Positions 1 to 44,466 of a stretch of DNA of 44,466 bases are shown piece after piece. The stretch comes from Patescibacteria group bacterium (GTDB lineage Bacteria; Patescibacteriota; Minisyncoccia; Phycocordibacterales; PALSA-1337): NCBI GenBank assembly GCA_018970245.1, contig JAGWWT010000010.1, positions 1 to 44,466 on the forward strand, given 5' to 3'. The notes under the pieces are model-generated. The model searched no databases and was not told the DNA's origin. It saw only the letters and a list, made by a program, of their open reading frames with translations. Each line of letters begins with the position of its first letter. The first letter of the stretch is position 1. The position numbers and the translations under genes are program-made.

Positions 1-108
1 GCAGTGGCTGCATTTCAGCGCTTCTATAAGATCGTTCCGGCTTACGGGTATTTCGGGCCTATAACGGCGGCCAAGGCGAACGAGCTTCTCGGCGGCATGA
101 GCCGTTAG
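1..108 (+). CDS. C-terminal end of a peptidoglycan-binding-domain protein (partial)
   Basis: The frame is open from the first base to TAG at 106-108, giving the last 35 residues of a protein that begins upstream. They contain AFQRFYKIVPAYGYFGPITA followed by AKANELL. This is the typical end of a PG_binding_1 (peptidoglycan-binding-like) repeat, in which an AVxxFQ helix is followed by G-x-x-GPxTxxxL. Such domains usually sit at the C-terminus of secreted or wall-associated proteins in this lineage. The catalytic or structural part is not visible, so nothing more specific can be said. It converges on the next gene with a 12-bp gap and no obvious terminator. Confidence 0.7.
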   Translation, partial: AVAAFQRFYKIVPAYGYFGPITAAKANELLGGMSR

Positions 109-120
109 GTTCGGCGTAGG

Positions 121-519
121 TCAGTTGCCGATGTGGAGGCCTTCGGGATAGACGTGCCTCATCGCTTGTTTTAGGCCGCTATTCCAGCCGCGCAATCGAC
201 GTGAGAGCCTGGATACTGTCTTGGAGCTGATGCCTCTGGCGAGGCAGATATCTTTGTAAGGCGTGCCGATGAGGATCAGCTCGGCGATCTCGAGGCGCTC
301 GATGAGGTTCTCGAGCTCTTTTTTCGTGAAGAGGTCATCGAGGAAGGAGCGCGCGAAGTCGCGGTTATTTATGCAGCTAAAGGCTTTGAGAAGCTTTTCG
401 CCTTGGCGGGTGTTCCAATCGAGAAGTTCACTGGCCGCTTTTTCAGCTTCTGCCTTTTCGTATTCATCTTCGTAACCTTCAAGTCTGTTATTGGTGATGG
501 GGCGTCGATTCATGGCCAT
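121..519 (-). CDS. YerC/TrpR-like helix-turn-helix regulator
   Basis: The 132-residue product has a charged N-terminal extension followed by a TrpR-superfamily core. The signature is FLDDLFTKKELENLIERLEI followed by a helix-turn-helix at about residues 84-108 (IGTPYKDICLARGISSKTVS). This matches the YerC/YecD family of Trp-repressor-related proteins, small DNA-binding proteins whose effector is generally unknown. The tryptophan-binding role of E. coli TrpR should not be assumed. Two in-frame ATGs, residues 1 and 3, are equally possible starts. The gene lies downstream of the LOG-family gene on the same strand. The 157-bp gap holds two copies of a palindromic element that could be its operator, which is inference only. 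Confidence 0.85.
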   Translation of the reverse strand: MAMNRRPITNNRLEGYEDEYEKAEAEKAASELLDWNTRQGEKLLKAFSCINNRDFARSFLDDLFTKKELENLIERLEIAELILIGTPYKDICLARGISSKTVSRLSRRLRGWNSGLKQAMRHVYPEGLHIGN

Positions 520-549
520 ATTTTTGAGGTGTGGTAAGGAGGTCTCTCC

Positions 550-649
550 TCATGTGCTTTCCAAATGGAAAGTTGGGATGGTTTATATCGTGTATTTCGT
601 GTATGCCGCGCTACGACTTTCCGTTTGGAAAGCAGATGAAAACACATGC
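550..649. repeat. Inverted pair of a palindromic CTTTCC-GGAAAG element
   Basis: Positions 550-573 and 616-639 are 24-nt arms in opposite orientation with 22 of 24 matches, separated by 42 nt. Each arm contains its own small palindrome: CTTTCCAAATGGAAAG at 557-572, and CTTTCC-GTTT-GGAAAG at 617-632. The right copy, extended to 616-649, is repeated with 31 of 34 identities at 39150-39183. The element lies between the LOG-family gene and the YerC-like gene. It could be an operator pair, a processed RNA hairpin or a REP-like repeat. Confidence 0.75.
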
Positions 650-676
650 GATACCCCCTCCTAACCCCTGACCCAC

Positions 677-2882
<2,206 letters not shown>

Positions 2883-2896
2883 AGGCGAAATGAAGC

Positions 2897-2922
2897 GGGG
2901 TATATAAAAGAAGGGGTATATA
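2897..2922 (-). promoter_or_regulatory. Direct-repeat promoter/operator of the winged-helix gene
   Basis: GGGGTATATA occurs at 2897-2906 and again at 2913-2922 (plus-strand reading), 16 bp apart. On the minus strand each copy gives a TATATA hexamer followed by CCCC, 14 and 30 bp upstream of the ATG at 2882. The duplicated TATA-like box with identical flank suggests either two start sites or a repeat-type operator for the adjacent DNA-binding protein. Confidence 0.45.
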
Positions 2923-2962
2923 TTTTACTCCTGAGCCGCCTATTAGGCGAGTCCAGTGAAGC

Positions 2963-2997
2963 GGGGGCGGGTAGGGGCGGGTAGGGACGGGGAGGGG
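2963..2997 (+). repeat. G-rich 10-bp repeats with quadruplex potential
   Basis: GGGGCGGGTA-like units repeat about three times. They give seven runs of three or more G within 35 bp, separated by 1-2 nt, which satisfies simple G-quadruplex rules on the plus strand. This is the left arm of a three-part intergenic cassette that continues to 3266. No gene is evident in 2883-3266. Confidence 0.7.
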
Positions 2998-3014
2998 AAG
3001 TCACTTTTGTATCA

Positions 3015-3084
3015 CTATGCAAATTCGTCGAGATTTTCGACGAATTTGTACAAAAACGTCGAGATTTTCGACGTTTTTGCATAG
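3015..3084. repeat. Nested palindrome with two CGTCGA-GATTT-TCGACG hairpins
   Basis: Two perfect 12-bp hairpins sit side by side: arms 3020-3031/3037-3048 and 3051-3062/3068-3079, each with loop GATTT. Outside them CTATGCAAA (3015-3023) pairs with TTTGCATAG (3076-3084). A single-hairpin version of the same element, with the same TATGCAAA/TTTGCATA flanks, is at 14656-14692. No T-tract follows, so this is not a classical terminator. Confidence 0.85.
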
Positions 3085-3094
3085 GGATGCAAAA

Positions 3095-3266
3095 CAAGAT
3101 GCCCCGACCCCCGCGTGGTCGGATGCCGACCCCCCACCGCCTCAACAGATGACCGACTCCTCGTGACCAGACGCCGCGGCCTCTCGTGGAACCCCGTGGC
3201 CAGATGCCGACTCCTGCCGCCTCACCAGATGTCGCCCGTCCGTGACCGCCGTGTACCCCCCGCGTG
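3095..3266. repeat. Degenerate CAGATGCCG-type repeats
   Basis: Six variants of a CAGATGCCGAC word start at about 3095, 3120, 3146, 3168, 3201 and 3226, with C-rich spacers of variable length. The block ends directly at the stop codon of the pfkB-type gene. It forms the right arm of the cassette. A similar CAGATGCCGCG block lies at 14716-14772 beside the second hairpin element. Confidence 0.6.
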
Positions 3267-4277
3267 TTAGATCTCCCTCGGCTTATAATCCGCCGGTGCG
3301 CGGCCAAGCCACCACTCCAGCTGCTCGAGGGTAAGCAGCCCTTCCTGCGCGCCGATGAATTGCGCGACAGACATAGGATTGATCGGAGCCCATAATAGCG
3401 CCTCCAGAGGCGTCTTTCCCATAGCCATAGCCGAAACGAACGTAGAAGCCCACGCGTCTCCGCAGCCCGTCCTCTCGAAAGCCGGCCTTGGATCCGGATA
3501 CATCGGTATGTGATAGAAATGATCGCCGTCGTATAGATAGGCGCCGTTCGTATTGTCGGTCATGGCCACCAGCTTCGGGCCGTGCGCCGCCAGCCCCTTC
3601 ATGAGCTTCTTCACGTCGCGCGCGTCCGGCGCCGTCTCATCCACCGACAGGATCCGCTGCGCCTCCTCGACATTGACGATGAACAGGTCCGTCCGGTCGT
3701 AGATCCGCTTGAGCTTGCCGAAGCCGAGCTGCATCTGGAACGTGCCCGGCTGGAAGGCCAGCTTCACGCCCGGATGGGCCTCCAGATACTCCGCGACCTC
3801 GAGGTGATAGGAGTAGGTATTGGCCGCCAAAGACGATAGATATATCCACTTGGGCGCCGGGAACTTGGGCAGGCTGTATTCGAATTCGGTGTGCTTGACC
3901 AGAATGGTCCGGTCGACGTCGTACCAGAGCACGAAATGATAGTTCGTAGGCTTGCTCTTCTGCAGCTTCACGTACGATGTGACGACCTTGTCGCGCTGGA
4001 GCGAAGCAAGGCAGTCGTGGCCATTGTGGTCCTCGCCGAGATTTGTCACGAAGGCCGAGCGCAGCCCGAGCCTGGCGGCGGCCACGGCGGCATTGGCGGC
4101 GTTGCCCACGGCCGGGACGACTTTTACGTACTCGAACGGGATCTTGTCGCCGAAGCGCATGCAGAGCTCGCAGTCGCTCGTGTTGACCTTGCAATTGACG
4201 TGCGCGTCCTTGAGCCTGATGAAGGCGTCTATCACCGTATCGCCGATGGCTAGGAAATCTATTTGCTTCGCAAGCAT
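3267..4277 (-). CDS. PfkB/ribokinase-family sugar or nucleoside kinase
   Basis: The 336-residue product has the ribokinase fold. The N-terminus reads DFLAIGDTVIDAFI, a GNAANAAVAAARLG motif follows, and the C-terminal catalytic signature is ERTGCGDAWASTF with Asp274 as the presumed base. The usual DTxGAGD is therefore changed to RTGCGD, with the GxGD core kept. Substrate cannot be read from sequence. Ribokinase, adenosine-kinase-like and phosphofructokinase-like activities are all possible. It diverges from the class II aldolase gene across a palindromic -10, so a role in sugar-phosphate metabolism is a reasonable inference. The start ATG at 4277 follows TATAAT (4296-4291) by 13 nt. Confidence 0.88.
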   Translation of the reverse strand: MLAKQIDFLAIGDTVIDAFIRLKDAHVNCKVNTSDCELCMRFGDKIPFEYVKVVPAVGNAANAAVAAARLGLRSAFVTNLGEDHNGHDCLASLQRDKVVTSYVKLQKSKPTNYHFVLWYDVDRTILVKHTEFEYSLPKFPAPKWIYLSSLAANTYSYHLEVAEYLEAHPGVKLAFQPGTFQMQLGFGKLKRIYDRTDLFIVNVEEAQRILSVDETAPDARDVKKLMKGLAAHGPKLVAMTDNTNGAYLYDGDHFYHIPMYPDPRPAFERTGCGDAWASTFVSAMAMGKTPLEALLWAPINPMSVAQFIGAQEGLLTLEQLEWWLGRAPADYKPREI

Positions 4278-4286
4278 GTGATTGGA

Positions 4287-4296
4287 TATAATTATA
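4287..4296. promoter_or_regulatory. Palindromic bidirectional -10 between pfkB-type gene and aldolase
   Basis: TATAATTATA is its own reverse complement and places a perfect TATAAT on each strand (plus 4287-4292, minus 4296-4291). Predicted start sites are near 4299 for the aldolase (leader of about 18 nt) and near 4284 for the kinase (leader of about 6 nt). The two genes would therefore share one melting site. Confidence 0.6.
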
Positions 4297-4317
4297 CATG
4301 AGCGAATCGAATATTAC

Positions 4318-5199
4318 ATGCTAGCCTTATCCGACTACATCTCGCACGCCGCCACCGGCAAGACCGCCCTGGGCCATTTCAATGTCTCGAACATCGACGG
4401 CATCTGGGCCGTCGCCGACGCCGCAAAAGAGCTCGAGGTCCCGGCTGTCCTCATCGGCGTTTCTGAAGGCGAGCGCGATTATGTGGGCGTCCGCGAAGCC
4501 GCCGCCATCATAAAGAGCATCCGCGAGGAGCGCAATCAGGCCATATTCCTCAATGCCGACCATACCTACTCATTCGATCGCGTCAAAGAAGCGATAGACG
4601 CCGGTTTCGACTCGGTCATTTTCGACGGCGCGAAGCTTTCGCTCGACGAGAACATCAAGATCGCCAAGCAGTGCGTCGATTATGCCCGAGAATACGCCAA
4701 GCGCACCGGCCATGAAGTCCTAGTCGAGGGCGAGCTCGGCTACATCGGCCAATCCTCGAAGGTCCTCGACGCCATTCCTGCCGGAGCGGTCGTCGGCGAC
4801 GCTGCCATGACGAAGCCCGAGGATGCGGCCAGGTTCGTCCGCGAGACCGGCGTCGACCTTCTTGCGCCGGCCGTCGGCAATATCCACGGCGTCATCATCG
4901 GAGGCGATCCGGCCCTCAATCCCAAGCGCGCCGGGGAGGTGCGCGCTGCCGCCGGCGTGCCCCTGGTCCTTCATGGCGCCTCCGGGAACACTGCCGCAGA
5001 CATCCAGGCCTGCATAAAGAACGGCGTTGCCATCGTCCATGTGAATACCGAGCTCCGGATCGCTTACCGTTCCGGCCTGGTCAAGTCGCTTTCAGACAAT
5101 CCGGACGAGGTTGCGCCCTACAAGTACCTAAAACCGGCCAAATTGGCCATGCAGAAGGTCGTCGAGGACAAGCTCCGGATAGTAGGCATGAAGAGCTGA
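4318..5199 (+). CDS. fba: Class II fructose-bisphosphate aldolase
   Basis: The 293-residue zinc aldolase reversibly splits fructose 1,6-bisphosphate (or a related ketose bisphosphate) in glycolysis. Class II signatures are FLNADHTYSFDRVKEAIDAG with a zinc-ligand histidine, VEGELGYIG, GNIHGVIIGG and VLHGASGN carrying two further histidines, and VHVNTELRIAY. Length is slightly short for the family, which is common for bacterial tagatose/fructose-type members, so a tagatose-bisphosphate preference cannot be excluded. I use ATG 4318. A TTG-started version at 4282 would begin inside the -10. The next gene, for bL25, follows after 40 bp with its own promoter. Confidence 0.92.
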   Translation: MLALSDYISHAATGKTALGHFNVSNIDGIWAVADAAKELEVPAVLIGVSEGERDYVGVREAAAIIKSIREERNQAIFLNADHTYSFDRVKEAIDAGFDSVIFDGAKLSLDENIKIAKQCVDYAREYAKRTGHEVLVEGELGYIGQSSKVLDAIPAGAVVGDAAMTKPEDAARFVRETGVDLLAPAVGNIHGVIIGGDPALNPKRAGEVRAAAGVPLVLHGASGNTAADIQACIKNGVAIVHVNTELRIAYRSGLVKSLSDNPDEVAPYKYLKPAKLAMQKVVEDKLRIVGMKS

Positions 5200-5239
5200 G
5201 GCCCTTGCCGATATCCAGATTTCGTGTATACTGTTGCCC

Positions 5240-5917
5240 ATGCTATCGCTTACGGTAGAAAAACGAGACGCCAAGGCCAAGCCTGAAGCAGTCAGAAAAA
5301 CCGGCAAGATCCCGGCCGTTTTTTACGGTCCCAAAGAAGCCTCCAAATCTGTCGTCATTTCCGCCCCTGAATTCAAGAAGGTCTGGAAGCAGGCCGGCGA
5401 ATCCTCGGTCATCATCCTCAAGGACGGCTCCGATGAGCATGAGGCCCTCATCCATGAAGTGGACGTCCATCCGCTCTCCGGCGAGCCGAGGCATGCCGAT
5501 TTCTATGTCATCGAAAAGGGCAAGAAAGTCACCGTGGCCGTTCCGCTCGAATTCATCGGCGTCTCTCCGGCCGTCAAGGACAAAGGCGCCATTCTGGTCA
5601 AAGTCCGCCGCGACATCGAGGTCGAAGCCGCTCCTCGCGACCTTCCGCACGACATAAAGATCGACATCTCGACGCTGGCCGATTTCAAGGATGCCATCGC
5701 CGCCAAGGACCTGGTCCTGCCGCCTGGAGTCTCGTTGAAGATCAATCCTGAAGAGGTCTTGGCTTCCGTAGCCGAGCCGAAAGAAGAGCCTGTCGAGGAG
5801 GCTCCTGCCGCCATCGACATGTCTGCCATCGAGGTCGAAGCCAAGGGCAAGGAAGCCAAGGAAGGCGAAGCAGGCGCCGCACCGGCCGCAGGCGCTTCGG
5901 GAGCCGCCGCAGCCTAG
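5240..5917 (+). CDS. rplY: 50S ribosomal protein bL25 (CTC/TL5 long form)
   Basis: The 225-residue product binds 5S rRNA. The N-terminal domain (residues 1-92) shows the L25 pattern GKIPAVFYGPKEASKSVVIS and IHEVDVHPLSGEPRHADFY. The second beta domain (about 95-185) is that of the long CTC/TL5 form. The tail beyond residue 190 is low-complexity Glu/Ala/Gly and probably disordered. The start is ATG 5240. TATACT at 5227-5232 ends 7 nt upstream, so the mRNA is predicted to be leaderless. A strong terminator follows at 5962-5983. Confidence 0.93.
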   Translation: MLSLTVEKRDAKAKPEAVRKTGKIPAVFYGPKEASKSVVISAPEFKKVWKQAGESSVIILKDGSDEHEALIHEVDVHPLSGEPRHADFYVIEKGKKVTVAVPLEFIGVSPAVKDKGAILVKVRRDIEVEAAPRDLPHDIKIDISTLADFKDAIAAKDLVLPPGVSLKINPEEVLASVAEPKEEPVEEAPAAIDMSAIEVEAKGKEAKEGEAGAAPAAGASGAAAA

Positions 5918-5961
5918 GCCAGCCCTCCGAGACGCATCATCTAGCCTATTTCCTTATCAAC

Positions 5962-5983
5962 AGCGGCCTGGTTGGCCGCTTTT
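5962..5983 (+). terminator. Rho-independent terminator after rplY
   Basis: AGCGGCC (5962-5968) pairs with GGCCGCT (5974-5980) around loop TGGTT, followed by TTTT. It closes the aldolase-bL25 region before the pilin operon. Confidence 0.85.
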
Positions 5984-5995
5984 GCCTATTTGGGA

Positions 5996-6019
5996 TATAA
6001 TTCAGGCCATATATGGCCT
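5996..6019 (+). promoter_or_regulatory. -10 element plus 16-bp palindrome over the start codon
   Basis: TATAAT at 5996-6001 should start transcription at about 6008. AGGCCATATATGGCCT at 6004-6019 is a perfect palindrome that contains both the predicted start site and the ATG at 6013. It could be an operator blocking RNA polymerase, or an mRNA 5' end with a masked start codon. Confidence 0.55.
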
Positions 6020-6273
6020 CCGGCGTAGAATTCGATGAGGACAATTTCAGCTACGGCAACCGCCGCCCGGCTGCTGGTTCAGGCTTTTCGTCGCCCGGAA
6101 TGTATCGCGGCCAAGCGAGCCAGCCTTATTCTGGTTCGGGAGGCTCGAAGATGGCGCAATGGCTCATCCGCCACGGCCTGGCCAAGTCCGCGAATTCGGC
6201 GCAATACATATTGGTGGCCGTCATCGCTTTGAACATAATAATAACCTTTATCATAATCAAGTTCTTTCTATGA
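6013..6273 (+). CDS. Small C-terminal-anchored membrane protein, first gene of the pilin operon
   Basis: This 86-residue protein has a hydrophilic Gly/Ser-rich N-terminal region of about 60 residues and one C-terminal membrane helix (about 64-86, YILVAVIALNIIITFIIIKF). I recognise no family. The helix end resembles that of the next gene product: LNIIITFIIIKFFL here against ANAIVTFIMFRYFM there. The stop overlaps the next ATG (ATGA at 6270-6273), so the genes are translationally coupled. The position ahead of two prepilin genes suggests a role in pilus or surface-fibre assembly, which is inference from context only. Confidence 0.7.
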   Translation: MASGVEFDEDNFSYGNRRPAAGSGFSSPGMYRGQASQPYSGSGGSKMAQWLIRHGLAKSANSAQYILVAVIALNIIITFIIIKFFL

Positions 6274-6383
6274 AAAAGCACACCCGCGCCCAGCCGCTGC
6301 CGCTCTCTATTTACATAGTCCTCATCTCGGCTCTCTGCGCCAATGCCATAGTGACCTTCATAATGTTCAGGTACTTCATGTAG
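6270..6383 (+). CDS. 37-residue membrane protein, paralogue of the preceding gene's anchor
   Basis: The peptide begins MKKHTRAQPLPLSIYIVLIS and is essentially one membrane helix with a basic N-terminus. ATG 6270 overlaps the upstream TGA by 4 nt, and the next gene starts 4 nt after its stop. It shares with the preceding protein an Asn-x-Ile-[IV]-Thr-Phe-Ile pattern ending in [KR]-[FY]-F. This suggests the two form a pair, or derive from a duplication of the anchor. Size and hydrophobicity recall minor components of type IV pilus systems, but no signature proves it. Confidence 0.65.
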   Translation: MKKHTRAQPLPLSIYIVLISALCANAIVTFIMFRYFM

Positions 6384-6387
6384 ATCT

Positions 6388-7272
6388 ATGAAGCGCCCGA
6401 ACCCCCACAACCCGCAAGGCCTATCTTCGCGAGGCTTCACCCTCATCGAGCTCCTGGTGGTCATCTCCATCATCGGCATGCTCGCGTCCGTCGTCCTCGT
6501 CGCTCTCGGAAGCGCGAGGCAGAAGGGCCAGACAGCGGCCTCGCTCGAGTTCTCGTCGTCGCTATTCCACTCATATGGAGCGGATGCCTATGCTTTCTAC
6601 GACTTCAACGATGGCAACACTTCTTCTGCTTCTAATCAGGGCGGAGGAGGATATCCGAGCGGCACCTTCTATGGCACTCCGGCCTATGTATCTGATACAC
6701 CCAGCGGAAGCGGCAAAGCTTTCAGCTTTACTGGTGGAAACAATATCACCGTATCTCTTGGCAATACCACCACATTCAATAGCTATACGATAAGCATGTG
6801 GCTGAAATCCTCTTCCTGGGGAGGAGGTTACGTTCTAAGGGCAGATACTCCTTATACCACGTCGCCAGCTGTATTGACGATTAACTCAACTACTATCTAT
6901 TACGGAAGCGTCTTTAATTCGAATTGGGGTACAAATGGAAATTATAGCCCGTCAGCTAACATCGCTCTACCAACCAACCAATGGGTTGAAGTTGCATTCT
7001 CTTATAATTCGTTGACAGGAAGTAACAGTCTGTATGTCAATGGAAAAAAGGTCGCATCTGCACCGGCAACAGGCGGAACGCCATCTTCATATCCGATCTC
7101 ATACATGACTCTCGGGTCAGGAGAATTTGCAGGAAACAATGGATATTTCAATTTTTTCGCCGGCTACATGGACGACTTCGCTTTCTATAGCCAAGCTCTC
7201 TCCGACGCTCAGATCCACGACATCTACGCCATGGGCCGGCCGTCGCATCCATTAGCTGAAAATGTAAGATGA
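6388..7272 (+). CDS. Type IV prepilin-like protein with LamG domain (copy 1)
   Basis: The 294-residue protein has a class III signal, SSRGFTLIELLVVISIIGML: a cleavage Gly, Phe +1 and Glu +5. This is the mark of type IV pilins and pseudopilins processed by a prepilin peptidase, which is not in this window. Residues from about 75 to the end form a concanavalin-like LamG_3 domain (SYTISMWLKSSSWGGG, NQWVEVAFSYNSLTGS, YVNGKKVAS, AGYMDDFAFYSQALSDAQI). This is a sugar- or ligand-binding beta sandwich. Pilins with LamG heads are typical of Parcubacteria and probably adhere to a surface or host. The body is more AT-rich than neighbouring genes. Its TGA overlaps the next ATG. Confidence 0.88.
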   Translation: MKRPNPHNPQGLSSRGFTLIELLVVISIIGMLASVVLVALGSARQKGQTAASLEFSSSLFHSYGADAYAFYDFNDGNTSSASNQGGGGYPSGTFYGTPAYVSDTPSGSGKAFSFTGGNNITVSLGNTTTFNSYTISMWLKSSSWGGGYVLRADTPYTTSPAVLTINSTTIYYGSVFNSNWGTNGNYSPSANIALPTNQWVEVAFSYNSLTGSNSLYVNGKKVASAPATGGTPSSYPISYMTLGSGEFAGNNGYFNFFAGYMDDFAFYSQALSDAQIHDIYAMGRPSHPLAENVR

Positions 7273-8123
7273 AGATCCACTTGAACACACAAAACGCCTC
7301 TTCGCGAGGCTTCACCCTGATCGAGCTCCTGGTGGTCATCTCCATCATCGGCATGCTCGCGTCCGTGGTACTAGTGGCGCTGAATGGTGCTCGTCAGAAA
7401 GCTGTGCAAGGGGCTTCTCTGGAGTTTGCGGCGACGAATTATCATGCTCTCGGAGCGTATGCGATAGCCATGTACAATTTCGATGAAGGAGGCACAGTAG
7501 CTCCGTTAGATTCTTCGGGTAACAACCTAAATTTTGCTCAATCCATCATGAGATCATCCGATACGCCGAGCGGCAGCGGTTACTCCGCTGATTTTTCGAC
7601 TGCTCAATCGACCCTGGAAATTGGACCATTAGCTTCATATAATACTCTCCCAGCAACATATTCGTATTCTGCCTGGTTCAAGCCGACGGCTGCATTCTCG
7701 GGGGCTGAGACCGTGTTTGCCCTGCAAGCATATAATCTTGGATGGGGTTCGAACATTATGATATTCGTCGGGGTCAATGGAGTAGTCGATTGCGAGGGAA
7801 GCGTGCAACATGGTTGGGGAACCGGCCTGATATACTCCAAACAGGCCTTGCAAGTCAATCAATGGAATCTGATCACGTGTTCGTACGATGGCACGAATCT
7901 AAGCATCTATATCAATGGTAAACTTGATAGCTCGACTGCCGTGACGATGCCCAATAATCAATGGAATGTCGCATCTATCGGGAATTTTTACAATGGCTCT
8001 AATGTGATGCCTGCCGTAGGACGTATCGATGATGTCATGGTGTACTCGTCGTCATTGACCGAGAAAGAAGTGAGTCAGATGTATGCATATGGTCTAAAGG
8101 AGCACACCCTTGCCGAACGATAA
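7269..8123 (+). CDS. Type IV prepilin-like protein with LamG domain (copy 2)
   Basis: The 284-residue paralogue of the preceding gene has the same class III signal and a LamG-type C-terminal domain (TYSYSAWFKPTAAFSGAETV, QWNLITCSYDGTNLSIYING, GRIDDVMVYSSSLTEKEV). Nucleotides 7302-7371 match the first copy with only two differences over about 70 bp, although the LamG parts have diverged strongly. This points to recent exchange or strong selection on the leader. The 4-nt overlap with copy 1 indicates co-translation, so the two may form a hetero-oligomeric tip. No terminator is obvious. The 71-bp direct repeat follows. Confidence 0.88.
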   Translation: MKIHLNTQNASSRGFTLIELLVVISIIGMLASVVLVALNGARQKAVQGASLEFAATNYHALGAYAIAMYNFDEGGTVAPLDSSGNNLNFAQSIMRSSDTPSGSGYSADFSTAQSTLEIGPLASYNTLPATYSYSAWFKPTAAFSGAETVFALQAYNLGWGSNIMIFVGVNGVVDCEGSVQHGWGTGLIYSKQALQVNQWNLITCSYDGTNLSIYINGKLDSSTAVTMPNNQWNVASIGNFYNGSNVMPAVGRIDDVMVYSSSLTEKEVSQMYAYGLKEHTLAER

Positions 8124-8169
8124 AACGTGCATAGTTGCTCGTCTTGAAGATACTGACTAGGCAGGTGTT

Positions 8170-8323
8170 GCAGAGCATATATCGTCTTCGCTCGGACTAT
8201 GTGTAAGCTCCGCTTCCACAAGTCCTTGCTCGACGCTATATGCTTTCAAAACGCAGAGCATATATCGTCTTCGCTCGGACTATGTGTAAGCTCCGCTTCC
8301 ACAAGTCCTTGCTCGACGCTATA
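8170..8323 (+). repeat. 71-bp perfect direct repeat (two copies, 83-bp period)
   Basis: Positions 8170-8240 and 8253-8323 are identical over 71 bp and separated by 12 bp. Each copy contains an imperfect hairpin (GGACTATGTGTAAGC against GCTTCCACAAGTCC). The second copy ends inside the -10 (TATAAT, 8320-8325) of the next gene, whereas the first copy continues as TATATG. The duplication therefore places one promoter half in a new context. Confidence 0.9.
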
Positions 8324-8332
8324 ATACCTCAC

Positions 8333-9724
8333 ATGTATCTCAAAACGACCCGATTCGGGCCTATCTTCGGACGTTTTGCCCCCGCCTTTCTATTTGCCGT
8401 TGTTTTTCTGGCTTCTTCAGCCTTTTGGCACCCGCGCATCGCCATGGCCCAAGCTCTGACCGCCGACCAGAGAGCCCAGCTTCAGGCCGAGCTCGCCCAA
8501 GTGGAAGCCGACCAGAAAGCCGCCCAGGGCGAGCTCAATGCCGCTCAGGCTAAGAGCGCCTCGCTCACCAACGACATCGCCGTCCTCGCGGCCAAGATCA
8601 AGACCGCCCAGCTCAACATCAAGGCCAAGAATCTACTCATCCAGTCATTAGGCAACGACATTGTCGGCAAGCAATCCCACATAAACGATCTCGAGGATCA
8701 GATAGGCAAGGGCAAGCAGACATTGGCCGACATATTGCGCAAGACCAACGAGCTGGACCAGTATTCATTGCCTGAAGTCATCCTTTCCGAGCAGTCTATA
8801 ACCGGCTTCTTCCAGGATATAGACCAATTCCAGGCCGTGCAGGACAGCCTCGGCGCCACTATGGACCAGCTCAATGCCGACGCTTCGACGACCGCGGCCG
8901 AGAAGGATGCCCTCACGGCCAGGCAGAATGCCGAGATGGATGCGCGGCACACCATCCAGGTCGAGCAAGCGAACATTCAGGCCGACCAGAATGAAGAGCG
9001 GCAGCTCCTCGCCATCAGCAAGGGCAATGAGAAGGCATACTCCAGCCTCGTGGCCCAGAAAGCCGCTCAAGCAGCCAAGATCCGGGCCGCTCTATTCGCT
9101 CTGGCTGGCGGCTCCAGTCCTATACCGTTCGGCGACGCCCTCCAGTATGCTCAAGCCGCTTCCAAGGTCACCGGCGTCGATCCTGCGTTCCTTCTGGCCA
9201 TCCTCACGCAGGAATCCAACCTCGGCAAGAATGTCGGGAACTGCTATCTCGCCAATACTTCGACGGGCGATGGCATAAACGTCAGGACCGGCAACCCCGT
9301 GACCAAGGTCATGAATCCGAACCGGGATGTGCCCGCTTTCTTGACCCTCACCAAGAGCCTCGGGCGCGATCCTATGCAGACCGTAGTCTCATGTCCTCAG
9401 GCCATAGGCTGGGGAGGCGCGATGGGCCCCGCCCAGTTCATAGCTTCGACCTGGAGCCTGATCCAGAACCAGGTCGCGTCTCTTCTCGGCATCTCCGGCC
9501 CGCCTAATCCCTGGAATCCCCAGCACGCCATCATGGCCGAAGCCCTTTTCATGGAGAATCTCGGCGCTTCGAGCGGCAGCTATTCTTCTGAGCTAAATGC
9601 GGCCTGCCGCTACTTCGGCGGCGGTACGCACTGCACTTCGATCACGCGCGGCTACGGCAACAGCGTGATGGGCCTCGCCGACAGGATCCAGCGCAACCAG
9701 ATAGATCCGCTGCAGAATCTGTAG
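8333..9724 (+). CDS. Secreted coiled-coil lytic transglycosylase
   Basis: The 463-residue protein has a signal peptide (hydrophobic FAPAFLFAVVFLASSAFW, probable cut after AMA near residue 41). A long coiled coil of PcsB/EnvC type follows (about 45-250), then an SLT/MltB-like transglycosylase domain (about 265-455). The catalytic Glu294 lies in AILTQESNLGKN, and GWGGAMGPAQFIASTW is the family's second motif. It should cleave glycan strands outside the membrane, with the coiled coil acting as a tether or regulatory arm as in division hydrolases. ATG 8333 is chosen because TATAAT (8320-8325) ends 7 nt upstream. A longer frame from 8240 runs through the direct repeat and is unlikely. Confidence 0.9.
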   Translation: MYLKTTRFGPIFGRFAPAFLFAVVFLASSAFWHPRIAMAQALTADQRAQLQAELAQVEADQKAAQGELNAAQAKSASLTNDIAVLAAKIKTAQLNIKAKNLLIQSLGNDIVGKQSHINDLEDQIGKGKQTLADILRKTNELDQYSLPEVILSEQSITGFFQDIDQFQAVQDSLGATMDQLNADASTTAAEKDALTARQNAEMDARHTIQVEQANIQADQNEERQLLAISKGNEKAYSSLVAQKAAQAAKIRAALFALAGGSSPIPFGDALQYAQAASKVTGVDPAFLLAILTQESNLGKNVGNCYLANTSTGDGINVRTGNPVTKVMNPNRDVPAFLTLTKSLGRDPMQTVVSCPQAIGWGGAMGPAQFIASTWSLIQNQVASLLGISGPPNPWNPQHAIMAEALFMENLGASSGSYSSELNAACRYFGGGTHCTSITRGYGNSVMGLADRIQRNQIDPLQNL

Positions 9725-9725
9725 G

Positions 9726-9762
9726 AGGAAGGAGGAAGGAGTAGGGAGTAGGGAGTAGGGAG
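9726..9762. repeat. AGTAGGG heptamer array (left)
   Basis: Purine-rich 7-bp units (AGTAGGG) repeat three times after two degenerate GGAGGAA units. The array lies directly after the transglycosylase stop and directly before the stop of the four-helix-bundle gene. It is the inverted counterpart of the array at 10154-10201. Confidence 0.8.
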
Positions 9763-9766
9763 GGGG

Positions 9767-10141
9767 TCAGGGCAGACGGCGTTTAGTCGAACGCAAAAGA
9801 CCCAGAAGGAGGGCCTCTGAATCACGTAAGCATGTGCTCAGGAAGTCTCGATCTTTTTCTGATAGATATCTAAGATCAGCTGCTACATAGATATGGCTTT
9901 GGAGCTCAGTCAGAGACCCGTGAGCTTGATTGTAAAAATTCATCTTTTCCTTAATAGATATCCGCCCAAAACCTTCAGCTATATTGGCGATTATAGACAC
10001 GGATGATCTTCTCATTTGCGATGTCAATCCGAATCTCTCTTCGGCAGGGAAGCCGGCCGTCTTTTCGTAGACAGCTTTTACCAGCTTCCTGCCTTCTTGC
10101 CAGGCATTCAGATCAAAAAAGCTGCGGACCTGTTTATCCAT
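9767..10141 (-). CDS. Four-helix-bundle protein (23S rRNA intervening-sequence/Avd-like family)
   Basis: The 124-residue product matches the S23/IVP four-helix-bundle family (TIGR02436): an N-terminal F-x-x-L-x-A-W-x-x-G segment, then EERFGLTSQMRRSSVSIIAN directly followed by IAEGFGR. Family members occur as ORFs in 23S rRNA insertions, as Avd accessory proteins of diversity-generating retroelements, and as free-standing genes. Their function outside retroelements is unknown, though nucleic-acid binding is suspected because the surface is basic. TATAAT (10153-10148) ends 6 nt before the ATG. The gene is bracketed by inverted heptamer arrays, so the whole unit (9726-10201) looks like an inserted cassette. 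Confidence 0.87.
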   Translation of the reverse strand: MDKQVRSFFDLNAWQEGRKLVKAVYEKTAGFPAEERFGLTSQMRRSSVSIIANIAEGFGRISIKEKMNFYNQAHGSLTELQSHIYVAADLRYLSEKDRDFLSTCLRDSEALLLGLLRSTKRRLP

Positions 10142-10153
10142 TCCTCCATTATA

Positions 10154-10201
10154 CTCCTCCTTACTCCTTACTCCCTACTCCCTACTCCTTACTCCCTTCT
10201 C
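10154..10201. repeat. Heptamer array (right), inverted relative to the left array
   Basis: Read on the minus strand, 7-bp units AGTAAGG and AGTAGGG alternate about five times just upstream of the TATAAT of the four-helix-bundle gene. With the left array this makes imperfect terminal inverted repeats around one gene. The array ends at the RNase J stop codon. Confidence 0.8.
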
Positions 10202-12346
10202 CTATATCGTAAGTATCACCGGTATCACCATCGGCCTCTTCGCGGTCTTGTTCAGTAGATACTTGCTGACCTCGTCGGTGATGTTGTCCTTGACGAAATC
10301 GATGTTGATCGGATTCTGGCCGCGAGTCGAGCGCTCGACGGTGTCCTTGATCAAGATGCGGACCTCGTGCAGGAGCTCTTGGGACTCGCGGAGATAGACG
10401 AAGCCGCGGGAGATGATGTCAGGAGACTTCTTGAGCTTGCCATTCGAGGCGTTGATGATGCCGAAGATGATGAATATGCCGTCCTGGGCGAGCATCTGGC
10501 GGTCGCGGATGACGACGTCCTGGACATCGCCGACCGAGAAGCCGTCGACGAGCATGAGCGACGAAGGCGCTTTTTCCTTGAGCTTCGTGAGCTTGGTGCC
10601 GCCGCCTTGGACCTCTATTATCGAGCTGTTATCAGGCAGGGCCACATCCTCCTCTCGCAGGCCGTTGGCTTCCTTGGCTACGTCGGCATGGACGCGGAGC
10701 ATGTAATGGTATCCGTGGAGCGGCATGAAGAACTTCGGATGGATCTTCCTGTGGATCCACAGCGTCTCGTCCCGGTAGGCGTGGCCGGTCGAGTGGACCT
10801 CGGCCGTGCGGTAGTGGATGATGCGGGCGCCTTGGCGCGAGAGGTTGTCCTTGAGCTTCTGGACGGCGCGCTCGTTGCCTGGGATGACCGACGAAGAAAG
10901 GATGACCGTGTCGCGAGGAGTGATGCGGATCTTGGTGTGGGTCTTGTTGGAGATGCGCATGAGCGCCGCGAATTCGTCTCCTTGGGCGCCGGTAGCCAGG
11001 ATGACTATCCGGTCCGGCGGATAGTTGTCGATCTCATCGGAGGTGATGATCGTCTCCTTCTTGGCTTTCAAGAGGCCGAGATGCTTGCAGATCTCGATAT
11101 TCGATTTCAAGCTCCGGCCTTCGACGGCGACTTTCTTGCCGTACTTCTCGGCGAACTCGATCATCTTCAAGAGGCGCTCGAGGAGCGATGAGAAAGTGGC
11201 GATGATCAGGCGGCCGGTCGCGTTCTTGATGTATTCCTCCAGGTTCTTGTGGACCTGCTTCTCGGGGATGGAGAAGCCGGGTATCTCGACATTAGTGGAA
11301 TCAGCCATGAGCATGAGGACATTCGTCGGGCTTGGCAGCGGATGGCCGGCGGCATTGTTCGGGCCCTGAAGAGCCGGGAAGGCGCGGCTGTATTCAGCGT
11401 CTTCTTCCGGCGTGGCTACGCCGTCTATATGGTCCATCTTGAGGTCGCCAGTGTGGACGATCGAGCCGTAAGGCGTCTCGATGATCACGCCCATGGCGTC
11501 CGGGATGGTGTGGGTGACGGAGAAGAATTTGACCTTGAGCTTGCCGATCTGGATCTCCTGGTTCTTTTCGACGAGCCGGATGTCGAGCTTCGGCATGGCC
11601 GGGAATTCCTCCTGGCGCTTCTGGATGAGGACGGACGTGAGGAGGCGCGTGTATATCGGCGGATTGCCGATGCGCGGCATGATGTAAGGTATGCCTCCGG
11701 TGTGGTCGAGGTGGCCGTGCGTGATGATGACTGCGCGGATCTGGTTGCGGCGCTCTTCTAGATATTTGGTGTTAGGCAGGATGTAGTCGATGCCGGGAGT
11801 GTTCTCGTCCCGGAATTGGAAGCCCATGTCGATGACGATGATGTCGTCTCCGAATTGGATGGCTGTGCAGTTCCTCCCGACTTCTTCGACGCCGCCCAAT
11901 GGCACGACGCGGATCGAATCGGCCGCCAATGGCGGGATGACTTGGTCATCAGGCGCGCGGGTGAGGGATGGGGCCGGACGGCCGCGCTTGGCCGGGCGGT
12001 TCTCCTTCCTTATGACGCTCATCCTGGCGCCGGCGACGTGGCTCAAGCTCGTCCTGGCCGCGCCCGGCCTTGAGAAGCCAGGCCTCGAGCCCATGGCTGG
12101 CCTCGCGAGCGAAGCTTGGCCCCTCAGGGCCTCCGGATGCTTGAGGGCGCCCCTTCCGAGGACTATCCTATGGGCTTTGGGGGCGGCAGAAGCGGGGGCG
12201 GGAGTAGAGGCGGCAGAAGCGGGGGCGTGAGCGGGAGCAGGAGCGGCGCTGTCGTTCCTGAGCACGCGCGTGTTCTGGTCGAAAGGCCTGCGGCGGAACG
12301 GCGGCCTGCCTCTGCTGAATTGTCTCGGTTGTTTGTTGTTCTCCAT
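10202..12346 (-). CDS. rnj: Ribonuclease J with long disordered N-terminal extension
   Basis: The 714-residue product is a metallo-beta-lactamase/beta-CASP ribonuclease combining 5'-3' exo- and endonuclease activity, used in mRNA decay and rRNA processing. The zinc motif is HGHLDH (His210, His212, Asp214, His215), and THTIPDAMGVII and VHTGDLKMD follow. The beta-CASP part contains the STGHAYRDE histidine loop, and a C-terminal RNase J domain is present. Residues 1-135 are rich in Arg, Pro and Ala and lie before the catalytic domain. This is longer than in ordinary RNase J and probably an RNA-binding tail. The gene follows the solute-binding-protein gene by 45 bp on the same strand and may be co-transcribed with it. 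Confidence 0.93.
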   Translation of the reverse strand: MENNKQPRQFSRGRPPFRRRPFDQNTRVLRNDSAAPAPAHAPASAASTPAPASAAPKAHRIVLGRGALKHPEALRGQASLARPAMGSRPGFSRPGAARTSLSHVAGARMSVIRKENRPAKRGRPAPSLTRAPDDQVIPPLAADSIRVVPLGGVEEVGRNCTAIQFGDDIIVIDMGFQFRDENTPGIDYILPNTKYLEERRNQIRAVIITHGHLDHTGGIPYIMPRIGNPPIYTRLLTSVLIQKRQEEFPAMPKLDIRLVEKNQEIQIGKLKVKFFSVTHTIPDAMGVIIETPYGSIVHTGDLKMDHIDGVATPEEDAEYSRAFPALQGPNNAAGHPLPSPTNVLMLMADSTNVEIPGFSIPEKQVHKNLEEYIKNATGRLIIATFSSLLERLLKMIEFAEKYGKKVAVEGRSLKSNIEICKHLGLLKAKKETIITSDEIDNYPPDRIVILATGAQGDEFAALMRISNKTHTKIRITPRDTVILSSSVIPGNERAVQKLKDNLSRQGARIIHYRTAEVHSTGHAYRDETLWIHRKIHPKFFMPLHGYHYMLRVHADVAKEANGLREEDVALPDNSSIIEVQGGGTKLTKLKEKAPSSLMLVDGFSVGDVQDVVIRDRQMLAQDGIFIIFGIINASNGKLKKSPDIISRGFVYLRESQELLHEVRILIKDTVERSTRGQNPINIDFVKDNITDEVSKYLLNKTAKRPMVIPVILTI

Positions 12347-12391
12347 GTTTGTGTTTTTTTGTGTTGCTGATATGCGGTCCTTTGTCTATAT

Positions 12392-14167
12392 CTATCTGCG
12401 TGCGAATATCTTCCAAACCCTCTCTGTATCCATGTACCAATCCGTGACGTTCGCGAACCGGTCAGATGGTACGTTGATCCCGCTCAAGTCGACGTTATGC
12501 AGAGATCTGGGTATGGCGTATATGAAATCCGGCGAATAAAGGAAGACGGCCGGGTCGTCTGCTGCGATCACATTGGCGAACTGCGAATAAAGGCTTGCTC
12601 GGGTCGCGTCGTCGGAAGCGGTCCGGATGCTCTCTAGGATCTTGTCGGCCTTGCTATTGGCGTACATGGCGATGTTCAGGCCCGGGGAGTTGCGCTCCGA
12701 CGAGTGCCAGAAGGCATACAGGTCCCTGTCCTGGCCGATGAATTCTCCGAAGAGGAGGGCATCGTATTTCCTGGGGCGGATGACATTCTGATAAAGATCG
12801 GATGGCTCGAAGACCTTGACGCTCACCTGCGCGCCCAGGGCGGTCCAGGCGCTCTTGAGGAGGTCGGCGGCTTCCTTGAGATCCGGAGCGTCCGCCGTAT
12901 ATATGTCGAATGAGAGGGCGGTAGCGGACTTGGCGCCCTTCGGCTGGTTTTGGTATATGCCTGTCACGGGGTCCTTCTTCCATCCGTTCTTCTCGAGGAG
13001 GGCCTGCGCGGCGGCTATGGAAGTCGACGCATCTGATGGCTGCTGGGCGGCCGTGCTGGAGGCGCTCGAGGCACTGGAAGGATCGAGGACGGGGAGCGGG
13101 CCGTCGATCGGCACGCCGTATCCGTAAAGAGCCTGATCGACGATGGCCTGCCTCGGGGCGGTCATATCCAAAGCGGCGCGGACATTCTTGTCAGCCAAGA
13201 CTGGCGCTTGGTTCTGGTTGAAGAAGACTCCGAAGATGCGAGGCAGGGGAGCGGTGGCGATAGTGTACGGCTGGGCCGAATCCGAAGCCAGGCGCGAGGC
13301 GGCATCAGGCGGGACTGACGGCAAGCTGTCTATGGAGCCGCTGTCCAGAGCCGACAGGGCTTTGTCCTGATCGGGGAAGAAGCTGAAGACGATGGAGCCT
13401 ATGTGCGGCGCTTGGCCATAGTAGCCCTTCCAAGGCACGAGGGAATATGATGTCGGTATGCCTCCGCTGTCTCGCGAGATGGATGATTCCTGGTATGGCC
13501 CTGAACCGACCGGCTCTATATTGAGCTGAGACAGGCTGAATTGGTCGTCGGAAAGGCCGCCCCAGAGGTGCTTCGGCAGTATGCCGACCGTCGTGTTCGA
13601 CAGGAATGGGGCGTAAGGCTGCTTCAAGGTGAAGACTACGACGTCGGTCGACGAAGCGGCCGCTGAGATGTTCTGCCAGTCGGCGCGCAACGGGCTCTTG
13701 AGGGCGGCATCCTGGATCTTTTGGACGGTGAAGACGACGTCGTCGGCCGTGAGAGGCGATCCGTCTTGGAAATGCAAGCCGTCCTTCAGGGTGAAAGCGT
13801 ATGTGAGCCCGTCAGGCGAGACTGAATACGAGGAGGCGAGATCGGGCACGAGGTTGCCGTTCTCTTCGCGCATCAGGCCTGAATAGACGAGGGCTGAGAT
13901 GCTCGAATCGACGTCGGTCACGGCCAGGACGGGGTTGATGTCGCGCGGAAGGCCGATCGCGCCCTCTCGGAGCGAGCCGCCCCGGGCTGGAACCTCTACC
14001 GTGAGCATGGCGCGCACCTGCCAGGCCATGGAAAAGGCGGCGATGCAGGCGATGGCCACGAGCGCCCCGAAGACCGCTTTCTCCGTCGCGGAGAAGCGCC
14101 TTATGTAATTCATTATCGTCGGACCGCTTTTGAGGCGGAGCTCGTTTTGGTATTCGGCTTGTGTCAC
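12392..14167 (-). CDS. Membrane-anchored family 5 (peptide/nickel-type) solute-binding protein
   Basis: The 591-residue SBP_bac_5 protein shows the characteristic GGSLREGAIGLPRDINPVLA, LVYSGLMREENGNLVPDLAS, DGLHFQDGSPLTADDVVFTV and GPYQES segments. Instead of a lipobox it has an uncleaved membrane helix at about residues 28-52 (KAVFGALVAIACIAAFSMAW). No permease or ATPase genes are adjacent, so the transporter partner is elsewhere or absent. Oligopeptides are the usual ligand of the family. The frame opens at GTG 14167. ATG 14113 (MNYIRRFSATEKAV) is an equally good start and keeps the membrane helix. secG lies 95 bp upstream on the same strand. Confidence 0.87.
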   Translation of the reverse strand: MTQAEYQNELRLKSGPTIMNYIRRFSATEKAVFGALVAIACIAAFSMAWQVRAMLTVEVPARGGSLREGAIGLPRDINPVLAVTDVDSSISALVYSGLMREENGNLVPDLASSYSVSPDGLTYAFTLKDGLHFQDGSPLTADDVVFTVQKIQDAALKSPLRADWQNISAAASSTDVVVFTLKQPYAPFLSNTTVGILPKHLWGGLSDDQFSLSQLNIEPVGSGPYQESSISRDSGGIPTSYSLVPWKGYYGQAPHIGSIVFSFFPDQDKALSALDSGSIDSLPSVPPDAASRLASDSAQPYTIATAPLPRIFGVFFNQNQAPVLADKNVRAALDMTAPRQAIVDQALYGYGVPIDGPLPVLDPSSASSASSTAAQQPSDASTSIAAAQALLEKNGWKKDPVTGIYQNQPKGAKSATALSFDIYTADAPDLKEAADLLKSAWTALGAQVSVKVFEPSDLYQNVIRPRKYDALLFGEFIGQDRDLYAFWHSSERNSPGLNIAMYANSKADKILESIRTASDDATRASLYSQFANVIAADDPAVFLYSPDFIYAIPRSLHNVDLSGINVPSDRFANVTDWYMDTERVWKIFARR

Positions 14168-14172
14168 TAGGG

Positions 14173-14213
14173 TTCGCTAGATGCTTATTCGCTATATGCT
14201 AAGAGATTCGCTA
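14173..14213. repeat. Three TTCGCTA repeats upstream of the solute-binding-protein gene
   Basis: TTCGCTA occurs at 14173, 14188 and 14207 in the 95-bp gap between secG and the solute-binding-protein gene. The iterated heptamer could be a binding site. Next to it GGATGC and GCATCC (about 14226-14248) can pair as a hairpin after secG, but without a T-tract. Confidence 0.5.
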
Positions 14214-14262
14214 GCTGCCGATGCCGGATGCCATGCATGCGAGCATCCGCGGCCTGAAGCAG

Positions 14263-14484
14263 CTAGATAAGATTCAATAATGCCGATGCGGCGAAGAGGA
14301 CAGCGGTGATGATGGTGGCGTTGAAGAGCGTCTTCTCGAGGCCGCGCCTTGTGTGGAAGGCCGAGCTGAAGTTGTCGCTTCCGCCGAACGCGCCGCCGAC
14401 CTGAGCGCCTGTGCGCTGCAGGAGGATCTCGACGACCAGGATCACAGACAAGAAAATCTGTATATACGGGAGGACGGACTTCAT
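14263..14484 (-). CDS. secG: Preprotein translocase subunit SecG
   Basis: The 73-residue protein has two membrane helices (IQIFLSVILVVEILLQ and NATIITAVLFAASALLNLI) joined by a Gly-rich loop, GGAFGGSDNFSSAFHTRRG. This is the classic SecG layout. The conserved LLQxxGAQVGGAFGGS stretch places it securely in the family. It is an accessory subunit of the SecYEG protein-export channel. It heads a minus-strand run with the solute-binding protein and RNase J. Upstream is the second repeat cassette rather than a gene. Confidence 0.92.
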   Translation of the reverse strand: MKSVLPYIQIFLSVILVVEILLQRTGAQVGGAFGGSDNFSSAFHTRRGLEKTLFNATIITAVLFAASALLNLI

Positions 14485-14533
14485 TGGTCAGAGGATAGCA
14501 TATGGGGCAGGAATGCGCAACTACGCGAAGGCT

Positions 14534-14617
14534 GGCCAATAAGGCGGCCCAGAGGCGGAGCGGGTTGGGCGAATAAGGCGGGCCAGGGGCGGAGCGGGTT
14601 GGGCGAATAAGGCGGGC
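14534..14617 (+). repeat. 34-bp G-rich tandem repeat (about 2.5 copies)
   Basis: Units at 14534-14567 and 14568-14601 differ at few positions and a partial third runs to about 14617. Each contains GGCGGAGCGGGTTG and AATAAGGCGGG. This is the left arm of the second three-part cassette. No gene is evident in 14485-14832. Confidence 0.8.
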
Positions 14618-14655
14618 ACGGTAATGGTAGGCATCCTCTCTCCCTTTTCTCCGCA

Positions 14656-14692
14656 TATGCAAAAACGTCGAAAATCTCGACGGATTTGCATA
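14656..14692. repeat. Single-hairpin version of the CGTCGA/TCGACG palindrome
   Basis: TATGCAAA (14656-14663) pairs with TTTGCATA (14685-14692), and CGTCGA (14666-14671) pairs with TCGACG (14677-14682). On the minus strand the loop reads GATTT, as in the copy at 3015-3084. The only structural difference is that the earlier element has the inner hairpin twice. Confidence 0.85.
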
Positions 14693-14715
14693 GGCAGGCA
14701 AAAGGGATGCTTGCA

Positions 14716-14772
14716 CCACATATGCCGCGTCTCTTCGCCCAGATGCCGCGCATCTCCGCCACATATGCCGCG
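14716..14772 (+). repeat. CACATATGCCGCG / CAGATGCCGCG repeats
   Basis: CCACATATGCCGCG occurs at 14716-14729 and 14759-14772, with CCCAGATGCCGCG between them at 14738-14750. The spacing is 21-22 bp. The words resemble the CAGATGCCG units of 3095-3266. Confidence 0.65.
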
Positions 14773-14783
14773 CACTTGTCAAG

Positions 14784-14811
14784 TTGCTAGAGGGAGATTC
14801 GCGGCTATAAT
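14784..14811 (+). promoter_or_regulatory. groESL promoter
   Basis: TTGCTA (14784-14789) and TATAAT (14806-14811) are spaced 16 bp. The predicted start near 14818 leaves a leader of about 15 nt before the groES ATG. No CIRCE inverted repeat (TTAGCACTC/GAGTGCTAA) is present, so HrcA control is not supported by sequence. Confidence 0.6.
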
Positions 14812-14832
14812 AATCATCTAATTTAAAACCCC

Positions 14833-16855
<2,023 letters not shown>

Positions 16856-16900
16856 GCCCATGATATGGTATGATTCGAGCATTATAATCAGATCAACTCC

Positions 16901-17590
16901 ATGAAAAAGAAATCCATCATAACCCTAGCGATCATCGCTGTCGTCATCGTCCTCATCATCGTATTCAGCCGTCCTTCGCCGGCGCCTGCCGGCCCTGAAG
17001 TCGGCCTCATCTCGACCGACAGCGGCGGATCGCCCACGCCCGTGGTCGTCGTCTCCGACACCGGCCAGGTCTCGAGCAAGCTCTCCAAGTATGAGAACGC
17101 CGAGCTCGGCTTCTCGGTCGATTATCCGACAGCCTGGGAGGCCGATCAGAGCCCGACTGGCGTGACCTTCATCATGCCTATCGATCAGACGCAGGTCTCT
17201 ACGGTGGCCAAGCTTCAGGCTGACGTCACAGTGGCCGGAGGCAAGTGCGCATTCCCGCCAGTGACCACCATCAACGACCGCGGCACGATGACTTCCGGAT
17301 CGAACACCTTCAGCATGATCTCCATGTCGAACAGCGTCCAAGGCAGGCAGTATTTCAACCGCATGTACACTCTCCAGCATGGAGACGTCTGCTATGTCTT
17401 CACGCTCTCGACCATCGCCCTTTCGCCCGAGAGCAAGGGCCTCACCGGTTCCAACGTCACGCAGGCCCAGAACAACAACAAGGCCATCATCGACACGTCT
17501 GATAGCGACTTCACGACTATGGTCAAGTCCTTCACCTTCATCCAAGGCCCGGCTGGCATAGACGAGACCAAGGCCGCACCGACGAAGTAA
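16901..17590 (+). CDS. Membrane-anchored extracytoplasmic protein with PsbP-like domain
   Basis: The 229-residue protein has an N-terminal membrane helix (residues 5-23, SIITLAIIAVVIVLIIVFS), a Pro/Ser/Thr linker, then a folded domain starting YENAELGFSVDYPTAWEADQ. That opening (xGFSxxYPxxW) is typical of PsbP-like or Mog1-like domains found in many small lipoproteins. No catalytic residues are recognisable. Two cysteines at about residues 113 and 167 may form a disulfide. TATAAT at 16883-16888 gives a leader of only about 6 nt. It precedes lemA by 27 bp. Function unknown. Confidence 0.7.
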   Translation: MKKKSIITLAIIAVVIVLIIVFSRPSPAPAGPEVGLISTDSGGSPTPVVVVSDTGQVSSKLSKYENAELGFSVDYPTAWEADQSPTGVTFIMPIDQTQVSTVAKLQADVTVAGGKCAFPPVTTINDRGTMTSGSNTFSMISMSNSVQGRQYFNRMYTLQHGDVCYVFTLSTIALSPESKGLTGSNVTQAQNNNKAIIDTSDSDFTTMVKSFTFIQGPAGIDETKAAPTK

Positions 17591-17599
17591 GAACAAAGT

Positions 17600-17613
17600 A
17601 ATACTTCATACTT
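17600..17613 (-). repeat. Two AAGTATK heptamers
   Basis: On the minus strand AAGTATG and AAGTATT lie head to tail between the anchored protein and lemA. The same heptamers form a six-unit array at 34118-34159. Confidence 0.5.
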
Positions 17614-17617
17614 ACCA

Positions 17618-18172
17618 ATGATCTACATCATCCTAGCGATAATAGTGATCCTCGTCCTCTGGGTCATCCTGTCCTATAACCGGATGGTGATGCTGGTCCA
17701 GAGGGCCAAGGAAGCTTGGGCCGACATCGACGTCCAGCTCAAGCGCCGTTATGATCTCATCCCGAACTTGGTGAACACCGTCAAAGGCTATGCCGCACAC
17801 GAGCAGACTGCTTTCGACAACGTTTCCAAGGCGCGCGCGGCCGCCATGGGCGCGAGCTCGCTCGCCGAGAAGGGCCAAGCCGAAGCCACCCTTGCCGGCG
17901 CCCTGAAGTCCGTTTTCGCCATCGCCGAGGCCTATCCTGACCTGAAGGCTAACCAGAACTTCCTCCAGCTCCAATCCGATCTGACCGACACGGAGGACAA
18001 GATCCAGGCGGCCCGCCGCTTCTATAACGGCAATGTCCGCGACCTCAATACCGCCGTCCAGATCTTCCCGGGCAGCGTCATCGCCGGCATGTTCCACATC
18101 TCGCAGATGGAGTTCTTCCAGCTCGATGATGCGGACGCGGCCGCCCGCGAGCCCGTACAAGTCAAGTTTTGA
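17618..18172 (+). CDS. lemA: LemA family protein
   Basis: The 184-residue protein has an N-terminal membrane helix (residues 2-20) and the LemA helical core. Signatures are NRMVMLVQRAKEAWADIDVQ and LKRRYDLIPNLVNTVKGYAA, FDNVSKARAAAM, and LQSDLTDTEDKIQAARRFYN followed by GNVRDLNTAVQIFPGSVIAG. LemA proteins are often encoded beside HtpX-type proteases, as here, and are thought to take part in envelope protein quality control. The biochemical role is not settled. A 118-bp inverted-repeat element separates it from htpX. Confidence 0.93.
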   Translation: MIYIILAIIVILVLWVILSYNRMVMLVQRAKEAWADIDVQLKRRYDLIPNLVNTVKGYAAHEQTAFDNVSKARAAAMGASSLAEKGQAEATLAGALKSVFAIAEAYPDLKANQNFLQLQSDLTDTEDKIQAARRFYNGNVRDLNTAVQIFPGSVIAGMFHISQMEFFQLDDADAAAREPVQVKF

Positions 18173-18184
18173 TATACGACGGAG

Positions 18185-18302
18185 TCGGGATATCAGGAAG
18201 CTCCTCCTCGGGAACCGACCTCTCGGCCTGCTGGCCTCGGGTCTACTGCTCGGCCTCATCGGCCTCCGCAAGTTTTCCTCGGAAGACTTCCTGATATCCC
18301 GA
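18185..18302. repeat. Inverted repeat between lemA and htpX
   Basis: TCGGGATATCAGGAAG (18185-18200) is repeated exactly in inverse at 18287-18302, enclosing 86 bp rich in GGCCT words. The right arm ends 14 bp before the htpX ATG. In the lemA-htpX mRNA the arms would close a long hairpin just before the start codon. Confidence 0.85.
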
Positions 18303-18316
18303 ATCGTAGATAGATC

Positions 18317-19228
18317 ATGGCTACCCTCTACACCCAACAAGACAAGAATGTCCACAGGACGTGGTTCCTGATGGCTGCATTCTTGGCCATAGTCATCGCT
18401 ATCGGCTGGTTCATAAGCTATTACTACGACAGCCCCGGCATCCTGATCGTCGCCGTCGTTTTCGCCGTCGGCATGAATGTCCTCAGCTACTGGAATTCCG
18501 ACAGGATCGCGCTGTCGCTCGCTGGCGCCAAGCCGGCCGATCCGCATCAGTACCAGGAGCTCTTCAGGACCGTAGAGAACCTTTCCATAACGGCAGGATT
18601 GCCGGCGCCGAGGCTTTATATCATCGACGATCCGGCACCGAACGCTTTCGCCACCGGGCGAGACAAGGAGCATGCGGCCATCGCGGTCACTTCCGGCCTT
18701 CTCGCGATCATGGACAAGAATGAGCTTTCCGGCGTCCTGGCTCATGAGATGTCGCACATCGGCAACCGGGACACGCTGCTCATGACTGTAGTCGTCGTCC
18801 TAGTCGGCTTCATCGCCATTCTGGCCAACATCTTCACTCGCGGCTTGTGGTTCGGCGGCGGGCGCAGGGGAGGCCGCAGCGGAGAAGGGGAAGGCGGCGG
18901 CCAGCTCGGCGCGATCCTATTCGTAGTCGGCATCATCTTCGTCATCCTTTCTCCCATAGTCGCCCAGCTCATCCAGCTAGCCATCTCCAGGAAGCGCGAA
19001 TTCCTGGCTGACGCCGACGGAGCCTTGCTCACGAGATATCCGGAAGGCTTGGCTTCGGCGTTGGAAAAGCTCAAGGCTTACGAGCAGCCCATGCGCCGCG
19101 CCAACAATGCTACGGCGCACCTCTTCATCGCCAATCCTTTCGGCCGCGAGGGCTTCAAGGGCCTGGCCAAGCTCTTCATGACCCACCCGCCTCTCGATGA
19201 TCGCATCAAAGCTTTGCGGGAGATGTAA
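18317..19228 (+). CDS. htpX: HtpX-type membrane zinc metalloprotease
   Basis: The 303-residue M48 peptidase has the zinc motif HEMSH (His143, His147), with the third ligand in KREFLADADG. Two N-terminal membrane helices (about 17-50) and two central ones (about 152-175 and 198-218) flank a Gly/Arg-rich loop (GGGRRGGRSGEGEGGG). The active site faces the cytoplasm in this family and degrades misfolded membrane proteins. The C-terminal SRKREFLAD and MTHPPLDDRIKAL motifs are intact. The neighbours lemA and a DUF3137-like gene support an envelope-maintenance cluster. Confidence 0.94.
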   Translation: MATLYTQQDKNVHRTWFLMAAFLAIVIAIGWFISYYYDSPGILIVAVVFAVGMNVLSYWNSDRIALSLAGAKPADPHQYQELFRTVENLSITAGLPAPRLYIIDDPAPNAFATGRDKEHAAIAVTSGLLAIMDKNELSGVLAHEMSHIGNRDTLLMTVVVVLVGFIAILANIFTRGLWFGGGRRGGRSGEGEGGGQLGAILFVVGIIFVILSPIVAQLIQLAISRKREFLADADGALLTRYPEGLASALEKLKAYEQPMRRANNATAHLFIANPFGREGFKGLAKLFMTHPPLDDRIKALREM

Positions 19229-19262
19229 GCGTTATCGCGCTAAGTGAGCTACAATTACCTCC

Positions 19263-20096
19263 GTGGAACCGACCCAGACCCAACCCAACGAGCAGCCGAT
19301 CGAAGACGTGAACGCGAGCGCTGGACGATATTTCCATCAGCACGACCTCAAGTACCTATATCTCGCCGCTGTCGTAGAGCTCGCGCTCGTGGAAGCGGTT
19401 ATCTTCTACGACTGGTCGCCATACCTCTTGATCCTCCCGATCTTCGGGATCATCGTCGTCTACGGCCGCGAACGGGATCAGATCGAGCAAAAGTTCTTCG
19501 AGCAGGAAGCGCAGGCCTTCGGCATGAGCTATTCGCCGACAGGAGATTTGCGGACGGTCACCGGCAAGCTGTTCAAGGCCGGCCACAGCCAGTCGATCAG
19601 GCACGTGTTGACCGGATCCATGAATGGGCGGGCCACGCGGATCTTCCAGTTCTCATTCACGATCGGCTATGGAAAGAGCTCGCGGACCATCGTCTCGACG
19701 GTCTTTGAGACGGTCTTTAATAATGACATGCCGGATATAATCCTCCGGGGCACGAAGAGCGTCTTTGGACTGATCGAGATCGCCCTCGGGGAAGAAAAGG
19801 TGACGCTCGAAGGCGATTTCAATGCCTACTTCTCCTTGCGCGTGCCGAAGGGATTCGAGGCCGATGCCTACGAGATCCTGACGCCGGACATCATGGCTGA
19901 CCTGATCGACAAGGCCAAGGACATCTCGTTCGAGTTCTGCGGGAACAGGCTCTATATCTATACCAACGGTGCGGAGATGAATCGGACAAAGCTCCAGCAG
20001 GCCATCGACTTCGCTGGCTACCTGGAAAACCTGTTCAGCCGCAGCTCCCAAGCCGTCGATGTGGCGTCGGAGCAGCCGCAGCCGGCGGCCGGGTAG
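19263..20096 (+). CDS. DUF3137-like membrane protein
   Basis: The 277-residue protein has two adjacent membrane helices near residues 30-68 (YLYLAAVVELALVEAVIFY and LLILPIFGIIVVYG). A soluble part follows with RIFQFSFTIGYGKSSRTIVS, VTLEGDFNAYFSLRVPKGFE and FCGNRLYIYTNG. This resembles DUF3137 proteins, which are often found beside LemA, but the match is by eye. The start is GTG 19263. TACAAT (19250-19255) ends 7 nt before it, consistent with a leaderless GTG-initiated mRNA. A role with LemA and HtpX in envelope upkeep is inferred from position. Confidence 0.7.
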   Translation: MEPTQTQPNEQPIEDVNASAGRYFHQHDLKYLYLAAVVELALVEAVIFYDWSPYLLILPIFGIIVVYGRERDQIEQKFFEQEAQAFGMSYSPTGDLRTVTGKLFKAGHSQSIRHVLTGSMNGRATRIFQFSFTIGYGKSSRTIVSTVFETVFNNDMPDIILRGTKSVFGLIEIALGEEKVTLEGDFNAYFSLRVPKGFEADAYEILTPDIMADLIDKAKDISFEFCGNRLYIYTNGAEMNRTKLQQAIDFAGYLENLFSRSSQAVDVASEQPQPAAG

Positions 20097-20131
20097 CTTT
20101 CAGCCACGGCTTTTGTTAGGATGACTGCCAC

Positions 20132-20216
20132 GGAGGGTTCGCATAGCGGTCTAGTGCGCACGCTTGGAAAGCGTGTGTGGGGCAACTCACCGAGGGTTCG
20201 AATCCCTCACCCTCCG
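20132..20216 (+). tRNA. tRNA-Ser (anticodon GGA)
   Basis: Acceptor GGAGGGT (20132-20138) pairs with ACCCTCC (20209-20215), with discriminator G at 20216. The anticodon stem ACGCT/AGCGT encloses loop TGGAAAG-type sequence with anticodon GGA. A long variable arm (GTGTGGGGCAACTCAC) and the T-arm GAGGGTTCGAATCCCTC complete a class II tRNA. CCA is not encoded. Confidence 0.95.
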
Positions 20217-20281
20217 CAAAAAAGTGAAATCGCGTTCCGAGAGCGGTGTTAATGGCGAGTCCTGATATACTTTTCTTGATT

Positions 20282-21082
20282 ATGACCGAAGACCAATATC
20301 TCGATATTCTGACATCATGTGAACCGATCTTTGAGCAAGCGGGCCAGCTTGCTCTTGATCTGAGGGGCAAAGTCCCTATCCACAATAAATCATCGACCGG
20401 TGTTGAAGGCGTAGATATCGTGACCGGCGCCGATCTTCAGGTGCAGGAATTCATCCTTTCAAGGCTAGCTGAGACGCCGCTCGCGGAATGCGGATTATTC
20501 GCCGAAGAAGCGACTCCCTCGGTTTCCAAATTCAAAGGGACCAACGGTCTCGTTCTTTTGATCGACCCGATCGACGGAACGGCAAAATATGTATCTGGCG
20601 GAAAATTCTTCTCTGTGATCATCAGCATGCACAATAAAAAGGATCTGCTCTATACTTATTATCGTTTTCCGTTGCTCGGCTGGACTAAACGTATTGTGAA
20701 AGATAAAGCTGAGGATATCGGTAGTGTCCCTGAGATACAGATAAAACCAGGCGTCGATGAGATGAGCGTGATCGCTTATTTGGAATATATCAAACCAGAC
20801 AGATTGCCTCCTGAAGTCGAAGATGCGCTAAAGATCAGAGGCCTGTCTTTGCACCAACGCAAAGACATAGTCGATGAAGGCAACATGATCTCATTGATGT
20901 TCCTAGAGAAGATCGCTGGAGTGGCTATACAGAATCCAATTGCCTATGATTGCCTCGGCTCATTGCATTATGCCCGTGCGACTGGAAGATTCGAGATATA
21001 TTCGACTGTAGATCTGTCAAAGCCAATGAAAGGCCGATACGGAATCTATTATCCTGGATTGTATGTTATCTGTAAAAAATAA
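20282..21082 (+). CDS. Inositol-monophosphatase-like sugar phosphatase
   Basis: The 266-residue product belongs to the Li-sensitive, metal-dependent phosphatase fold. Metal ligands are present: Glu75-Glu76 in LFAEEAT, Asp95 and Asp98 in the signature DPIDGT (95-100), and Asp223 in AYDCLGSLHYARATG, where the usual Trp before Asp is Tyr. Candidate substrates are myo-inositol phosphate, fructose 1,6-bisphosphate or 3'-phosphoadenosine phosphates, and these cannot be separated by eye. ATG 20282 is supported by an extended -10 (TGATATACT, 20263-20271). Composition is more AT-rich than the surroundings, hinting at transfer. It follows tRNA-Ser, a common insertion site, but no integrase or repeat of the tRNA end was seen. 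Confidence 0.82.
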   Translation: MTEDQYLDILTSCEPIFEQAGQLALDLRGKVPIHNKSSTGVEGVDIVTGADLQVQEFILSRLAETPLAECGLFAEEATPSVSKFKGTNGLVLLIDPIDGTAKYVSGGKFFSVIISMHNKKDLLYTYYRFPLLGWTKRIVKDKAEDIGSVPEIQIKPGVDEMSVIAYLEYIKPDRLPPEVEDALKIRGLSLHQRKDIVDEGNMISLMFLEKIAGVAIQNPIAYDCLGSLHYARATGRFEIYSTVDLSKPMKGRYGIYYPGLYVICKK

Positions 21083-21089
21083 GAACTGA

Positions 21090-21518
21090 CTACGAGTCCC
21101 AATAATTTCTCCCCGTTTTCAACGCCTCAATATAGCTCGGTATGGAACTGAAGATGGGATCGGGCAAGTCGTCTAGGTCGTACCATTCCCAGCTTTCGAC
21201 TTTATCAGGCTCCATGATCTTCGGCTCGCCGCTCTGCCAATCAGCTATCAATCCTACGTCGACATAGTGCTTAGGGGCATATTGCTTCAAGTTCATCAGC
21301 CGCAGGAAGCGCACATTGCAGATCTGCATCCCTGTTTCCTCCGATGTCTCTCGTTTGGCGCAGTCCTCGAAGGATTCCATATATTCCATGTGCCCGCCTG
21401 GGAACGCGTATTCTCCTTTGCCATGAGAGCCTCGACGCTTGCCGAGCAGGACCTTGCCGTCCTTCATGATCATGACTCCTATGCCCACCTTCGGGTAGGG
21501 TTTCTGTTCCATATCCAT
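21090..21518 (-). CDS. Nudix hydrolase
   Basis: The 142-residue product has a complete Nudix box at residues 42-64 (GHMEYMESFEDCAKRETSEE then TGM; Gx5Ex7REUxEExGU) after VGIGVMIMKDGKVLLGKRRG. This N-terminal form resembles NUDT15/MutT-like nucleotide-cleaning enzymes that hydrolyse modified (d)NTPs or nucleotide-sugars. The substrate is uncertain. It is cytoplasmic and convergent with the inositol-phosphatase-like gene, with only 7 bp between the stops. Confidence 0.92.
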   Translation of the reverse strand: MDMEQKPYPKVGIGVMIMKDGKVLLGKRRGSHGKGEYAFPGGHMEYMESFEDCAKRETSEETGMQICNVRFLRLMNLKQYAPKHYVDVGLIADWQSGEPKIMEPDKVESWEWYDLDDLPDPIFSSIPSYIEALKTGRNYWDS

Positions 21519-21555
21519 ATTTTATCTCAGTCGAATCCGCAGCGCATGCGCATGC

Positions 21556-21598
21556 TTTTACCCCCTGTGCATAACTGGGGAGCGGGCGGCGGGTAAAA
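21556..21598. repeat. Inverted repeat TTTTACCC ... GGGTAAAA
   Basis: The arms at 21556-21563 and 21591-21598 lie between the divergent Nudix gene and a 64-residue ORF, just before the latter's -10 (21605-21610). The interior also pairs CCCC with GGGG and contains TGTGCATAA, which fits the DnaA-box consensus. It is a possible operator. Confidence 0.45.
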
Positions 21599-21630
21599 AA
21601 GAGATATAATCATCGCAGAAAGCTTTTCTC

Positions 21631-21825
21631 ATGAATGCCCAGACTTCGTCGCCGAAGCAAGTGCTTCCAGCGCTGCAGAAAGCAGCCGAACGGTTCAGGC
21701 AGCTGCGCGACAGTCAGCTGACCTATCAGCGAGCGGGCAGGATATTCGAGCATTCTCCCGACAGGAATGAGCGCCACGTCCATTGTTTCCTGCATGCCAT
21801 GCGCCACAGGCTCGATCAACGATAG
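21631..21825 (+). CDS. Hypothetical 64-residue basic protein
   Basis: I do not recognise this family. It is 64 residues, basic and His/Arg/Gln-rich (for example QLTYQRAGRIFEHSPDRNER then HVHCFLHAMRHRLDQR), with no membrane helix. Support for a real gene is a perfect TATAAT at 21605-21610 with a leader of about 14 nt, and a terminator-like hairpin with a T-tract at 21853-21884. It lies alone between divergent Nudix and convergent DUF1761 genes. Confidence 0.55.
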   Translation: MNAQTSSPKQVLPALQKAAERFRQLRDSQLTYQRAGRIFEHSPDRNERHVHCFLHAMRHRLDQR

Positions 21826-21852
21826 CGCCGGCGAATGCCAGCCATACGCAAA

Positions 21853-21884
21853 GCGAGCACCTCTCCGAGATGCCCGCATTTTTT
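21853..21884 (+). terminator. Terminator after the 64-residue ORF
   Basis: GCGaGCAcCTC (21853-21863) pairs with GAGaTGCcCGC (21867-21877) with two mismatches around TCC, followed by ATTTTTT. Confidence 0.6.
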
Positions 21885-21917
21885 GTCCCGAGATCTTGTC
21901 TCTATATCTCCGCTAGG

Positions 21918-22340
21918 TCACTGCCAGGCGCCGATGATGGCTCCGCCGACGATCAGGCTGACGAGCGAGCCGACAGATTCTATGAGGATGAGCTTGAGCG
22001 GCCTCCGGTCCCAAAGCATGCCAGAGACCGCGTGCGTGGCCAGGAATCCGAGCCAGACTATGAAGCCGAAGAATGCTCCGTCGCCGCCCGAGACCGTGCC
22101 AGTGGCCGCGATCAGGAACCCGAGGACCGCGAATTGGATCAGGGTGATCACGAATTGCGAGACGTAGCTCTTCCACACGCCTGGCTTCGCGCCGGATCCA
22201 GCGGAAGCCTGGCCATTTCCCGCTGTCGCGCCGGTTAGCTCCGCCCATTCTTTGGCGAAAAGCCACGAATACCATACTGCGCCGATGAGGAAAGCTGCTA
22301 TCGTGGCTATCAGGATCGGCCAGAAATTGACGGTTGTCAT
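21918..22340 (-). CDS. DUF1761 family membrane protein
   Basis: The product of about 140 residues has four membrane helices. The N-terminal NFWPILIATIAAFLIGAVWY with SWLFAKEWAEL is the DUF1761 hallmark, followed by FVITLIQFAVLGFLIAATG, FGFIVWLGFLATHAVSGMLW and LVSLIVGGAIIGAW. The family has no established function. ATG 22340 is preferred over the in-frame ATG 22352 because TATAAG (22362-22357) predicts transcription from about 22350, inside the upstream codon. It is divergent from the next small gene. Confidence 0.85.
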   Translation of the reverse strand: MTTVNFWPILIATIAAFLIGAVWYSWLFAKEWAELTGATAGNGQASAGSGAKPGVWKSYVSQFVITLIQFAVLGFLIAATGTVSGGDGAFFGFIVWLGFLATHAVSGMLWDRRPLKLILIESVGSLVSLIVGGAIIGAWQ

Positions 22341-22382
22341 GGTGTATTGCATTTAGCTTATATGGTAAAATAGTATCACGCT

Positions 22383-22538
22383 ATGTTGTTATCAGTCATC
22401 TTCCTTTTCCTGGCGCTTTACTTCTACTATGCCGATTCCGGATGGGTATTCCCGCCGGCGCCGAGCTGGAATCTCCTGTGGGCCGCCTTCTGCGCCGTCC
22501 TTGCGCTCATCCTCTTCCTAAAGCGCCATCACGCATGA
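22383..22538 (+). CDS. 51-residue two-helix membrane protein
   Basis: ATG 22383 opens a 51-codon frame: MLLSVIFLFLALYFYYADSG, a short linker WVFPPAPSW, then NLLWAAFCAVLALILFLKRH and a TGA overlapping the DUF192 start (ATGA at 22535-22538). Two membrane helices of about 16-18 residues fill almost the whole protein. An extended -10 (TGG then TAAAAT, 22366-22371) gives a leader of about 5 nt. I know no family. The translational coupling suggests it works with, or simply precedes, the DUF192 protein. Confidence 0.7.
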   Translation: MLLSVIFLFLALYFYYADSGWVFPPAPSWNLLWAAFCAVLALILFLKRHHA

Positions 22539-22996
22539 GCCAGCGTCGCGACAAGAGCACCAGCTTCTTGATCTACGGCTTGGCCGTGATCGCCGCTCTG
22601 TATGTCGTCTCCATCCTGATCGGGCCGCATGCGCCTGGCATCTTCTCTACGCCCATATCCGCTCCTTTGGGGACCATCCATGCTGCCATAGCGACGACTT
22701 CCGCCGATCAGGAGAAGGGCCTCGGCGATCGCGACCAGATAGCTGCGGACCAAGGCATGCTCTTCGCCTTCAACGCCCCCGGCGACTACGGATTCTGGAT
22801 GAAGGACATGAGATTCCCGCTCGACATGGTCTGGATCCTTTCCAACAAGAAGGTCACGGGCGTCACGTACGATATACCAGCCGATTCCTATCCTACGGTA
22901 TTCTATCCTCCATTGGCAGTCTCTTATGTCCTCGAGCTTCCGGCCGGTTCGGCTGCCAAGTTCGGCATCGCAACGGGTACGCAGCTTGGATTCTAG
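22535..22996 (+). CDS. DUF192 family exported protein
   Basis: The 153-residue protein has an N-terminal membrane helix (about 11-30) and a DUF192 domain. The hallmark segments are LGDRDQIAADQGMLFAFN, the motif FWMKDMRFPLDMVWIL, and LELPAGSAAKFGIATGTQL at the end. DUF192 domains are small beta-barrels found in exported proteins of bacteria and archaea, and their role is unknown. The start at ATG 22535 overlaps the stop of the upstream small gene. A longer frame in the same register has no support. Confidence 0.9.
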   Translation: MSQRRDKSTSFLIYGLAVIAALYVVSILIGPHAPGIFSTPISAPLGTIHAAIATTSADQEKGLGDRDQIAADQGMLFAFNAPGDYGFWMKDMRFPLDMVWILSNKKVTGVTYDIPADSYPTVFYPPLAVSYVLELPAGSAAKFGIATGTQLGF

Positions 22997-23026
22997 TGAC
23001 AAATCGGATTTTCGTGACACAGTTTA

Positions 23027-23035
23027 TTATCCACA
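23027..23035 (+). promoter_or_regulatory. Perfect DnaA box (TTATCCACA)
   Basis: The consensus 9-mer lies 105 bp upstream of the ribonucleotide reductase start and next to a paired-stem structure. DnaA control of reductase genes is known in E. coli, but one box in a 44-kb window can arise by chance. Confidence 0.35.
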
Positions 23036-23042
23036 TCTTTTT

Positions 23043-23117
23043 TCTCGCGCGGGGCGGATGTAGAATGAGAACAAAGATTATCAGCAATTAGCTTGAGCGC
23101 GCGAGAGGACATCCGCC
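23043..23117 (+). promoter_or_regulatory. Interleaved 9-bp stems upstream of the ribonucleotide reductase (possible pseudoknot)
   Basis: TCTCGCGCG (23043-23051) is complementary to CGCGCGAGA (23098-23106), and GGCGGATGT (23053-23061) to ACATCCGCC (23109-23117). Both stems are perfect. The order A-B-A'-B' means the stems cross, as in an H-type pseudoknot or as two mutually exclusive hairpins. The structure ends 22 nt before the ATG at 23140, where a leader regulating transcription or translation would lie. Confidence 0.6.
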
Positions 23118-23139
23118 TGGACTCACGAGCGCCTAAAAT

Positions 23140-25464
23140 ATGCCGAAGAAAAAGAAAACCGCTACGAAGGAAGCGGTCAAGGCTCCTTCGATCCCTACGA
23201 TTATCAAAAGAGACGGCCGGATCGTGCCCTTCGATCTCGCCAAGATCCAGAACGCCGTCTGGAAGGGCATGAATACGGTCAATGAGGGGTCGATGGAAGA
23301 AGCCGGCCGCATCGCCAGCCAGGTTTTCGCAGAGCTCGTCCGCATCAAGAAGAAGTTCTCCAACTTCTTGCCGACGGTCGAAGGCGTCCAGGACATTGTG
23401 GAGCAGGAATTGATGCGCTCCGACTATGTGAAGACCGCCAAGCATTACGTGCTCTACCGCGAAGAGCACGCAAAGAAGCGCGCGCTCGGCATCGAAGTGC
23501 CGCCGCAGGTCCGGAAGCTCGCCTCCGATTCCAAGAAATACTTCCGGAACGCTTTGGGCGAGTTCGTCTATTACCGGACATACTCCAAGTGGATCGACGA
23601 GCAAGGCCGCCGAGAGACCTGGATCGAAACGGCTGACCGCTATATGGCCTTCATGAAGAAGAACCTCGGCTCCAAGCTCACTGACAAGGAGTACAAGGAG
23701 ATCAGGGAAGGAATATTGAACCAGCAGGCCATGCCCTCGATGCGCCTGCTCCAATTCTCTGGCAAGGCGGCCGAGCGAGACAACGTCTGCGCATACAACT
23801 GCTCGTTCATCGCCCCCGAATCGTTCCAGGACCTGGCGGAGATCATGTACGTCTCTATGTCCGGCACCGGCGCCGGCTGGGCCGTCGAGTCTACTAATGC
23901 CGAGAAGTTCCCCCAGATCCAGATCCAGACGGGAGAGAAGATGCCTAAATTCCAGATCCCGGATTCAAAGGAGGGCTGGGCCGATTCATTGGTTGTCGGC
24001 ATGAAGGCCTGGGCGGCAGGGAAGGACATCGAGTTCGACTACTCGCTCATCCGCCCCGAAGGCTCGCGCCTCAAGACCATGGGCGGCAAGGCTTCCGGTC
24101 CGGCGCCGCTCCAGCGCCTGCATAATTTCACGCGGCAGGTCATGCTGGACAGGCAAGGCAAGCGCCTGCGCCCGATCGACCTCCACGACATCATCTGCAT
24201 GATCGGCGACTGCGTCGTAGCCGGCGGCGTCCGCCGGAGCGCCATGATCTCGCTTTCGGACCTCGATGACGAGCAGATCCGCGATGCAAAGAAAGGCGCC
24301 TTCTATATGACCCATCCGCACCGCATGCTCGCCAACAACTCCGCTGTCTATATAAACAAGCCGACCAACGAGGAGTTCCTCGAAGAATGGATGGCCCTGG
24401 TCAAGAGCCGGTCCGGCGAGCGCGGCATCTTCAACCGCGGCTCGCTCGCCAAGACTCTGCCAGAGCGCAGGATCAAGGTCCTCAAAGAATACAAGGGCTA
24501 TTTCGATGTCACCGGACAGCATATCGTCGGGCCGATGGGCACCAATCCCTGCGGCGAGATCATCCTCCAGTCCAAGCAGTTCTGCAATCTGTCGGAGATC
24601 GTCGCCCGCGCCGAAGACACCAAGGCCACTCTCATGAAGAAGATCCGCTTGGCGACCATCCTCGGCACGTACCAGTCGTCGCTCACCAATTTCTCTTATC
24701 TTTCCAAGGAGTGGAAAGAGCACTGCGACAGGGAAAGGCTCCTCGGCGTATCCATAACCGGCCAGTGGGACTGCCCAGCGGTCCGCAAGCCGGAAGTCAT
24801 GCGCGCCCTCAAGGAAGAAGCCATCAAGATCAACCGCGAATACGCCAAGCGCTTCGGGGTGAACGAATCTACGGCTATAACCTGCGTCAAGCCGTCGGGC
24901 ACTCTCTCGCAGACCGTCGACTGCTCGTCGGGCATGCATCCGCGCCATTCCAAATTCTATATCCGACGCATCCGCATCTCGGCCACCGACTCGCTCTTCA
25001 AGATGCTCAAGGACCAAGGCGTGCCGTTCCATCCTGAGGTAGGCCAGACGGCCGAGAATGCCACGACCTACGTCCTCGAATTCCCGGTCAAGGCTCCTTC
25101 AGGCTCGATATTCCGCGACGACCTTTCAGCTATCGAGCAGCTCGAGTACTGGAAGATGGTCAAGACGAACTACACCGAGCACAATCCTTCAGTGACGATA
25201 TCAGTGGGGAACGACGAGTGGATCGCTGTCGCCAACTGGGTCTACGCGAACTGGGAGATAGTCGGCGGCCTCTCATTCTTGCCGCGCGAGGATGCGGTCT
25301 ACAAGCTCGCTCCGTATGAAGCGATCGACGAGAAGACCTACAAGGAGCTTGCCAAGAAGCTCGAGCACGTCGATTACTCCAAGATCATCACCTACGAGAA
25401 GCAGAACGAGACCGACCTCAAGAAAGAGCTGGCTTGCGTCTCCGGAGTCTGCGAGATCGTCTAG
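23140..25464 (+). CDS. nrdJ: Adenosylcobalamin-dependent (class II) ribonucleotide reductase
   Basis: The 774-residue single-chain reductase makes deoxyribonucleotides using coenzyme B12. An ATP-cone domain (residues 17-105) precedes the ten-stranded barrel. The radical cysteine is Cys471 in GTNPCGEI, and NVCAYNCSF carries one of the redox cysteines. TAITCVKPSGTLSQTVD is a further conserved element. The C-terminal CVSGVC pair (Cys766, Cys771) regenerates the disulfide. Layout resembles the monomeric triphosphate reductase of lactobacilli. B12 must be imported or scavenged, since no synthesis genes are here, and no B12-riboswitch box was seen. The glutaredoxin at 35.7 kb could supply electrons. 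The leader carries a pseudoknot-like element. A strong terminator follows. Confidence 0.93.
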   Translation: MPKKKKTATKEAVKAPSIPTIIKRDGRIVPFDLAKIQNAVWKGMNTVNEGSMEEAGRIASQVFAELVRIKKKFSNFLPTVEGVQDIVEQELMRSDYVKTAKHYVLYREEHAKKRALGIEVPPQVRKLASDSKKYFRNALGEFVYYRTYSKWIDEQGRRETWIETADRYMAFMKKNLGSKLTDKEYKEIREGILNQQAMPSMRLLQFSGKAAERDNVCAYNCSFIAPESFQDLAEIMYVSMSGTGAGWAVESTNAEKFPQIQIQTGEKMPKFQIPDSKEGWADSLVVGMKAWAAGKDIEFDYSLIRPEGSRLKTMGGKASGPAPLQRLHNFTRQVMLDRQGKRLRPIDLHDIICMIGDCVVAGGVRRSAMISLSDLDDEQIRDAKKGAFYMTHPHRMLANNSAVYINKPTNEEFLEEWMALVKSRSGERGIFNRGSLAKTLPERRIKVLKEYKGYFDVTGQHIVGPMGTNPCGEIILQSKQFCNLSEIVARAEDTKATLMKKIRLATILGTYQSSLTNFSYLSKEWKEHCDRERLLGVSITGQWDCPAVRKPEVMRALKEEAIKINREYAKRFGVNESTAITCVKPSGTLSQTVDCSSGMHPRHSKFYIRRIRISATDSLFKMLKDQGVPFHPEVGQTAENATTYVLEFPVKAPSGSIFRDDLSAIEQLEYWKMVKTNYTEHNPSVTISVGNDEWIAVANWVYANWEIVGGLSFLPREDAVYKLAPYEAIDEKTYKELAKKLEHVDYSKIITYEKQNETDLKKELACVSGVCEIV

Positions 25465-25504
25465 ATATACTGGGTCGTCATCGAAGATGTAGTTATGACA
25501 TGCG

Positions 25505-25537
25505 GAAAAATCCCTGTGAACTTCACAGGGATTTTTC
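25505..25537. terminator. Long palindromic terminator after nrdJ
   Basis: GAAAAATCCCTGTGAA (25505-25520) pairs perfectly with TTCACAGGGATTTTTC (25522-25537) around one central base. The A- and T-tracts make it usable from both sides. Confidence 0.9.
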
Positions 25538-25557
25538 ATGGGAGTAAAATTATGGTC

Positions 25558-26094
25558 ATGAATCGTCTCGCGCAATCGGACCCAGTGACTCTCGAATCGA
25601 TCGCTATATCCCTCAAGGCGACCAGGAATGAGTTGATCGAATCGATTAAGCCTTTGGCTACCACGAATGAGCTCACTGAATCGATCAAGCCTTTAGCAAC
25701 AAAGAAGGAGTTGACTGAAGCTATGAAGCCGCTGGCTACCAAGAAGGAACTAGCTGAAGCGATAAAACCCTTAGCGACTAAGAATGAATTGATCGACGCG
25801 ATCAAACCTCTAGCGACCAAGAATGAGCTGACTGAAGCTGTCAAACCTCTAGCGACCAAAAAGGAATTGGGCAATGTCGCCCAGCTTCTTGATGACCTGG
25901 CCATTGCTGTCAATAACGGATTCGAACGCATTGAAACTCGCCTAGATAGCCTTGATGAAAGAGTCGAGCGTAATCACAAATATGCTGTCGGACAGCTCGA
26001 TTACATCATGCTCCATTATGCAAGAAGGGAAGAATATGTCGATTTCAACGGACGCCTGCGGGTTTTGGAGAGAAAGTGTGCGAAATACAAGTGA
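25558..26094 (+). CDS. Protein with six 13-residue proline-containing repeats and a coiled-coil tail
   Basis: The 178-residue product has six tandem 39-bp units between 25627 and 25860. They encode variants of NELTEAIKPLATK (13 residues), followed by LGNVAQLLDDLAIAVNNGFE and a charged helical tail. Each unit has a Pro, so this is not a continuous 7- or 11-residue coiled coil. A string of short helices is more likely. The style recalls DUF1640-like or stalk proteins, but no family is clear. ATG 25558 is preferred: TAAAAT (25545-25550) ends 7 nt upstream. No signal peptide is present. Composition is AT-richer than the flanks. Function unknown. Confidence 0.7.
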   Translation: MNRLAQSDPVTLESIAISLKATRNELIESIKPLATTNELTESIKPLATKKELTEAMKPLATKKELAEAIKPLATKNELIDAIKPLATKNELTEAVKPLATKKELGNVAQLLDDLAIAVNNGFERIETRLDSLDERVERNHKYAVGQLDYIMLHYARREEYVDFNGRLRVLERKCAKYK

Positions 26095-26157
26095 ACACGG
26101 TTTAAATAAAATAACCGCACAAAGAAAATTTGTTGCGGCTGAAAGCTAATACGTCGA

Positions 26158-26811
26158 TCAGGGGCAGATATCACCTCGAGATGAGTACAAGAGGATACGC
26201 TGGTATTCACCCCAAACGAACGAACGGCTCCTCTCCTCGTCCGGCCAATCTAGTCGCAGGTTCTCAGTATAAAGCACCCCGTCGTACTTGAAGTCGTGCA
26301 TTGATGGATAAAGGATCGAACCGGGGAAGACTTTCTTGAGCGTCCGCAGACATCTGCCGGCGTGCGGCCACTTGCAATCGAAGAGGATTCTGTAGTGCCT
26401 AATGCCTTTTTGATCGAAGATCGCTTTTCCATGCACCGCATCCTCTAGCGTATTCGTCGATTCCTCGTCAACAAGGATGGCATCCCTCGGGATTCCACAT
26501 GCCACCAGATCGTCCCGGATCAAATGGGACAGGAATCGTCCCGTTGCAAAGCTCCGGCCGCCGATGCCACCGCCGACATATATGATCGGTGCCAAACCCT
26601 TTAAGAAAAGCGTGGCCGGTTGGCTCCATTCATCGTCTCTTGAAGATCCGAATATGAACAATACGTCTGCCGGTTGCGGATCAGGGTAGAGGAAGACCGT
26701 CTCAGTCACTTTACGGATGAGTCCTTCGTCAAGCTCTGGACAATCCGGGAACCTCGGTATCTCCTTTCTAGCCTGAAATTCCGCTTCCGTTATTTTCAAT
26801 ATGTCGCTCAT
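26158..26811 (-). CDS. YdcF-like (DUF218) protein
   Basis: The 217-residue product shows the DUF218 Rossmann-like pattern: ADVLFIFGSS near the N-terminus, APIIYVGGGIGG, GIPRDAILVDEESTNTLEDA (the family's E-x-S-x-N-T-x-E motif), and a C-terminal WGEYQRILLY. Members are often membrane-linked and tied to envelope or vancomycin sensitivity, and some bind S-adenosylmethionine. This copy has no membrane helix. The start is ATG 26811, from a TTGACC-17-TATAAA promoter (26852-26847, 26829-26824). The frame stays open much further upstream, but that part is antisense to RNase P RNA. Stop at 26158. Confidence 0.8.
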   Translation of the reverse strand: MSDILKITEAEFQARKEIPRFPDCPELDEGLIRKVTETVFLYPDPQPADVLFIFGSSRDDEWSQPATLFLKGLAPIIYVGGGIGGRSFATGRFLSHLIRDDLVACGIPRDAILVDEESTNTLEDAVHGKAIFDQKGIRHYRILFDCKWPHAGRCLRTLKKVFPGSILYPSMHDFKYDGVLYTENLRLDWPDEERSRSFVWGEYQRILLYSSRGDICP

Positions 26812-26823
26812 ATATCCAATGAC

Positions 26824-26865
26824 TTTATACCAGTACTTGTCATTATGGTCAAGATATTGTAACAT
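26824..26865. promoter_or_regulatory. Interlocked divergent promoters for rnpB and the YdcF-like gene
   Basis: Plus strand: TTGTCA (26837-26842), 17 bp, TAACAT (26860-26865), start near 26872. Minus strand: TTGACC (26852-26847), 17 bp, TATAAA (26829-26824), start near 26817. Each -35 lies inside the other promoter, so the two cannot be occupied together. Confidence 0.65.
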
Positions 26866-26870
26866 TAAGG

Positions 26871-27272
26871 CAGCTGTACCAGACGACCGCTCCGATGGCG
26901 TCGCAAGGCGCCGCATCGGAGAGGAAAGTCCGAACACCAGCCTTCTAGGCAATCGTGCGATCGCGCTTGGAAGGCAGCACGTAGCGGGTAACGCCCGCCA
27001 GGGTAACTCCCAGAGGTGCGAACAGTGACGCTTGCGAGCGAAAGCGAGCAAGCGCCCCGAACTGCCGCAAGGCAGCATCGGGGCGAGCTCTTGCAGAGAT
27101 GCGAGAGGTGCAACGGCAAAATCCTTACGTTGGTGCAAGATCGTGTCCCGATATGGGCTCGCGCCCATTCGGGAAGAATCGCTCGAGGTCGGCCGTAAGG
27201 CTGATCCTAGATATATGGTCGTCGCTCCCGGTGAAAGCCGGGAAGACAGAATTCGGCTTACGGTACGGCAAC
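26871..27272 (+). ncRNA. rnpB: RNase P RNA
   Basis: This is the catalytic RNA of tRNA 5' processing, about 400 nt. P1 is formed by GCTGTACC (26873-26880) and GGTACGGC (27262-27269). The conserved GAGGAAAGTCCGAACACC block starts at 26919. The 3' conserved part has GATATATGGTCGTC and GACAGAATTCGGCTTACGG just before P1 closes. The ends are set from P1 and the predicted start site, so they are approximate. A terminator follows at 27279-27306. Protein-like frames across this region on either strand are spurious. Confidence 0.93.
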
Positions 27273-27278
27273 ATGGAG

Positions 27279-27306
27279 ACGCCCGGGAAAACCCCGGGCG
27301 TTTTCT
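27279..27306 (+). terminator. Terminator of rnpB
   Basis: ACGCCCGGG (27279-27287) pairs with CCCGGGCGT (27293-27301) around AAAAC, followed by TTTTCT. Confidence 0.9.
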
Positions 27307-27331
27307 ATTTAGCGAGCGGATCTTCGCGATT

Positions 27332-27396
27332 TGTGGATAACTCAGGTGAATAAGCTGTGGATTGCGGGTATCGCGCTAGGAACGCTCTGGTATAAT
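27332..27396 (+). promoter_or_regulatory. DnaA-box-like sites and extended -10 upstream of the Wzy-like gene
   Basis: TGTGGATAA (27332-27340) is the exact complement of the DnaA box, and TGTGGATTG (27356-27364) is a weaker match. An extended -10, TGG then TATAAT (27391-27396), should start the mRNA near 27403, leaving a leader of about 30 nt before ATG 27434. This is longer than at most genes here. Confidence 0.45.
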
Positions 27397-27433
27397 AGAC
27401 CCACTCGACCCTTTAGCAGTTATAAAAAACAAT

Positions 27434-29842
27434 ATGAATCCAGATACTTCATCCAGTCAATCCGCCTCACCTAAGCGGATCGAGTCGATCGCTTATTACA
27501 TCTTATTGGCCACGATCGTCCTGGCTCCGCTGGCGTTCTGGGCATCTCCGTACGTCGCCCTGGACCTCGTTAAGACTGCAGTGATCGGCATAGGGTCTCT
27601 GGTCTCTGCCATCTTGTTCGGCATCATCGCTCTCGATGAAAGGCGATTGGCCTTGCCGCCGAAGAGCATCGCATGGACGTCATCCCTGATCGCGGTCTCG
27701 CTCATCATCTCATCGCTCGTGAGCATACACGCCGGCAAGTCGCTGTTCGGCCAGGGCTTCGAGATCGGCACGGCCAGCTTCATACTTGCGACGTTCGTCG
27801 GCGCCCTAGCCGCATTCACTGCTGTGAGCAGGCGCTTGGAACGCGGCGTCATCATCTATCTAGGCATCGTCGCCGCTTACGTCGTGCTCTACGCCTTCCA
27901 TCTCCTGCGCTTCATCTTCGGCCCGCATTTCGCCTCTTTCGGCATCCTCTCGAGCCTGACGGCGACGGTCCTCGGAAGCTGGTACGCCTTGGCTGCATAT
28001 TCGGCCGTCGTTTTGGTCATATCGCTCTCAGCCATAAAATTCCTGCCGCTGTCCGGAAGGATGAGGATCTCATACTGGGCGCTCGCCGTCCTTTCAGCTG
28101 TAGGCATGGTCATCATCAATGACGCCCGCGTCTGGGCGGCAGCCACGCTGCTTTTCCTCGGCATGACGGTCTGGATATTCGTCGACCGCGGCGCCGCTTC
28201 CGCTCCTATCCAGGGCTGGTTCAAGCGCGTCCTTTCCCGAGTATCCTGGGTCTTCCTCGTCGCTCTCATAGTCTCCGCAGTCTTCGCCTGGCGCGGCGCT
28301 TCCATCGCCGGTCCGGTGATCTCCAAGCTCAATGCCGGCTATACAGAGCTCACGCTGCCTTGGCAGATGACGCTCGATGTCACGGCAGGCGCCATCAAGA
28401 ACTACCCGATCTTCGGCGTAGGCCCAAATCACTTCTCTCAAGCCTATCTGGCCTACAAGCCTGCCGGCATAAACCAGACTGACGCCTGGGGCGTCGAGTT
28501 CAGCAATGGCTTCGGCACGGTGCCGACATTCGTGGCTACCCAAGGATTGACTGGCGCAGCGCTCTGGATCTTGTTCTTCGTGTTCTTCGTCATCCTGGGC
28601 CTCAAGGCCCTCAAGCGGATGCCTTCGAGCGAGCCGGGCCGCTTCCTGGTCGTCTCTTCATTCTGGTCATCGGCTCTTCTCTGGCTCATAGCGATAGCAT
28701 CGACGCCGCCCCACGCCATGCTCTTCCTGACGCTCGTCATGACCGGCATCTTCTTCGGATCGGCCGTATCGAGCGGCGCGCTCCAGGGTTCGGCCCTCGC
28801 GCCTGTCTCGGGCACGCGCTCGAATAAGATGTTCCCGTCATTCGTGGCCATCATGATCCTCGTCCTGGCCATCTGGGGCGTCGTCATAATGAAGAAGACC
28901 GTGGCGTTGTCTTACTTCGCCGCTGGCGTGAAGCAGCTTACAGTCGACGGCGCGCCCGCCAACGCCGATGCCGATTTCGCCAAAGCGCTGGCCTTCGACT
29001 CTTCCGACGTGTACTGGCAGGCGAGAGCCGAAGCGACCATGTCGATGGCCACCAAGCTGGCCGGGACGGTGAATGCCCAGACAGCGGCTTCCACTTCGCA
29101 GGCTGTCTTGAGCCAGGTCGTCGCTCTGGTCAATCAGGCCAACGGCTATGCGCAGAAAGCCGTCGCGTATGATCCGACGAACTACTACAACTATATATCC
29201 GAAGCCCGCGTCTCGGCTCTCGGCACGAGCCTCAAGATGGATAACGCCTATGATTCCGCCGTGGCCGCTTACACTCGAGCGATCGCCCTCAATCCGCAGA
29301 ATCCCTCGATCTATCTCTCTCTGGCCCAGCTCCAGGCCAGCCAGAACAAGCTGGACGATGCCACGAAGACGCTCGGCGCCGCTCTCCAGGTCAAGAATAA
29401 CTACCTAGATGCGGTGTACCTGCTGTCGCAGGTCTATGCCGCGAAGGGCGACCTTCAGAACGCTATAACCGCCGCGCAAGTGGCGATCCAGCTGAATCCG
29501 CAGAACGCGCTCCTCTACTTCCAGCTCGGCTTGCTCGAATACAATGCCAAGAATTACAACGTCGCTGGGCAGGCTATGGCCGCAGCCATCAAGATCCAGC
29601 CTGATTATGCCAATGCCAAGTACTTCTTGGGCCTGGCCGACGCCCGCCTAGGCGACACCGCCGATGCAGTCGCTCAATTCGCCGATCTGGCCAAGAGCAA
29701 TCCTGACAACCAGGAAGTATCGCTCATTCTCACGACCCTCCAGGCCGGCAAGCCGATCTTCTCTGATCAGCAGGCGGCTGCCCAGGTCGAGAAGCCTTCG
29801 AGCCTGCCGCTCAAGGAGAAGACGACGAAGAGCCTGAAATAG
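27434..29842 (+). CDS. O-antigen-ligase/polymerase-like membrane protein with TPR domain
   Basis: The 802-residue protein has an N-terminal half with about 12 membrane helices (residues 20-490) and a periplasmic-type loop. The loop contains AGAIKNYPIFGVGPNHFSQA, the motif seen in Wzy_C/O-antigen ligase families. The C-terminal half (about 505-780) is a chain of tetratricopeptide repeats (for example AYTRAIALNPQNPSIYLSLA and AIQLNPQNALLYFQLGLLEY). Glycan polymerisation or ligation outside the membrane is the family role, and the TPR part suggests a partner protein. murJ follows after 55 bp, consistent with surface-polymer synthesis. The exact substrate cannot be stated. Confidence 0.83.
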   Translation: MNPDTSSSQSASPKRIESIAYYILLATIVLAPLAFWASPYVALDLVKTAVIGIGSLVSAILFGIIALDERRLALPPKSIAWTSSLIAVSLIISSLVSIHAGKSLFGQGFEIGTASFILATFVGALAAFTAVSRRLERGVIIYLGIVAAYVVLYAFHLLRFIFGPHFASFGILSSLTATVLGSWYALAAYSAVVLVISLSAIKFLPLSGRMRISYWALAVLSAVGMVIINDARVWAAATLLFLGMTVWIFVDRGAASAPIQGWFKRVLSRVSWVFLVALIVSAVFAWRGASIAGPVISKLNAGYTELTLPWQMTLDVTAGAIKNYPIFGVGPNHFSQAYLAYKPAGINQTDAWGVEFSNGFGTVPTFVATQGLTGAALWILFFVFFVILGLKALKRMPSSEPGRFLVVSSFWSSALLWLIAIASTPPHAMLFLTLVMTGIFFGSAVSSGALQGSALAPVSGTRSNKMFPSFVAIMILVLAIWGVVIMKKTVALSYFAAGVKQLTVDGAPANADADFAKALAFDSSDVYWQARAEATMSMATKLAGTVNAQTAASTSQAVLSQVVALVNQANGYAQKAVAYDPTNYYNYISEARVSALGTSLKMDNAYDSAVAAYTRAIALNPQNPSIYLSLAQLQASQNKLDDATKTLGAALQVKNNYLDAVYLLSQVYAAKGDLQNAITAAQVAIQLNPQNALLYFQLGLLEYNAKNYNVAGQAMAAAIKIQPDYANAKYFLGLADARLGDTADAVAQFADLAKSNPDNQEVSLILTTLQAGKPIFSDQQAAAQVEKPSSLPLKEKTTKSLK

Positions 29843-29897
29843 CAGGAAGCCATCGCGAGATGCGTGGTATCAGGCGGATGTGCTAAACTGATGCGCA

Positions 29898-31577
29898 ATG
29901 GTCAAGCGTTGGTTCTCCTTCATCGGACAGGAGATTCGCGGCCTCCACGAGGCCGCTTATCTCTTAGGCGCATTCGCGGCGCTGTCGCTCGTCCTCGCGA
30001 TCATACGCGATAAGCTCCTGGCTTACACGTTCGGTGCCGGGCATGCCCTCGACGTCTACTACGCCGCCTTCCGGATCCCGGACCTCCTGTTCGCCACTGT
30101 CGGCTCGCTGGTGGCCGCCTCGATCCTTCTGCCGTACTTCATCGACCGCTTCGAGCGATCAGACGAGGCGGGCAAGGCGTTCTCCGATGGAATATTCACT
30201 GTCTATTTCTTCCTGATGGCCTTCTCGGCCGCGGTCGTCTTCCTCATCGCGCCATGGCTCGTGCCGAAGGCCATCCCAGGGTTCGCCACTGACCCGGCTC
30301 TTCCGACCTTGGTCGCGGCCATGCGCATAATGCTGCTCTCGCCGTTCTTCCTCGGCCTATCGAATCTCTATTCCAGCCTGACACAGATGCACCATAGGTT
30401 CCTCGTCTATGCCGCGAGCCCCGTGGTCTACAATGCCGGCATCATCCTCGGCGTCCTAGTCGGATATCCGATGTTCGGCATCCCCGGTCTCGCCATGGGC
30501 GTCGCGGCCGGCGCATTCCTGCACATGGGGATCCAGCTGCCGTTCCTGCTGCATGAGCGGCTCGTGCCCAGATTCACGCTCAAGATCCACTGGCCGGACG
30601 TGAGGAAGGTCATGCTCACGACATTGCCGCGCACGATCACGCTCTCGGCCAACCAGCTGGCGTCCTTCGCCCTGATCGCCCTCGCTTCATACATGGCCGT
30701 AGGGTCCATATCGGTCTTCAATTTCGCTTTCAATCTCCAATCTGTGCCGCTCACGCTCATAGGCGCCAGCTATTCATCGGCCGTGTTCCCGACGCTCTCC
30801 AGGATGCTCTTCAAGGGGCATATAGCCGAATTCAAAGCCAAGATGATCGCCTCGGCGGAGCACATCATATTCTGGTCCATGCCGCTCACCGTGCTCTTCA
30901 TCGTCCTGCGCGCGCAGATCGTGAGGACGCTTCTCGGCGCCGGCAAGTTCGACTGGGCGGACACGAGGCTCACCGCGGCCATGCTGGCCCTGTTCACGGT
31001 ATCGACGATAGGGCAGTCGCTCATCGTCCTATTCGTGCGCTCATTCTACGCAGAAGGCAAGACGGCCCGGCCGCTCCTCATCAACGCCATCTCGGCTTCG
31101 ATCATCGTCATCTCCGGCTATCTGCTCGACAAGGCCTTCTTCGCCTACCCGATGTTCCGCTGGTTCCTGGAGGACCTTCTGAAAGTCGATGGCCAGGTCG
31201 GCACGAGCGTCCTCGTCCTCGCGCTGGCATACACGATCGGAGTGATCGTGAATACATTCTTGCACTGGTGGGTCTACGAGCGCGTCTATCATGGGTTCAC
31301 GAAGCCTGTCTTCGCCACTCTATTCCAGACCTTCGCGGCCTCGGTCATCATGGGCTACGCCTCGTATCTTTCGCTGAGGATATTCGCCGCCGTCTTTCCT
31401 CTAACCAAAGTCTGGGGGGTGTTCCTCCAGGGGTTCTGCGCGGGCCTGATCGGGATCGTCGTCTTGGTCATCACGCTCGTCATACTCGGCAATCGGCAGC
31501 TGGTGGACGTATGGCAGACGCTTCATCATAAGGTCTGGAAAGTGTCCGTCCCGCCGGCTGAAGTCGAGCATATGTGA
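29898..31577 (+). CDS. murJ: Lipid II flippase MurJ
   Basis: The 559-residue MVF/MATE-fold protein has about 14 membrane helices. The N-terminal helix with ALSLVLAIIRDKLLAYTFGA, then DVYYAAFRIPDLLFATVGSL, NLYSSLTQMHHRF and SFYAEGKTARPLLINA are MurJ signatures. It moves the peptidoglycan precursor lipid II across the membrane. An extended -10 (TGC then TAAACT, 29884-29889) ends 8 nt before the ATG, so a leaderless mRNA is expected even though the Wzy-like gene ends only 55 bp upstream. Confidence 0.93.
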   Translation: MVKRWFSFIGQEIRGLHEAAYLLGAFAALSLVLAIIRDKLLAYTFGAGHALDVYYAAFRIPDLLFATVGSLVAASILLPYFIDRFERSDEAGKAFSDGIFTVYFFLMAFSAAVVFLIAPWLVPKAIPGFATDPALPTLVAAMRIMLLSPFFLGLSNLYSSLTQMHHRFLVYAASPVVYNAGIILGVLVGYPMFGIPGLAMGVAAGAFLHMGIQLPFLLHERLVPRFTLKIHWPDVRKVMLTTLPRTITLSANQLASFALIALASYMAVGSISVFNFAFNLQSVPLTLIGASYSSAVFPTLSRMLFKGHIAEFKAKMIASAEHIIFWSMPLTVLFIVLRAQIVRTLLGAGKFDWADTRLTAAMLALFTVSTIGQSLIVLFVRSFYAEGKTARPLLINAISASIIVISGYLLDKAFFAYPMFRWFLEDLLKVDGQVGTSVLVLALAYTIGVIVNTFLHWWVYERVYHGFTKPVFATLFQTFAASVIMGYASYLSLRIFAAVFPLTKVWGVFLQGFCAGLIGIVVLVITLVILGNRQLVDVWQTLHHKVWKVSVPPAEVEHM

Positions 31578-31636
31578 TAGGCGGGAGGAGCCGCGCATTT
31601 TTGTAAATCCGGCGCTTTCTGCTATATTCCTAGCAC

Positions 31637-33424
31637 ATGAATAAGCCAGACCTGTCGAAGATCCGCAATTTCTCCATAATAGCCCATATCGACCACGGAA
31701 AGTCGACCTTGGCTGACCGCATGCTCGAGATCACCGGCACTATCGAGAAGCGCAAGATGCAGGAGCAGGTCCTCGATTCCATGGAGCTCGAGCGCGAGCG
31801 AGGCATCACCATAAAGATGCAGCCGGTGAGGATGAGCTTCGGGGGATACGTCCTCAACCTCATCGATACGCCCGGCCACATCGATTTCTCATACGAGGTC
31901 TCGCGCAGCCTGAAAGCCGTGGAGGGCTCGATCCTTCTAGTCGATGCCACCCAGGGAGTCCAGGCTCAGACGCTCACCACCTTGAACATGGCTAGGGATG
32001 CCGGCCTCAAGATCATCCCTGTCGTCTCGAAGATCGACTCGCCTCTGGCGCGAACGGAAGACGTCGTGCATGAATTGAGCCAGCTCTTGTCATGCAGCCC
32101 GGCTGATGTCCTGAAAGTCTCGGGCAAGACGGGGGAAGGGGTCGAGCATCTTCTTGAAGAGGTCATCAAGCGCGTGCCGGCGCCGAAGCCGCCGGATCAG
32201 ACCGAGCGCTTCCGCTCGCTGGTCTTCGACTTCCAATATTCGAACCACACGGGCGTGACGGTCTATATCCGGGTCATGAACGGCAGCGTCTCCAGGCACG
32301 ATCGCCTGGCTTTCAAGGCAGCCGGCCGGGAATTCGAAGCTATCGAAGTCGGCATATTCAAGCCCGACAACACGCCGGTAGAGGCGCTAGGCGCCGGAGA
32401 GATCGGCTACATCATCACTGGAATAAAAGAGCCGGGCATCGCCTCGGTAGGCGATACCGTAGCCTCGAACAAAGACACGCTACCGCCGCTGCCGGGCTAT
32501 CAAAGCCCGAGGCCAGTGGTTTGGGCATCTCTGTATCCGGAATCCCAAGATGATCTGCCGTTGCTCCGCCAGGCGCTCGGCCGGCTGCGGCTCTCCGACT
32601 CGGCGTTCACATACGAAGAGGAAGCGTCTGGAACCCTGGGCAAAGGCTATCGCTGCGGATTCTTGGGCATGCTCCACATGGAGATCGTTACCGAACGTCT
32701 GCGCCGCGAATTCAGCCTCGAGCTCGTCGTCACCCAGCCTTCTATCACCTATACCGTCGAGCTCAAGTCCGGGAAGAAGGCGACCATATATTCGCCGGCG
32801 CTCTTCCCGGATGACCGTGAATTGAAAGAGGTGAGCGAGCCTATCGTGACCATGAAGATCATCACTCCGCCGAAATACATTGGTGGGCTCATGAAGTCCC
32901 TATATGAGCACGAAGCGGAGGTGCTGGCCACAGACAATTTCGGCGATAACCGCTCGATGCTCACCCTGAACATGCCGCTCCGCGAATTGATGCGCAATTT
33001 CTTCGATGAAGTGAAGAGCATCTCTTCCGGCTACGCCTCGATATCCTACGATATCACTGACAGCCGTCCCGCCGACGTGGTCCGCATGGATATCTTGGTC
33101 GCCGATGAGCCGGTGCCCGCTTTCAGCCGCGTCGTCTCGCGCCGGCGGGTGCCCGAGGAGGCCGAGTCTATGGTCAAGAAGCTATACGAGATCCTGCCGC
33201 GCGAGCTCTTCACTTTCAAGGTCCAAGCCAAGGCTTTCGGACGAATCATCTCTTCAGAGACGGTCAAAGGGCGCAAGAAAGACGCTGCAGGCACTCTTTC
33301 GGGAGGCGACATCACGCGCAAGATGAAGCTCCGCGAGAAGCAGAAAGAAGGCCGCAAGCGCTTGAAAGAGCATGGCTCGGTGACTATACCTCAGGAGGTC
33401 TTCGTCAAGATGATGAGGAGCTAG
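31637..33424 (+). CDS. lepA: Elongation factor 4 (LepA)
   Basis: The 595-residue translational GTPase has the G1 HIDHGKST, the G2 region ELERERGIT, the G3 DTPGH and an unusual G4, SKID in place of NKID (nucleotides about 32023-32034). The LepA-specific C-terminal domain is complete (GGDITRKMKLREKQKEGRKR, then ending IPQEVFVKMMRS). The factor acts on stalled or initiating ribosomes. An extended -10, TGC then TATATT (31620-31628), ends 8 nt before the ATG. The Asn-to-Ser change may weaken guanine selection or be neutral, since Ser and Thr occur there in some GTPases. Confidence 0.95.
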   Translation: MNKPDLSKIRNFSIIAHIDHGKSTLADRMLEITGTIEKRKMQEQVLDSMELERERGITIKMQPVRMSFGGYVLNLIDTPGHIDFSYEVSRSLKAVEGSILLVDATQGVQAQTLTTLNMARDAGLKIIPVVSKIDSPLARTEDVVHELSQLLSCSPADVLKVSGKTGEGVEHLLEEVIKRVPAPKPPDQTERFRSLVFDFQYSNHTGVTVYIRVMNGSVSRHDRLAFKAAGREFEAIEVGIFKPDNTPVEALGAGEIGYIITGIKEPGIASVGDTVASNKDTLPPLPGYQSPRPVVWASLYPESQDDLPLLRQALGRLRLSDSAFTYEEEASGTLGKGYRCGFLGMLHMEIVTERLRREFSLELVVTQPSITYTVELKSGKKATIYSPALFPDDRELKEVSEPIVTMKIITPPKYIGGLMKSLYEHEAEVLATDNFGDNRSMLTLNMPLRELMRNFFDEVKSISSGYASISYDITDSRPADVVRMDILVADEPVPAFSRVVSRRRVPEEAESMVKKLYEILPRELFTFKVQAKAFGRIISSETVKGRKKDAAGTLSGGDITRKMKLREKQKEGRKRLKEHGSVTIPQEVFVKMMRS

Positions 33425-33432
33425 CTGAAAGC

Positions 33433-33540
33433 CTATCTCCAAACGGGGAAATACAGGAGGATCATGCTGATGATCACCAGGATTGAGATCACGATGAACC
33501 CGACTCCGGCGGCTTTTCTTGTCTTTTCGTGGAATAGCAT
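33433..33540 (-). CDS. 35-residue single-helix membrane protein
   Basis: The small frame begins MLFHEKTRKAAGVGFIVISI and ends LVIISMILLYFPVWR. A basic head is followed by one membrane helix. It is divergent from the ftsB-like gene and uses the other strand of the same palindromic -10: TATACT (33552-33547) ends 6 nt before its ATG. From memory, similar peptides starting with M-[LIF]-F-H-x-K-T occur in other Parcubacteria beside division or lepA genes. This needs a search. Function unknown. Confidence 0.65.
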   Translation of the reverse strand: MLFHEKTRKAAGVGFIVISILVIISMILLYFPVWR

Positions 33541-33546
33541 GAATCT

Positions 33547-33554
33547 AGTATACT
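33547..33554. promoter_or_regulatory. Palindromic bidirectional -10 (AGTATACT)
   Basis: The octamer is self-complementary and supplies TATACT to both strands (plus 33549-33554, minus 33552-33547). The ATGs lie 7 and 6 nt beyond the hexamer ends. Both divergent genes are therefore predicted to be leaderless products of one symmetric site. Confidence 0.6.
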
Positions 33555-33561
33555 TATAGGC

Positions 33562-33948
33562 ATGCGAAATGGCAAACGAGCCTGGAGCTTCAAGAGGTTC
33601 CTGTCATCGACTCCGGCGTTGATCCTAGCCGTGATCGTCTTTGCAGCCATGGCCAAAGCCGTTTGGAATATCCATGAGAAGACTGTAGAGAGCGCCGATC
33701 GCCTCGCCCAGGCGCAAGCCGCGCTCAGCGATCTCGAGGCCCACAAGGCCGATCTTCAGGCTGAGATCGGCAGGCTCGATACCAGCCAGGGGCTGGAAGC
33801 CGAGCTGCGGTCCAAATACCGCGCAGTCAAGGAAGGGGAATCTGTCGCGGTCATAATCGATCCAGCCGACAGCGCCTCATCAAGCGGCCCTACGAGCACC
33901 CCGAGCCTTGGATGGTGGCAGCGCGCATTGCAATGGGTCGGATTCTAA
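33562..33948 (+). CDS. FtsB/DivIC-like septum formation protein
   Basis: The 128-residue bitopic protein has a basic N-terminus, a membrane helix at about residues 18-34 (ALILAVIVFAAMAKAVW) and a coiled coil (ESADRLAQAQAALSDLEAHK and KADLQAEIGRLDTSQGLEAE). The short DivIC-type C-terminal strand LRSKYRAVKEGESVAVIIDP is also present. This matches septum formation initiator proteins, which link FtsL and FtsQ in the divisome. A Ser/Pro-rich tail ends WWQRALQWVGF. The neighbours murJ and lepA fit a division and envelope context. Confidence 0.86.
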   Translation: MRNGKRAWSFKRFLSSTPALILAVIVFAAMAKAVWNIHEKTVESADRLAQAQAALSDLEAHKADLQAEIGRLDTSQGLEAELRSKYRAVKEGESVAVIIDPADSASSSGPTSTPSLGWWQRALQWVGF

Positions 33949-33967
33949 TCTATCATTTGTCCCACCG

Positions 33968-33988
33968 CGGGCATACTGCGTGTGCCCG
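33968..33988. repeat. Small hairpin CGGGCA/TGCCCG
   Basis: The arms at 33968-33973 and 33983-33988 lie between the ftsB-like gene and the terminator. The left arm is part of GCGGGCATA, which is also the first nine bases of the tRNA-Gly at 34038. Confidence 0.4.
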
Positions 33989-34002
33989 TGTCGCTCGGGT
34001 GT

Positions 34003-34028
34003 AATGTATGAGCGAGCTCATACATTTT
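34003..34028 (+). terminator. Palindromic terminator before tRNA-Gly
   Basis: AATGTATGAGC (34003-34013) pairs with GCTCATACATT (34016-34026) with only GA between, and the T-tract runs 34025-34028. It probably ends the ftsB-like transcript. Confidence 0.6.
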
Positions 34029-34037
34029 CCCTCGCTA

Positions 34038-34108
34038 GCGGGCATAGTTTAGTGGCAGAACGAGTGCTTCCCAAGCATTAAGCGCGAGTCCGATTCTCGC
34101 TGCCCGCA
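34038..34108 (+). tRNA. tRNA-Gly (anticodon CCC)
   Basis: Acceptor GCGGGCA (34038-34044) pairs with TGCCCGC (34101-34107), with discriminator A. The anticodon arm AGTGC-TTCCCAA-GCATT gives anticodon CCC. The D-arm has TAGTGGCAGAA-type sequence, and the T-arm GCGAG-TCCGATT-CTCGC has C where T-loops normally show the second T. CCA is not encoded (ACA follows). Confidence 0.93.
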
Positions 34109-34117
34109 CAGAATCGC

Positions 34118-34159
34118 AAGTATTAGGTATTAAGTATTAAGTATGAAGTATGAAGTATG
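34118..34159 (+). repeat. AAGTATT/AAGTATG heptamer array (six units)
   Basis: Six exact 7-bp units run head to tail: AAGTATT, AGGTATT, AAGTATT and three AAGTATG. The array begins 10 bp after the tRNA-Gly gene. It has the same unit length and AGTA core as the arrays flanking the four-helix-bundle gene. Confidence 0.85.
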
Positions 34160-34186
34160 CGTCATTCGACGCTGGGTGATCAAGAT

Positions 34187-34232
34187 GTTCGTCCATGGCG
34201 AACTTGACAGCACCGCCAATTCATGCTAACTT
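34187..34232 (+). promoter_or_regulatory. Canonical promoter with upstream dyad for the AAA-CYTH gene
   Basis: TTGACA (34204-34209), 17 bp, then TAACTT (34227-34232) with a TGC extension. GTTCG/CGAAC (34187-34191, 34199-34203) flanks TCCATGG directly before the -35 and could bind a regulator. The transcript would start near 34239, leaving an untranslated leader of about 168 nt, in contrast to most genes here. Positions 34160-34406 hold no gene. Confidence 0.6.
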
Positions 34233-34406
34233 TTTTACATAGAACAAGTCATGCCGCACAAAATACCGCGATACAGGCTTGTAAAATCTCCCGGTCATTG
34301 AAAGACGGATGATCTTCCAAGACCAAGCGATCTGCGGACCGGCGCGTGCCGAATCCGCCTCCACAACCAAACCGCCCGCGAGGGCCAACCGAAAGGAATG
34401 CAGATT

Positions 34407-35558
34407 ATGATCGGCACTCAACCTCACGCTATCTCCGACCTTGGAGATAGGATCACGATCATCGTGATCACCGGCGGCCCTTGCAGCGGCAAAACCACTG
34501 GCTTGGCCCGCCTCAATCGGATGCTATCCGATCGCGGCTACAAGGTGCTCATCTCGCCAGAATCGGCTACCAAGCTGATCACGGCGGGGATGACTCCCGG
34601 CGAATTGCCATGGATCGAATTCCAAGAAGAGATCCTATTAGACACCTTGTCGCAAGAGGATCGCATCCTCTCCATCGCCAAGCGTTACAGGGACAAAGGC
34701 CGCAAGGTCGTCGTCCTCTGCGACCGCGGGGCCATGGATGGGGAAGCCTATATCGGGGAGGATGCCTACGGAGAATTGCTTGAACGCCTGGGGTTCACGA
34801 GGAGGCAGCTGTGCGACGAGCGCTATCATGCGGTCATCCACCTCCGGACGGCGGCGTTCGGCGCCGAGGAGTTCTACACGCTCGCCAACAACGAGGCGCG
34901 TCATGAGACTCCGCTAGAAGCCTGGTTGCTCGACGAACGGACGCTCTTTGCCTGGACAAGGCACCAGCATCCGCGGGCGATCGACAACTCCACGGACTTC
35001 GAAGGCAAGCTTCACCGCCTGTTCGGAGAGGTCTGTGCTATCCTCGGCGATCCTGTGCCTCTCGAGAAGGAAGACAAATTCCTGATCGAAGCGCTCGATC
35101 CGGCTTCCATTCCAGTCAAATGGACTGAAAGCTTGATCACTCAGGATTACCTGGTATCGCCGAAAGCCGGCGAAGAGCGCAGGGTGCGAGCCAGGGGCGA
35201 CCGAGACAGCATCTCCTACTACTACACGGTCAAGCGCAAGGTGAGTTCCGGGGTCCGCGCAGAGGAGGAGAAGATGATCTCCGAGCGCGAATACCAGGCA
35301 CTGCTCACGCTCCGTGATCCGGAGAAGGCGACCGTGAAGAAGCGCCGCATCTGCTTCTTCTGGAGGGAGCAATTCTTCGAGGTCGATCTCTTCGAGGAGC
35401 CGCGTCCGGGGCTCGCGCTCATGGAAGCAGAACGCTCCGATCGCACGCCCGAGCTCGAGCTGCCGCCCTTCGTCAAAGTCCTCCGAAACGTGACGGACGA
35501 CAAGCAGTACTCGAATGCCGAGATTGCCCGCTACAAACGGACGCTGGTCGCGGTCTGA
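34407..35558 (+). CDS. AAA ATPase (AAA_28) fused to a CYTH domain
   Basis: The 383-residue protein has a Walker A (GGPCSGKT, residues 23-30), a kinase-like fold with CDRGAMDGEAYIGED, and an HxRAIDN segment. The C-terminal half, from about residue 235, has the CYTH/triphosphate-tunnel pattern (YLVSPKAGEERRVRARGDRD, YYYTVKRKV, FFEVDLFEEP, FVKVLRNVTDDKQYSN). The same two-domain order occurs in eukaryotic TTD14-type GTP-binding proteins and a few bacterial homologues. The substrate is unknown. ATG 34407 has a proper Shine-Dalgarno (AAAGGA, 34392-34397, 9 nt away). ATG 34398 sits directly against it and is less likely. Ribosome site, promoter and leader differ from the neighbours, which suggests acquisition. 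Confidence 0.82.
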   Translation: MIGTQPHAISDLGDRITIIVITGGPCSGKTTGLARLNRMLSDRGYKVLISPESATKLITAGMTPGELPWIEFQEEILLDTLSQEDRILSIAKRYRDKGRKVVVLCDRGAMDGEAYIGEDAYGELLERLGFTRRQLCDERYHAVIHLRTAAFGAEEFYTLANNEARHETPLEAWLLDERTLFAWTRHQHPRAIDNSTDFEGKLHRLFGEVCAILGDPVPLEKEDKFLIEALDPASIPVKWTESLITQDYLVSPKAGEERRVRARGDRDSISYYYTVKRKVSSGVRAEEEKMISEREYQALLTLRDPEKATVKKRRICFFWREQFFEVDLFEEPRPGLALMEAERSDRTPELELPPFVKVLRNVTDDKQYSNAEIARYKRTLVAV

Positions 35559-35574
35559 CCACAGCACATTTCAC

Positions 35575-35605
35575 AGAGCCGGAAGGAAACTCCCGGCTCT
35601 TTTTT
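35575..35605 (+). terminator. Terminator of the AAA-CYTH gene
   Basis: AGAGCCGG (35575-35582) pairs with CCGGCTCT (35593-35600), followed by TTTTT. Confidence 0.9.
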
Positions 35606-35611
35606 GCGGCT

Positions 35612-35642
35612 AAAAAATGGAGCCATCGAATGATGGCTCCAT
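35612..35642 (-). terminator. Terminator of the glutaredoxin gene
   Basis: Minus-strand hairpin ATGGAGCCATC/GATGGCTCCAT (35642-35632, 35627-35617) followed by a six-T tract. It faces the plus-strand terminator in a convergent arrangement. Confidence 0.88.
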
Positions 35643-35656
35643 CTCGAGGAGAAGCG

Positions 35657-35893
35657 CTATTTGACGCCTAGAGCTGAACGGAGCTTGGGCTCATCGAAGC
35701 CGACTATGACCTCGCTTCCAGTGTCAATGACAGGCACGCCCATCTGGCCGGTCTTCTCGATCATCTCCTTGCGCCGACCAAGATCGGATGCGACGTTGTA
35801 CTCGGTGAAACCGATGTTATTGGACTTGAAGAAACTCTTCGCCATATTGCAATAAGTGCAGGTCGGCGTCGAGTAGATGGTTACGTTAGACAT
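35657..35893 (-). CDS. Glutaredoxin-like protein
   Basis: The 78-residue thioredoxin-fold protein has the redox motif CTYC (residues 12-15) after TIYSTPT, the cis-proline loop TGQMGVPVID, and the C-terminal GFDEPKLRSAL. Length and the G-V-P-V motif fit the short glutaredoxin/NrdH-like group that reduces disulfides, including those of ribonucleotide reductase. A link to the class II reductase at 23 kb is an inference. No promoter is obvious. A hairpin (GATCTaGGCT/AGCCAGATC, 35933-35959) lies between it and the divergent DedA-PAP2 gene. Confidence 0.9.
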   Translation of the reverse strand: MSNVTIYSTPTCTYCNMAKSFFKSNNIGFTEYNVASDLGRRKEMIEKTGQMGVPVIDTGSEVIVGFDEPKLRSALGVK

Positions 35894-35932
35894 GAGAAAA
35901 TTGATATATGATGATTAAGTTTGGTAATTCTG

Positions 35933-35959
35933 GATCTAGGCTAGATTTTTAGCCAGATC
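35933..35959. repeat. Hairpin between glutaredoxin and DedA-PAP2 genes
   Basis: GATCT-a-GGCT (35933-35942) pairs with AGCCAGATC (35951-35959) with one bulged base and an eight-nt loop. It is a possible operator for the divergent genes. No other signal was seen in 35894-36010. Confidence 0.4.
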
Positions 35960-36029
35960 GCACGGACTTATAAAAACGACAGATTATCGCCTTGGTGAAA
36001 GTCTACCACACCTGATATACTGCCGCAAT

Positions 36030-37307
36030 ATGCCTCTGGGGCACCAATTCTCTGTCATCGCCGTCCATCTTCAGGCGATCCTCATCCACGGCGGATATGG
36101 CGTCTTATTCTTGATTACGATGCTCGAAGGCGTACCGGTGCTCGGCATGGCCGTTCCCGGGCATGTCGCGATCATTGCCGCCGGATTCCTGGCCAGGATC
36201 GGCGATATGGATCTCGGTGTGGTCATCCTCCTATCGATCGCCGGCGCGATCTCGGGCGATTTCATCGGGTTCATGCTCGGCCGCAGGTATGGATTGTCCT
36301 TCATAGACAAGATCAGGCCGTATTTCTTCGTGACTGACGCCCACATCGAGCGCGCCAATGCCTTGCTTTCGAAGCACACAGGCAAAGCATTGATCATCGG
36401 ACGGTTCACTCCGGCCACGAGGGCCCTCATGCCATTCCTGGTCGGTTCGTCTGATATACCGGCTGGCCGGTTCTGGATCTTCAATATCATCGGCGGGACG
36501 AGCTGGGCGGTCATCTCCATCCTCGTCGGTTACGCTTTTGGAGCGGGATACCATATCGCTGCGGCATATTTCGGCCGCCTGATAGTGCTGGCCGTCATTT
36601 TGGCCATCGCCATCATCTGGGGGTATAGGTTCGTGAACGCCAACTACCACATATTCAAGAGATACGAGCTCTTCACTCTCCTCATCAATCTCGCTGCTCT
36701 CTTCTTCCTTGCCTTGACGATACAAGACGCATTCGCACTGAAGCCATTCATGGCCCAGTTCGATATCGCTGTGAATCTGTTCTCGGCCGCGCATGTCGGC
36801 CCGGCCTTGGCGCGGATAGGGGAGGCTGTGAGCGCGATCGGCGGCCCAGCCGTGACGGGCGGGATCGGAGCGGCCTTCGGCTTGTGGCTCGCGTTCAGGA
36901 AGAAATGGCGGTCTTCGGCCATCGCTCTGCTCTCGATAGCGTCTACCGGAGCGGCTGTCGGAGTGCTCAAGGAATTCTTCATGCGCGCCAGGCCTTTGGA
37001 CCATCTGGTACCCATCGCTCGGGGCGATTGGAGCTTCCCATCCGGCCATTCGGCGCTGTCGGCGGCCTTCTTCGTGATGATAGCCTATCTTTTGGCCCCA
37101 AAGATCCGTTCATGGGCCAGGCGCGAATGGTTCATAGTCTTGTGCGTTCTAGCGACCGCCATGATCGGCCTCTCTAGGCTGGTCCTCAATGTCCATTGGG
37201 CTTCAGATGTCATAGCTGGCTGGTCGCTCGGCGCCTTCTGCGCCACATCGGCCATACTTTTCGTCCGCTATGTAGGCAACCTGCTCGTGAGGAAGACGAT
37301 CAGATGA
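36030..37307 (+). CDS. DedA-family membrane protein fused to a PAP2 phosphatase
   Basis: The 425-residue polytopic protein has two parts. Residues 1-200 are DedA/SNARE-associated (EGVPVLGMAVPGHVAIIAAG, GDFIGFMLGRRYG, GRFTPATRALMPFLVGSSDI), a family of undecaprenyl-phosphate flippases. Residues 205-420 are PAP2 with KEFFMRARP, PSGHS (His340) and SRLVLNVHWASD, all three catalytic motifs intact. The fusion would join dephosphorylation of undecaprenyl pyrophosphate with return of the carrier to the inner leaflet, a direct partner to the lipid II flippase. An extended -10, TGATATACT (36013-36021), ends 8 nt before the ATG. The stop overlaps the convergent gpmI stop by 8 bp. Confidence 0.9.
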   Translation: MPLGHQFSVIAVHLQAILIHGGYGVLFLITMLEGVPVLGMAVPGHVAIIAAGFLARIGDMDLGVVILLSIAGAISGDFIGFMLGRRYGLSFIDKIRPYFFVTDAHIERANALLSKHTGKALIIGRFTPATRALMPFLVGSSDIPAGRFWIFNIIGGTSWAVISILVGYAFGAGYHIAAAYFGRLIVLAVILAIAIIWGYRFVNANYHIFKRYELFTLLINLAALFFLALTIQDAFALKPFMAQFDIAVNLFSAAHVGPALARIGEAVSAIGGPAVTGGIGAAFGLWLAFRKKWRSSAIALLSIASTGAAVGVLKEFFMRARPLDHLVPIARGDWSFPSGHSALSAAFFVMIAYLLAPKIRSWARREWFIVLCVLATAMIGLSRLVLNVHWASDVIAGWSLGAFCATSAILFVRYVGNLLVRKTIR

Positions 37308-38805
37308 GAGGCTTGCCGGTCATCTCTGCCGGAACCTTCAATCCGAGGAGAGCCAGGATGGTAGGCGCGACATCATAGAGGGCGCCGTCGCGGAGCCGCT
37401 TGGAGCTGTCAGTGACGATGCATGGGACGAGGCTAGTGGTGTGGGCCGTGTGCTTCGCGCCGGTATCAGGGTCGATGTTGATCTCGGCATTGCCGTGGTC
37501 GGCTATGATGAGCGCCGTGCCGCCGGCCTTTTCGAGGCTCTCGATCACGCGCTTCAGCTCCGAATCGACGGTCTCGATGGCCTTGATTATCGCGGGGACA
37601 TTAGCTGTATGCCCGACCATGTCTGGATTGGCGAAGTTTATGAAGATGAAGCCTGTGCCTTTGGAGATCTCTTCGACTGCTTTGTCGGCGATAGCCTCGG
37701 CGCGCATCTCCGGCGCCTCGTCGTGGGTCTTTATGTCCTTGCGGCTGTCCAGAAGCACGTGCTCTTCCAGAGCCATCTTGCCGTCTCGGCCGCAGTTCAG
37801 GAAATATGTGGCGTGCGCGAATTTTTCGGTCTCGGCTATGCGGGCCTGAGATATGCCCGCCTTGGATATCTCGCCGCCTAAGGTGATGGCGAAGCGCTGC
37901 GCCGGAAAAGCCACAGGCGCTCCCAGGCCGGGCTTGTGCTCGGTCATGGTGGCGAACCTCAGGCCATGCGATGTTGCTCGCGCCATCATGCGTTCGGAGA
38001 GCATCCTAGCCCTGTCAGCCCTGAAATTGAAGAAGAAGACGGCATCGCCATCGGCGACCGGGCTCGGCCGGCAGACTATAGGCTTCATGAGCTCGTCGCG
38101 CTCGCCGCTCTTGTACCGCTCAGAAATGCATTCAGAAGGCTTCGCAGAGCAAGTCGGCCCCTTTCCTTCGAGTATCGCTTTCTCGGCTTCGGCCAGCCTG
38201 TCCCAGTTGTTGTCGCGGTCCATGGCGTAGTATCGGCCCGCCACTGTGGCGATGAAGCATCCCGGATATCCTTCGATCTCTGATTCCAATCCGCGTATAA
38301 AAGATGCGGCGCTTTGGGGCGGCGTATCGCGCCCGTCGAGGAAGACATGGACGGCGACGCGTTCGACGCCTCTCTTCTCGGCAAGTCGAAGGAAGGCGAA
38401 GAGATGGTTCTGGTGACTGTGGACTCCTCCAGGAGACACCAATCCCATGACATGCAGAGTCGAACGGCGCTTTTCCACGTGCGCGAAGAGATCGGCGAAC
38501 ACCGGATTGCCGTCGAAATCGCCGGAAGATATCGCTTTGTCGATCCTGACGAGGTCGGTGTCGGCCGGCCTGCCTGCTCCTATGGTCATGTGCCCGACTT
38601 CGCTGTTGCCCATCTGGCCTTCGGGAAGGCCGACTGCGCTCCCTGAAGCCTTGAGCAGGGAATGGGGGCGCTCTTTCCATAGGCGATCGAAGAACGGCTT
38701 CTTGGCCGCGGCGATGGCGTTGTCTTTAGGGTCTTCGCGGTAGCCCCAGCCATCGAGGACGATGAGCATCACGGTCTTTTTATCTTTCGCAGGATGATTT
38801 TTCAT
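37300..38805 (-). CDS. gpmI: 2,3-bisphosphoglycerate-independent phosphoglycerate mutase
   Basis: The 501-residue alkaline-phosphatase-superfamily enzyme interconverts 3- and 2-phosphoglycerate in glycolysis. Metal and catalytic residues are visible: Asp18 in VLDGWG, Ser68 in MGNSEVGH, VHSHQNHLFAF, DGRDTPP, FNFRADRARM, ADHGNAE and GAKHTAHT. One oddity is FLNCGRDGK where FFNGG is usual. The start is ATG 38805. A second ATG 17 nt upstream comes from a tandem duplication and opens only a six-codon frame. Eno lies nearby on the same strand, so lower glycolysis is grouped here. Confidence 0.94.
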   Translation of the reverse strand: MKNHPAKDKKTVMLIVLDGWGYREDPKDNAIAAAKKPFFDRLWKERPHSLLKASGSAVGLPEGQMGNSEVGHMTIGAGRPADTDLVRIDKAISSGDFDGNPVFADLFAHVEKRRSTLHVMGLVSPGGVHSHQNHLFAFLRLAEKRGVERVAVHVFLDGRDTPPQSAASFIRGLESEIEGYPGCFIATVAGRYYAMDRDNNWDRLAEAEKAILEGKGPTCSAKPSECISERYKSGERDELMKPIVCRPSPVADGDAVFFFNFRADRARMLSERMMARATSHGLRFATMTEHKPGLGAPVAFPAQRFAITLGGEISKAGISQARIAETEKFAHATYFLNCGRDGKMALEEHVLLDSRKDIKTHDEAPEMRAEAIADKAVEEISKGTGFIFINFANPDMVGHTANVPAIIKAIETVDSELKRVIESLEKAGGTALIIADHGNAEINIDPDTGAKHTAHTTSLVPCIVTDSSKRLRDGALYDVAPTILALLGLKVPAEMTGKPLI

Positions 38806-38836
38806 AGGGAAATATTTTTCATAGGGAAATATTGTA
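38797..38836 (-). promoter_or_regulatory. Duplicated gpmI start region with -10 and six-codon leader ORF
   Basis: A 17-bp unit is tandemly duplicated (identity from 38797 to 38833 at a 17-nt shift). On the minus strand TACAAT (38836-38831) is followed 8 nt later by ATG 38822, which reads MKNISL and stops at TGA 38804-38802. That stop overlaps the gpmI ATG at 38805. The leader ORF is out of frame with gpmI and positioned for stop-start coupling. Confidence 0.55.
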
Positions 38837-39026
38837 GCAGAAGCGTGCGTGTGTCGCTATTTTTTTACTAATTACACCACGGCAGGGAAGTGCGCATCTT
38901 AGCCATAATTTGATACGGCAGTTTGACTGACAGTCAACTCGATGCAGGAATCGGCAATCAACTGGATAAGAGTCTCGGCGCTCGTCATACTTGTCATGCG
39001 GGAGCTAACCCACCCGCCGAAAAACC

Positions 39027-39104
39027 ATGGCAAAGGCCAAGAAGCCGCAGGAGCCCCAGGCTCCACAGCCGCAAACGCCTCCACAGGCGCCTCCGGCGGC
39101 ATAG
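39027..39104 (+). CDS. Putative 25-residue Pro/Gln-rich peptide
   Basis: ATG 39027 opens MAKAKKPQEPQAPQPQ followed by a Pro/Ala-rich end and TAG at 39102, 10 bp before a strong terminator. A basic head and PQ-rich tail are seen, with no hydrophobic part. There is no good ribosome site. A GCGGG/CCCGC hairpin (38998-39002, 39013-39017) lies just upstream. The terminator argues for a transcript here, but it may be a non-coding RNA instead. Longer frames in the other two registers look accidental. Confidence 0.35.
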   Translation: MAKAKKPQEPQAPQPQTPPQAPPAA

Positions 39105-39113
39105 GTTACTCAA

Positions 39114-39142
39114 GAAAGGCCCTTTTCAGGGCTTTTCTTTTT
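39114..39142 (+). terminator. Terminator after the small Pro-rich ORF
   Basis: AAAGGCCC (39115-39122) pairs with GGGCTTTT (39129-39136) with one bulge around TTTTCA, followed by CTTTTT. Confidence 0.75.
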
Positions 39143-39149
39143 GAGGCGA

Positions 39150-39183
39150 ACTTTCCGTTCGGAAAGCAGACGAGAACACATGC
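39150..39183 (+). repeat. Third copy of the CTTTCC-GGAAAG element
   Basis: ACTTTCCGTTCGGAAAGCAG and the next 14 nt match 616-649 at 31 of 34 positions, including the flank GAGAACACATGC outside the palindrome (CTTTCCGTTCGGAAAG, 39151-39166). The element is thus a dispersed repeat more than 38 kb apart. Confidence 0.85.
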
Positions 39184-39246
39184 CGCACCCACCTGAACAT
39201 GCTTCTGGCCCGCCTCTGCCTCCTTATCCCATATGTTATTCCATAT

Positions 39247-39276
39247 GCAAAAAGACCCCCAACGGGGTCTTTTTGC
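39247..39276. terminator. Bidirectional terminator
   Basis: GCAAAAAGACCCC and GGGGTCTTTTTGC form a 13-bp stem (39247-39259/39264-39276) with A- and T-tracts on both sides. On the minus strand it ends the candidate small RNA. Confidence 0.9.
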
Positions 39277-39398
39277 CATAATGGTCACTCGACAAGGAGA
39301 TAGTTACCGAAATGTTTAAGGCCTACCTTGAGCAGGACTATGCCTGCGTGATGAGGTGGCTAATGTTTGATTTAAGGAACCTCTCCTTCGGTTGACCT
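39247..39398 (-). ncRNA. Candidate structured small RNA with own promoter and terminator
   Basis: Minus-strand TTGACT (39434-39429), 18 bp, TATACT (39410-39405) predicts a start near 39398. A perfect terminator lies at 39276-39247, giving about 150 nt. In RNA order the arms nest: GGTCA (39395-39391) with TGACC (39286-39282), AAGGAGA (39388-39382 read on the minus strand) with TCTCCTT (39300-39294), and an apical hairpin GCAGG-CATAGT-CCTGC near 39350-39335. A long rod with a central open region and apical hairpin recalls 6S RNA, but I cannot show homology. No convincing protein frame exists on this strand. A 27-codon frame on the other strand (39312-39395) is probably its shadow. Confidence 0.55.
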
Positions 39399-39404
39399 GT
39401 GCAC

Positions 39405-39434
39405 AGTATAATTCGTCCGAACGCCAAAAGTCAA
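39405..39434 (-). promoter_or_regulatory. Promoter of the candidate small RNA
   Basis: TTGACT-18-TATACT on the minus strand. It is one of few full -35/-10 pairs in the window. The other clear ones serve rnpB, the YdcF-like gene and the AAA-CYTH gene. The hexamer overlaps TATAAT on the opposite strand (39407-39412), so it may also fire toward eno. Confidence 0.6.
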
Positions 39435-39499
39435 CGAGACTATCAGGATAAGTCCGTGGAAAAGCTGTGAATATCGCGGAGAAAAAAGTGAATAAGATT

Positions 39500-40819
<1,320 letters not shown>

Positions 40820-40833
40820 CTATAATCAGAGGC

Positions 40834-43608
40834 ATGAACCCCTCTTTCGAAGGGCAAAAGCTTTCGGCCGATCCGCGCGAAGAGCTTTCGCGCCTCCACG
40901 AAGCGGCCGCCGGGCATCTTGAGAAAGCCAGAGAGAGCGGCCGAGAATTGACGCCGCATCAGGCGGCCAGCGAGGCTATGAAGAAGTACGCGGAGACGGC
41001 GCCCAGCGAAGTCCTCCATCCTGACTACGCGATGAGCGACAAGCAAGCCGAAGCCATCACCCTCGAGCTCGCGCCTGAGGCCCATGACAAGCAGATCGAG
41101 CGCCTTCTCGGCGTCATGGAAGAGAAGGGCATAAGGAACTCCCTCACCGTGGCGGAGAAGATGCATGATCCGCACCTTCTCGACGATTTCCACCGGGTGC
41201 TCGTCCAGCTCGTGGCTTCCAAGTATCCGGTCTCTGGCCTGCGCGAAAAGGACGAGCTCTGGAAGCCGCTGCACATGACATTGTTCGAGGTCAGCCTGCC
41301 CGAGACCTCGGAAGAAGACAAGAATAAGCAGCTCAAGGAGCTGATCTCGGGCATGGAGCAGTTCTATTCTGGGATGCTCTCCATCGGTTCGGACAGCAAG
41401 GATCCCGCCTGGTTCACGCTCGAGATCGCCAACGCCAACGGCAGCGAGGAATTCGTCTTCTATGTCTCGGTTCCGACATCCCGCAAAGAGCTATTCGAGA
41501 AGCAGATCCTGGCGGTCTTCCCGGCGGCGCACGTCCGCGAGCATAAGAACGACTACAACATCTTCAACGCCGGCGGCGCCTCCGCGGCCTCATACGCGCG
41601 CTTATCGAAGCATCCCCTCTATCCGCTCAAGCCTTACGAGGCTTTCGATGTCGATCCGCTGAACGCCATCTTGAACAGCTTCTCGAAGATAGACCGCGAA
41701 GGGGAAGGCGCCGCGATCCAGCTCATCGTCGGCGCTCGCGAGGATGGCTACGCGAAAGCCTGCAACAGGGCCATCGAGAAGATCCGCAAAGGAGAGAAGA
41801 TCAATGACGCCCTCGATGAGATCGACCGCGGCATCGGCGGGATGCTCGTAAAGGACGTGGCCGGCATGTTCAAGACGCAGGAAAAGATCCAGAAGGAGAA
41901 AGAGGACAAGGAGAAGCGCGCCCAGGCGCTCGATCAGACCGCCGTCGAGCAGTTCACGAGGAAGCTCAAGACGCCGTTCGTGGCGGTCAATCTGCGCATC
42001 GTCGCTTCTTCGGCGACAGAAACCGAGGCTGAGGGCATCCTCCACGACCTGGAGTCAAGCTTCAACCAGTTCGAGAACGGCCACGGCAATCGCCTAGAAT
42101 GGTCGAAAGCGACAGGTAGCAGGCTACAGGGCATCCTCGAGGATTTTTCGCTCCGTGCTTATGACCCGAACGAGAAGATCATCCTCGATCTAGAAGAGAT
42201 GACCGCCTGTTTGCACTTCCCAGCCTCGACCGTGAGCCGCGCCGCGCCGCAGCTCAAGCAATCCAAGGCCGGAACGGCGCCGGCCCCTGTCGATCTGCCC
42301 GCAGCCGGGACATTGATCGGCATGAATAAGCATCGCGGCGGGGAACAGCGCGTCTATATCGCGCCGGAAGACCGCATGCGCCATTTCTATGTCATCGGCC
42401 AGACAGGCACCGGCAAGACGGCCCTGATGAAGAACATGATCATCCAAGACATCGAAGCCGGCCATGGCGTCTGCTTCATCGATCCGCACGGCTCGGACGT
42501 GCAGGATATCCTCGCCAACGTGCCGGCTAACCGTTATGAAGACGTGATCTATTTCGACCCGGCGTCGATCGAGAGGCCGATGGCATTGAATATGCTCGAG
42601 TATGATCCGCGATTCCCGGAACAGAAGACGTTCGTCGTGAACGAGATGTTCAGCATATTCCAGAAGCTCTACGGCCAAGTCCCGGAATCGATGGGCCCGA
42701 TATTCGAGCAGTATTTCCGTAACGCGACCGGCCTGGTGATCGACGACCCAGAGTCCGGCTCGACCCTTTTGGACGTCTCGCGGGTGATGTCGAACAAGGC
42801 TTTCCGCGATATGAAGATATCGCGCTGCAAGAATCCGGTCATCGTCCAATTCTGGCGCGAGATCGCCGAAAAAGCCGGAGGCGACGCAGCCCTGGCTAAC
42901 GTGGTCCCTTACATCACCTCGAAATTCGATGTCTTTCTCGCGAACGAGATCATGCGGCCGATCATCGCCCAGGAGAAGTCCTCGTTCAGCCTGCGGGAAG
43001 TCATGTATGGCAAGAAGATCCTCCTGGTCAATCTATCTAAGGGCCGCCTCGGCGACATCAACTCCCATCTGATCGGCCTCATCTTGGTAGGCAAGATCCT
43101 TATGTCAGCCCTGTCGCGCGTGGATTCGTTCGGAAAAGGCGCTGGATCAACGCCCGACTTCTACCTGTACCTCGATGAGTTCCAGAATATCACCACGGAC
43201 TCGATAGCCACGATACTATCGGAAGCGCGCAAGTACCGCCTGGCCCTGAATGTGGCGCATCAATTCATCGGCCAGCTGGATGACAAGATCAAGAATGCCG
43301 TTTTCGGCAACGTCGGCTCGATGGCGGTCTTCCGCGTCGGAACCGAGGACGCCGAGTTCCTGGAAAAGCAGTTCGCGCCCGTCTTCAGCCAGAATGACAT
43401 CATCAGCCTCGACAATTTCAACGCCTATGTCCGCCTGCTGTCGAATGGCCGGCCCACCAAGCCTTTCAATATCGCTACGATGCCGCCAAAGAGCGGCGAT
43501 CCCGGCAAAGTGGACAAGCTGCGGGAGCTTTCAAGCCTGAAATTCGGCCGTCCCCGCGCCGACGTCGAGGCAGAGATCATGAAGAAGTATGAGAGCTTAA
43601 AGAAATAA
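40834..43608 (+). CDS. TraG/VirD4-like type IV secretion or conjugation ATPase
   Basis: The 924-residue protein has an N-terminal region (1-500) with helical and coiled-coil segments (KTQEKIQKEKEDKEKRAQAL) and no clear membrane helix. The motor domain carries Walker A GQTGTGKT (522-529), CFIDPHGSDVQDIL, and Walker B LYLDEFQN near residue 780. A sensor segment ARKYRLALNVAHQFIGQLDD is typical of TraM-recognition/TraG coupling proteins. In Patescibacteria such ATPases often accompany type IV pilus or DNA-uptake loci, but no partner genes are in this window. TATAAT (40821-40826) ends 7 nt before ATG 40834. An upstream in-frame ATG at 40786 would overlap the eno start. Confidence 0.87.
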   Translation: MNPSFEGQKLSADPREELSRLHEAAAGHLEKARESGRELTPHQAASEAMKKYAETAPSEVLHPDYAMSDKQAEAITLELAPEAHDKQIERLLGVMEEKGIRNSLTVAEKMHDPHLLDDFHRVLVQLVASKYPVSGLREKDELWKPLHMTLFEVSLPETSEEDKNKQLKELISGMEQFYSGMLSIGSDSKDPAWFTLEIANANGSEEFVFYVSVPTSRKELFEKQILAVFPAAHVREHKNDYNIFNAGGASAASYARLSKHPLYPLKPYEAFDVDPLNAILNSFSKIDREGEGAAIQLIVGAREDGYAKACNRAIEKIRKGEKINDALDEIDRGIGGMLVKDVAGMFKTQEKIQKEKEDKEKRAQALDQTAVEQFTRKLKTPFVAVNLRIVASSATETEAEGILHDLESSFNQFENGHGNRLEWSKATGSRLQGILEDFSLRAYDPNEKIILDLEEMTACLHFPASTVSRAAPQLKQSKAGTAPAPVDLPAAGTLIGMNKHRGGEQRVYIAPEDRMRHFYVIGQTGTGKTALMKNMIIQDIEAGHGVCFIDPHGSDVQDILANVPANRYEDVIYFDPASIERPMALNMLEYDPRFPEQKTFVVNEMFSIFQKLYGQVPESMGPIFEQYFRNATGLVIDDPESGSTLLDVSRVMSNKAFRDMKISRCKNPVIVQFWREIAEKAGGDAALANVVPYITSKFDVFLANEIMRPIIAQEKSSFSLREVMYGKKILLVNLSKGRLGDINSHLIGLILVGKILMSALSRVDSFGKGAGSTPDFYLYLDEFQNITTDSIATILSEARKYRLALNVAHQFIGQLDDKIKNAVFGNVGSMAVFRVGTEDAEFLEKQFAPVFSQNDIISLDNFNAYVRLLSNGRPTKPFNIATMPPKSGDPGKVDKLRELSSLKFGRPRADVEAEIMKKYESLKK

Positions 43609-43609
43609 C

Positions 43610-43684
43610 ATGTCTTTCGAAGCGCCAGAACCTTGGAGAATCACCGAAACGGAAGATATGAAGGGAATATGCTTGAAGATCTAA
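43610..43684 (+). CDS. Putative 24-residue peptide after the TraG-like gene
   Basis: ATG 43610 starts one base after the TraG-like stop and encodes MSFEAPEPWRITETEDMKGI plus four residues before TAA at 43682. It overlaps the convergent retropepsin stop by 4 bp. It may be a real coupled peptide or a remnant of a longer gene cut by insertion of the AT-rich pair that follows. No family was recognised. Confidence 0.25.
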   Translation: MSFEAPEPWRITETEDMKGICLKI

Positions 43685-44079
43685 GATTTGATCTTCAGCT
43701 CGATTTCTTCCTTCGACAGGTCGAACTTCACTATGAATTTATCAAAAAATCCTGCTTGGCCGAGAACCCCATAGGGCTTCGTTATTCCTGCAACATTTTC
43801 CATAAAGCCGGCTTGGATCTTGAACGGCCAACCGCCGATTTCTAAGGTGATTTCATGCAAATGATAGATGGAATATTTTCCACCTATACCGATTACTTCA
43901 TATGATTTCCCTTTACGCACATCCAGTCCGAGAAAATCGCCCATTTCTTCGTCGAACAAACAGATATCAGCTCCAGAATCGATCAATGCTTCGTACCGGA
44001 CAGCCTCTTTAGAGGTCTTCAATGTTATCGGAACAACCGGACGCCTGATCGGTCCGTAATGTTTGTAGAAGAATTTCAT
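43681..44079 (-). CDS. Retropepsin-like aspartic protease
   Basis: The 132-residue single-domain product has the active-site motif IDSGADICLF (DSGA at residues 34-37), a flap-like GIGGKYSIYHLHEITLEIGG and the second-half GVLGQAGFFDKFIVKFD. One DSG per chain means it should act as a dimer, like retroviral or DdrB/TIGR02281-type proteases. There is no signal peptide. It lies 5 bp downstream of a DUF5678 gene on the same strand. Both are AT-rich compared with the ATPase gene, which suggests a transferred two-gene unit. Confidence 0.83.
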   Translation of the reverse strand: MKFFYKHYGPIRRPVVPITLKTSKEAVRYEALIDSGADICLFDEEMGDFLGLDVRKGKSYEVIGIGGKYSIYHLHEITLEIGGWPFKIQAGFMENVAGITKPYGVLGQAGFFDKFIVKFDLSKEEIELKIKS

Positions 44080-44084
44080 TATCG

Positions 44085-44279
44085 CTAAGATAGTCCGACA
44101 AAGGAAGATATATTTTCCGGCACACGGGTCATTATAGGGTCGTTAAAACCCATTTTTCTGGCTTTCTCGACAGTCTCCTTTAGAGATTTTCCGGAAGCTA
44201 ATACCGTCGATTCATCGTCAGCAAGAGCAACCCAAAAGCCCTTGTATTTCTTGTATATCTTTGTCCAATTGATAGGCAT
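44085..44279 (-). CDS. DUF5678-like small protein
   Basis: The 64-residue product has the pattern YKGFWVALADDESTVLASGK then SLKETVEKARKMGFNDPIMT and RVP. This fits DUF5678, small proteins whose Gly-x-Trp-Val-Ala-x core recurs in many genomes. ATG 44279 is chosen because TATAAT (44295-44290) ends 10 nt upstream. The longer frame back to 44342 would start before its own promoter. It is the first gene of a pair with the retropepsin. The function of the family is not established. An antidote, adaptor or substrate role for the protease is speculation. Confidence 0.72.
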   Translation of the reverse strand: MPINWTKIYKKYKGFWVALADDESTVLASGKSLKETVEKARKMGFNDPIMTRVPENISSFVGLS

Positions 44280-44402
44280 CTTGCGCATCATTATATCAGC
44301 TATGACGCCCAATTCAATGCCTATTTTCAAAGACATTGACAATGCTTTTTAGGCAGAGTTTTAGACGAAAAATTTCGGCATGCAATGTATTTTTCAATAC
44401 GG

Positions 44403-44466
44403 TACAATATCCTCATACCAATTAACTAACCAACATGAGCGAAGCAGTCTTAGAGCCCGAGGCAAA
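44403..44466 (+). CDS. Start of a further gene (partial), with promoter
   Basis: ATG 44435 opens MSEAVLEPEA and continues past the window end. TACAAT (44403-44408) predicts a start site near 44415 and a leader of about 20 nt, with no clear Shine-Dalgarno. The coding part is 44435-44466 only. The product cannot be identified from ten residues. Confidence 0.5.

Follow-up and report, generated by a model that had tools for sequence, protein, structure and literature searches.

A conserved small RNA gene downstream of eno in a Patescibacteria genus, probably specifying a shortened second 6S-like RNA

We report that an RNA gene downstream of eno, the gene for enolase, in a Patescibacteria genome is real, evolutionarily conserved and previously unlisted. 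Its product, hereafter the eno-linked RNA, is about 150 nt long including the terminator and starts about 100 nt 3′ of eno on the same strand, within the window (the whole 44,466-nt stretch of DNA that was analysed). We consider it probable that this is a second RNA of the 6S type, shortened and divergent, a likely paralogue of a 6S RNA encoded beside ndk in the same genome, and that it occupies RNA polymerase. Bacteria use 6S RNA to tie up RNA polymerase, and the genomes of Patescibacteria are very small. Were one genus to retain two 6S-like RNAs at a genome size of ~0.5–1.4 Mb, this would suggest that RNA-based global control of transcription matters there. In the open-licence literature we found no report of 6S RNA in Patescibacteria or the candidate phyla radiation, and none of the eno-linked RNA.

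The initial annotation had claimed an unannotated structured RNA gene on the minus strand, with a TTGACT-18-TATACT promoter, nested complementary arms and a perfect bidirectional terminator, the whole having the outline of a rod with a central bubble and an apical hairpin. All of these elements were recovered (Table 1). Both promoter boxes are present, the GGTCA/TGACC, GGAGA and GCAGG/CCTGC helices all form in a fold of the outline described, and the A-tract and T-tract symmetry of the terminator makes it bidirectional in form. The predicted 5′ end of the RNA is likely A39398, 6 nt past the −10 box. Taken singly, the promoter and the fold are each weak evidence: a promoter scan of the region returned 5 sites against 4.8 expected, and the rod minus the terminator had a fold z of −2.5, with 5 of 200 shuffles equally stable. 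The elements exceed chance because they are conserved in relatives; conservation, covariation, promoter, terminator and synteny agree on an RNA gene.

Table 1 Elements and neighbours of the eno-linked RNA gene (window positions)
Feature	Position	Strand	Basis or remark
−35 box TTGACT	39429..39434	−	Sequence and promoter scan
−10 box TATACT, 18-nt spacer	39405..39410	−	Ends 6 nt ahead of the RNA
Structured RNA body, 123 nt, begins AGGUC	39276..39398	−	R1 match
P1 (closing stem), 5′ strand GGTCA	39393..39397	−	Fold and helix 1 covariation
P1, 3′ strand TGACC	39283..39287	−	Fold and helix 1 covariation
P2, 5′ strand GGAGAGGTT	39378..39386	−	Fold and helix 2 covariation
P2, 3′ strand AACTATCTCC	39296..39305	−	Fold and helix 2 covariation
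Central bubble, 5′ strand CCTTAAATCAAACATTA	39361..39377	−	Candidate template border for a product RNA
Central bubble, 3′ strand	39306..39320	−	Fold
P3, 5′ strand GCCACCT (family consensus GGGTCC)	39354..39360	−	Fold and covariation
P3, 3′ strand AGGT-A-GGC, conserved bulged A (family consensus GGAC-A-CC)	39321..39328	−	Fold and covariation
P4, apical hairpin GCAGG...CCTGC	39332..39347	−	Fold and helix 4 covariation
Intrinsic terminator hairpin, 13 bp, symmetric	39247..39276	−	Sequence; hairpin likewise in 24/24 homologues
eno (enolase), conserved upstream neighbour	39500..40786	−	Upstream in 19/24 homologous loci
gpmI (phosphoglycerate mutase), frequent downstream neighbour	37300..38805	−	10/24 loci

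The initial annotation had proposed comparing eno-downstream regions of relatives and scanning Rfam. We retained 80 eno loci of relatives and examined the eno-downstream stretch for 23 of these; the layout was kept in eight (L013, L014, L017, L021, L022, L024, L027 and L034). R1, a covariance model from these eight loci plus L006 (nine relatives, the window left out), matched the window at 39398–39276 (−) with 61.6 bits (E 2.5e-12), and at E 1 the eno-linked RNA was its sole match in the 44 kb. Among the 197 genomes searched as relatives, the host's own counted, 23 were R1-positive, and the 23 sequences found in them were used to build a second model, R2. R2 detected homologues in 24 of the 53 genomes of the host's family, namely in the host itself, in 22 of 33 other members of its genus and in 1 of the 19 remaining family genomes; within the genus, own genome included, 23 of 34 carry the eno-linked RNA. 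Across the class, under stricter filters, R2 was positive in 2 of 383 genomes, both in the host's genus. Each carrier genome has a single copy of the RNA gene, which usually adjoins eno. No known Rfam family was matched by the eno-linked RNA, only terminator-driven or chance matches being returned at gathering and relaxed thresholds, and a DNA similarity search of relatives gave short terminator-like matches and fragments only. At one locus (L026, 3785–3880), the tail GTGTGACCATTATG and a terminator directly follow eno and the rest of the RNA is missing, as if the gene had been deleted and its tail had remained. The same window also contains the rnpB gene that the initial annotation had named: RNase P RNA (RF00010) lies at 26871–27275 (+), and its 99.3 bits fall just short of the gathering score, 100, so that default annotation overlooked it.

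Transcription signals accompany the RNA in its relatives. TTGAC occurs upstream of 21 of the 24 homologues, compared with 5% of 7320 random 55-mers, the distance from the end of the −10 box to the RNA start is 4–7 nt, and a terminator-like hairpin follows the RNA in every homologue. In 19 loci the RNA is preceded by eno on the same strand, and in the other five eno was not found in the stretch as fetched; gpmI falls inside the fetched stretch in 10. The best explanation is that the eno-linked RNA is a stand-alone gene. Nearby in the window, 38988–39105 (+) holds a short Pro/Ala-rich ORF of 25 aa (MAKAKKPQEPQ...), preceded by a conserved GCGGGAGCTAACCCACCCGC hairpin-like leader and followed by a terminator-like hairpin; a similar leader and ORF occur near eno or the RNA at six other distinct loci (L003, L017, L018, L020, L103 and L115).

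The proposed structure is borne out by covariation. In A3, an alignment of 23 sequences fitted to the model (L135 and L136 absent), 91.8% of cells were paired and 17 of 23 pairs had changes on both sides; the covariation score was 0.439, compared with 0.174 for shuffled alignments and at most 0.103 when the structure was slid. A2, a MAFFT alignment of nine sequences, was not fitted to the structure, yet the structure had been drawn on it; here the score was 0.295 against 0.179 shuffled, with 8 of 23 pairs altered on both sides. In A3, both-side changes were seen in 7 of 9 pairs of helix 2 (P2) and in all 4 pairs of helix 4 (P4). All four helices covary and together give a 6S-type rod with a closing stem, a large central bubble and an apical arm, and the bubble is open in most predicted folds of the homologues. 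The window copy departs from the family in P3, where GGGUCC/GGACACC is swapped for GCCACCU/AGGUAGGC with the bulged A retained. The GGCCTTAAAC that the initial annotation had quoted from the 3′ side is thus no family-wide motif; it covers the 3′ strand of P3, whose pairs are swapped relative to GGACACC.

Across 286 genomes of the phylum, RF00013 gave 6S RNA matches in 19, all outside the host's class; 3 exceeded the cut-off. R3, a core model from 17 of these 19 sequences (the partial matches L131 and L134 excluded), gave a match in 45 of the 53 family genomes at E 1 and in 162 of 383 genomes of the class at E 0.001. The family loci examined (L137–L177) have the standard 6S layout with a 3′-bubble hairpin and lie away from eno. 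A hairpin of this kind has been reported for B. subtilis 6S-1 and for lactic acid bacteria. When the ORFs of 31 standard-layout loci were clustered, 26 grouped together as ndk and 27 as MBL-fold genes, both groups named by eye from the sequences; eno and gpmI are absent from all 31. Rfam's 6S model misses or under-detects the 6S RNA of the host's lineage: it is blind in the family (0 of 53 genomes, own genome included), where the core model finds ndk-adjacent standard-layout copies in most genomes.

In the host genome, the standard-layout copy lies at G000:C58, ~2224–2037 minus (L167), flanked by ndk and the MBL-fold gene. R3 scores it at 16.8 bits (E 0.16) with a long insertion present, and we assign it to 6S by its layout and synteny. 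Some ndk-linked 6S RNAs (L158, L167, L170 and L175) have additional long hairpins inserted 5′ in the apical arm. Both RNAs are found in 17 of the 24 eno-type carriers (G000, G002, G004, G005, G008, G009, G012, G013, G016, G017, G018, G021, G028, G029, G031, G032 and G043); of the remaining carriers, six have no R3 match and in G033 the R3 match is the eno-type RNA itself. We therefore rejected the eno-linked RNA as the genome's only 6S RNA, given the standard-layout copy at another locus. The likeness to 6S that the initial annotation had noted holds at the level of the family, not as the sole 6S-like RNA of the genome; with a standard-layout 6S elsewhere, the eno-linked RNA looks like a shortened second version.

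The relationship of the two RNA types was addressed by crossing the models. When R3 was run with filters off on the 70 kb of the 24 eno-type loci, the eight best matches all fell on the eno-type RNA in register, with E-values of 1.6e-4 (L136), 4.8e-4 (L100), 0.027 (L099), 0.036 (L097), 0.15 (L101), 0.29 (L103), 0.59 (L104) and 0.79 (L110). Weaker in-register matches were obtained at L106, L111 and L093; of the 22 matches listed, the remaining 11 were off-site or partial. For the motif that joins the apical-arm base to the start of the 3′ bubble (GGG-A-NNCC / GGNN-A-CCCACCU), 11 of 24 loci had an in-register R3 match at E ≤10, two of them below 0.001. The window copy (L108), whose P3 pairs are swapped, had no R3 match in this search. 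In the other direction, R2 was run on 30 standard-layout loci (89 kb), where the three best matches, and four of the five best, were in-register matches to the 6S RNA (E 0.069–1.8); on 19 6S loci of other classes, an in-register match was absent. Because the loci are related, the R3 and R2 cross-matches are not independent.

A profile–profile alignment of the eno-type RNA with 6S, from which columns with ≥50% gaps were left out, spans AGGTT to the closing CC and scores 29.5. In three sets of shuffles that preserved the layout, 4 of 600, 15 of 2000 and 13 of 2000 reached this score (p ~0.007), and the reversed profile scores 20.9. Sequence-only HMMs (nhmmer) comparing eno-type and 6S RNA were not significant in either direction, and RF00013 gave no match at E 10 on L100 or on L136. 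L136, from G033, is positive with both R2 (29.3 bits) and R3, and has an apical GCACCGUGGUGC and a predicted 3′-bubble hairpin; it adjoins a PAP2-type gene that also occurs at eno-type loci. It combines features of both RNA types and is intermediate between them. The 3′-bubble hairpin was not predicted in nearly all other eno-type members and forms no conserved helix among them, and most members are one base pair short at the apical base. From the 5′-end, bubble-border and apical-base motifs, which are in register and give moderate support, we judge the eno-linked RNA likely to be homologous to 6S.

According to the account in PMC8876501, 6S RNA is rod-shaped, and its central bubble imitates an open promoter; polymerase transcribes product RNAs from this bubble and is then released. 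A 78-nt version reduced to the bubble with short arms also goes through this cycle in vitro, at lower affinity. Product RNAs are marked, according to PMC8414754, by an upstream adenine together with GG at position 4/5 or 5/6. In 23 of 24 homologues, CC[TC]TAA stands where P2 meets the bubble. If the product began with a purine, its GG would be at 3/4; a U start would be needed to bring it to 4/5 or 5/6. The eno-type CC[UC]UAA is near, not exactly at, the product-RNA rule. Constrained folding with simulated product-RNA binding revealed no conserved rearrangement or alternative helix. On balance, the eno-linked RNA probably has a polymerase-binding function: its bubble would mimic an open promoter, the RNA would occupy the housekeeping form of RNA polymerase, and release would occur when the polymerase copies a short product RNA off the 5′ bubble strand. 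The −35 of the ndk-linked copy reads TTGC in many loci (by eye); the separate TTGACT promoter of the eno-linked RNA suggests an expression programme unlike that of the ndk-linked 6S.

Could the rod have arisen by convergence? The RNA would then belong to a genus-specific structured class with another role, for example base-pairing regulation of eno or gpm, or protein sequestration. The failure of sequence-only comparison to reach significance, the lack of any RF00013 match, the presence of a standard-layout 6S in the genome and the tie to a glycolytic neighbourhood would all fit such a class, but the in-register cross-matches of structure models, the whole-length profile similarity and the intermediate L136 argue against it, and we regard it as unlikely. 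It is also doubtful, somewhat more so, that the eno-linked RNA is a distinct polymerase-binding class, split from 6S in one Patescibacteria genus and having its own polymerase-form target and promoter; if this were true, transcription in a minimal genome would be under two RNA brakes of separate kinds, one of them encoded among clustered glycolytic genes.

A 6S-like fold might instead bind another form of the polymerase, such as the core enzyme. Two 6S-like RNAs coexist in the host, and Ms1 of Actinobacteria, as described in PMC9130861, is related to 6S in structure and binds core polymerase. The eno-linked RNA was compared with Ms1 through the Rfam scans, and we give this reading little credence. 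Least probable is that the RNA has no gene of its own and is processed from the eno mRNA, as its 3′ untranslated region or terminator leader. The position of the RNA ~100 nt 3′ of eno on the same strand, with eno upstream in most loci, is what such an origin would give; the promoters ahead of the RNA disfavour it, a consensus promoter standing at a fixed distance in 21 of 24 loci, and so do the covariation of the whole rod and the five loci in which eno was not found as fetched. We thus retain the reading of a shortened, divergent second 6S-like RNA.

With 6S RNA (SsrS, RF00013), the ndk-linked copy included, the eno-linked RNA shares the rod, closing stem, central bubble and apical arm. Common to both are also the 5′ AGGUY, the closing ACC, a bubble border of the CCYUAA type, and an own promoter and terminator; in the loci where R3 matches in register, GG(A)GUCC / GGAC-A-CC-ACC at the foot of the apical arm would be shared as well. 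Unlike 6S, the RNA is linked to eno and not to ndk, is RF00013-negative, has a 3′-bubble hairpin predicted only in L136, and measures ~123 nt before the terminator, whereas 6S measures roughly 140–200. In Actinobacteria, the synteny of Ms1 involves a HAD hydrolase. Ms1 has a 6S-related fold and was traced to new genera by synteny, not by sequence, as set out in PMC9130861; by description, it differs from the eno-linked RNA in phylum and in neighbours, here eno and gpmI. Set likewise by description against 6S-2 RNA (bsrB) of B. subtilis, the known instance of a second 6S paralogue, the eno-linked RNA is shorter and has diverged further from its companion; 6S-2, in the account of PMC8876501, shares its genome with a standard 6S RNA, as here.
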